Source: an uncultured Blastocatellia bacterium (lineage in GTDB: Bacteria > Acidobacteriota > Blastocatellia > Chloracidobacteriales > Chloracidobacteriaceae). From it: a stretch of DNA of 40,502 nt. Positions within the stretch are counted from its first letter, which is position 1; every line of letters starts with the position of its first letter. The translations under genes and the position numbers were made by a program. Below the pieces are notes generated by a model, which was not told the origin of the DNA, did not search any database, and was given only the letters and a program-made list of their open reading frames with translations. The stretch is taken from the NCBI GenBank assembly GCA_937934745.1, contig CALGZC010000036.1, positions 1-40,502 of the forward strand, written 5' to 3'. Shown piece by piece: positions 1-40,502 of this stretch.

Positions 1-188
1 CAAGGGGCGTTTCAGTCGGGTTGGGATGCGCCGGTCTCGCGCCGGGGTCTGAGCAACGCGATGCCAGTTCGCATGGCTGTGATGAGTGGTCGTTTTGACA
101 CCTTATGAACGGTCGCTTGCCCCCGCTAAGAAATGCACCCCTGCCAAGCGGGCATCACCATCCGCGGTAAGGATGCAGCTCCCGCTGC

Positions 189-992
189 TCAGGCTTGCTC
201 ACGCGCTAATAGGACGGCCGGCACTGGGCTGTCATCATCGGCTAATTCACGATCAAGCGCTTCGAGGCATCGCTTGGCAGCGGCGCGAGCGGTTGGCTTC
301 CCTGCCTTGAGGCGCTGGACAAGAGATTCGTAAATGGCATCAAATTGCTCGTCAGACACCTGTTCTTCCGGTGCGACGACTAGACTCTGCGCCATCAAAC
401 CGGCAATGCGACGTTGCTCCGCAGCAGAAAATTGGCCCAGCGTTTCCAGAAAACCTTCTATGTCAGAAGCAATCAGCTCGGCGTAAAAGATGCCCAACAG
501 CTCCGCTGACTCGCCGATGCACCGGTCGGCCGCCGCAAACAACGGATACCGCAGCGTCTGGTCGCCGCGTTTGCACAGTGAAATGGCGTACTCAATGGCA
601 TCGTCATCCTCTGTCGGATCAGAGAGGCGCGCCTCCAATGCCCTGAGCACAATGTCCCGGTTGCGGACATAGTCTTCATCCAGGGCCGCCAGTAAGTACG
701 CAACCGCGACCGCACGCTTGCCGGTCGCGCGTGTCTGTTCGGCCAGCAACGCCTGCCGGACGGCCTTGCGGTCGTAGTATTCGAGTTCTTCGGCATCGGC
801 GTAGTCATCGGCCAGCAACTCACCCAGCAGCGGATCGCTGTCCACTTCCTTAGCGGCAACATTCTCCGTGGCCAGGTTGGGCAACGACGAAGCCGGCCAG
901 TTCGCTCGGCTGTGGAGACAGACGTACCCACCGGTTATCAGCAAGCCGGCGGCCAGCGCCCCGAAGCACAAACGTCTCGGCAAGGGTTTCAT
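189..992 (-). CDS. Hypothetical membrane-anchored, helix-rich acidic protein
   Basis: I do not recognise this family. The 267-residue product begins with a short basic stretch and one hydrophobic segment (about residues 8-24), so it is probably anchored in or secreted across the inner membrane by an uncleaved or cleaved signal. The rest is acidic, Ala/Leu/Glu-rich and almost certainly alpha-helical, with spacing reminiscent of helical-repeat proteins but no clear repeat consensus. I chose the ATG at 992 because a GGAG lies about 9-10 nt upstream and the hydrophobic segment follows at once. The open frame extends to 1193, but that part overlaps the DJ-1 family gene and is a shadow of it. The gene starts 28 nt after that gene ends, on the same strand, so the two may be co-transcribed. 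Confidence 0.6.
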   Translation of the reverse strand: MKPLPRRLCFGALAAGLLITGGYVCLHSRANWPASSLPNLATENVAAKEVDSDPLLGELLADDYADAEELEYYDRKAVRQALLAEQTRATGKRAVAVAYLLAALDEDYVRNRDIVLRALEARLSDPTEDDDAIEYAISLCKRGDQTLRYPLFAAADRCIGESAELLGIFYAELIASDIEGFLETLGQFSAAEQRRIAGLMAQSLVVAPEEQVSDEQFDAIYESLVQRLKAGKPTARAAAKRCLEALDRELADDDSPVPAVLLAREQA

Positions 993-1020
993 AGGACAAC
1001 CGCTCCGAAACATGTTGACC

Positions 1021-1587
1021 TTACGCGACCGGGGACGCGACCAGCATTGCCTGCGCCAACCGCTGTGCTGTTGCCTCATCGACAAGACGGGCAACCAGCG
1101 CCAAGGCAAATTCAAACGCCGTGCCGGGGCTACGACTGGTGACAACCCGCCCAGCGGCCACAACACGTTGCTCGCTGTAGGTGCCGCCGGCATCTACCAG
1201 GCGGTCGCGCACGCTGGGATGCGAGGTAAATGCCTTCCCGCGAAGGAGGTTAAAGGCCGCCAGAGCCAACGGGGCGGCGCAAATGGCTGCTGCCCAGCCA
1301 CCTTGTTCGGCCGTTCGTTGAACCAGTTGGGCAACACGTCCATCGTCCCGGAGATTGGTTGCCCCGGGCAATCCTCCGGGCAACACCACGGCGTCAAATC
1401 GGTCATCCAGCACAGCATCCAGCGTCGTATCAGCAACCACCGGGATACCGTGGGCACCGGTGACGGTCCGATTGGCAGTCAGCGCCGCCGTCACAACGGT
1501 GATGTCAGCCCGACGCAGAACGTCAACAACCACGACGGCTTCCATTTCCTCGAAGCCTTCTGCGAGAGGAACAAGAACCTTCGGCAT
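1021..1587 (-). CDS. DJ-1/PfpI family protein (ThiJ/YajL-like)
   Basis: This 188-residue single-domain protein of the DJ-1/YajL subgroup has the normal family length. The nucleophile is Cys103 in the elbow AICAAP. The conserved glutamate that holds the cysteine thiolate is Glu16 in GFEEME, and the PGGLPGA loop is at about 70-76. Family members act as cytosolic stress proteins with reported chaperone, glyoxalase or deglycase activity; the exact substrate is disputed, and nothing here decides it. The start ATG at 1587 gives the canonical N-terminus MPKVLVPLAEGFEE. The divergent neighbour is endonuclease III, whose start is 134 nt away. A stress link between the two is possible but is inference only. 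Confidence 0.9.
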   Translation of the reverse strand: MPKVLVPLAEGFEEMEAVVVVDVLRRADITVVTAALTANRTVTGAHGIPVVADTTLDAVLDDRFDAVVLPGGLPGATNLRDDGRVAQLVQRTAEQGGWAAAICAAPLALAAFNLLRGKAFTSHPSVRDRLVDAGGTYSEQRVVAAGRVVTSRSPGTAFEFALALVARLVDEATAQRLAQAMLVASPVA

Positions 1588-1721
1588 ATGCTAATGGTCT
1601 GAGATGCAATCAAGTCGGGAAACAGGTTGTTTCAAAAGCTTGAGAATGCCGTTATGCTGGTCGCAAATCCCCTGCACGTCAAGCAGTTTCCGACCTGCCT
1701 CACCGGCGATCCTAGGCAACC

Positions 1722-2438
1722 ATGAAGCAGTTGTTATCCGACCATCTACCGGCAGATAACGGTCACCTAGCGGCCCAACGTCGCCGCATGCAAGCCATTA
1801 TCCGGCGGCTACGCCGGGCCTACCCTGACGCCCGCTGTTCACTCAACTACTCAACGCCGCTTGAACTGCTGGTGGCGACCATACTTTCCGCACAGTGTAC
1901 GGATGAGCGGGTCAATCGTGTCACCCAGACCCTCTTTCAGAAATACCGAACGGCAACGGACTACGCCCAGGCCGACTTGGAGACTCTGCAGGAAGACATC
2001 CGCCCAACGGGTTTTTACCGCAACAAAGCCAAAGCGTTACAGGGGATGGGGCAGCGGCTGATCGAAGCGTTCGGCGGTGACGTGCCCCGCACGATGGAAG
2101 ACCTTCTGACGATCCCAGGCGTCGCGCGCAAGACGGCGAATGTTGTGTTGGGCAATGCGTTTGGACAGGCGCCGGGCGTGGTGGTGGACACCCATGTGGC
2201 GCGTTTGGCCGCACGACTGGGCTTCTCTCAAGCGCCGACGCCGGAAAAGATCGAGCGCGATTTGATGGCCGTTGTTCCGCGCCGACACTACGTTATGCTG
2301 CCGCACTGGTTTATCTTTCACGGACGTGCTGTCTGTCGTGCGCGTCGCCCCCGGTGTAGTGCGTGTGTGCTGGCCGATCTTTGTCCGTCCGCAGAACAGG
2401 CGGCGTCGGTTGACGCGGGTCGCGATAGGTCACGGTAG
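1722..2438 (+). CDS. nth: Endonuclease III (DNA glycosylase/AP lyase)
   Basis: This enzyme removes oxidised pyrimidines from DNA and cleaves the abasic site in base-excision repair. The 238-residue product carries the helix-hairpin-helix motif LLTIPGVARKTANVV with catalytic Lys137, the catalytic Asp156 in VVDTHVARL, and a complete 4Fe-4S loop with the family spacing C-x6-C-x2-C-x5-C (Cys205, 212, 215, 221). It has about 20 extra residues at each end compared with E. coli Nth, both low in conservation. A TAGG about 6 nt before the ATG serves as a weak ribosome site. It is transcribed alone, divergent from the DJ-1 gene and convergent with hisH (72 nt between the stops). Confidence 0.96.
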   Translation: MKQLLSDHLPADNGHLAAQRRRMQAIIRRLRRAYPDARCSLNYSTPLELLVATILSAQCTDERVNRVTQTLFQKYRTATDYAQADLETLQEDIRPTGFYRNKAKALQGMGQRLIEAFGGDVPRTMEDLLTIPGVARKTANVVLGNAFGQAPGVVVDTHVARLAARLGFSQAPTPEKIERDLMAVVPRRHYVMLPHWFIFHGRAVCRARRPRCSACVLADLCPSAEQAASVDAGRDRSR

Positions 2439-2510
2439 GCGGTGCTGTCCGAGTACCATCCATCCTACAAGCCCCCCACGGCCGACTTGTGACCGGCAGC
2501 AAGCGATCAC

Positions 2511-3131
2511 CTACCAACGCAACGCGGCAAAGTTGCGGAGCAACTGCAACCCGACCCGATGGCTTTTTTCCGGGTGAAACTGAACACCCATGACGTTGCC
2601 CTGCGCGACAGCACTTACGTAATGCAGCCCATACTCGGTTGTCCCGATGACCGCCTCTGACGAGACTGACGTGGCATGGTACGAGTGCACAAAGTAAAAA
2701 AATGCTTCGTCAGCAATGCCGTCCCACAGCGGATGGGCCTGGGTTTGCTTTACCTGATTCCACCCAACGTGCGGCACCGGGCGCACGTCCGCCGAAAAGC
2801 GGATCACCTCACCGGCCAGCAGCCCTAAGCCGGCCTGCTGTCCAAATTCATAGCCGGTCTCAAACAACATCTGAAAGCCGACGCAGACACCGAGTAACGG
2901 GATGCCGGCGCGCACAACATCCCACACCACCTCATCCAAATGTCGCGCCCGCAGTTCTGCCATGGCTGCACCAAAAGCCCCAACACCCGGCAGGACAAGA
3001 TGGCTTGCCCGGCGCACCGTCGCCGGTTTGGGGGAGATTTCCGCACTGACACCGACGTGTGCAAAGGCGCGCTCCAAGTTACGCAGATTGCCAACGCCGT
3101 AATCCAGAATGACCAGTCGGTGAGTCGTCAT
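2511..3131 (-). CDS. hisH: Imidazole glycerol phosphate synthase, glutaminase subunit
   Basis: HisH hydrolyses glutamine and passes ammonia to HisF, forming imidazole glycerol phosphate and AICAR in histidine synthesis. The 206-residue class I amidotransferase has the full triad: Cys83 in GVCVGFQML, and His186 and Glu188 in VQFHPEKS. The oxyanion region PGVGAFG is at 49-55, as expected for HisH. Its ATG overlaps the stop codon of the upstream VWFA gene by one base (TGATG), which implies translational coupling to a functionally unrelated gene. No hisF, hisA or other his gene is adjacent; hisC lies 24 kb away, so the his pathway is dispersed in this genome. Confidence 0.96.
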   Translation of the reverse strand: MTTHRLVILDYGVGNLRNLERAFAHVGVSAEISPKPATVRRASHLVLPGVGAFGAAMAELRARHLDEVVWDVVRAGIPLLGVCVGFQMLFETGYEFGQQAGLGLLAGEVIRFSADVRPVPHVGWNQVKQTQAHPLWDGIADEAFFYFVHSYHATSVSSEAVIGTTEYGLHYVSAVAQGNVMGVQFHPEKSHRVGLQLLRNFAALRW

Positions 3132-4411
3132 CAGTCGCGGGCGTTGGATGGGAGCGGTGTCGCCGGTGCGGCGTTCCGGCGGGCCATAGCCTCGGTCACG
3201 ACATAACCCGGACGCGCCCGAACGCGGGCTTCCGGCCGGTTCACCCGTACCCGAACTCGCCGGTAGCCGGGTTGGTCAAGCCCACGGGTTGGGTAGTACC
3301 CCAGAACGTACACATGCCGTAGTTCCTCGGCAATGGCTCTGAAAATTGTCCGTGCCCTGCCGAGGTCGGTAAACGGATTGTGTGTCCCACCGGAAACCAC
3401 TGCCAGGTCTTGTAAAAAGGTTTCTTCCAAACCGAGGACAGGAGGGGTTTGACGACCGGCAGAGCGCCCGGTCTGCGGCGGGTTAAAGGGGAACAGAGGG
3501 CGACGGCGTGGGCGGGGACTTGGTATCGGAAACGGGAGTGGAAACGGGAACAGGATAGGGGGTTGAATAATTTGGCTCGGATCGGCAGACGGATACTGCA
3601 CCGTGTACACCAACACGTCCGATTCCACAACGCGGTCGAGCACGTTGTGCGGTTTGTAGGAACGGCTGGTGGTATCTTCACCATCCGTCAGCAAAATCAT
3701 GGCCTTACGGCCTTCGATCGGAGCAAGGTAGCCGTCAAGAATTTGGTAAGCCGCGTCGTACAGTCGTGTCCCACCTTCAATCTTGGCGCGCGCTACTGCA
3801 CGCCGCAGTTCGGCCTGGTTGCTGGTGAACGGACAAAGCTGCCGAATCCTGTCCGAGAACGTAAACACACTCACCCGGTCATCTGGACGCAGATGGTCAA
3901 TGAAGGCCTCGGCAGCACTGCGCATATCGTCAATGCTCAGGTAGGCGCTCCGACTCACATCGAGGACCAGCGCGACGTGAAAGGGAACGTTTTCCGCTGC
4001 AAAGAAGGTGATTTCCTGCGGAACGTTATCTTCAGTCAGTGAAAAGTCATGCCGCCTCAGAAACGGCAAGTAGCGGTTATAGTCATCGCTTACGACAACC
4101 GGAATCGTGACCAGCGTCGCCTGAATCGTGATCACCTCCTCGTCGCCGGCTGTTTCCGTCGGCAATGACGGGCGCGGTACATCTTCGCCGCGCCGTCTGA
4201 GTGTCGGACGCTCGCCGCCCGGCGTCGCAGCACTCGTGTCGCCGGCTTCTGGCGCCCCGACCGGTGGTTGTGATGGAACAACCCGCGGCCGTGAGACCCA
4301 ACGGCCGGCCTGCGCCGCTGCCGGTAGAGGCGAGCTAACCACCGCCAGCGCAATCAGAAGCGCCAGAAGTCGGCGCTGTCGTCCATATCGCACCTGCTCT
4401 CCGCTCCCCAT
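3131..4411 (-). CDS. Secreted VWFA-related protein (acidobacterial type)
   Basis: This 426-residue exported protein has a von Willebrand factor A domain. Residues 12-35 form a signal peptide ending in PAAAQA. An N-terminal beta region with the LTEDNVPQEITFF signature (about 126-137) precedes the VWA fold, the arrangement of the VWFA-related domain family that is expanded in acidobacteria. The MIDAS metal site is intact: DVSRS at 151-155, Thr215 in GGTRLYD and Asp243 in LLTDGED. A Pro/Phe/Arg-rich linker lies in the C-terminal half. Its ligand is unknown. I chose the ATG at 4411 because the signal peptide starts there and GGGGGTAGG precedes it; the longer frame reaches back into the glycosyltransferase gene. 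The stop overlaps the hisH start by one base. Confidence 0.88.
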   Translation of the reverse strand: MGSGEQVRYGRQRRLLALLIALAVVSSPLPAAAQAGRWVSRPRVVPSQPPVGAPEAGDTSAATPGGERPTLRRRGEDVPRPSLPTETAGDEEVITIQATLVTIPVVVSDDYNRYLPFLRRHDFSLTEDNVPQEITFFAAENVPFHVALVLDVSRSAYLSIDDMRSAAEAFIDHLRPDDRVSVFTFSDRIRQLCPFTSNQAELRRAVARAKIEGGTRLYDAAYQILDGYLAPIEGRKAMILLTDGEDTTSRSYKPHNVLDRVVESDVLVYTVQYPSADPSQIIQPPILFPFPLPFPIPSPRPRRRPLFPFNPPQTGRSAGRQTPPVLGLEETFLQDLAVVSGGTHNPFTDLGRARTIFRAIAEELRHVYVLGYYPTRGLDQPGYRRVRVRVNRPEARVRARPGYVVTEAMARRNAAPATPLPSNARD

Positions 4412-4501
4412 GCCTACCCCCGCTGTCCCCAAGATGGTACCCTGACGTTTGCCTGACCGATTAGGACGAACGCATCGTGTACGGCGTTGCCAAAAAACTT
4501 T

Positions 4502-4512
4502 ATCACCTCCTT
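4502..4512 (-). promoter_or_regulatory. Perfect Shine-Dalgarno sequence without an obvious start codon
   Basis: On the minus strand this reads AAGGAGGTGAT, a full 11-nt complement of the usual 16S rRNA 3' end. It coincides with the last two codons (AGG AGG) and the stop (TGA) of the GT4 gene. No canonical start lies 5-9 nt downstream. A TTG at 4493, 12 nt after AGGAGG, would open a 10-codon peptide ending in TAA at 4461. The VWFA start is about 90 nt further on. It may serve a leader peptide or ribosome standby site, or be a chance result of the codons. Confidence 0.4.
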
Positions 4513-5633
4513 GAGACAAGAGCAGCGTGATACAGCGCTTCGATGGCGGTCACAGCGCGTTCTTGTGTATAGCGTTGTACGGCATAGCGCCCACCTGCTA
4601 CTAACCGCTGCCGGAGCGAGGCGTCGGTAGCCAGCCGGCACAGTGCGTCGGCCCAACCGCGTACGTCGCGCGCCCCCACCCGCAGCCCGGTTTCTTCCGG
4701 GACGACCAGCTCTGCCAAGCCACCGACATCCGACACAACAACCGGGACACCTGTTGCCCAGGCTTCCAACACGCCGAGTGAGAAAGCCTCATCCTGTGAC
4801 GGAATGGCGACCACATCACAGGACGCCAGAAAGTCAGGCGCTTCATCCACAAACCCTAGAAAGCTCACGTGGTGGGTGAGTCCGGCCGTTCGCGCCTGCT
4901 GCCGGAGGCGGGCGACATAAGCTTCATCTCCATCACCGGCCAGCGCCACGTGCAGCGTCTGTATTCGGCGACGCGCCACTTCCAACGCAAACAGCAGCAT
5001 CGCCTGCCCTTTAGCCGCCTCCAGACGATTGAGGCAACCGATCAGGAACGCCTCGCCGGGGAGTCCGAACCGCCGCCGGCATTGCTGCCGGTCCGCCTCG
5101 TCGCGCGGCCGTCGAAACCGCTCGGCATCTACCCAGTTTGGAATGACAACCAAGCGGGCAGCGTCCCAACCCAGCGACGCCTGCGCCTTTGCGCGGACGT
5201 ACTCCGACACGGCAATCAACCGCTCGGCAACACTCAGCCACCATCCATAAAGCCAATTGCGTGTCAACGGCACATAGTGGTGACGTGTCAAAAACAAGGC
5301 GGGCAGACATTTATCTTGCCACCGTCGCCAGCGGACGATGCCGGCGACCGTCGGATAGTCACGGGCGTAGTGAGCGTGCACAATGTCAATCCGCTCACGC
5401 TCCACCAGCGTCAACAGTTGCCGTAGCGCGCCAAGGTCAAGCGCCCGGCGGATGACAACAGGATGGTGGACACAACGGATACCGGCCGCCGATAAGCGCT
5501 GGGCAAGCCGACCGTCCGCCGGCGTAGCGACATGCAGGCGGTGACCACGTGCCGCCAGCGCAGCGACCAGTTCCAACACATGCCGCTCTCCACCCCCGAA
5601 GGCGCGGCCGGAGCTTACCTGCAAGATGTTCAT
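4503..5633 (-). CDS. Glycosyltransferase family 4 (GT-B fold)
   Basis: This 376-residue retaining glycosyltransferase of the GT4/GT1 group transfers a sugar from a nucleotide-sugar donor and probably works on the cytoplasmic face in cell-envelope glycan synthesis. The N-terminal domain starts MNILQVSSGRAFGGGERHV with the glycine-rich acceptor loop. The C-terminal donor domain has GDGDE at about 235 and an E-x7-E motif in EAFSLGVLEAWATG, followed by VVSDVGGLAELV. The ATG at 5633 gives this canonical N-terminus; a GTG at 5660 would overlap the preceding gene. It follows the beta-rich hypothetical by 10 nt and is likely in the same transcript. The specific sugar and acceptor cannot be told from sequence. 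Confidence 0.9.
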   Translation of the reverse strand: MNILQVSSGRAFGGGERHVLELVAALAARGHRLHVATPADGRLAQRLSAAGIRCVHHPVVIRRALDLGALRQLLTLVERERIDIVHAHYARDYPTVAGIVRWRRWQDKCLPALFLTRHHYVPLTRNWLYGWWLSVAERLIAVSEYVRAKAQASLGWDAARLVVIPNWVDAERFRRPRDEADRQQCRRRFGLPGEAFLIGCLNRLEAAKGQAMLLFALEVARRRIQTLHVALAGDGDEAYVARLRQQARTAGLTHHVSFLGFVDEAPDFLASCDVVAIPSQDEAFSLGVLEAWATGVPVVVSDVGGLAELVVPEETGLRVGARDVRGWADALCRLATDASLRQRLVAGGRYAVQRYTQERAVTAIEALYHAALVSRR

Positions 5634-5643
5634 GCTGCCCGGT

Positions 5644-6288
5644 TCAGGCCGCCGGGGCACGGCGTTTCACCATGTAGGGATTGACCTGTGGATCGAACCG
5701 AAACTGGTCATGCCCGCCAACAAACACGACACACCCGACCAAGAGGGCGACCAAGTGGTGAAAATGAACCGCCTCCCACCGCATAATCGGGTACACCTGA
5801 ATCGTCAACAGCCGGCGGGACGGCGACCCATGGTGCGTATTGAGTTGCGCACGCTCAAACCGTACCTCTAGCAAATCGTGTTTGTAGAACTCACGCCGCA
5901 CGTACAGGGAAAAGTCACCTGGTTGCCGCCCGTCGCGCCGCAGTCGAACCAGGAAGCGGCCGGCCGGCAGTTCAATCGTCATGCGCGCCCGGTGCGGATT
6001 ACGCCGGCGATTGATGCGTAACCGCGACAGCCCCTGTGTGCCGTCGCGGACGGTCATTTCATACCCCATCCGCCCTACGCTGAGATCAAGCGCCAGGCCG
6101 TCGGCCACGGCGACGTACCGTCCGGCCCGCCGTTGCCGCCAAACAAGGTGTGCCAGCACCTTGTCGGACTGACGCAGGGTAAACACCGGGCGGCGAATAC
6201 CGGTCCGGTCAACAACGATGACGCCGGTTTTCCATTCATGGAAGTCAAGTTGCGGTTCGTGGAGGGTCGAAGCCGAACGTGCTCGCAT
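5644..6288 (-). CDS. Hypothetical beta-rich protein with a C-terminal hydrophobic helix
   Basis: I do not recognise this 214-residue protein with confidence. It is dominated by short alternating hydrophobic/basic stretches typical of beta strands, is very arginine-rich, and ends with one hydrophobic helix (around residues 177-194, HHLVALLVGCVVFVGG). A beta barrel followed by a buried hydrophobic helix is the layout of the tubby/LURP-one/scramblase fold, so that is a low-confidence structural guess. Alternatively, the helix is a tail anchor. It lies between the M48 protease (38 nt upstream) and the GT4 gene (10 nt downstream), all on the minus strand, so it is probably part of their operon. 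Confidence 0.6.
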   Translation of the reverse strand: MRARSASTLHEPQLDFHEWKTGVIVVDRTGIRRPVFTLRQSDKVLAHLVWRQRRAGRYVAVADGLALDLSVGRMGYEMTVRDGTQGLSRLRINRRRNPHRARMTIELPAGRFLVRLRRDGRQPGDFSLYVRREFYKHDLLEVRFERAQLNTHHGSPSRRLLTIQVYPIMRWEAVHFHHLVALLVGCVVFVGGHDQFRFDPQVNPYMVKRRAPAA

Positions 6289-6326
6289 ACTTCACGCCTT
6301 GCGGGCCCAAACTCGCAGTGTCGGGC

Positions 6327-7499
6327 TTAGTGAGCTGAAGTCGTTGTCAGGGCAACGGGCTGCATCAGCTTTTTGTAACCGTCTTCACTGTCCGTCCACT
6401 TGAGAATTTCCGAGACCCGCCAAACAGGAAACGGATGTGTTCTGCCACTGGCAATTTGCCACGTCCAGAAACGGTCAATGAAGTTGCTTTCATTGCGCCG
6501 GTCAAAATCACGCGCCTGGGCAATAAAGGCCTCGTGGTCGAGCTTAGAGGTGAGGGCCCCGCCGGCCAGCTTCATCAACAGCCTCGTCAGCACGTGCGGT
6601 TCCTGCACAACAAGCTGGGCGGCCCGGTCACAACTGAGCTCGGCTTTCTGATACCACGTCAGCAGGGCGCTGCGGACAGGCCACGTCAGCAGTTCGGAAA
6701 CACCCGGTGGAAGTGGCGCACGTGCCAAGGCGTAGCTTCCCAGCTGGAACAACAACTCGGCTGCGACCTTGTAGAGCAGGTGATGGCAATGAACGTGGCC
6801 GAGTTCATGGGCAATGACAGCCAGCACCTCAAGATCGTCTAGGCGCTCAACGAGCGGCGTGAACAACACGATGAAGGGCCGTTCAACGCCACCGGTAAAA
6901 GCATTAAAACCCAGTCCACCGCCGCCGAGCGGGTTGGTTACGCTCAAGTACAGCTCCGGCAGCTCGCCGAGGCCCAGCGTGCGACAGGCAACTTCCAGTT
7001 TCGCGTGCAAATCCGGGCACTGCTTTTCGGAAACCTTGACACCGTTGGCAGTAAACATCACCCGCAGATAGCTTTCACCCGTGATCTCGACGGCCTTCTT
7101 GAGCAGCGGATCGATCCCCGGAATCAGTCGTAGGGTATCCAACGCCTGGGAATCGAGGGGATGGATGTATTCGCGCGGTTCGAGGCCGGGAAACTTGCGA
7201 TGCGGGCGGTCATCAAGCGGCAGCCGGCAACGTCCACAGCGCACGCCGGCGCGCGGTGTCCAGTCGAGGCGAACACGGTTGCGCTGACCACAGTACCGGC
7301 AACGAACCTCGCGCATCGGCGTACCGTTGGCAGCCGCGCCATTGAAACCGGCTTCGGAGGCGACCGCATTGTCCGACGCAGTGGACTCCGGGTCGGCGTC
7401 AGGCCGGGCGGCGGCATCCGGCGCAGCCGGTGGCGCCGGGGATGTATCCTCCTCTGGGGAGGTGTCACCTGCGGTGGACAAAGGTTCATCGGGTACCAT
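6327..7499 (-). CDS. M48-family zinc metalloprotease with N-terminal zinc ribbon
   Basis: This 390-residue peptidase has the zinc motif HELGH at 231-235 and a likely third ligand, Glu287, in KAELSCDRA, as in Ste24/HtpX-type M48 enzymes. Unlike HtpX it lacks clear membrane helices, so it is probably cytosolic or peripheral. The N-terminus is an Ala/Pro/Asp/Glu-rich disordered tail (1-60) followed by a zinc ribbon with Cys67, Cys70, Cys88 and Cys91 (CRYC...CGRC). The ribbon may recognise protein or nucleic acid partners. It appears to lead a minus-strand group with the beta-rich hypothetical and the GT4 gene. The substrate is unknown. ProRS ends 163 nt upstream and no gene is visible in that gap. 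Confidence 0.88.
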   Translation of the reverse strand: MVPDEPLSTAGDTSPEEDTSPAPPAAPDAAARPDADPESTASDNAVASEAGFNGAAANGTPMREVRCRYCGQRNRVRLDWTPRAGVRCGRCRLPLDDRPHRKFPGLEPREYIHPLDSQALDTLRLIPGIDPLLKKAVEITGESYLRVMFTANGVKVSEKQCPDLHAKLEVACRTLGLGELPELYLSVTNPLGGGGLGFNAFTGGVERPFIVLFTPLVERLDDLEVLAVIAHELGHVHCHHLLYKVAAELLFQLGSYALARAPLPPGVSELLTWPVRSALLTWYQKAELSCDRAAQLVVQEPHVLTRLLMKLAGGALTSKLDHEAFIAQARDFDRRNESNFIDRFWTWQIASGRTHPFPVWRVSEILKWTDSEDGYKKLMQPVALTTTSAH

Positions 7500-7662
7500 A
7501 GCGCCTATCCTTGAAACAGCAGGTCATCGCCTGGGGGGCTGCCAGCTTGTTCGATTTTGCCATACAGGGCAACTGCTCCCCACCCGGGTCGCAATGCCCC
7601 ACAGAAACGATGCGCAAACGATTTACCCACGCTCAGCGCCCGGTCAATCGCAATTAGCGCGC

Positions 7663-9168
<1,506 letters not shown>

Positions 9169-9349
9169 TCACTGCGAGCAGGTCAACGGGTGCCACGTCA
9201 GGCCCCGGGCCACCCCTGCCGGCAAAAACAACTAGCCTTATCGGTGACATTGCGCGTATCGTTGAGTCTCCCATCCGGCGTCGTCAAGCTAACCTGCGGT
9301 TTCGCCCGCCGGACGGGCAAGGTACGAACGATTTGGGTTGTTTTGCCTT

Positions 9350-10726
9350 ATGAAAGTCATCATCGTTGGGGCCGGATTGGCCGGCCTGGCGTGCGCCGTT
9401 GACCTGGCCGACAACGGCTATCAAGTTGAAGTGCTAGAAAAGCGCCCAGTTTTGGGGGGGCGCGTTTCCTCGTGGTTGGACAAGGACGGCGATTGGGTCG
9501 AAACAGCCCCACACGTGATCCGTGGCAGCTACAAATCGCTCATTGCCTTGATGGAGCGAGTCGGCATCGCCGACCGCATCATGTGGAAAAAGCAGCAGTT
9601 GGTGTACGCTGGTAAGGGGGGCAAAATCTCCAACATCACGTTTTCCCCCTCGGCCGGGCCGGTTGAAATCCTGCGCTCGATGATCGGCAGTGACCTGCTC
9701 GGGTTCGGCGATAAGCTCAAGCTACTCACGGGCCTATTACCGGCCTTTACCGGCGACAAGAACTTCATCGAAAACCAGGACATCAAGAACTTCAGTGATT
9801 GGGCTATGAACCTGGGGGTCAACCGGGAGGCCATCGGACGGTTCTTTGACCCCCTGTCGCGGACGGTGAGCTTCCTGCGCCCCGATGAAGTGTCTGCGCG
9901 GGTCATCATTTTCCAGATGGCTTCGATTGCCCAGGGATTGAATGCCACGCGCATCGGCTTTCTTGATGGCGATCCTTGCCAGCGGCTGTTCCAGCCCATC
10001 CAATCCTATCTCGAACAACGTGGCGCACGGATTCGCACCAACGCCCGTCTGGCGCGAATTGACTTCGCCAACGATGCGCCGCGCGCACTAGGCCTGGAAC
10101 TAACCAATGGCGAATACCTCACAGCCGACGTTTACGTCTCAGCGATGGAACTTCATGCGCTGCGTGAGGTGTTGCCAGGACAAGCCTGGAGCTTCCCGTT
10201 TTTTTCCCGCCTGTGGCAGGTTGAGGAAATTCCGGTCATTACCGTCCAGCTTCGCTTTGATCGGAAGGTCGTAACGCTGGACAACGCCGTGTTTGCCATC
10301 GGCACGATTATGTCGCTGGTTGTCAACCTCTCCGTGACCAGTCCGGGCTACGCCGATGATGTCTGTCTGATTGAAATGATTGTCGCGCCGGCGAAGGATA
10401 TTTTTCACCTGGACGACGGTGAGATTGTTCGGCTGTGTCTAGACGACCTGACCGAGCTGTTTCCTGAAGTGGCACAGGCCAACCTCGTCAAAAGCACCGT
10501 GGTACGGATTCCACAGGCGTTGTATCGGTGCGAACCAGGTGCAGAAAGTCGGCGTCCGTCGCAAAAGACGCCGATTGAAAACTTTTTCCTCTGTGGCGAC
10601 TACACGCACCACGGCTACACACCCAGTATGGAAGGGGCGACGTTATCGGGCTTCCGCGCAGCGCAAATGATTATGGAAACATACGGACGCAACCTGCAGT
10701 GGCACAGCGGCCCGCCGCCAAGCTGA
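9350..10726 (+). CDS. crtQ: Carotene desaturase, CrtQ/CrtP-type (FAD-dependent)
   Basis: This 458-residue flavoprotein belongs to the plant/cyanobacterial phytoene/zeta-carotene desaturase family, which introduces double bonds into carotenoid precursors at the membrane. It opens with the dinucleotide-binding motif VIIVGAGLAGLACA and GGRVSSW, and ends with the FAD motif FFLCGDYTHHGYTPSMEGATLSG. The central block FFDPLSRTVSFLRPDEVSAR resembles zeta-carotene desaturases more than phytoene desaturases, so the symbol is tentative. A squalene/hopanoid-type desaturase is the main alternative. The ATG at 9350 matches the family N-terminus. It probably shares a transcript with the second FAD oxidoreductase 72 nt downstream. 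No other carotenoid gene lies in the window. Confidence 0.8.
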   Translation: MKVIIVGAGLAGLACAVDLADNGYQVEVLEKRPVLGGRVSSWLDKDGDWVETAPHVIRGSYKSLIALMERVGIADRIMWKKQQLVYAGKGGKISNITFSPSAGPVEILRSMIGSDLLGFGDKLKLLTGLLPAFTGDKNFIENQDIKNFSDWAMNLGVNREAIGRFFDPLSRTVSFLRPDEVSARVIIFQMASIAQGLNATRIGFLDGDPCQRLFQPIQSYLEQRGARIRTNARLARIDFANDAPRALGLELTNGEYLTADVYVSAMELHALREVLPGQAWSFPFFSRLWQVEEIPVITVQLRFDRKVVTLDNAVFAIGTIMSLVVNLSVTSPGYADDVCLIEMIVAPAKDIFHLDDGEIVRLCLDDLTELFPEVAQANLVKSTVVRIPQALYRCEPGAESRRPSQKTPIENFFLCGDYTHHGYTPSMEGATLSGFRAAQMIMETYGRNLQWHSGPPPS

Positions 10727-10798
10727 CCTTCTGCGGCCGGCCGCATCACAGTATCTCGCACGCTAGTCCCACACTTCAGGATAGTTTCTCCGACTGCT

Positions 10799-11956
10799 AT
10801 GGATGTCGCCATCATTGGCGCCGGACTCGCCGGTTTGACTGCGGCTTACTTCCTCACCCAGCAGGGCTTCAACTGTGAACTCCTCGAAAAGAGCCAGGCG
10901 CTGGGTGGACGCATGGCGACCCGCCGCCATCTGGACATTGTGATTGACCACGGCGCGCAGTACTTTACGGTCAAGACGCCGGCCTTTGGCGCATTCCTGC
11001 GCGAAGTCGGGGTTGTGGAAGCCATGTGTCCCCTGGCGGCACCAGTGGTCGGTTATCCCTTTGCGAATTTTGCAACGGCGCTCGCCGAGGCGACACGGGA
11101 AACCTCGGATGTAGGCAGTGAGTTTCCCGACCGCTACATCTTTCGTTTGGGGATGACCACATTGGCCAAAGCGATTGCCCGGCAGATCGGGGAGCAGCGT
11201 ATCGTTCGGCAGTGTTTTGTAGAAGCCATCATCTGGGATTCGGCAACACGCCACTGGACATTGCAAACGCGCGGCGACAACACAACCCTGGGTGGCACAC
11301 GTCAGGCAGATTGTGTCGTGCTGGCGCTTCCGGCACCGCAGGCGGCCCAACTTCTGGAGCGCAGCCAACCCCTCCCGGCAGCCATCACCGCTCTTCAGAC
11401 GGCACTGAAAGGCATCCTGTACCACCCCTGTCTTACCGTTATCTGGGAGGCGAGCGGCACGGGCCTGTATCCTGGCGTCGGGGCGCTGCGCGCTACGACC
11501 GATACCTGCGCCATTGGCTGGCTGGCGTGGTTGAATCGCTTGGCGCCGGAGCGCGTCCCACCGGGGATTGATATCAACATTGCGCAACTAACGCCGGCAG
11601 CCAGCCAGGCACTTCTGGATCAGCCCGAGGGACTTGTAGTGCAGGCTTTAGCTACGGCGCTCAGTACCGACCTGCACATAACCCTACCGACGTTGCGCTG
11701 GTTACAGATTAAACAGTGGCGCTACGCCAACCCCGCCACCACGTTCACAGATACAAGCGTCCTCACCGCGGCGGCGGAATTCCAGCTTGAAGCGTGCGGC
11801 GACTACTTTCTCGGTGGCCGCGTCGAAGCTGCGTTTCTCAGTGGCCTGGCAGCGGCGGAGCGCCTCTGCCGGCGTTGGGCGCGGTCTGACGGCAGCGTGG
11901 GGCCGCAACGTGGAGACCCGGGGCCCGGCTCACAGAGCCAGATGCCGCCGGGCTAG
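10799..11956 (+). CDS. FAD-dependent oxidoreductase, renalase-like
   Basis: This 385-residue flavoprotein has the N-terminal motif VAIIGAGLAGLTAAYFL followed by the renalase-group signature LGGRMATRR (about residues 39-47) and DHGAQYFT. The C-terminal FAD block is YFLGGRVEAAFLSGLAAAERL. Bacterial renalase-like proteins oxidise off-pathway dihydronicotinamides or unidentified amines. Homologues in cyanobacteria and plants sit near pigment metabolism, so a carotenoid or quinone role is possible given the desaturase just upstream, but that is inference. The last 25 or so residues are Gly/Pro/Ser-rich and unconserved. It is convergent with phhB (40 nt between the stops). Confidence 0.82.
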   Translation: MDVAIIGAGLAGLTAAYFLTQQGFNCELLEKSQALGGRMATRRHLDIVIDHGAQYFTVKTPAFGAFLREVGVVEAMCPLAAPVVGYPFANFATALAEATRETSDVGSEFPDRYIFRLGMTTLAKAIARQIGEQRIVRQCFVEAIIWDSATRHWTLQTRGDNTTLGGTRQADCVVLALPAPQAAQLLERSQPLPAAITALQTALKGILYHPCLTVIWEASGTGLYPGVGALRATTDTCAIGWLAWLNRLAPERVPPGIDINIAQLTPAASQALLDQPEGLVVQALATALSTDLHITLPTLRWLQIKQWRYANPATTFTDTSVLTAAAEFQLEACGDYFLGGRVEAAFLSGLAAAERLCRRWARSDGSVGPQRGDPGPGSQSQMPPG

Positions 11957-11996
11957 TACAGGGATGCCTTCTCCCGGCAGCGCGTGACATCCTGCG

Positions 11997-12341
11997 TTAC
12001 TTTCCGTCGGCGTGCCCGCTACTCCCTGCCTCAGACCTTACGCGCGTCAGCAGCGCATCAATTTCGCGGGCGAGGCGTACATCAAGGATGGTCAAGCCGC
12101 CGGCATCATGAGTCCACAGCGTCAGGGTCACCTGATTCCAGTTGTGCAGCGCGATGTCTGGGTGATGGTCAGCTTCCTCGGCCAATGTTCCAACCCGGTT
12201 GACGAAGTTGAGGGCCTCGGCAAAGTTGCGAAACTTCAGCGTGCGGACTAAACGACCATCCTGGCGGCGCCATTCCAGTAGTTCGCCAAGTTGCTGTTCC
12301 AACTCGGTCGGATCGAGGAGCGAGGGGCGGGTTTCTGACAT
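11997..12341 (-). CDS. phhB: Pterin-4a-carbinolamine dehydratase
   Basis: This enzyme dehydrates 4a-hydroxytetrahydrobiopterin and recycles the pterin cofactor of aromatic amino acid hydroxylases; some bacterial homologues act in pterin or molybdopterin metabolism. The 114-residue length is typical. The signature EEADHHPDI carries His59 and His60, and WNQVTLTLWTHDAGGLT carries His78, giving the expected three-histidine active site. It starts 16 nt after the stop of the receiver-domain protein on the same strand and is likely co-transcribed with it. No phenylalanine hydroxylase gene is visible in the window, so its pterin partner is unknown here. Confidence 0.93.
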   Translation of the reverse strand: MSETRPSLLDPTELEQQLGELLEWRRQDGRLVRTLKFRNFAEALNFVNRVGTLAEEADHHPDIALHNWNQVTLTLWTHDAGGLTILDVRLAREIDALLTRVRSEAGSSGHADGK

Positions 12342-12357
12342 AGTGTATCTGACCTAA

Positions 12358-13482
12358 CTAAGCTGAAAGTTCAGAGACAATCTGAATCAACTGCTCGCGT
12401 TTGAACGGCTTCGGAATAAAGCCATCAAAACCATGGCGGGCAATCCGCTCCCGCTCCGAGGTACTGGTGTATGCCGTCAACGCCACAATCTTGGCATGTG
12501 CCAGGTGGGGTTCAACACGCAGGGCATTGAACGTCGCAAAGCCGTCCATGCCGGGCATGCCGATGTCCAACAGCACAACATCCGGGGAAAAGTGACGCGC
12601 TACCGCCAACCCCTGTACCCCATCCGTCACAAGGTAGGGCTGGTAACCGGCGGCGAGCATGACGGCACCGAGCAACTTGAGTAAGTTTTCGTCGTCGTCA
12701 ATCACCAGCACTTTTCGAGCACTTGCCGTTGGGGGCGGCGCCACGCTGGACACATGCGCAGCCGGGGGCAACGCCGGCGGAGCCGTTACCGGAACCGGAG
12801 GCGCTGCGACCTGAGGTGCCGTAGGCAGTTCGATCAGAACTCGACACCCCGCCTCGGTAGACTCGACCACCAGCTTGCCCCCTAGGCGCCTGACCAGCAA
12901 GCGGGCCAGGTTCAGCCCACTGGGTGGCATCAGAGACTCCTGACTGTCGCCCTCGCTGCTGATTACGAGGTGCAACGCCCTCGCCGTCGGCTCACACACC
13001 ACCACAACCGTTGCACCTTCAGGAGCCAGGCGCAACATGTACCGAATGACCAACCACAACACCTGCTGAAACCAAAAGGCAACTGTCACGTGTGGAAACT
13101 GGTCGTTCAGTTCAACGCGGAGCTGCTGTCGTCGTTGCCGGGCAAGAGGCTCAAGGCCAGAGCAGACTCGCTCAACGGCGACCGGCAACGCCATGGTGGT
13201 CGAGGCAGGTTCCTCTTCATTGCCCAACTGGGCCAAACTGCTGTAATCATCCAGAAGACACAGCATTTTTCCGGCCGCCGACCGAATGTGTCGCAGCCCC
13301 TCCTGCTGTTGCTGAGTGTCACCGACCCTTTCGGAAAGCCACTCCGACCATCCCAAAATAGCGGTCAGCGGCACACACAGTTCACGCGACAGGATGTGTA
13401 ACAAAGGTGACGGCATCGCCAGCAGGTTGTCTGGATTTGTATCGGTCGGCTTCGCATCGGTCAGCGATGGCACGTGTGACAT
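12358..13482 (-). CDS. Pseudo-histidine kinase fused to an intact receiver domain
   Basis: This 374-residue protein has a HisKA-like dimerisation region (about 25-90), a degenerate HATPase-like region (130-220), a Pro/Ala-rich linker (221-255) and a C-terminal receiver domain (257-374). The expected phospho-acceptor motif SHELRTPL reads SRELCVPL, so Arg33 stands where the histidine should be. In the ATPase part the N-box asparagines are absent (QVLWLVIRYMLRLAPEG) and no DxGxG box is seen. The receiver is complete: acidic pair Asp262/263, phospho-acceptor Asp306 in LLDIGMPGMDG, Thr336 and Lys358 in PKPF. It is probably a non-catalytic scaffold phosphorylated by another kinase. The ATG at 13482 was preferred over upstream frame because the gene then diverges cleanly from ribD. 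Confidence 0.85.
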   Translation of the reverse strand: MSHVPSLTDAKPTDTNPDNLLAMPSPLLHILSRELCVPLTAILGWSEWLSERVGDTQQQQEGLRHIRSAAGKMLCLLDDYSSLAQLGNEEEPASTTMALPVAVERVCSGLEPLARQRRQQLRVELNDQFPHVTVAFWFQQVLWLVIRYMLRLAPEGATVVVVCEPTARALHLVISSEGDSQESLMPPSGLNLARLLVRRLGGKLVVESTEAGCRVLIELPTAPQVAAPPVPVTAPPALPPAAHVSSVAPPPTASARKVLVIDDDENLLKLLGAVMLAAGYQPYLVTDGVQGLAVARHFSPDVVLLDIGMPGMDGFATFNALRVEPHLAHAKIVALTAYTSTSERERIARHGFDGFIPKPFKREQLIQIVSELSA

Positions 13483-13674
13483 AAACCCTCTGCAGCTAGA
13501 AGCCTGACTATGACCACGACCAGCTCCGGTCGCCACCAACAAGGAGGAAGGACGGCAACGGGTGGGTCCTGCATCACCAATGGTTCCTATGGTAACACAT
13601 GGCTCGCAGCTCGTAAGCAACTCGGCGTGGCCGCCACGGGTGAACTCTCAGGCATTGACAGTTGGGAGCACAAT

Positions 13675-14853
13675 GTGACCGAAGCAGCCGCCACAGTTCA
13701 TGAACGCTTCATGCGTGAAACACTCCAGCTTGCCGAACGTGGGCGCGGGCGCGTAAGTCCACGTCCACTGGTCGGCTCACTCGTGGTTCGGGACGGCATC
13801 GTGGTTGGACACGGTTTTTATCAGGAGCCCGAGCCGTCCCACGCCGAAGTCCGCGCCCTGCGTGAAGCCGGGGCACAGGCGCGCGGTGCAACGCTGTATG
13901 TTAATCTTGAACCGTGTGCACACTACGGACGAACACCACCCTGCACGACGGCGATTATCGCCGCCGGCATCAGCCGTGTCGTTGCGGGTATTCGCGACCC
14001 GAATCCACAGGTCAACGGACACGGCTTTACACAACTGCGCGAAGCCGGTCTTGAGGTCATCACAGGTGTCCTGGCCGTCGCGAGTACCCAACTCAACGAA
14101 GTCTTTATCGTCAATCAACTCGAACGCCGGCCTTTTGTCCATCTCAAAGTCGCCATGAGCCTGGACGGACGGATTGCCACCCGCACCGGTGCCTCCCGGT
14201 GGATTACCGGCACGGCAGCGCGAGCAGCCGGGCAAGCGCTGCGGCACCGCTATGATGCCATTGCCGTTGGCGTCGGAACGGTGATGGCCGACAATCCCCA
14301 ACTGACTGACCGGACAGGGTGGGAACGCCACCGCCCATTGGTCCGGGTTGTGTTTGACTCCGCACGGGTGCGTTTGCCGCCGGATGCGACCCTGGTGCAA
14401 ACTGCGCGGCAGACGCCGACCTGGCTGATCACCACCACCACAGCGGACAACGCCGAACACTTAGCGCGTTTGGCCCGGTGTGGGGTGCGCATCCTCGCAG
14501 TGGAGGCCGACGACCGGGGACGTCCCTGCCTGGCCACTGCCCTCGAGCGCCTGTTTTCAGAAGGCATCAGTAGCCTGCTCGTCGAAGGCGGTGCAATGCT
14601 GGCCGGTGCGTTTGTGGATGCCCGTCTGATTGACAAAATGACCTGCTTCATTGCACCACGTCTAATCGGGGGCACAACGGCGCTCAGCGCCATCGGGGGT
14701 ACCGGCGCACCGACACTAGAAGAAACACTCCAACTCACGGGCGTCACCCTAGAGCAGGTAGGAACAGACTTCGCCCTAACCGGTTATGCCGGGCGCACCA
14801 TCATTGAGGCGCTCGCGGCAGCTCGTGTTGCCGAGCAACGCTTTAGCCTCTAA
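13675..14853 (+). CDS. ribD: Bifunctional riboflavin deaminase/reductase
   Basis: RibD performs two consecutive riboflavin steps: deamination of the diaminohydroxyphosphoribosylaminopyrimidine and NADPH reduction of the ribose. The N-terminal deaminase domain (about 10-150) holds the zinc ligands His56 (HAEV, with catalytic Glu58), Cys81 and Cys90 in EPCAHYGRTPPC. The reductase domain (about 155-380) contains HLKVAMSLDGRIA and LLVEGGAMLAGAF. I chose the GTG at 13675 because GGGAG lies 6 nt upstream; the frame extends back to 13510, but the added residues do not match the family. Arg30 replaces the asparagine usually seen in NPLVG. Product 392 residues. The 3' end overlaps the convergent glutaminase-like gene by 11 nt. 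Confidence 0.94.
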   Translation: MTEAAATVHERFMRETLQLAERGRGRVSPRPLVGSLVVRDGIVVGHGFYQEPEPSHAEVRALREAGAQARGATLYVNLEPCAHYGRTPPCTTAIIAAGISRVVAGIRDPNPQVNGHGFTQLREAGLEVITGVLAVASTQLNEVFIVNQLERRPFVHLKVAMSLDGRIATRTGASRWITGTAARAAGQALRHRYDAIAVGVGTVMADNPQLTDRTGWERHRPLVRVVFDSARVRLPPDATLVQTARQTPTWLITTTTADNAEHLARLARCGVRILAVEADDRGRPCLATALERLFSEGISSLLVEGGAMLAGAFVDARLIDKMTCFIAPRLIGGTTALSAIGGTGAPTLEETLQLTGVTLEQVGTDFALTGYAGRTIIEALAAARVAEQRFSL

Positions 14854-15433
14854 CGCCAAAGACGTTAGCAAACCAGCGCAGCCCGTCCGGTGTTCCACTG
14901 GATTCCGGGTGAAAGAACACGCCTTCGCAGGGATGCGTCTGATGTCGAAAGGCAAGTAGCGCGCCGGTTGGTGTCGTCGCCGTCACGTCAAGCCCTTCCG
15001 GCAAATCCTGGGCAACCAGACGCGGTAAACGGGGCGTCCAGGCACGGAACCGGTAGGCGAGGTTCCCAAATGACAGACAACCGTCATGGCACACCTCCAC
15101 GATCCCCAATCCAAGGGGACGCTCATCGGTGAGCTTCAAGCCCAGCGCAACCGCAAGGGCCAGGGCGCCGTTGCCAATCCCGACCAGGGGCAGGCGACTC
15201 AGGTGCGCCTGGACGAAGGCATTAATAAGCCCCTGCGCTGCGGCCGGCGCACGTCCCGCCGTCAGAATGACATGCTTCAGGCCGGACACTTTTCCATTAG
15301 TTACCGTTCCATTAGTTACCGTCGCCGGGGATAGAGCCTGCACGACCGGCACCCAGCCGAGCGATGCGACGGCCTGGGCGACGTTGAACGCTGTAGAGCT
15401 TTCATCATCCAAGACGACAATGGTTGTCTGCAT
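14843..15433 (-). CDS. Class I glutaminase-like protein lacking the catalytic cysteine
   Basis: This 196-residue protein has the TrpG/PabA-type class I amidotransferase layout. The nucleophile elbow, normally GVCLGHQ, reads GIGNGAL, with Gly87 in the cysteine position. The C-terminal His175 and Glu177 of the triad remain in VFFHPES. It therefore cannot hydrolyse glutamine by the normal route and may bind a partner or ligand. A doubled TVTNG (residues 38-47) comes from a 15-bp tandem duplication. The start is uncertain: ATG at 15433 lies 16 nt after the kinase stop, while an in-frame ATG at 15475 would overlap the kinase gene. It probably forms an operon with that kinase. Its 3' end overlaps ribD by 11 nt. 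Confidence 0.78.
   Translation of the reverse strand: MQTTIVVLDDESSTAFNVAQAVASLGWVPVVQALSPATVTNGTVTNGKVSGLKHVILTAGRAPAAAQGLINAFVQAHLSRLPLVGIGNGALALAVALGLKLTDERPLGLGIVEVCHDGCLSFGNLAYRFRAWTPRLPRLVAQDLPEGLDVTATTPTGALLAFRHQTHPCEGVFFHPESSGTPDGLRWFANVFGVRG
15292..15321. repeat. 15-bp perfect tandem duplication
   Basis: TTCCATTAGTTACCG occurs twice in direct succession (15292-15306 and 15307-15321). It lies inside the glutaminase-like gene, keeps the frame and encodes the doubled pentapeptide TVTNG. It is an AT-richer patch than the surrounding coding sequence. Confidence 0.9.
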
Positions 15434-15449
15434 GGGCTTTGGGGTCGGG

Positions 15450-17297
15450 CTACTGACCAGGCCCGACGCCGGCATCGGTCGCTGTCACCGGCGGTAGCGC
15501 CGAGCCCTTGCACTGCCGGATAACCGACCTGAGATTTTCATCGTGACTCCGCATCAGCACCTGGTCAAAAAGCTGCGTCGCGGACTCCGTCTGTCCGATG
15601 AGAGTCAGCATAAACCCACGGAAGGCAAGCGACGAGAGATCGTTTGCGTCATAGACGATAGCCTGCCGGAAATCCTCCTCCGCCAGGGCGTACTCCCGTT
15701 GCTCCCAGTGGACACGCCCCCGATAGTTATAGGCAAAGTTCTTACATGCGTCGTCCGCGCACAAACGCACCGCCTCAGCAAAACGATCACGTGCGTCGTT
15801 CAACTTATTTTGGTGATACAGGGCAATGCCTAAGTTCAGCGCGGACTTGCCGGACTTGGGGTCGGCGTCAAGCGCGGCGCGAAACCAGCGTTCGGCCGTG
15901 ACATAATCTTTACGCGCCAGCGACTTGATACCTTCGGCAAAGGCGTCCTGGGCAGCGCCTACCGGCAGTCCACCGGGGAGGGTGGGTGCCGTCTGACCTG
16001 GCGGCTGCGAGCCGGTCTCCGACGATGGCTGTCGGTTGCCCCCAGGCGACCACAGGAGATAGTACGCGCCGACGGTGCCGCCGATGACAAGCACCACCAC
16101 CAATGCCACCAGAGGCAGGACAATAGCCAGCTTGTTGCCCGATGGACCGGGAGCAGCTGGTAAGACCGTTGACGGCACAGCGGAGACAGGCAGCGGTGCC
16201 CGGTGGGCCACCGCACCGGACTGCCCAGCCTGAACCGGGAGTCCGGCCACCACCGTTGGCGGCAGGGCGACGTTGTCCACCGGAGACGGCGGCAGGCTCA
16301 CGGCCGGCGGCGATGCCGTTGGCACAGTACGATAGGCTTCTTCACCGGGAAACGAAGATGTATCCGGCTTGAACGAAGCCATCGTGTCAGACTTCTGAAC
16401 TTGGGTAGTACTGGGCTGTCCAGATTCCAGCTCGATAATAAAATCCCGCATCGTCCGTGTCCGCCGGTCACGCTGACGATGCAGTGCGTGCATCAAGGCA
16501 GCTTCGACGCTCGATGGTACGGTGACGGTCGGGTTGACCTTCTGAATCGGGAGCGGATCTTCTGTCAGACGTTTGACCGTCACTGCCTGCATGTTGTCAC
16601 CGGTGAAGGGCAACTGAGCCGTCAGCATCTGGTAGACAATAATGGCCAAGCTGTAGATGTCCGACCGGGCATCAAGCCGTTCACCGGCAAGCTGCTCCGG
16701 CGACATGTAAAGGGGCGTTCCCACAATAAACCCGGCCTGCGTCAGGTCATGTCCCCGCTGGGGTGCGTCGCCGGCAATTTTCGCAATTCCAAAATCGAGG
16801 ATCTTGACCCAATCGTCGTCATTGCACCGAGCCAGCATGATGTTGTCGGGCTTGAGATCACGGTGGATAATGTTTATGCGATGGGCCGCGTCGAGCGCCG
16901 CTGCTGCTTGACGCGCAATCGCCAAGACCCGCGCCAGCGGAAGTGGGCCCTCACGTTTCATCACGGCCGACAAGGTCTCCCCTTCGACAAACTCCATCGC
17001 CAGGTAATGCAGACCGTTGTCGTCGCCAAAGTCGTAAATCGTGACGGCATGGGGATGGCTAAAAGCGCTCGACATCTGTGCTTCCCGATGAAAACGTGCA
17101 AGCGCATCGGGGTCGGAAGCAAACAACGGGCTGAGAATTTTGACGGCACACGGGCGGTTGACCAAGAGCTGTTCCGCCTTATACACCGTGCCCATGCCAC
17201 CCTCACCTAACTTGCTGAGGATACGAAACCGACCGGCAATGAGCCGCCCGATCAACGGATCGCCGGCCGGTGACGTGATGGGAACGGTTTCACTCAT
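15450..17297 (-). CDS. Transmembrane Ser/Thr protein kinase with TPR repeats
   Basis: This 615-residue PknB/Hanks-type kinase has a cytoplasmic catalytic domain (about 23-290) with glycine loop GEGGMGTVY, ATP-binding Lys53, catalytic Asp147 in HRDLKPDN, DFG at 168-170 and the APE-like block MSPEQL. All key residues are present. A Pro/Ser-rich linker (295-385) precedes one membrane helix (388-415). The C-terminal part (about 448-585) contains three or so TPR units such as ALNLGIALYHQNKLNDARDRFAEAV and would lie outside the membrane, possibly sensing a ligand or partner. It sits between a three-helix membrane protein (25 nt upstream) and the glutaminase-like protein (16 nt downstream), which are candidate partners or substrates. 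Confidence 0.93.
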   Translation of the reverse strand: MSETVPITSPAGDPLIGRLIAGRFRILSKLGEGGMGTVYKAEQLLVNRPCAVKILSPLFASDPDALARFHREAQMSSAFSHPHAVTIYDFGDDNGLHYLAMEFVEGETLSAVMKREGPLPLARVLAIARQAAAALDAAHRINIIHRDLKPDNIMLARCNDDDWVKILDFGIAKIAGDAPQRGHDLTQAGFIVGTPLYMSPEQLAGERLDARSDIYSLAIIVYQMLTAQLPFTGDNMQAVTVKRLTEDPLPIQKVNPTVTVPSSVEAALMHALHRQRDRRTRTMRDFIIELESGQPSTTQVQKSDTMASFKPDTSSFPGEEAYRTVPTASPPAVSLPPSPVDNVALPPTVVAGLPVQAGQSGAVAHRAPLPVSAVPSTVLPAAPGPSGNKLAIVLPLVALVVVLVIGGTVGAYYLLWSPGGNRQPSSETGSQPPGQTAPTLPGGLPVGAAQDAFAEGIKSLARKDYVTAERWFRAALDADPKSGKSALNLGIALYHQNKLNDARDRFAEAVRLCADDACKNFAYNYRGRVHWEQREYALAEEDFRQAIVYDANDLSSLAFRGFMLTLIGQTESATQLFDQVLMRSHDENLRSVIRQCKGSALPPVTATDAGVGPGQ

Positions 17298-17322
17298 AAC
17301 AGCCTACGTAGTTCGTAAGTTG

Positions 17323-17757
17323 TCAGCGCAACGGCTCGCGCTTGCCGGCCCGGCGCACGCCATTGGTTACTTTCGGCAGGGCGTCCGACTCACGCGCCAT
17401 AAACGCTTGGAAACGCTCGGCTTCGGCGGCACGGTCATAAAATTCAAACAACGACTGGCGGAGTACGGTGCGAATGTCATACACCATCGTCACGACCAAA
17501 ACGGCAAGGAGGATAAGACACATCGTCAAGTAACCCACTAATTGTGCCGGCCGAAAGTGTTCGCGGAATTCGACGCCAAAGCCGACCAATGCTGTGACCA
17601 AGAGCAACAAACCGGCGCTCAACACCCGTCGCCCTAGACGGGCGCGCACAGTATCCGACACCTGACCGGTGAGCCGCGCAGCCGTGTATCGCCGTAGTTC
17701 GAGCCAGAGCAGGGGCGTCAAGACAACGCAGACCAAAATCAGCGGTACAAATCCCAT
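17323..17757 (-). CDS. Hypothetical three-helix membrane protein
   Basis: I do not recognise this family. The 144-residue protein has three predicted membrane segments: residues 2-19 (VPLILVCVVLTPLLWL), about 44-64 and about 73-94, followed by a charged cytoplasmic C-terminus of some 50 residues rich in Arg, Glu and Ala. It begins with ATG at 17757 and ends 25 nt before the Ser/Thr kinase, so it is most likely the first gene of that operon. A role as an anchor or input module for the kinase is possible but not shown by sequence. Confidence 0.7.
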   Translation of the reverse strand: MGFVPLILVCVVLTPLLWLELRRYTAARLTGQVSDTVRARLGRRVLSAGLLLLVTALVGFGVEFREHFRPAQLVGYLTMCLILLAVLVVTMVYDIRTVLRQSLFEFYDRAAEAERFQAFMARESDALPKVTNGVRRAGKREPLR

Positions 17758-17896
17758 TCAAATCACACCCCTTCCCTGGTAGATGCAGCGCACTTCGACG
17801 CTACACAAACGTTTGGAGCGTGGCAAGCTGGTTGGCCTTAGACCTCTGCCGTCACATAATCTGACCGTGGTGAATCCACCCTGCTATGGAGACCCT

Positions 17897-18499
17897 ATGA
17901 CCGGTTTGTCCATCCTTCTGAGAAACCTTTTCGTGCTTGGTACGGCCTTTGGGCTGGCATGTCAAACGGCACCACCTCCATCGTCGCCACCCACGTCATC
18001 GTTGCCGACATCGGCGTCGCCTGGCCCAACGCCGCCGCCTGCCGTTCCATCTCGGTCAGCGGCACCGCCGCGCGTGAGCCGGCCGGCACCGACGTTTGTC
18101 GTTGAAACGTTCAACTCCGGCAAATTCAACCTCAGTGAGCACCGTGGCAAGGTGGTCGTCGTCAACTTCTGGGCAACTTGGTGTCCGCCCTGCGTCGCCG
18201 AAATGCCTGGTTTTGACGCAACGTACCGTCGCCTCAAAGATGACGGGCTTGAAATCGTCGGTTTGTCGCTTGACCAGGACGGCCCGGCCGTTGTCAAGAA
18301 CTTCCTCGCCAAACGCCGCATCAGCTATCCCATTGCCATGGGCGATCCGGCAACGGCGATACAGTTCGGCATCGGCAACGGGATTCCCTACACCGTCTTT
18401 ATTGATCGGCAAGGCAATATCCGGGACACGGTAACCGGCGGGCTGAGCGAGGCTGTTTTCGAGCAGAAGGTTAAGGCTCTGCTGGCAGAACCAGCGTAG
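17897..18499 (+). CDS. TlpA-family thioredoxin-like lipoprotein
   Basis: This 200-residue exported thiol-disulfide protein has a hydrophobic leader ending FGLAC, whose Cys22 is a probable lipidation site. A Pro/Ser/Thr-rich tether (23-65) follows, then a thioredoxin/AhpC-TSA fold with the redox motif WCPPC (Cys96, Cys99) in FWATWCPPCVAEMPGF. TlpA/ResA proteins reduce apocytochromes or other periplasmic proteins. The later segment IPYTVFIDRQGNI carries the cis-proline loop. A GGAG 5 nt before the ATG at 17897 supports that start rather than 17783. The last 29 nt overlap the convergent DUF218 gene. No cytochrome maturation gene is nearby. Confidence 0.9.
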   Translation: MTGLSILLRNLFVLGTAFGLACQTAPPPSSPPTSSLPTSASPGPTPPPAVPSRSAAPPRVSRPAPTFVVETFNSGKFNLSEHRGKVVVVNFWATWCPPCVAEMPGFDATYRRLKDDGLEIVGLSLDQDGPAVVKNFLAKRRISYPIAMGDPATAIQFGIGNGIPYTVFIDRQGNIRDTVTGGLSEAVFEQKVKALLAEPA

Positions 18500-19136
18500 T
18501 CGTCCAGTGTACAGGCGGTGTGTCCCCTAACGGATTGCGGGCGGCGCGCTTGGCAGCCAACCGCCCGTGCTTCCCGTGGGGATCGACGAGAAAAGCCCGA
18601 AGTGTTTCGGCTTCCCCCGCCTGCGCCGCTGCCAATGCCGGAGGGTCGTTGACCCCGACGTAGTGAAACCGCGCTGACGACCAACCCAGCGCCTGAGCGT
18701 GGAGCCTAAACCGCTGGGCCTTGAACCGCCACCCGACGACGTACACGTGGGCCGGCTGCCGGCCCACAGCATCGTAGAAACAGTGGAGGCCGAAGCGCAG
18801 GTTTTCGTAGGAATCACGCGCAAAGCCTTCGATCAGGGTGCGTGCCGTTATTTCCGGTCGCCCCCACCAACCGCATGACCGGGCGACCTGCCGGTAACTG
18901 TCTGCCTCACTCAGAGCAGGATAGGCGGCGTGTGTCCGTCCACCGGAAAAAACCAACCAGCGACCGGGGACTTCGGCCGCCAGGTGAACACCGGCCGCAA
19001 TGTGGGCTACATAGTAAGCGCCTTCCCCGCGCTGATACGGTTGCAGCGCCCAGGCCTCATCGGCCGTCAGATCAGACGCATCGGGCGCAAGACAGATCGC
19101 ATGTCCAGGGACAAGAACCAACTCCGGCGCCGCCAT
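18471..19136 (-). CDS. DUF218-family protein (YdcF/SanA-like fold)
   Basis: This 221-residue protein belongs to the DUF218 group. Family features seen are the N-terminal strand LVLVPGHAI, the loop VFSGGRTHAAYPALSEADSY at about 63-82, the block ITARTLIEGFARDSYENLRFGL at about 95-116, and VYVVGWRFKAQRFRLHA at about 131-147. The SGG...SEA...E-x-A-x-D-S/T-x-EN pattern is the conserved core of the family. No signal peptide or membrane helix is visible, unlike SanA, so it is probably cytosolic; that matches eukaryote-like DUF218 members. The biochemical activity is unknown, and small-molecule binding is the usual guess. It overlaps the tlpA-like gene by 29 nt tail to tail. Confidence 0.8.
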   Translation of the reverse strand: MAAPELVLVPGHAICLAPDASDLTADEAWALQPYQRGEGAYYVAHIAAGVHLAAEVPGRWLVFSGGRTHAAYPALSEADSYRQVARSCGWWGRPEITARTLIEGFARDSYENLRFGLHCFYDAVGRQPAHVYVVGWRFKAQRFRLHAQALGWSSARFHYVGVNDPPALAAAQAGEAETLRAFLVDPHGKHGRLAAKRAARNPLGDTPPVHWTTTLVLPAEP

Positions 19137-19398
19137 GACTAACCAACGTATGGACAGTCGGTTGACTGCCGGCCGAACGGCAGCCCCCGCCGGGAAAGGT
19201 CTCGACCGCGCCCGACTGCGCTGCCTCCCCAGGGCAACGCAAGCGGTCGCCGCGGCTCTGGTGAGCGGTCGAACGCCGTTCCGTTCAGCGGACAGCCGGT
19301 GTAATGTACGGCAACGCCAGGCCGGTTTCCAACTGCTGCCCTGCCTACGTGAACATCTTCGGTTCTGAGGTTGGTCACGTTGTCATCATCGTACCGCT

Positions 19399-19418
19399 CC
19401 GATACTCTGCAGTATCGG
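19399..19418. promoter_or_regulatory. Perfect inverted repeat in the divergent intergenic region
   Basis: CCGATACT and AGTATCGG are exact reverse complements separated by CTGC. Eight perfect pairs with a 4-nt loop could be a hairpin or, as a 20-bp dyad between two divergent genes, an operator for a dimeric regulator. No T-run follows on either strand, so a terminator is unlikely. Confidence 0.5.
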
Positions 19419-19507
19419 CAATGAGGTCTCGTTTTGGGGTGGGTGGCAACACCGGTTGGAAATCCCGTCTGCGTTAGAAAACTCCGCCATGTCTGCACCA
19501 TATAATG

Positions 19508-19531
19508 TCCGCACTATACTCCGCACTATAC
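19508..19531. repeat. 12-bp perfect tandem repeat directly before a start codon
   Basis: TCCGCACTATAC is present twice end to end (19508-19519, 19520-19531), finishing one base before the ATG of the C26 gene. The 12-nt start context ATGTCTGCACCA (19533-19544) also occurs at 19489-19500. The area looks like the product of small local duplications and leaves no normal Shine-Dalgarno sequence for the gene. Confidence 0.85.
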
Positions 19532-19532
19532 A

Positions 19533-20285
19533 ATGTCTGCACCACACACGAAGCGCCCGGTGATCGGGATCACGGTTCGGATCGACCCGGCCACGGACTC
19601 CTACCATTTGCGTACCACCTATCCGCGCGCCATCTATCAGGCCGGCGGCATTCCTCTGCTCCTGCCTTTGATTAGCGAAGCAGGTCAACTGGAAACCATC
19701 ATCAACCTCCTGGACGGTGTGTTGCTCAGCGGGAATCCGGCTGACGTGGACCCAGCGCGCTACGGCCAAGCGCCACACGTTGCGCTTGGCCCGGTCCACC
19801 CGGAGCGGGATGAAACCGACGCACATCTGCTGCAACTGGCCGATGCTAAGCGGCTGCCGGTGTTCGCCGTCTGCTATGGGATGCAGATGCTCAACGTTCA
19901 TCGGGGTGGGACATTGTTTCAGGACCTGTCCTCACAGGTAGAAAATGTTATGCAGCACCAACAACGGGGTTCGTTTCGCCGCCTGGCGCATGGCATTCAG
20001 CTCGATGCCGACAGCTTACTGGCGAAGTTGGCGGGTGGGGTCGCGGTGCGCGTCAACAGCCACCACCACCAAGGCATTGACGAACTCGGCCGCGACCTAC
20101 GGCCTATTGCCTGGGCAGCCGACGGCGTGATTGAGGCTGTCATAGGCACACGTTCGGATCACTTTGTGCTCGGAGTCCAGTGGCACCCGGAAATCAATGC
20201 CGACCACGACGCTTTTTCCCAGGCCCTGTTCAAGCACTTCATTGCAGAAGCGGCGCTGTACCGGCAGCGGACACCGCAGGAGTGA
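19533..20285 (+). CDS. Peptidase C26 / gamma-glutamyl amidohydrolase (PuuD-like)
   Basis: This 250-residue class I glutaminase-like hydrolase is of the gamma-glutamyl-GABA hydrolase family, which cleaves gamma-glutamyl amides in putrescine or related catabolism. The triad is intact: Cys114 in FAVCYGMQMLNV, His218 and Glu220 in VQWHPE. The family markers GIPLLLP (about 39-45), DGVLLSGNPADVDP (61-74) and VNSHHHQGID are all present. No putrescine pathway gene accompanies it, so the true gamma-glutamyl substrate is uncertain. The start at 19533 gives the canonical N-terminus MSAPHTKRPVIGITVR. It is followed after 9 nt by the DUF1015 gene, almost certainly in one operon. Confidence 0.9.
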   Translation: MSAPHTKRPVIGITVRIDPATDSYHLRTTYPRAIYQAGGIPLLLPLISEAGQLETIINLLDGVLLSGNPADVDPARYGQAPHVALGPVHPERDETDAHLLQLADAKRLPVFAVCYGMQMLNVHRGGTLFQDLSSQVENVMQHQQRGSFRRLAHGIQLDADSLLAKLAGGVAVRVNSHHHQGIDELGRDLRPIAWAADGVIEAVIGTRSDHFVLGVQWHPEINADHDAFSQALFKHFIAEAALYRQRTPQE

Positions 20286-20294
20286 ATCTTCCGT

Positions 20295-21575
20295 ATGGTT
20301 GTTGTGCGTCCCTTTTGCGCTCTGCGCCCTTGTGCCGACCGCGTTGCGGCGGTCGCCGCTGTCCCCTATGATGTTGTTAGCACGGCGGAAGCGCGTGCGC
20401 TGGCCTCCGAAAACCCGTACAGCCTCCTGCACGTCACCCGCCCGGACATCGATCTACCGGACGACACGCCCCCGGACGCCGACCTTGTGTACGCAACGGC
20501 GCGGGCCAACTTCAAACGCCTCATCCGAACAGCGCCGCTGGTTGCGGATGCCGAAGCGAGTTTCTTCGTCTACCGGCTGGTGATGGACGGCCGCGCGCAG
20601 ACGGGCATTGTCGGGGTGTGCGCCGTGGACGACTACGACCACGATGTAATCCGCAAGCATGAAAAGACGCGCCCTGACAAGGAGGACGACCGCACACGGC
20701 ACGTCTTGGCGCTGCGCGCTCACGTCGAACCGGTGTTTCTGGCCTACCGCAACACGCCGCAGCTCGATGCGCTGACTACAGAAGCGTGCGCCGGTTCTCC
20801 GCTATATGACTTTACGGCACCGGACGGCGTCCGCCACACCGTCTGGCGCATGCCACAGACGGCAGCTGTCAGCACCGCCTTTGCCGATGTACCGACGTTG
20901 TATGTCGCCGACGGCCACCATCGCTCGGCAAGCGCCAGTCGGGCGCGGGCGATCCTGCGCGCTGCGGATCCACATCCGACGCCGGACGCACCGTACAATT
21001 TCTTTCTCACGGTCCTTTTCCCGGCCGGACAACTGCGAATCCTACCGTACAACCGTGTGGTCAGGGACTTGAACGGCCAAACGCCGGAAACGTTGCTGGC
21101 TGCGCTCCGGGAACGCTTCACCCCCCTGCCGGCTACACCAACGCCGATTGCTGCGGGGGACTTTTCGGTGTACTGCGGTAACGCCTGGCACACGTTCCGT
21201 TTTCAGCCGCCGGCAGACCGAGACGTTGTGGCACAACTCGATGTCAGCCGCTTACAAACGCAGGTCTTGGAACCACTGTTTGGTATTACCGATCCGCGGA
21301 CCGACCAGCGCCTTGATTTCGTTGGGGGCATTCGTGGAACGGCTGAATTAGAGCGCTGGGTCAGCAGCGGACAGGCGGCTATTGCGTTCGCACTGTACCC
21401 GACATCACTGGACGCACTCTTTGCGGTTGCCGACCGGCAGGCCGTCATGCCTCCGAAGTCCACCTGGTTTGAGCCAAAGCTGCGGTCAGGACTCCTAATC
21501 TACACGTTTGACCAACATGGTGCGCCACGTGCCACAACGGCAGCACACAACCGGCCAGACGGTGCTTCCCTATAG
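20295..21575 (+). CDS. DUF1015-family protein
   Basis: This 426-residue cytosolic protein matches the DUF1015 family along its length. Seen are the N-terminal block AAVPYDVVSTAEAR (about 21-34), NPYSLLHVTRPDID (40-53), the central RKHEKTRPDKEDDR (about 119-132) and YVADGHHRSASASRAR (about 203-218). ADGHHR is the most conserved family motif and is reminiscent of ParB/Srx-type nucleotide-binding folds, some of which act as free-serine kinases; a kinase or phosphotransfer role is therefore conceivable but not shown here. It follows the C26 hydrolase by 9 nt, so both may serve one amino acid or amine pathway. The last 20 or so residues are unconserved. Confidence 0.88.
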   Translation: MVVVRPFCALRPCADRVAAVAAVPYDVVSTAEARALASENPYSLLHVTRPDIDLPDDTPPDADLVYATARANFKRLIRTAPLVADAEASFFVYRLVMDGRAQTGIVGVCAVDDYDHDVIRKHEKTRPDKEDDRTRHVLALRAHVEPVFLAYRNTPQLDALTTEACAGSPLYDFTAPDGVRHTVWRMPQTAAVSTAFADVPTLYVADGHHRSASASRARAILRAADPHPTPDAPYNFFLTVLFPAGQLRILPYNRVVRDLNGQTPETLLAALRERFTPLPATPTPIAAGDFSVYCGNAWHTFRFQPPADRDVVAQLDVSRLQTQVLEPLFGITDPRTDQRLDFVGGIRGTAELERWVSSGQAAIAFALYPTSLDALFAVADRQAVMPPKSTWFEPKLRSGLLIYTFDQHGAPRATTAAHNRPDGASL

Positions 21576-21783
21576 TCGGCGCACCGGCTGCGCACCCGGT
21601 GGCAGACTGCGCTGGACCTACCGCAGACTTCATTGGGCGAGGGCTTGTGGTCACGCGCCGACCGGTGCGACCGAGAAGCTCTACGCGGGCGACGCCCCCG
21701 CCTGAACTACGCCACGGCACCGTTTTCTCACCACAAGTACACCACAAAAGTAGTTGTAAGAAGTAGTTGTCAGCCGCAGGTGG

Positions 21784-23343
21784 TTACAAGTTGCGGCGCC
21801 AAACGGTGAACGTCCCCTGATCGGAAACCCAGACTGGGGAAAACCTTTCACGCCCCACCGGATGCCGCTGAAGTTTGGCGTCCAGTCCATCACCGCGACC
21901 GACAACCAGCCACACGACCGTCACCGGAATTGCCCTGTCCAGGGTATGCCACACTGCGCAGCCCTCGTGCAGGAGCTGGGCGTAGGTCAAGCCGCTTTGT
22001 GCAATGACGGACGACAAATCACCGCTAAACAGCGCCACCGGTGATGGCCCGACCTGGGCGCGCAAAAACCGCGCCAGCGCACGCTGCTCACGTCCAAGCG
22101 GGGTAAACTGCGCGCGGTAGGCCTCCTGGAACACCGAGAGCTGGTAAACGCCATCACGCAGCACCCACAGCGACTGTCCAAGGCAGACGAGTCCAACCAC
22201 CACCGCCGACCACCGGCGCTGCGCCGGGAAACGCCGTTGCAGGACGGTGACGCCTAAGCCGATACCGACGGCCAAGGCTGGTAGCGCCGCCAAACCATAG
22301 CGGTTGTTCAGAAACAGCGGATAGATCTGAATGTTACCAGAGTAGAGGCTGTAGGCAGTAAACAACGGTGGGAGCCATAGCCACAAGCACACCACACCGG
22401 TCGGTATGTCTGCGGCCAATGAACGCATACGCCACACCTCGTACGCCCGCAGTCCCCAGCCGATTGCCCCCAGAAGCGTCGTGGTCACTGAGGCACAAAT
22501 CACCACGGTTACAACCCAGACCAGTCCGGCGGCAAGCGGCCGTCCGACGATAAAACCCAGGTAACTTAGTTCGTCGCGATGACGTGCAAAGTACCCCCGC
22601 GCCGAATACAGGCCGTTCAAAAACTCTAGCGGACGGCCGTAGATTGCCCAGTTGTGCCAAAGCCAATACACGACGCCTGCCCCGACCAGGCTGCTCCAGA
22701 GGGCAACGTCGGCGACGCGCGCCCAACCACGCCGCCGGGAACACCAGGCCACCACCCCGACACCGGCCGGTAGCAGCACCCAGCCTTCATAGCGCGTCAA
22801 CAAAGCCAGCACGGTCCATAGCCCAAACTGCACGAGCTTGGTGCGCCCGCCGTGGAGAACCCAACCATACCCCGACCAGGCGCTACCCAACCACGTTGCC
22901 AGAAACAACGGCTCCGTCAGAGGGGTCGTCTGGAGGTAGAGCAACGACGGATTCAGCGCAAACGCTGCCCAGGCGACCGCTGCGGCCGTGCGCGAGGCAG
23001 TGAGGTCGGTGACCAGTCGGAAGAGGAACGTCGCTGCGGCGACAAAGGCAAGGAGCGAAACCAAGCTGCCGGCCAGCCCACTTCGCCAGAGGAGATCGGA
23101 TACCGCCAACGGTGCCGTGAGCACGTGAGGGAGCGGAAGCCATGGGCTGCCAAGCTGAATGTAGCGTTCCCACCAGGAGGTATCTGGCAGCGCATCCACG
23201 AGCTTGCGGGCAATGGCCAAATGTGCGTAGCCATCACCGTAAAGATGATGCCACCCATAAGCGGCAACCCAAGTCAGTACAAGTCCGCCGAGCAACCCTG
23301 AGGCAGATGCAACCAGGGGCACCGGCCTCAGGGTTGGGATCAC
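21784..23343 (-). CDS. Polytopic GT-C glycosyltransferase
   Basis: This 519-residue membrane protein has roughly ten to eleven hydrophobic segments and a soluble C-terminal part (about 400-519). The first extracytoplasmic loop contains DGYAHLAIARKLVD, with an acidic residue (Asp37) as in PMT/ArnT/GT39-like enzymes that use lipid-linked sugars. Such enzymes decorate envelope glycans or proteins on the outer face of the membrane. I chose the GTG at 23343 because it overlaps the TAG stop of the upstream small gene by one base (TAGTG), a clear coupling arrangement; a GTG at 23370 is the alternative. The exact sugar and acceptor are unknown. Confidence 0.82.
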   Translation of the reverse strand: MIPTLRPVPLVASASGLLGGLVLTWVAAYGWHHLYGDGYAHLAIARKLVDALPDTSWWERYIQLGSPWLPLPHVLTAPLAVSDLLWRSGLAGSLVSLLAFVAAATFLFRLVTDLTASRTAAAVAWAAFALNPSLLYLQTTPLTEPLFLATWLGSAWSGYGWVLHGGRTKLVQFGLWTVLALLTRYEGWVLLPAGVGVVAWCSRRRGWARVADVALWSSLVGAGVVYWLWHNWAIYGRPLEFLNGLYSARGYFARHRDELSYLGFIVGRPLAAGLVWVVTVVICASVTTTLLGAIGWGLRAYEVWRMRSLAADIPTGVVCLWLWLPPLFTAYSLYSGNIQIYPLFLNNRYGLAALPALAVGIGLGVTVLQRRFPAQRRWSAVVVGLVCLGQSLWVLRDGVYQLSVFQEAYRAQFTPLGREQRALARFLRAQVGPSPVALFSGDLSSVIAQSGLTYAQLLHEGCAVWHTLDRAIPVTVVWLVVGRGDGLDAKLQRHPVGRERFSPVWVSDQGTFTVWRRNL

Positions 23344-23561
23344 TACACGGCACACCGACGGCGAATGCACTCCCAGGCAAAAACTTGCCGCGCACGGACG
23401 TTTTCGGTCGCCACTGCCAACGCCGACACCAAATCGTCCTCGAACATGCTGGGTTGGAAGGCCGGCGACGGACGGTCACGGACGATGGTGCGCCGTGCCG
23501 ACCGGGAAGCGTTTTCTGACGAATCCGGTGCGAACGTATCCGTTACGAGCTTGGTCGTCAT
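23343..23561 (-). CDS. Small protein of 72 residues, unknown function
   Basis: I do not recognise this protein. The support for a real gene is a strong ribosome site, AGGAGG 9 nt before the ATG at 23561, and a one-base stop/start overlap (TAGTG) with the following GT-C gene. The first half (1-40) is Ser/Thr/Asp/Arg-rich and probably disordered. The second half (about 41-70, FEDDLVSALAVATENVRARQV then ECIRRRC) should be an amphipathic helix with two cysteines near the end. There is no signal peptide or membrane helix. It may regulate, bind, or simply be translationally coupled to the membrane glycosyltransferase. Confidence 0.62.
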   Translation of the reverse strand: MTTKLVTDTFAPDSSENASRSARRTIVRDRPSPAFQPSMFEDDLVSALAVATENVRARQVFAWECIRRRCAV

Positions 23562-23993
23562 GTCAGGTTTCCTCCTGTTGCAAGCGTCGCGCACTGGCGC
23601 GCGGCGGCTGTGAGGAAACCACTGCGCGTCAGGACGCTAAAACGGGCGATGGGGCAGGTCGCGTGCGAATGGCGGTACTCCTCCACAAAGCGCAAAAGAT
23701 GGCGACTGGCTCAATCGGCCGTCAACTATCGTAGGCCGCACCGGTGTGCCTGACAAGTCATTGCCGTTCTGAACACAGCGGTGTCTTCCGCGCACCGGCC
23801 GCGCCGGCGCCGGCCGAGAGGGGGCGGTACGCCGGCGGTGCCGAGCATCGGCTTGGGCCGACTGCCTTGGTTCTACCCCGGTTTTCCGGCTGCCGCTACG
23901 TCAGCTTGACCCTGCTCGAACGGCGGTGGTAGCGTCGCCGTCCGGTCGCTCCAAACGCTGCCGGGCAGATTTCACATCAGGGCTTGCAGTCGC
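23562..23993. other. Intergenic region, 432 nt, upstream of gcvT
   Basis: I see no supported gene. The region separates the small-protein/GT-C pair (leftward) from the glycine-cleavage operon (rightward) and must hold both promoters. It contains very GC-rich stretches, including the perfect 12-bp palindrome GCCGGCGCCGGC at 23803-23814. I looked for a glycine riboswitch, which often precedes gcv operons, and did not find its conserved core. Confidence 0.6.
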
Positions 23994-25091
23994 GTGTCTT
24001 CCGAACTTCGCCAATCGCCGCTTGATGCCGTCCATCGCGCCCTCGGAGCCAAAATGGTCGCGTTTGCCGGATGGAGCCTGCCCGTTGAGTACAGCGGACT
24101 CGTCGCCGAACACCTGGCCGTCCGAACAGCGGTCGGGGTGTTTGATGTCAGTCACATGGGTGAAATTCTCGTCCACGGACGGGACGCCCTGAAGTTCATT
24201 CAGTATGTCACCTGCAACGACGCGGCCCGGCTCGTGGACGGCCAGGCACAGTACTCCGCGCTGCTGACCGAACAGGGGACGTTCGTTGACGACCTTCTCG
24301 TGCATCGCCTCGCGGAAGACGCCTACTTTTTGTGTGTCAACGCGGCCAACACGGCCAAGGATGTCGCGTGGTTGGCTCATCACGCCGCCGGTTTTGAGGT
24401 TGAGGTGTGTGATGTCAGCGACCGGTATGCCCAGCTTGCCGTCCAGGGTCCGCGGGCGGCGGCGCTTGTACAGTCACTGGTCGTAGAAGACATTACAGGT
24501 CTGGGCGCTTATCGTTTTCGGCGCGACGTTGCGGTGGCCGGTGTTCCGACCCTGATTGCCCGCACAGGCTACACGGGTGAGGACGGCTTTGAACTCTACT
24601 GCGCGCCGGCCGATGCCGGATGGCTCTGGAAGGCGCTCCAGGAAGCCGGCAACCCGCTGCCCTGTGGACTCGGCGCACGCAACACCCTGCGCCTCGAAGC
24701 CAAGTTGGCGCTGTACGGTCATGAAATTGACGACACCGTGACGCCGTTTGAGGCCGATCTCAGCTGGATCTGCAAACTCCACAAAGGTGACTTCATCGGA
24801 CGCGAGGCGCTACTCCAGCACCAAGCCGCCGGACCGGCACGGAAGTTGGTCGGCTTCGAGGTTGCGGATCGCGTGCCCGTCCGCGATGGCTACCCCCTGG
24901 TTGCCGACGGGCGCGAAATTGGGCGAGTGACTTCCGGCAGTCCGTCACCGTTTCTGAAAAAAAACATCGGGCTGGCGTATCTTCCGATTGACAAAGCAGT
25001 CGTCGGAACGCAAGTGTTTGCTGTAGTGCGCGGGCGCGAAGTTCCCTGCTACATCGTCCCAACTCCCTTTTACACGCGCCCAAAAGCCTGA
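23994..25091 (+). CDS. gcvT: Glycine cleavage system T protein (aminomethyltransferase)
   Basis: GcvT moves the methylene group from aminomethyl-lipoyl GcvH to tetrahydrofolate and releases ammonia. The 365-residue length is normal. Visible family features are FAGWSLPVEYSG (24-35), FDVSHMGEI (50-58), the catalytic Asp99 in GTFVDDLLVHR, and RTGYTGEDGFEL in the folate-binding part. The start is a GTG at 23994, giving MSSELRQSPLDAVHRALGAKM; no strong Shine-Dalgarno precedes it. It is the first gene of a plus-strand group gcvT-gcvH-gcvPA-hisC, with 31 nt to gcvH. Confidence 0.96.
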   Translation: MSSELRQSPLDAVHRALGAKMVAFAGWSLPVEYSGLVAEHLAVRTAVGVFDVSHMGEILVHGRDALKFIQYVTCNDAARLVDGQAQYSALLTEQGTFVDDLLVHRLAEDAYFLCVNAANTAKDVAWLAHHAAGFEVEVCDVSDRYAQLAVQGPRAAALVQSLVVEDITGLGAYRFRRDVAVAGVPTLIARTGYTGEDGFELYCAPADAGWLWKALQEAGNPLPCGLGARNTLRLEAKLALYGHEIDDTVTPFEADLSWICKLHKGDFIGREALLQHQAAGPARKLVGFEVADRVPVRDGYPLVADGREIGRVTSGSPSPFLKKNIGLAYLPIDKAVVGTQVFAVVRGREVPCYIVPTPFYTRPKA

Positions 25092-25122
25092 GGCGCACAA
25101 GACATTTTGGCGAGGGTTTTTC

Positions 25123-25509
25123 ATGGCGAATTATCCCGACGACTTACAGTACACCAAAGATCACGAGTGGATCCGCCTCACGGAGGATATCGGGCGGGTC
25201 GGTATTACACACTACGCGCAGGAATCGCTGGGCGATGTTGTGTACGTTGACCTACCGAAGGTCGGCGTCACCGTCAAAGCCAACGAGCCGTTTGGGTCCG
25301 TCGAGTCGGTCAAGGCCGTCAGTGAGCTGTTTTCACCGGTTTCCGGCGAAGTCATTGAAGTCAACACCAAACTGGCTGACGCGCCGGAACTTGTCAACAC
25401 CTCGCCCTACGATGAAGGATGGATGATTGTGATTAAGCTCTCTAACCCCAGTGAGGTAGACGCGCTTCTCAGCGCCGCCGAGTACGAAGACTTCATCAAA
25501 GAGAAATGA
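25123..25509 (+). CDS. gcvH: Glycine cleavage system H protein (lipoyl carrier)
   Basis: GcvH carries the lipoyl arm that shuttles the aminomethyl group between the P, T and L proteins. The 128-residue length is typical. The lipoylated lysine is Lys64 in FGSVESVKAVSELFSPVSG, with the flanking Glu61 and downstream glycine of the family. The N-terminus YTKDHEWIRL and the C-terminal EGWMIVIKLSNPSE are also diagnostic. GAGGG lies about 6 nt upstream of the ATG. It is followed 67 nt later by gcvPA. Confidence 0.97.
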   Translation: MANYPDDLQYTKDHEWIRLTEDIGRVGITHYAQESLGDVVYVDLPKVGVTVKANEPFGSVESVKAVSELFSPVSGEVIEVNTKLADAPELVNTSPYDEGWMIVIKLSNPSEVDALLSAAEYEDFIKEK

Positions 25510-25576
25510 CACCTGTGCTGGTCCGGTGCGGTCGCCCCCATGTCCTACCGATCCCGGCCGATGTCGCCGATACCCC

Positions 25577-26920
25577 ATGCGTTACATCCCGAATGCGACG
25601 CCGGAAGAGCAAGCCGCAATGCTTGCTTCAATTGGCGTGTCAACCATTGCCGACCTCTTCCGAGGCATTCCTGAAGACCTCAAACTCCAGCGCCGACTGA
25701 ACCTGCCGCCGATGGCGAGCGAGGCTGAGTTGACCACCCTGTTTGAGTCGCTGGCCGGGCAAAACGTCCTACCACAAGCCTCCTTTTTGGGTGCCGGTGT
25801 GTATGACCATGTCCGCCCGCTCATCATTGACACGCTGGTGTCGCGGGCAGAGTTTTACACCAGCTACACGCCCTACCAACCGGAAATCAACCAGGGCACA
25901 CTGCAGGCGATTTTTGAGTACCAAACGTTCATCTGCCAGTTGACCGGCATGGATGTCTCAAACGCCTCAATGTACGACGGCGCGACGGCCCTGGCCGAAG
26001 CAATGCTCATGGCGGTTCGGCTGACCAACCGTTTTCGCGTTGTGATGGCGGCAGGTATTCATCCTGAGTACCGTGCCGTTTGTGAGACCTATGCGCGCCG
26101 TGCCGGGATCGAGCTGGTTACAGCGCCGCTCGCGCCAGACGGCACGACGGCACCTGTGACGGCACTGGTCAACGACGCGACGGCCTGTGTTGTTGTCCAA
26201 TCGCCCAACTTTTTCGGCTGCCTTGAGGATGTGGCCGGTATCGCAGGCGCTGCGCAAGCGCGGCAGGCGCTCACGGTTGTGACCGTGGTCGAGGCGCTGT
26301 CGCTGGGGTTGGTCGTGCCGCCCGGCGCCGTCGGCGCCGATCTTGTCGTCGGCGAAGGGCAATCCTTTGGCATTCCACCCTCGTTTGGCGGTCCACACCT
26401 GGGCTTTTTTGCCGCACGCGAGCCGTTTGCCCGCCAAATGCCGGGGCGCTTGATCGGACAGGCCTACGATGCCGAGGGGAATCGAGGGTTTGTCATCACC
26501 CTGGCCACGCGCGAGCAACACATCCGGCGCGAAAGGGCAACTTCAAACATCTGTAGCAATGAAGGCCTCTGCGCCCTGATTGCCGCCATCTTCCTGGCTA
26601 CTGTCGGACGGCGTGGGCTTCAGGAACTGGCGGTGCGCAATGTGCAGAAAGCAGCGTACTTGAAGCAGGCACTTGCGACGTTACCCGGCTTTGAGCTGGT
26701 TTACCGCGCTCCGATCTTCAACGAATTCGTTGTGCGGACTCCGGTGCCGGCGACGCAAATCGTGGATGACCTGCTGGCGGAAAACATCCTGGCCGGACTG
26801 CCGCTTTCCCGGTATTTCCCGGAGCGCACGCATGAACTGCTGGTGTGCACAACGGAGAACACACCCCGCACAGCCATGGATGACTTCGCGGCAAAACTGG
26901 CGCGGTACGGCGTGGGCTGA
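25577..26920 (+). CDS. gcvPA: Glycine dehydrogenase (decarboxylating) subunit 1
   Basis: This is the N-terminal half of a split P protein, which decarboxylates glycine and loads the methylamine on GcvH. The 447-residue product has the subunit 1 features MRYIPNATPEEQAAML, FLGAGVYDHVRP, TPYQPEINQGTLQAIFEYQT, MYDGATALAEAMLMA and SFGGPHLGFFA. The catalytic PLP lysine belongs to subunit 2 (GcvPB), which is not in the window: the next gene, 4 nt downstream, is hisC. GcvPB must be encoded elsewhere for the complex to work. I chose the ATG at 25577; the upstream frame extension from 25526 is unconserved. Confidence 0.95.
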   Translation: MRYIPNATPEEQAAMLASIGVSTIADLFRGIPEDLKLQRRLNLPPMASEAELTTLFESLAGQNVLPQASFLGAGVYDHVRPLIIDTLVSRAEFYTSYTPYQPEINQGTLQAIFEYQTFICQLTGMDVSNASMYDGATALAEAMLMAVRLTNRFRVVMAAGIHPEYRAVCETYARRAGIELVTAPLAPDGTTAPVTALVNDATACVVVQSPNFFGCLEDVAGIAGAAQARQALTVVTVVEALSLGLVVPPGAVGADLVVGEGQSFGIPPSFGGPHLGFFAAREPFARQMPGRLIGQAYDAEGNRGFVITLATREQHIRRERATSNICSNEGLCALIAAIFLATVGRRGLQELAVRNVQKAAYLKQALATLPGFELVYRAPIFNEFVVRTPVPATQIVDDLLAENILAGLPLSRYFPERTHELLVCTTENTPRTAMDDFAAKLARYGVG

Positions 26921-26924
26921 CACC

Positions 26925-28010
26925 ATGCGCACACTCGACGACCTGATCAAACCATCGGTGCGGCGGTTGCGCCCCTACACCCTGACGCCGTACCGCGTTC
27001 CGGTCAAGCTCAACCAGAATGAAAATCCGTTCGGCGCGCCGCCGGCTATCATCGAAGAAACGCTCCGCCGCACGGCCGGACGCGACTGGGCGCGGTATCC
27101 CGATTTTGTTCCGGCCAACTTACAAGCGACGTTGGCGCGATTTGCCGGCTGGGCGCCGGACGGGATTATCATCGGCAACGGCTCGAATGAAATCATCCAG
27201 GCGCTCTTGACCATCCTCGTTGCGCCGGGCACAGCAGTCGTCCTGAGCGAGCCGACGTTTACCGTCTACCGCCTCATGGTCGAGGTACTAGGAGGAACGG
27301 TCGTCAACGTTCCTCCCCGACCCGATTTCAGCTACGACATACCGGGCATGATTGATGCGGCGCAGCGAACGCAGTCCGTCGCCCTGATCCTCTGCTCGCC
27401 GAACAACCCAACCGGCGTCACCGTCAGCGAACTGGAACTGCGCACCGTACTGCAGAACTTCGACGGTTTTGTCGTCGTGGATGAAGCCTACCACGAGTTT
27501 TGCGAGCAAAACTTTGTTCCGCTGCTGGCCGAGTTTCCCCGCCTGGTTGTGTTGCGCACCTTCTCAAAGGCAATGGCGATGGCTGGGCTGCGCATTGGGT
27601 ATGGATTGGTTGCTCCGGACATCGCCGGCGACATCAACAAAGCCAAATTGCCTTACAACGTGAACTTTTTCTCACTGACGGCGGCACAAGTTGCTGTCGA
27701 AATGTATGCCACCGAGCTACGTCCGCTGGTTGAGCAGATCGTGCGCGAGCGCACGCGGGTCGCCGCCGCCCTGGCCGAGCTGACTTGGTTTAGACTGCTG
27801 CCGAGTCAGGCCAACTTTCACCTGCTGCACACGCCGCACATTGCGCCGTCGCACCTGTTTGAGCAGTTGCTGGCGCAGGGCATTCTCATCCGCGATGTCA
27901 GTCGGTATCCACTGCTGAAGGACTATGTTCGCTTCAACCTTGGGACGCCGGAAGAAAATAACGCCCTTCTGACGGCTTTGCAGGCTGCCCGACCGGAACA
28001 GTTCGGTTAG
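26925..28010 (+). CDS. hisC: Histidinol-phosphate aminotransferase
   Basis: HisC transfers an amino group from glutamate to imidazole acetol phosphate in histidine synthesis. The 361-residue fold-type I PLP enzyme has the substrate-loop motif KLNQNENPFGAP (28-39), NGSNEII (85-91), SPNNPTG with Asn161, VVDEAYHEF with Asp186, the PLP-binding Lys215 in TFSKAMAMAGLRIGYG, and the C-terminal arginine block YVRFNLGTPEEN. It starts 4 nt after gcvPA and is surely co-translated with it, though the two have no pathway link. A broader aromatic aminotransferase role cannot be excluded. Confidence 0.93.
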   Translation: MRTLDDLIKPSVRRLRPYTLTPYRVPVKLNQNENPFGAPPAIIEETLRRTAGRDWARYPDFVPANLQATLARFAGWAPDGIIIGNGSNEIIQALLTILVAPGTAVVLSEPTFTVYRLMVEVLGGTVVNVPPRPDFSYDIPGMIDAAQRTQSVALILCSPNNPTGVTVSELELRTVLQNFDGFVVVDEAYHEFCEQNFVPLLAEFPRLVVLRTFSKAMAMAGLRIGYGLVAPDIAGDINKAKLPYNVNFFSLTAAQVAVEMYATELRPLVEQIVRERTRVAAALAELTWFRLLPSQANFHLLHTPHIAPSHLFEQLLAQGILIRDVSRYPLLKDYVRFNLGTPEENNALLTALQAARPEQFG

Positions 28011-28248
28011 AAGAACTTGGGCCGGAAACATTTCACCAACGGCTTGCTTGCACGTCGTCGTTGTGAGGGCGGCACACCGCTTCCACGGTGGTCGGCAGCG
28101 CTCTTGACCCGCAGCACCTCTGCCCGGAGTGCGCCCCGGCGCAGGGCCTCCATCGGCCTCTGATTGAGTCTGGGTGTGGGCGCGGACTAAAAACGAACGA
28201 AAACCACGGACTCACGGGACACTTTTGCTTGGGACCCTCGCAAACACC

Positions 28249-29364
28249 ATGAACCATCCAACGTGCACGGCGCTGGCGTCAATTGAGGACGCCATTGCCG
28301 ACATCCGCTCCGGGCGGATGATCATTGTCGTGGACGATGAAGACCGCGAGAACGAAGGCGATCTGGTCTGTGCGGCCGAGAAGGTCACACCCGACATCAT
28401 CAACTTCATGGCGAAGTACGGCCGCGGATTGATCTGTCTTTCGCTCACCGAAGAGCGTTGCGACGAACTGGATTTGCCTTTGCAGGTCGCCAACAACACA
28501 TCAGGATTCGGAACAGCCTTTACCGTGTCCATCGAAGCCAAGCAGGGGGTGACAACCGGCATTTCCGCTGCCGACCGTGCGACGACGATTCTGACGGCCG
28601 TCAATCCGGCAACGCGCCCGGAAGACCTTGCCCGGCCGGGACATGTTTTTCCGCTGCGGGCGCGGCGCGGCGGCGTCCTGGTGCGTCCGGGTCAAACCGA
28701 AGCCAGCGTTGATTTGGCCCGCCTGGCAGGGCTGATCCCGGCCGGCGTCATCTGTGAGATCATGAACGATGACGGGACAATGGCACGGCTGCCGCAACTC
28801 ATCGAATTTGCGCAACGGCACGGCCTGAAAATCGTGTCGGTCGCCGATTTGATTCGCTACCGTCTGGTGAACGAAATCCACGTCCGCCGCACGGCCGAAG
28901 CCGACCTCAGACTCCCGTACGGGGTCTTTCGCGCGATGACCTTCCGAAGTGACATCACGGACGAAGTCCACTTGGCATTGGTTCTGGGTGAGCCGGCCAA
29001 GGCAGACTCGGCGCTGGTGCGTGTTCACTCGCAAACGCTTCTCGGCGACGTTTTTGAGGAAGCCAGTGACGAAGCCGGCCGGTGGCTACGGCGCGCACTG
29101 CGCAAAATTGCGGACGAAGGCTGTGGCGTCCTGCTGTACCTGCGGCAAAAACAGGCCGGCACACACCTTGAAGAACACCTCCGCGCCATTGCCCGTGGGG
29201 AAACAATTGTCCATGGGAACGTGCGTGACTACGGTACAGGGGCGCAGATTCTACGCGCCCTGGGGTTACACCGCATTCGGTTACTGACCAACCATCCACG
29301 CCGACTCACCGCCCTGGAAGGGTTTGGGTTGATTTTTCTCGACACGGTACCGCTGGATGAGTGA
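28249..29364 (+). CDS. ribB: DHBP synthase with degenerate GTP cyclohydrolase II domain (RibBX-like)
   Basis: The N-terminal domain (about 8-208) makes 3,4-dihydroxybutanone 4-phosphate from ribulose 5-phosphate for riboflavin. It is intact: [11 protein letters not shown] (29-39), [10 protein letters not shown] (104-113), and [30 protein letters not shown]. The C-terminal half (about 220-371) is recognisably RibA ([18 protein letters not shown]), but all three zinc cysteines are gone: SECLTGD...CDC reads SQTLLGD...DEA (Thr263, Asp274, Ala276), and RQEGRGIGL reads RQKQAGTHL. It should not have GTP cyclohydrolase II activity and resembles the RibBX variant described in Proteobacteria. ATG at 28249, 371 residues. 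It overlaps the next gene by 8 nt. I saw no FMN riboswitch in the 238 nt upstream. Confidence 0.92.
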
Positions 29365-30763
29365 GCGACGGCGGCTGATGGTCCTCGGCGTCATTGTGGG
29401 TGTGGCCTGGGGCATACGGCTCACCATCCGGCTTCTGCGCGGTGCGCCTGATTTCTGGACACAGGGGTACAGCTTTTATTTCGACCTTGCCCAGAAACTC
29501 GTCACCGAACAAACGTTGTGCCTGGACACGCTCAGTTGCGCCTACTGGACGCCACTCTATCCGGTATTTCTCGCGCTCGTGACCGGCGGCGCACGCCGGT
29601 TTGAGGCCGTTGCCGTCGCGCAATCCCTGGTTGGGGCAGGGACGGTGCTGTGTGCCTACGGCCTGGCACGACAGTGGTTTGACGGGCGTGCCGGGCTGGT
29701 GGCAGCGGCCCTCACGGCACTGTATCCGTATTTTGTCGTTCACGACACAGCGCTTCAGGAAACCGGGCTGTACACCCTGGCCGTTGCGGCGACCACGCTG
29801 GCGCTGGGGGCAGTTCCGCTGGCGCGGCAACCGGTGCGCATTGCCTGCTTTGCCGGCGGATTGACCGGACTGGCCATGCTGGTCCGGCCGTCGCTGGCAC
29901 CCTTTGTGCCGGTGGCGCTGGGTTGGCTCTGGTTGGCCCTGCCGGGCGCACTGCCGTCCACGCGGTGGAAAACGGTCGGTAGCTACGCCGGAGTCGTGTG
30001 TGTTGTGCTTGCACCATGGCTCTGGCGCAACACCCTGGTCGTAGGACGACCGACGCTGACCACTCGCCTTGGATACTCCCTCTGGGTCGGGCACAACCCA
30101 CAGACATTGAGCCATTATCCCTGGGGCAGCATTGACCGCAGCGCAGAAGCCGCCTGGGCGGCGCTGGCGCTGGGTGAAATGGATACCCTGAAGCAGGCCC
30201 TGGCGCGTGGCGAAACGGCGCTGGATGACTGGTTTCGCGCACGCGCCTGGGCTTACATCCGGGCGCATCCGGGACAGACCTTCACGGCAGCCGGACGGAA
30301 GGTGGGGGCAGCCTTCTGGTGGCGGCTCAATCCTGTAAAGGGGCAGCGTGAGCAGTTCATCTACGCCATCGGTTACATACCAGTCGTGATGCTCGCCTTA
30401 GGGGGTGCCTGGCATCTGGCCCGGCGGCGGCGCTGGCTGCCACTGGCGCTCTGCGGGGCGCACCTGGTTGCGTTCAGTCTGGTGACGGCGGTCTTTTGGG
30501 GGCACACCAGCCACCGCAGTTATCTGGATGTATATTTGATCGTACTGGCCGGCGGATGGCTGTCGGCCGTGTACTGCCGGACTACCGACCCAAACGGCCG
30601 CTCCGCGCCGGACAGCGCAGGAACCGATGTGCGGCACCCGACGGACAGGCAAAAACACGTTCTGGCTTCCTTTTCCGTCTATGTCGCACGCGCCTTACCG
30701 GTGCCGGGTGCGTTCACCGACGACATCGGTGAACGCGGCCGGGTGGTGTTTTCATCCCACTGA
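29357..30763 (+). CDS. Polytopic GT-C glycosyltransferase (ArnT/PMT-like)
   Basis: This 468-residue membrane protein has about nine to ten hydrophobic helices. After the first helix, [19 protein letters not shown] carries an acidic residue (Asp43) and is followed by [13 protein letters not shown], the layout of dolichyl/undecaprenyl-phosphate-sugar transferases of the GT39/GT83 group. The soluble stretch 215-300 with [28 protein letters not shown] is the typical loop after the helical core. The last 60 or so residues are polar and unconserved. The ATG at 29357 overlaps the ribB stop by 8 nt (ATGAGTGA), so its translation is coupled to ribB. The substrate is unknown. Confidence 0.82.
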
Positions 30764-30865
30764 CCGCCCGCACGCCACGCGCCTGGCACAAGATGACTCC
30801 GAAGGTTCTCCTCTGGCGGGGCTGAGGACTTGCGCCCTGCCAACAACCGACGCACGATACGCAAC

Positions 30866-32242
30866 ATGCTGAGCATTCCACCAACTTCTCGGCTTCTTTC
30901 TCCACCATCATTTTCCGGTGCCCTGCCTGCTGCCCCTGCCGGTCAGGTTGATGCATCATCTTCAGCGCAGCCCGCGGCTGCCCTTGTTTCTGCCTGGTTA
31001 CCCGAGGCTTTTCAGGTCTTTGCCTTTCAGGACTACCGCCGTCAGTGGGCCGGTGCATTCACTTCCAGCATCGGAAGCTGGATGCAGCAGGTAGCCCAGG
31101 CGTGGCTGATCCTTGAGTTGACAGGCAGTCCGTTCTACCTCGGTCTGGATGCTTTTTTGGGGATGGCGCCGATGCTGTGTCTGTCGCCGGTGGGCGGGGC
31201 CATTGCCGACCGGTTTGATCGCCGGAAGCTCTTGTTGGGGTCGCAGGCCGTCCAGCTCGTCAGCGCCCTAGCCCTGGCGATCTTGGTTGGGACGCAGGCG
31301 TTACAGGGCGTCCCGCTGGTGTATGCCGTCCTGAGTCTTTCGCTGCTCACCGGCGTGGCGCAGGCACTCAGCGGTCCTGCCTATCTAGCCCTGTTGCCGA
31401 ATCTCGTACCCAAAGCTTTTGTCGGGCAAGCCATTGCCGGCAACGCGCTCCAGTTCAACCTCGCGCGGGTTGTAGGGCCGATGCTGGCCGGCTTGGTGAT
31501 GGTGCGCTTCGGCGCTACGGCCTGTTTTGCCCTGAATGCATTGTCCTTTCTAGCTGTCATGGCGGCGTTGTCCGTCATCCGCCCTCCCCAACAGGTTGCT
31601 GCCGCAGTCGGTCAGTCGTGGCAGCAAGACATCCTCGTCGGACTCCGGTACGTTCTGTGCGATCCGACGCGGCGGCGGTTATGCCTGCTCGCTGCCCTGA
31701 CAACGGGATTGGGCGTTGCCGTGCCGACCTTGCTGCCGCAGTACACCAAAACGGTTTGGTGTGGCGACGAAGCGTTATTTGCTCACCTGGTGGCCTGTTC
31801 TGGGCTAGGGGCTGTGGTCGGCGCGATCACGGCGGCAACGGTGGCCAAAAGTGTATCGTCACCGGCGCTCGTCTTTGGTGTGCAGGTCGCGCTGGGGCTG
31901 TGTATGCTGTTGCTGGCCGTCACAGGTTGGTTTTGGCTGGCCTGCTGCTGGTTGTTCGTCGGCGGGGCGCTTTTGGTAGGCGCTTATGCGTTGGTCACTA
32001 CCTGTTTCCAACAAAAGCTGGAAGACGATATGCGCGGGCGCTCCGTGAGCCTCTATATGGTCTGCTTCCGGGGTGGGATGGCGCTGGGCGGACTGCTGGC
32101 CGGGGCCGTGGCGCACCGGTGGAACGTCCCGACGACATTTGGCCTCGCCGGCTTGGCGTTGTGTGTTGTCGGTTTGTGGGCGGCATTTGACCAACATACC
32201 TTACGCCGTGCCACCGGCGACTTGTCTGCCCAACGCCAATGA
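30866..32242 (+). CDS. MFS exporter (EntS/MFS_3-like)
   Basis: This 458-residue major facilitator has about 12 membrane helices after a roughly 50-residue polar N-terminal tail. It has features of the EntS/DUF894 group: FRDYRRQWAG-like start (FQDYRRQWAGAFTSSIGSWMQQVAQAWL), the loop motif GGAIADRFDRRKLL between helices 2 and 3, and PNLVPK...NALQFNLARVVGPMLAG. Members export siderophores or other small molecules, and many are uncharacterised. The substrate cannot be told; no siderophore genes are nearby. I chose the ATG at 30866; the alternative TTG at 30830 has no support. It lies 102 nt after the GT-C gene and may be separately transcribed. Confidence 0.85.
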   Translation: MLSIPPTSRLLSPPSFSGALPAAPAGQVDASSSAQPAAALVSAWLPEAFQVFAFQDYRRQWAGAFTSSIGSWMQQVAQAWLILELTGSPFYLGLDAFLGMAPMLCLSPVGGAIADRFDRRKLLLGSQAVQLVSALALAILVGTQALQGVPLVYAVLSLSLLTGVAQALSGPAYLALLPNLVPKAFVGQAIAGNALQFNLARVVGPMLAGLVMVRFGATACFALNALSFLAVMAALSVIRPPQQVAAAVGQSWQQDILVGLRYVLCDPTRRRLCLLAALTTGLGVAVPTLLPQYTKTVWCGDEALFAHLVACSGLGAVVGAITAATVAKSVSSPALVFGVQVALGLCMLLLAVTGWFWLACCWLFVGGALLVGAYALVTTCFQQKLEDDMRGRSVSLYMVCFRGGMALGGLLAGAVAHRWNVPTTFGLAGLALCVVGLWAAFDQHTLRRATGDLSAQRQ

Positions 32243-32279
32243 AGCGCCTGGGGAGAGGGAGCAACCCTGCGCCGACTTG

Positions 32280-32305
32280 ACAAGGCTGGGGGTGAGCCGC
32301 CTTGT
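32280..32305 (+). terminator. Possible stem-loop after the MFS gene
   Basis: ACAAGGC and GCCTTGT pair perfectly across a 12-nt loop, 38 nt after the MFS stop. There is no immediate T-run, only TTTT about 10 nt later, so this is a weak candidate that may instead be chance or a factor-dependent end. Confidence 0.25.
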
Positions 32306-32508
32306 GAGCCGGCGCCCTGTTTTGCAGCGCGCCGCCAAGCCGCCCGGTTGGCTTCCAACCCGAAACGCTTTGAAACGTTTTGCCCACAGGCAACGATGGA
32401 AACTTCGCCGCCGGCCCGACTGCATCACAAGCACACACGTAGCAGAAGCCTATCCGCTCCCGACGCACGCTACCTTGGGGAGCGAAATCCTGTCCCATCC
32501 GCCCTCCG

Positions 32509-33480
32509 ATGAGCCTTGAGGTTTTGGAAGCCGGATGCTGTACCTCGGTTCAAGACCTCGGACGCCCCGGCCGGCGGCGATTCGGCATCACCCCGGGCGG
32601 CGTCCTCGATGTGCCGGCCGCAGCCATTGCCAACATCCTGGTCGGGAACAGGCCCGAAGCGCCACTGCTGGAAATGCACTTTCCCCCACCACGGTTGCGG
32701 TTCAGGCAGGCGACGGCTATCGCCCTGGGTGGCGCAGATTTTAGTCCGCTCTTGGACGGGCGTCCGCTGGCCAACTGGCGACGGTATACCGTGCAGCCGG
32801 GGCAAATTCTTCACTTCGGCAGGCTACGCTACGGTCGCTGGGCGTACCTGGCCGTTGCCGGTGGGCTGGTGACGCCACAGTGGCTGGGCAGTGCGGCCAT
32901 GACGCCCTTTGCCAGCCTCGACGGCCTGCTTGGACGGCGGCTTCAAGCCGGCGACACACTTTCCCTACGACCGTACACCTCGGCGGCCCTGCCCACCCTG
33001 GCGCTGGCAGCAACGGCGCAGCCGGCGTATGCACGGGGTGTGGTGCGTCCGATTCGCGTCATCCCCGGGCCGGACTTCGACCACCTGACACAGGCAGATC
33101 AAGGGCGCTTCTTTACCGAAGCATTCACGGTTGGCGCGTCATCCAACCGCATGGCAACCCGCCTGGAAGGAGCGCAGTTCCATCTGGTTGCACCACCGGC
33201 GTTGGTGTCTTCAGCCGTCGCCTGTGGCGTGATTCAGCTTCCACCTGACGGCTACCCAACGGTGCTCTTAGCGGACGCACAGACCGTCGGCGGCTATCCA
33301 CGTGTGGCGGCCATTATCACGGCAGACCTGCCGGACTTCGTGCAGCGTCCTCTTGGAGCGGTGGTGCGCTTCCGACCGACAACCCTGGTGGAGGCAGAAC
33401 GCACGGCAGCGGATTTGCGACACCGACTTGCCAAACTGGCCGCTGCAGTGGCGCTTACCGGGGCAGCACAAAGAGGCTGA
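32509..33480 (+). CDS. pxpC: 5-oxoprolinase subunit C (PxpC/KipA, AHS2 domain)
   Basis: This 323-residue protein is the AHS2-type subunit of the prokaryotic ATP-dependent 5-oxoprolinase, which with PxpA and PxpB opens 5-oxoproline to glutamate. It has the family start LEVLEAGCCTSVQDLGRPGRRRFGI (3-27), PGGVLDVPAAAIANILVGN, the ALGGADF block (72-78), AYLAVAGGL (112-120), and the late QLPPDGYPTVLLADAQTVGGYPRVA. The length is normal. pxpA and pxpB, which usually sit beside it, are not in the window. Its last 26 nt overlap the convergent DUF979 gene. No good Shine-Dalgarno precedes the ATG. A biotin-dependent carboxyltransferase label seen for this family is an older annotation. Confidence 0.9.
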   Translation: MSLEVLEAGCCTSVQDLGRPGRRRFGITPGGVLDVPAAAIANILVGNRPEAPLLEMHFPPPRLRFRQATAIALGGADFSPLLDGRPLANWRRYTVQPGQILHFGRLRYGRWAYLAVAGGLVTPQWLGSAAMTPFASLDGLLGRRLQAGDTLSLRPYTSAALPTLALAATAQPAYARGVVRPIRVIPGPDFDHLTQADQGRFFTEAFTVGASSNRMATRLEGAQFHLVAPPALVSSAVACGVIQLPPDGYPTVLLADAQTVGGYPRVAAIITADLPDFVQRPLGAVVRFRPTTLVEAERTAADLRHRLAKLAAAVALTGAAQRG

Positions 33481-34426
33481 AAATGAGGATGTGCGCCGGC
33501 CACAGGGCAACGGCCAGCCGCCACTGGAAACGGATGACGGCGTAGTTGTCGGCCAGGCCGTATAACCCAACCGGAAGCAGGTTGAAGTTCGCAGCCATCG
33601 GCGTACAGAGCGTCCCACAACTACCGGCTGTCAGGCCTAGGATGGCGACAAATGCAGGATCAAGTCCGAAGGGCGCAATGACAAGTGGCACGCCGATGCC
33701 GGTGGTGATCACGGAAAAGGCTGCGAAGGAATTCCCAACCAGCGCCGTAAAAAGCGTCATGCTAAGGAAGTAGGCCACGGCCGCGCCGACAGCGCTCCCC
33801 TGCGGCACAACGCTGCCGACGGCGCCCGCAAGCAGTTCGCCAATCCCCGCCGCCGTAAACAGCAACCCGAGCGATGCCAGCAGTTGTGGAAGCAGGTGCA
33901 GTGGGCCGATGTCTTCGGTCAAGCGGCGTCCGGCATCAAGGGCAGCGCGACCCGTCAAGCGTCCTGCCACAAGCGCCACGCCACTTGCCAAGATGCCGCC
34001 GATTGCCAGCCCGATGACCGCGCCGCGCCCGACATCGCCACCGGACAGCGCGGCCAGTCCGGCGACGACAAACGTGACGCCCGGAATCGTCAGGACAGGC
34101 CAGAGGGCGCGCAGACCCTGCACCATCAATCCGGTCGGGGATGACGGCGCGGGCGTTGCCTGCAGGCGGACGCCACCGCCGGCCTCAATGCCGACCAGCA
34201 GGACGACGAGTAACCCGCTAACCCAGTGCGGCAGCCACGCCCCGAACCCAAACAGCGCACCCAGCACAAACCAGTAGGCCGCCGCCAACCACCGCCCGGC
34301 GCGTTGCCGATGACCGGCCACCTGTACGGCGTATCCCCATAACAAAGCGCCAATGAGGGCGAACGCCGTTTCCAACGTCGCCGGATGGGTGATGGCGCGG
34401 GCAACAACCGATGAACTGTCAGCCAT
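33455..34426 (-). CDS. DUF979-family membrane protein
   Basis: This 323-residue protein has about nine hydrophobic helices and matches DUF979: TAAGIGELLAGAVGSVVPQ, FTALVGNSFAAFSVITTGIGVP, the small-residue block GLTAGSCGTLCTPMAANFN and the C-terminal LADNYAVIRFQWRLA. It is encoded directly behind DUF969 with an 8-nt overlap (ATGGCTGA), and the two form a conserved gene pair that probably makes one transporter-like complex. In Firmicutes I recall this pair next to pcp (pyrrolidone-carboxylate peptidase). Here it faces pxpC, another 5-oxoproline gene, and overlaps it by 26 nt tail to tail. Function is unproven. Confidence 0.87.
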   Translation of the reverse strand: MADSSSVVARAITHPATLETAFALIGALLWGYAVQVAGHRQRAGRWLAAAYWFVLGALFGFGAWLPHWVSGLLVVLLVGIEAGGGVRLQATPAPSSPTGLMVQGLRALWPVLTIPGVTFVVAGLAALSGGDVGRGAVIGLAIGGILASGVALVAGRLTGRAALDAGRRLTEDIGPLHLLPQLLASLGLLFTAAGIGELLAGAVGSVVPQGSAVGAAVAYFLSMTLFTALVGNSFAAFSVITTGIGVPLVIAPFGLDPAFVAILGLTAGSCGTLCTPMAANFNLLPVGLYGLADNYAVIRFQWRLAVALWPAHILIFSLFVLPR

Positions 34427-35159
34427 GGCGGTCGCCTCCAGTAGCGCCTGCGGAGGTGTCGGTCGGTTGCGCTTTCAGGCGTTCAAGCCGACGCGCAAGC
34501 CACACAAACTGGACGGAGGCCAACCCAAGTGACACCACCACAACCGGGATGGCTGCCAGTGAAAGCTTGACAACATCCACCGGATAGCCCGCCCCTCGCA
34601 ACACACCGGCCACAAGCAAACAGCCGGCAGAAGCCGGGAACAAATTCTGGCCGAAGAAGTTGCCGTAGTTTTCAGCTGCCGCAACGGCGGCTTTGACCTC
34701 GGCTGCGTGCGCCGGAGAAGCGGTGGGGAGTGCAGCCGTCGCCATCGGTGCGACCATCGGCCGGCCAAAGGCAACATGGCCCTGAAGACGCAGCCCCAGT
34801 GCGCCCATCACGACACGCGCCACCTGGAAGCCGATCAACACCCGGGCCAGCGACACGCCGGACAGCCGCCCCATCAAACGCGCCATCACACTGTGCAACC
34901 CCATGCGTTCGGAAAGACCAACGGCCGGGAGAGTCAGGAGATAGAGCGTGATGACGCGGTTTTCGACAAAAGCTTTGCCCAGTGTGTCGAGCATACCGGG
35001 ACGCGCGTTGTCGCCAACGAACGGCAGCCCTGCCAGGCCGGCGGTGACCAGTCCGGCGCCCAGCACAACGGGGCCCGCCGGCCAGCGGCGCGCCAATCCG
35101 ACGATCAACACGACAACGCCCAGCAGTTTCCAGGCCGGCCAGTCCCACCAGCCGCCCAT
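34419..35159 (-). CDS. DUF969-family membrane protein
   Basis: This 246-residue protein has six to seven hydrophobic helices and is the usual partner of DUF979. Visible family features are GKAFVENRVITLYLLTLPAVGLSERMGL, the basic loop ARVLIGFQVARVVMGALGLRLQGH, the PMVAPMA stretch, and ENYGNFFGQNLFPASAGCLLVAGVL, which looks like a substrate-path or ion-site region of an ion-coupled carrier. The start at 35159 is well fixed by AGGAGG 9 nt upstream. The upstream in-frame extension to 35297 is rejected. The stop overlaps the DUF979 start by 8 nt. It lies 134 nt after the SpoIID-domain gene on the same strand. Confidence 0.88.
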   Translation of the reverse strand: MGGWWDWPAWKLLGVVVLIVGLARRWPAGPVVLGAGLVTAGLAGLPFVGDNARPGMLDTLGKAFVENRVITLYLLTLPAVGLSERMGLHSVMARLMGRLSGVSLARVLIGFQVARVVMGALGLRLQGHVAFGRPMVAPMATAALPTASPAHAAEVKAAVAAAENYGNFFGQNLFPASAGCLLVAGVLRGAGYPVDVVKLSLAAIPVVVVSLGLASVQFVWLARRLERLKAQPTDTSAGATGGDRHG

Positions 35160-35293
35160 TGGGTTGTACCTCCTCTCGCCTGTGCGGGGGCGCAGGAGCA
35201 AGGGTATGGAAGCAAACGCGCAGCAGAGTAGCCAACTCCTGCCGTGTCTCCGCTGCCTTCCTATGGGCGATCCAAAGCCCCGGATGGGCAAGG

Positions 35294-37645
35294 TCACGGG
35301 TAAAGCTGCGTGAGCGTAACGCCCCTGTAGAAGTGCTTCAGGATGTGCTCGTAGGTGTACCCTTCAACTGCTAAACCGTACGCCCCGACCTGACACATAC
35401 CAACGCCATGCCCCCAACCGCGGCCGATGAACCGCAGAGCGAGCAGCCGGCCAGTGGCATCGTGTTCACGAATGATGACAAACAAGTTTTCCCGCAGGCC
35501 CAGCACCGACCGGATTTTCAAACCTACCAGCTCACTTGTCCCGCGTGTTCCAACGATGCGCAATCGCGCCACCCGCCCCGACGCGCCGCGTGTCAGGGCG
35601 ATGATAGACTGCACGTCGCCAACCTGCACGCCGGCCCTGGCCAACTGCGCCTGTAACTCCGTCGGCGTGCGTCGTACCTCCCACCACGAAAACGGTGACG
35701 TTCGGTCGCTGGTTGCCCCGTTAGCAACCGGCATCACTTCAAGGTAACGCACCCGGTTGTCCGCATCGGCGTAAAACCGCACCTGTTCGCCGCCGATCAG
35801 CTCGACGCGCTCGACCGGAAGGCACTCGCCACCGAAGTTCCGAAACAGATACACGTCCGGGGCAATCGTCCACCGTTGCTCGTCTTTCCCATGAGCCGTT
35901 TGCAACGTTAGCTGCTGCCCATCGTACGGGCGCGCCTTCCCACTCTGAAGCAGCAGGAGTCCGCGCCCGAGCAATGCCCGCGCCAATACGCTGAGCACCA
36001 GACCGCGTGTCAACGGGCGGTCGCCGCCGACCAGCCAGGTTGGACGCACCACCTGCTCCCGAACGAAATAAGCCAGCGCCGGCTGTTCTTCTGGCCGGAA
36101 TTGCCCGGCTGCATCTCCGAGCCAGTAACGGGCATCTTCCAACGTCACCAAGCGCGTCGGGGACTCCGTTCCATACAGCGCCGCTGCCAGGGCCTGCACA
36201 AAACCACCTAGGCGCAGCACATCGCCGGGCATCTGGTCAGTTGCGCGGGTCTGTGCCAGGCGCGCCGCTGCCTGAAGCCAGCGCACAACGTCGCGGACGG
36301 TCGCCGCCGAAGCCCAGTACGCCGGCGGCGGCGGCTCCGGCAACGGAAAGCCGGCTACGGCTAACAAAGCCCAGTCGCGCGCGAGCAACCGTACCTCCCC
36401 ATCGAGTTGACGGCTCCAGGTTCGGGTTGTCGTCACCCACCGCGCAGGCCGCACCTGGGGTGCAACCAGTACGCTTTTCAGATAGGGCTGGGGCAAGCCG
36501 AAAACATACTCCGCATGCTCCGTCCGCCCACCGGATGTCGAGGTGTACAGCGCATCAATCGGCTCTCCCTGATATGTGGCGACCATACCGCGCGTCTCCA
36601 GAACGGCGCGGTCGGACAAGGGGTGCTCGGAAGCTTGTCCGCGATAGACCTGTGAAGCTGCCGTCGGCAGCAAATCGTAGCCTTCTGCGGCGTACTTGCC
36701 GCGATTTTTCAGCGCGTAGGTCCGTGCAGCAATCGCCTGCGCTTTGAGCGCCTCCAGATTGGAAAACACCGTCGGTGACAGCTCATTCGGCACAACCCCC
36801 CGCAAGTAGGCTTCCAACGGGAGGACGTTGATGACCGTCAGACGACCGCGCCGGTTGAGGAACACTTCCAGTCGTCCCCGATAGGGCCGGTCGGCGAACT
36901 TCAGCGGCGCACGGTTCTCTTCCAGCGCGACAAAGGTACAGGCCTGCGCGCTGCGCAGAAGCTCGATGCCGTTCTCGGCCGTTACCCCAAGGCGTGGCTG
37001 CCGCGGGCCGAAGGGAGCCGCCGGCGCCTCGCGTATCACAATCGGCCGGTCAAAGCCGGCGTTGACGACACTGACCATCAGCGCATCGGCGTCTTCCGGT
37101 GCCGTGCAGTCGCCGACAACTACGACGTAGCGGTTTTTGTTTGCCTCATAGCGCGCCATAACCGGACCGGCAACACGCTCCCGTAAGCACGCCACTGCCT
37201 TTTCGGCTGCCTCACGGTTTTTGAAGGCAGCTACTTCCACGCGATACCGTTCGGTAACCGTGGGTAAGGCAAATTCGAGCTGAACGGTGACCTTCCGGGC
37301 GTTGATGGGTGACGGTTCGGGCGCCGTCGCGTCTAGAATGGCCATGGTGCCGTCGCAGGTCACCGTAGCGAAGTCGGCATTGGTCGCCAACGCAATTCGG
37401 ATCTCCGGCTCCAGCGTTTCGGGCGCCGGCCGGAGAGCAGCGTGTGATGGCGCACTCGGCGCGGCCGGGGGTGGCTCGGGCACCCGGCGCAGGCGCGTCG
37501 TGACCTGTGCCGCAGCCGACAGGTAACCGCCGGCCAGGCACACCATCAACCAACACACCCAAAGACGGCGCGGCAGAGATGGCCGATCAGAACGGCAGGC
37601 GGTGTGTGAGGCCTGCGGCGCGAATACATCACCAATATAGGGCAC
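35294..37645 (-). CDS. Secreted SPOR-SpoIID (LytB-type) protein with large insertion
   Basis: This 783-residue exported protein has a signal peptide (about 26-47, ending SAAAQ), a SPOR-like domain (about 130-185, RYRVEVAAFKNREAAEKAV) that would bind denuded peptidoglycan, and a SpoIID domain of the lytic transglycosylase type. Catalytic Glu288 lies in LPLEAYLRGVVPNELS, followed by EALKAQAIAARTYAL and TSTSGGRTEHAEYVFG. The C-terminal block GWGHGVGMCQVGAYGLA is at 743-759. Between PYLKSV (387-392) and TSPFSWWEV (649-657) an insertion of about 255 residues replaces the usual short loop; part of it (520-560) looks SLH-like. The start is a GTG at 37645 with a weak AAGAG and is less certain than the rest. 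Confidence 0.88.
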   Translation of the reverse strand: MPYIGDVFAPQASHTACRSDRPSLPRRLWVCWLMVCLAGGYLSAAAQVTTRLRRVPEPPPAAPSAPSHAALRPAPETLEPEIRIALATNADFATVTCDGTMAILDATAPEPSPINARKVTVQLEFALPTVTERYRVEVAAFKNREAAEKAVACLRERVAGPVMARYEANKNRYVVVVGDCTAPEDADALMVSVVNAGFDRPIVIREAPAAPFGPRQPRLGVTAENGIELLRSAQACTFVALEENRAPLKFADRPYRGRLEVFLNRRGRLTVINVLPLEAYLRGVVPNELSPTVFSNLEALKAQAIAARTYALKNRGKYAAEGYDLLPTAASQVYRGQASEHPLSDRAVLETRGMVATYQGEPIDALYTSTSGGRTEHAEYVFGLPQPYLKSVLVAPQVRPARWVTTTRTWSRQLDGEVRLLARDWALLAVAGFPLPEPPPPAYWASAATVRDVVRWLQAAARLAQTRATDQMPGDVLRLGGFVQALAAALYGTESPTRLVTLEDARYWLGDAAGQFRPEEQPALAYFVREQVVRPTWLVGGDRPLTRGLVLSVLARALLGRGLLLLQSGKARPYDGQQLTLQTAHGKDEQRWTIAPDVYLFRNFGGECLPVERVELIGGEQVRFYADADNRVRYLEVMPVANGATSDRTSPFSWWEVRRTPTELQAQLARAGVQVGDVQSIIALTRGASGRVARLRIVGTRGTSELVGLKIRSVLGLRENLFVIIREHDATGRLLALRFIGRGWGHGVGMCQVGAYGLAVEGYTYEHILKHFYRGVTLTQLYP

Positions 37646-37727
37646 CGTACTCTTTACCCGATTGAGAACGGAGATGAAACATTCCAGACCAAAAGTAAGG
37701 CAAACAAAACGTTACACGACCAATGCC

Positions 37728-38798
37728 CTAACCGCCAAGTACGGCCGCAATGGCCTCGGTCACGTCGCAAACGGTCACCCGGCGGATGCATTCCGGCTCG
37801 GGAAAGGCATGACAAACCGGCCCGGCGCAGGGCGTGCAGGGTAACGGATGGCGGACAACGCGGTGCGGCGCCTGGGTCCAGGGTGACCAAACCGTTGCGT
37901 TGGACGAGCCGAAAATCACCACCAGCGGCCGCCCAAATGCGGCGGCAATATGCGCCGGCCCACTGTCATTCCCGACAAAAAGCGTACTCCCGGCAATGAC
38001 GGCCATAGTCTCTGCCAGCGGCAGGTCGGTAAAAAACACCGTTCCGTGACTCCTGCCCAACTGCCGGTGAAGTTCCTCTGCCACCCCTGCCTCACCGGGA
38101 CCGACCACCACAACCGGATGCAGGCCACGTCGCGCCAAATACACGATGACCGCGGCAAAGTGCGCCGTCGCCCACCGTTTGCTTGGAAAGGCCGCCGCCG
38201 GATGTACGACCGCATAGGCCCCCTGGACGCCTGCCCGCCGCAACTTCGCTGTCACAACCGCACGCGCCTTTGGATCACTGTACAGCTTGGTGCGCGGCAA
38301 CGGTGATGGCATTGGCACACCGACCGCTTTCAACAGACCAAGCTGTTGTTCGACACAGTGGATGGCCGTTTTTTGCCATAGCTCGCCCGGCGGTGGGACG
38401 CTGTGCGTGAGCAACCAGCGCGTATGCGGCAGTGCATACCCGATCCGGTGTGGAATGCCTGCCAGCCACATCAACCAGGCAGCGGTTGTCCCGCCGTGGA
38501 CGTTGAAGGCGGCGTCAAAGTGCCCGGCACGCAGCCGCTGGACGGCGCGCAGCCGCTCCCGCAAACCGGAGAGACCCCGCTGAGCACGCGGCACGACAAT
38601 CAGCTCATCCACCAACGGGTGTGGTTCAAGAACCGGTGCGGCAAGCGGCTCGACCACAACGGCTATCGGTAGGTCAGACCGCCAGGCTTTGAGGACACTC
38701 AACAGCGGCGTCATCAACACCGTGTCGCCAATCGAGCGCAAGCGGAGCAGGACAGGGCGGTCAAACGACAGGGGCGGCAGGTTGGCGTCCGTGGTCAT
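37728..38798 (-). CDS. Glycosyltransferase family 9 (heptosyltransferase-like)
   Basis: This 356-residue GT-B enzyme of the ADP-heptose:LPS heptosyltransferase family is probably involved in LPS core or related envelope glycan synthesis on the cytoplasmic side. It has the N-terminal VLLRLRSIGDTVLMTPLL, the middle VVHPAAAFPSKRWATAHFAAV, and the donor-binding FVGNDSGPAHIAAAFGRPLVVIFGSSNATVWSPW. The C-terminus carries the cysteine cluster CTPCAGPVC...C typical of part of the family. I chose the ATG at 38798 with GGAAAG about 11 nt upstream; the frame opens at a TTG at 38846. It precedes the SpoIID gene by 82 nt on the same strand, and both act on the envelope. Confidence 0.92.
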   Translation of the reverse strand: MTTDANLPPLSFDRPVLLRLRSIGDTVLMTPLLSVLKAWRSDLPIAVVVEPLAAPVLEPHPLVDELIVVPRAQRGLSGLRERLRAVQRLRAGHFDAAFNVHGGTTAAWLMWLAGIPHRIGYALPHTRWLLTHSVPPPGELWQKTAIHCVEQQLGLLKAVGVPMPSPLPRTKLYSDPKARAVVTAKLRRAGVQGAYAVVHPAAAFPSKRWATAHFAAVIVYLARRGLHPVVVVGPGEAGVAEELHRQLGRSHGTVFFTDLPLAETMAVIAGSTLFVGNDSGPAHIAAAFGRPLVVIFGSSNATVWSPWTQAPHRVVRHPLPCTPCAGPVCHAFPEPECIRRVTVCDVTEAIAAVLGG

Positions 38799-38974
38799 GG
38801 CGTGTAGCTTTCCAACAATGTGTTTTCCAATCCACGCTGCTTTCAAACGGGATCGGTGTCCCGGTCGTCGGGACGATGGTGAAAGGTTGCCAAATCAGTA
38901 TGCACGGTTTTTCTCGTGGCTCTCATGGCTTTGCTCATTCTCACGGTCTTTCTCCTGGATGTACTCTGCGCGGA

Positions 38975-40324
38975 ATGTGCACCCGCCTCATCCACGTCTT
39001 GTTGGTCTTGGTCGGTGCCACGGTTTTGCCTGCCTTTGGACAGGAGAGGCAAACGACCGACGCCGGTCACTCGTCAAGCGACGTTACCGAACAAACCGTG
39101 GCGGGGGTCAAACTGCTCGTCAAGCGCCGGCCCGGCAGTCAGACCGTGGCGGTTGGCTTGTTTTTCACCGGCGGGTCAGGAAACACCACCCCCGACCAGG
39201 CGGGCATTGAAGCCCTCACCCTGGCGACCGCCATCGAAGCCAGTCACCGGTTTCCACGTGCCGCACTCCGCCGCCAAACGGCACGGCTGGGGGCGCATCT
39301 GGGCTACGTCGTGACGTATGACTACGCGGCCATCACCCTGGCAACCACCCGCCGGACCTTCGACCAGAGCTGGCTGCTTTTTGCCGATGTGGTCCGGCGT
39401 CCACGCTTTGCGGACGAGGATGTTGCGCTGGCCCGCGACCGGCTGACCGCCTCCTTGCTGGAGGCGGCAGATGACCCGGAAACCATCCTGCAACAAACGC
39501 AAGCCAAAGTTGTGTACCGCAGACACCCCTATGCTGCCCATCCCACGGGAACACCGGAGACGCTGGCGCGCCTGACGGTTGCCGATGTACGCACCCACTA
39601 TGCCCAAATGCTTGTGACTCAGCGGCTGCTGCTCATCGTTGTGGGCGACCTGGAGCCCGAGTCGGTCGCCAAACAGGCCAGGTTGCTGTTGACCGGACTG
39701 CCGACCGGCGCGCCGCCGCCGCCGATCCCGTCTCTGTTTTGGACTAATTCCGATGTCACGCTGACCACACGCGCCCTGCCGACGGACTACGTGCAGGGCG
39801 TGTATGCGGCGCCGCCGCTGACGGCGCCCGACTTTCCTGCCTTACGATTAGCGGTGGCCGTCCTCCGTGACCGCGTGTTTGAAGAGGTTCGCGTCAAACG
39901 CCACCTGTCCTACGCGCCGACCGCGTTCTTGACGGCGCAGGGCGCAAACGTCGGCGGTATTGCTGTCTCGGCCGTTGATGCCGACCAAGCGGTGGCGGTG
40001 ATGCTGAACGAAATTGAACGTCTGCGCACCGAACTAGTCGAGCCGGCCGAGCTGCGCGCCACAGCGGCGCAGTTTTTGACAACCTATTACCTGGCAGCAG
40101 AAACCAACAGCAGCCAGGTGATGACGCTGGCACTCTACGAACTTGTGGGCGGCGGTTGGCGGCAAGCGTTTGTGGCGCCCGACCGGTTACAGGCGGTCAC
40201 GCCGGAGCAGGTGCGGGCCGCGGCGCGCAAGTACATGGTCAACCTGCGTTTCGCCATCGTCGGCAATGAAACGCGCGTGCGTGCGCTGGTGAGCCGCTTT
40301 GCGACGACCACACCGCAGGACTAG
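38975..40324 (+). CDS. M16-family protease-like subunit lacking the zinc motif
   Basis: This 449-residue exported protein has a signal peptide (about 1-23, MCTRLIHVLLVLVGATVLPAFGQ) and two M16 domains. The site of the inverted zinc motif HxxEH reads E-A-L-T-L-A (Ala80, Leu83, Ala84), so it cannot bind zinc in the normal way. The C-terminal domain keeps the Arg/Tyr substrate element (Arg306, Tyr313 in EEVRVKRHLSYAPTAF). In two-subunit M16 proteases one chain has HxxEH and the other the Arg/Tyr pair; this would be the second type. No active partner lies in the window. The start is uncertain: in-frame ATGs also occur at 38876 and 38900, but the signal peptide favours 38975. Confidence 0.85.
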   Translation: MCTRLIHVLLVLVGATVLPAFGQERQTTDAGHSSSDVTEQTVAGVKLLVKRRPGSQTVAVGLFFTGGSGNTTPDQAGIEALTLATAIEASHRFPRAALRRQTARLGAHLGYVVTYDYAAITLATTRRTFDQSWLLFADVVRRPRFADEDVALARDRLTASLLEAADDPETILQQTQAKVVYRRHPYAAHPTGTPETLARLTVADVRTHYAQMLVTQRLLLIVVGDLEPESVAKQARLLLTGLPTGAPPPPIPSLFWTNSDVTLTTRALPTDYVQGVYAAPPLTAPDFPALRLAVAVLRDRVFEEVRVKRHLSYAPTAFLTAQGANVGGIAVSAVDADQAVAVMLNEIERLRTELVEPAELRATAAQFLTTYYLAAETNSSQVMTLALYELVGGGWRQAFVAPDRLQAVTPEQVRAAARKYMVNLRFAIVGNETRVRALVSRFATTTPQD

Positions 40325-40462
40325 GTTCTCTGCGGGGGTGCGCCCTCTGAAACGTTGATGACTGAGGTTCGGGCAGGAGTTCGGATACGAGCCGGAAGGG
40401 AGCTACCACAGCCGGCAAACCCAAGCGACCGAAACACACCGATTGGTGACGCCCAGAAACAA

Positions 40463-40490
40463 GTCCGGTCGAACGCGCCGGTTTTTTGCT
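40463..40490 (+). terminator. Possible intrinsic terminator after the M16-like gene
   Basis: CCGG, a 9-nt loop, and CCGG form a short GC stem followed immediately by TTTTTTGCTTTTTT. The T-rich tail is convincing, but the stem is only four pairs, with a T-T mismatch before a few further A-T pairs. It lies about 140 nt after the stop. The rest of 40325-40502 shows no gene. Confidence 0.4.
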
Positions 40491-40502
40491 TTTTTGCCGA
40501 CG

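Follow-up and report, generated by a model that had tools for sequence, protein, structure and literature searches.

The window, by which we mean the whole 40,502-nucleotide stretch of DNA analyzed here, carries a gene for a protein of 374 residues enclosed by ribD and phhB (Table 1). Its coordinates had been given correctly in an earlier sequence-only reading, and the start codon is backed by the alignment of orthologues, which have the same initial Met-Ser throughout. The sample consisted of seven Chloracidobacterium species, namely, the window genome and six others of the same genus (G001 to G006), whose orthologues are 55 to 59% identical to the window protein. Two public Chloracidobacterium MAG records matched at 56% identity and were the same contigs as two of the six congeners. 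The gene lies between ribD and phhB in all seven species, and the genes beyond ribD, of glutamine-amidotransferase-like and Ser/Thr-kinase types, were also kept. The phhB gene lies downstream on the same strand at a distance of 16 nt, as previously noted, and is probably in the same operon; calculated from the coordinates, the spacing is 15 or 16 nt in six species and 45 nt in G002. A phhB gene without a hydroxylase partner was ruled out, because a Biopterin_H (phhA-type) match was found elsewhere in all seven genomes.

The divergent orientation of ribD was kept in the seven species and in G008, a genome from a sister genus of the same family. The family match does not reach the first 60 or so codons of the ribD frame (window 13510-13700); translation probably begins closer to 13700, in which case the divergent promoter region would span about 200 nt. 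On the other side of the locus, window 9338-11956 on the plus strand faces phhB and contains a phytoene-desaturase-like gene (TIGR02731, 357 bits, under its cut-off of 569) and a second FAD amine-oxidase-type gene. In G005, an unrelated minus-strand frame follows phhB (L003:2956-4050), and neither the FAD-oxidase gene nor CrtP was found within the 12 kb examined, indicating that the locus is rearranged in this species.

Table 1. Positions of the genes, domains, and key codons at the locus, in window coordinates
Feature	Coordinates	Strand	Remarks
Pseudo-histidine kinase/receiver gene	12358..13482	-	374 aa; ATG at 13482, stop at 12358
DHp/HisKA domain, residues 26-88	13219..13407	-	Two predicted helices; Pfam HisKA and structure models
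Codon 33, CGT (Arg)	13384..13386	-	Position of the phospho-acceptor His; alignment and codons
Codon 65 (His65)	13288..13290	-	
Degenerate HATPase_c-like catalytic domain, residues 89-222	12817..13218	-	N/G1 boxes replaced; ATP-lid/F/G2 stretch deleted
Variable Pro/Ala-rich linker, residues 223-254	12721..12816	-	1 of 32 columns invariant
Receiver domain, residues 255-374	12361..12720	-	Pfam Response_reg; all phosphorylation residues present
Codon 306, phospho-acceptor Asp	12565..12567	-	Alignment
phhB, pterin-4a-carbinolamine dehydratase	11997..12341	-	Pfam Pterin_4a, E 1.6e-30; adjacent in all seven species
ribD open frame, divergent neighbor	13510..14853	+	TIGR00326, E 2.5e-99, residues 68-423

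The domain matches of the window protein differ widely in strength. The Pfam HisKA match covers residues 28-88 (E 2.6e-5, 24.6 bits) and falls slightly below the Pfam cut-off of 26.9. HATPase_c was matched by only a fragment at residues 189-222 (E 0.11), which agrees with the erosion of the ATPase boxes reported in the sequence-only reading. Linker residues 223-253 showed pLDDT values below 50 in a structure model built from the seven sequences. The Response_reg match extends over residues 258-369 (E 1.2e-22), and the receiver has the acid pair, acceptor Asp, Thr/Ser, and Lys of a canonical PF00072 domain at D262, D263, D306, T336, and K358, the residues that serve in phosphorylation. All five are invariant in the alignment of the seven species, and the receiver is indeed complete. 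No Pfam match to a DNA-binding output domain was found at E up to 1 in the protein encoded at 12358-13482, which supports the earlier view that such an output is missing.

We compared the seven proteins with the full hybrid kinases encoded near phhB in two related genomes, G007 and G009. All seven have lost the N-box, in which LLSNAIKF is changed to LVIRYML or similar; the G1 box (ADTGVG) is missing; and a shared deletion of about 20 residues has removed the F box, the ATP lid, and the G2 box. At H+4, the seven species have Ala or Val and G007, G008, and G009 have Thr (HELRT); the HExxT motif is thus absent from the whole genus sample. In RetS, this motif is stated to be needed for transmitter phosphatase activity, in the part of PMC5992135 that deals with it. 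Because the ATP boxes and the H+4 Thr were lost in all seven species, the kinase function, and probably the phosphatase function, disappeared on the branch leading to the genus, earlier than the acceptor His.

No alternative H-box or set of ATP boxes was found elsewhere in the protein; the HisKA and HATPase_c matches are in the usual order with their motifs missing, and no other alignment of a conserved His and N/G boxes rescues a kinase. An enzyme that is still active through another His or through unrecognized ATP-binding boxes is hardly credible. The candidate for such a role would be His65, the sole His invariant in the seven Chloracidobacterium proteins, whose place is taken by Gln or Glu in G007, G008, and G009, the three canonical relatives. 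However, His65 is located on the second DHp helix, distant from the acceptor position, and the features of an active HisKA kinase are absent: the N, G1, F, and G2 boxes and the deleted ATP lid in all seven species, and the acceptor His in the window species.

At the HisKA acceptor position, the window protein has Arg33 within SRELCVPL, exactly as described before; most relatives read SHELRAPL. The location of the H-box is certain, since the shared SxELxxPLxxILGW motif pins the alignment. Position 33 is His in five of the seven species (G001, G003, G004, G005, and G006), Gln in G002 (CAA), and Arg in the window species (CGT); the canonical relatives have His at the H-box. Since Arg was present in the window species alone, the idea that it is conserved for some separate role was ruled out. 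The Pfam HisKA scores were 41 to 51 bits for the five His-bearing proteins, 34.7 with Gln, and 24.6 with Arg. G002 was grouped with the His-bearing G003 both in the tree of the protein itself and in one built from four neighboring genes (supports of 95 and 100 for this pair), and the window species was placed well apart. A single shared loss was therefore ruled out by both trees, as His is kept in the sister of G002. This placement, together with the His of the canonical relatives, indicates that the residue was lost twice, by different changes. In the protein tree, the DHp domain of the His-bearing G003 evolved as fast as that of G002. These results correct the earlier reading in that His loss was not the founding event and the Arg is not conserved. 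Judged from the aligned sequences, the family is defined by the dead ATP site and by Ala or Val at H+4, not by the loss of His.

The retention of His33 in five of seven species, when the ATP site and H+4 Thr are gone from all, leaves phosphotransfer as the obvious remaining use of the domain. The genus function may accordingly be a relay of the ChpT/Spo0B kind, in which a phosphoryl group passes from a receiver elsewhere to His33 and on to the fused or another receiver, with the step lost secondarily in the window species and G002; we consider this somewhat unlikely. The His that such a protein requires is available in five species and not in the window species or G002. The DHp domain shows a dN/dS of only 0.06 in the His-bearing pair G001/G004, and ChpT is described, in the relevant part of PMC9981736, as a DHp protein whose CA domain has functionally degenerated. 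However, two losses among seven species, compared with about 0.9% of the sampled HisKA domains lacking His in general (section 6 of PMC12632262), suggest that the residue is weakly constrained. In addition, none of the seven orthologues matched a Pfam model for dedicated phosphotransferases at E up to 1, a search in which HMMER filters may hide very weak matches, and two Hpt matches already exist in each of the seven Chloracidobacterium genomes.

In related genera, the locus with phhB carries membrane/PAS hybrid kinases. In G007 and G009, which represent two further genera, a full VUPS-PAS-HisKA-HATPase-receiver hybrid kinase is followed by a DUF1611 gene and then phhB. The DUF1611 gene lies between the two at L126:2840-3967 in G007 and L011:3036-4079 in G009, and it was not found by the same search in the Chloracidobacterium or G008 stretches examined. 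In G008, one contig breaks off within a gene that runs divergently from ribD and codes for PAS, a HisKA domain reading SHELRTPL, and an N-box that is intact; another contig begins inside a receiver 69% identical to that of the window and continues into phhB. The G008 locus thus apparently encodes an intact PAS-HisKA-HATPase-REC kinase, on two unjoined contigs with the middle of the kinase unseen. The kinase motifs at the locus are intact in G007, G009, and the visible part of G008. The Chloracidobacterium receiver is 50 to 53% identical to that of G007, and the catalytic part is 17 to 21% identical to those of the canonical relatives. The Chloracidobacterium protein is best explained, on the basis of these sequences, as such a hybrid kinase that has lost both its sensor and its ATP site, in agreement with the descent proposed in the sequence-only reading. 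The same short architecture was not found outside the genus: none of 14 outside-genus matches was a short frame spanning DHp through receiver in a profile search of 247 genomes of the phylum at E up to 1e-24, with eight first-look candidates scored per genome rather than an exhaustive set.

The hybrid kinase of G009 (L011:265-2607, C107) has intact boxes and a degenerate receiver, in which the acceptor Asp is changed to Glu and the acid pair is Asp-His. Its assignment as an orthologue is based on synteny, architecture, and a full-length match (E 2.4e-25), and it is 56% identical to the G007 protein in the catalytic domain and 32% in the receiver. In the profile search of the phylum, another G009 gene (C30) outscored C107, which we attribute to the degenerate receiver of the latter. 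An ancestral hybrid kinase locus may have decayed in mirror image in sister genera, with a dead kinase and live receiver in Chloracidobacterium and a live kinase and a receiver without its Asp in genus g4. The dead kinase would have become a ChpT-like His phosphotransferase fused to its receiver and then, through two independent His losses, a pure phospho-switch. We offer this scenario tentatively and think it rather unlikely. The mirror-image case is drawn from one genome of the G009 genus. If it is true, living species preserve every step from kinase to relay to switch.

The three domains have been conserved to different degrees. Across the seven species, invariant columns numbered 81 of 120 in the receiver, 28 of 65 in the DHp domain, and 23 of 134 in the catalytic part. 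In the G001/G004 pair, the NG86 dN/dS was 0.045/0.768 in the DHp domain and 0.187/0.763 (0.25) in the catalytic part; the receiver value of 0.008/0.127 (0.06) rests on few changes, since a near-identical tract, probably resulting from recent recombination, keeps its dS low. Third-position differences between the two loci (L007 and L006) amounted to 34 to 40% in the DHp and catalytic parts and 9% in the receiver. The ratios, being below 0.3 in all three domains, indicate purifying selection in this pair. For want of a close relative, selection in the window lineage is readable only from relative branch lengths, which were 0.17 substitutions per site for the receiver, 0.36 for the DHp domain, 0.83 for the catalytic part, and 0.34 for the four neighboring genes. 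Neutral decay, in which the receiver alone matters and the rest drifts as a hybrid kinase heads toward a stand-alone receiver or a pseudogene, would give the same long catalytic branch in the window lineage, and this counts against the reading of the protein as a switch. The fast evolution of the catalytic part and the two independent His losses point in the same direction. However, we regard decay as very unlikely, because the genes contain no stops or frameshifts, the catalytic fold is predicted to be intact, dN/dS is below 0.3 in every domain of the G001/G004 pair, and the gene and its position are kept in all seven species.

The model built from the seven sequences had a mean pLDDT of 69.8, with 59 to 88 by ten-residue blocks in the catalytic part. 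The DHp-CA part was modeled alone because a full-length VIA search was filled with receiver domains. When G007 and G009 were included in the alignment, this model reached a pLDDT of 83.1 and a pTM of 0.77, although these canonical kinases favor a canonical fold and the model without them was weaker (69.8). The best matches listed were histidine-kinase catalytic domains (Z 16.8, 2.7 A, 128 aligned residues). RetS (Z 16.7, 9.6 A, 186 aligned) and DivL (Z 16.7, 8.9 A, 200 aligned) were matched over two domains, and we infer that their large rmsd values reflect domain orientation. ChpT and Spo0B were not among the structure matches listed for this model, which excludes neither. In the models, the catalytic fold seems to have been retained after the active site was lost; the predicted DHp-CA fold, the fold matches, and the missing boxes together correspond to a pseudo-histidine kinase, in which the fold is kept and the catalytic motifs are lost.

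A dead HATPase domain, a folded DHp domain, and a live receiver are the same combination as reported for RetS (in the RetS account of PMC5992135), and RetS is among the best structural matches listed. The protein could therefore be a phosphate sink or inhibitor whose receiver drains, and whose DHp domain docks onto, a partner sensor kinase, damping this partner. We consider this improbable, since the transmitter-phosphatase route of RetS needs HExxT and all seven species have Ala or Val at H+4.

We favor, with modest confidence, a kinase-dead, receiver-centered pseudo-histidine kinase of the RetS/DivL kind that is switched through phosphorylation by another kinase. As read from the sequences, no Chloracidobacterium copy has a sensor, ATP-binding motifs, or the phosphatase Thr; in the window species, the acceptor His is missing as well. 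The DHp helices would make the protein a cytosolic dimer that is not capable of self-phosphorylation, and a separate histidine kinase would phosphorylate Asp306 as the switch. The DHp and dead catalytic domains would serve as a dimerizer and docking surface, whose contacts shift with the state of the receiver and thereby form the output. Where His33 is kept, as in five of the species, the protein could also move phosphoryl groups between His33 and receivers, which is impossible in the window species and G002.

A literature search by title or abstract, with most subscription journals outside its coverage, found no paper on this Chloracidobacterium protein. To our knowledge, few pseudo-histidine kinases have been studied. 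They are already established as a kind, and what is new here is a variant with an unusually clear evolutionary series. At one conserved locus, close relatives present the intact ancestor type, a kinase-dead form in which His remains, and two cases of independent His loss. This series allows a direct test of what a kinase domain is kept for after catalysis is lost, and it shows a kinase converted to a regulator, with the ATP-using parts lost and the phosphate-receiving switch intact.

Among the Foldseek matches listed, the closest full-length PDB architecture was the hybrid kinase ShkA (6qrj, E 2.0e-14). Unlike the Chloracidobacterium protein, ShkA was solved with AMPPNP bound and is presented in the part of PMC12632262 used here as a kinase that is active, regulated, and equipped with an additional pseudo-receiver. 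DivL of Caulobacter crescentus resembles the window protein in its replaced acceptor His (Tyr in DivL), in working without kinase activity, and in its good fold match; in contrast, the N, G1, F, and G2 boxes are all present in DivL, whose kinase module is preceded by PAS domains, and no receiver is named in the portion of PMC4211667 consulted for both points. ChpT of alphaproteobacteria, a DHp fold with His and a functionally degenerated CA domain in the same excerpt of PMC9981736, is comparable to the five His-bearing orthologues. However, the Chloracidobacterium protein is fused to a receiver and has no phosphotransferase-family Pfam match, and the window species lacks the His. RetS of Pseudomonas aeruginosa likewise combines a DHp domain and a live receiver with a degenerate HATPase domain without G-boxes, and it was found experimentally to work via its receiver and kinase core, as far as PMC5992135 describes it in the sections cited. 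RetS differs in having an H-box His, HExxT, and two receivers, whereas the protein described here has one receiver, no sensor, Ala or Val at H+4, and, in the window species, Arg33.
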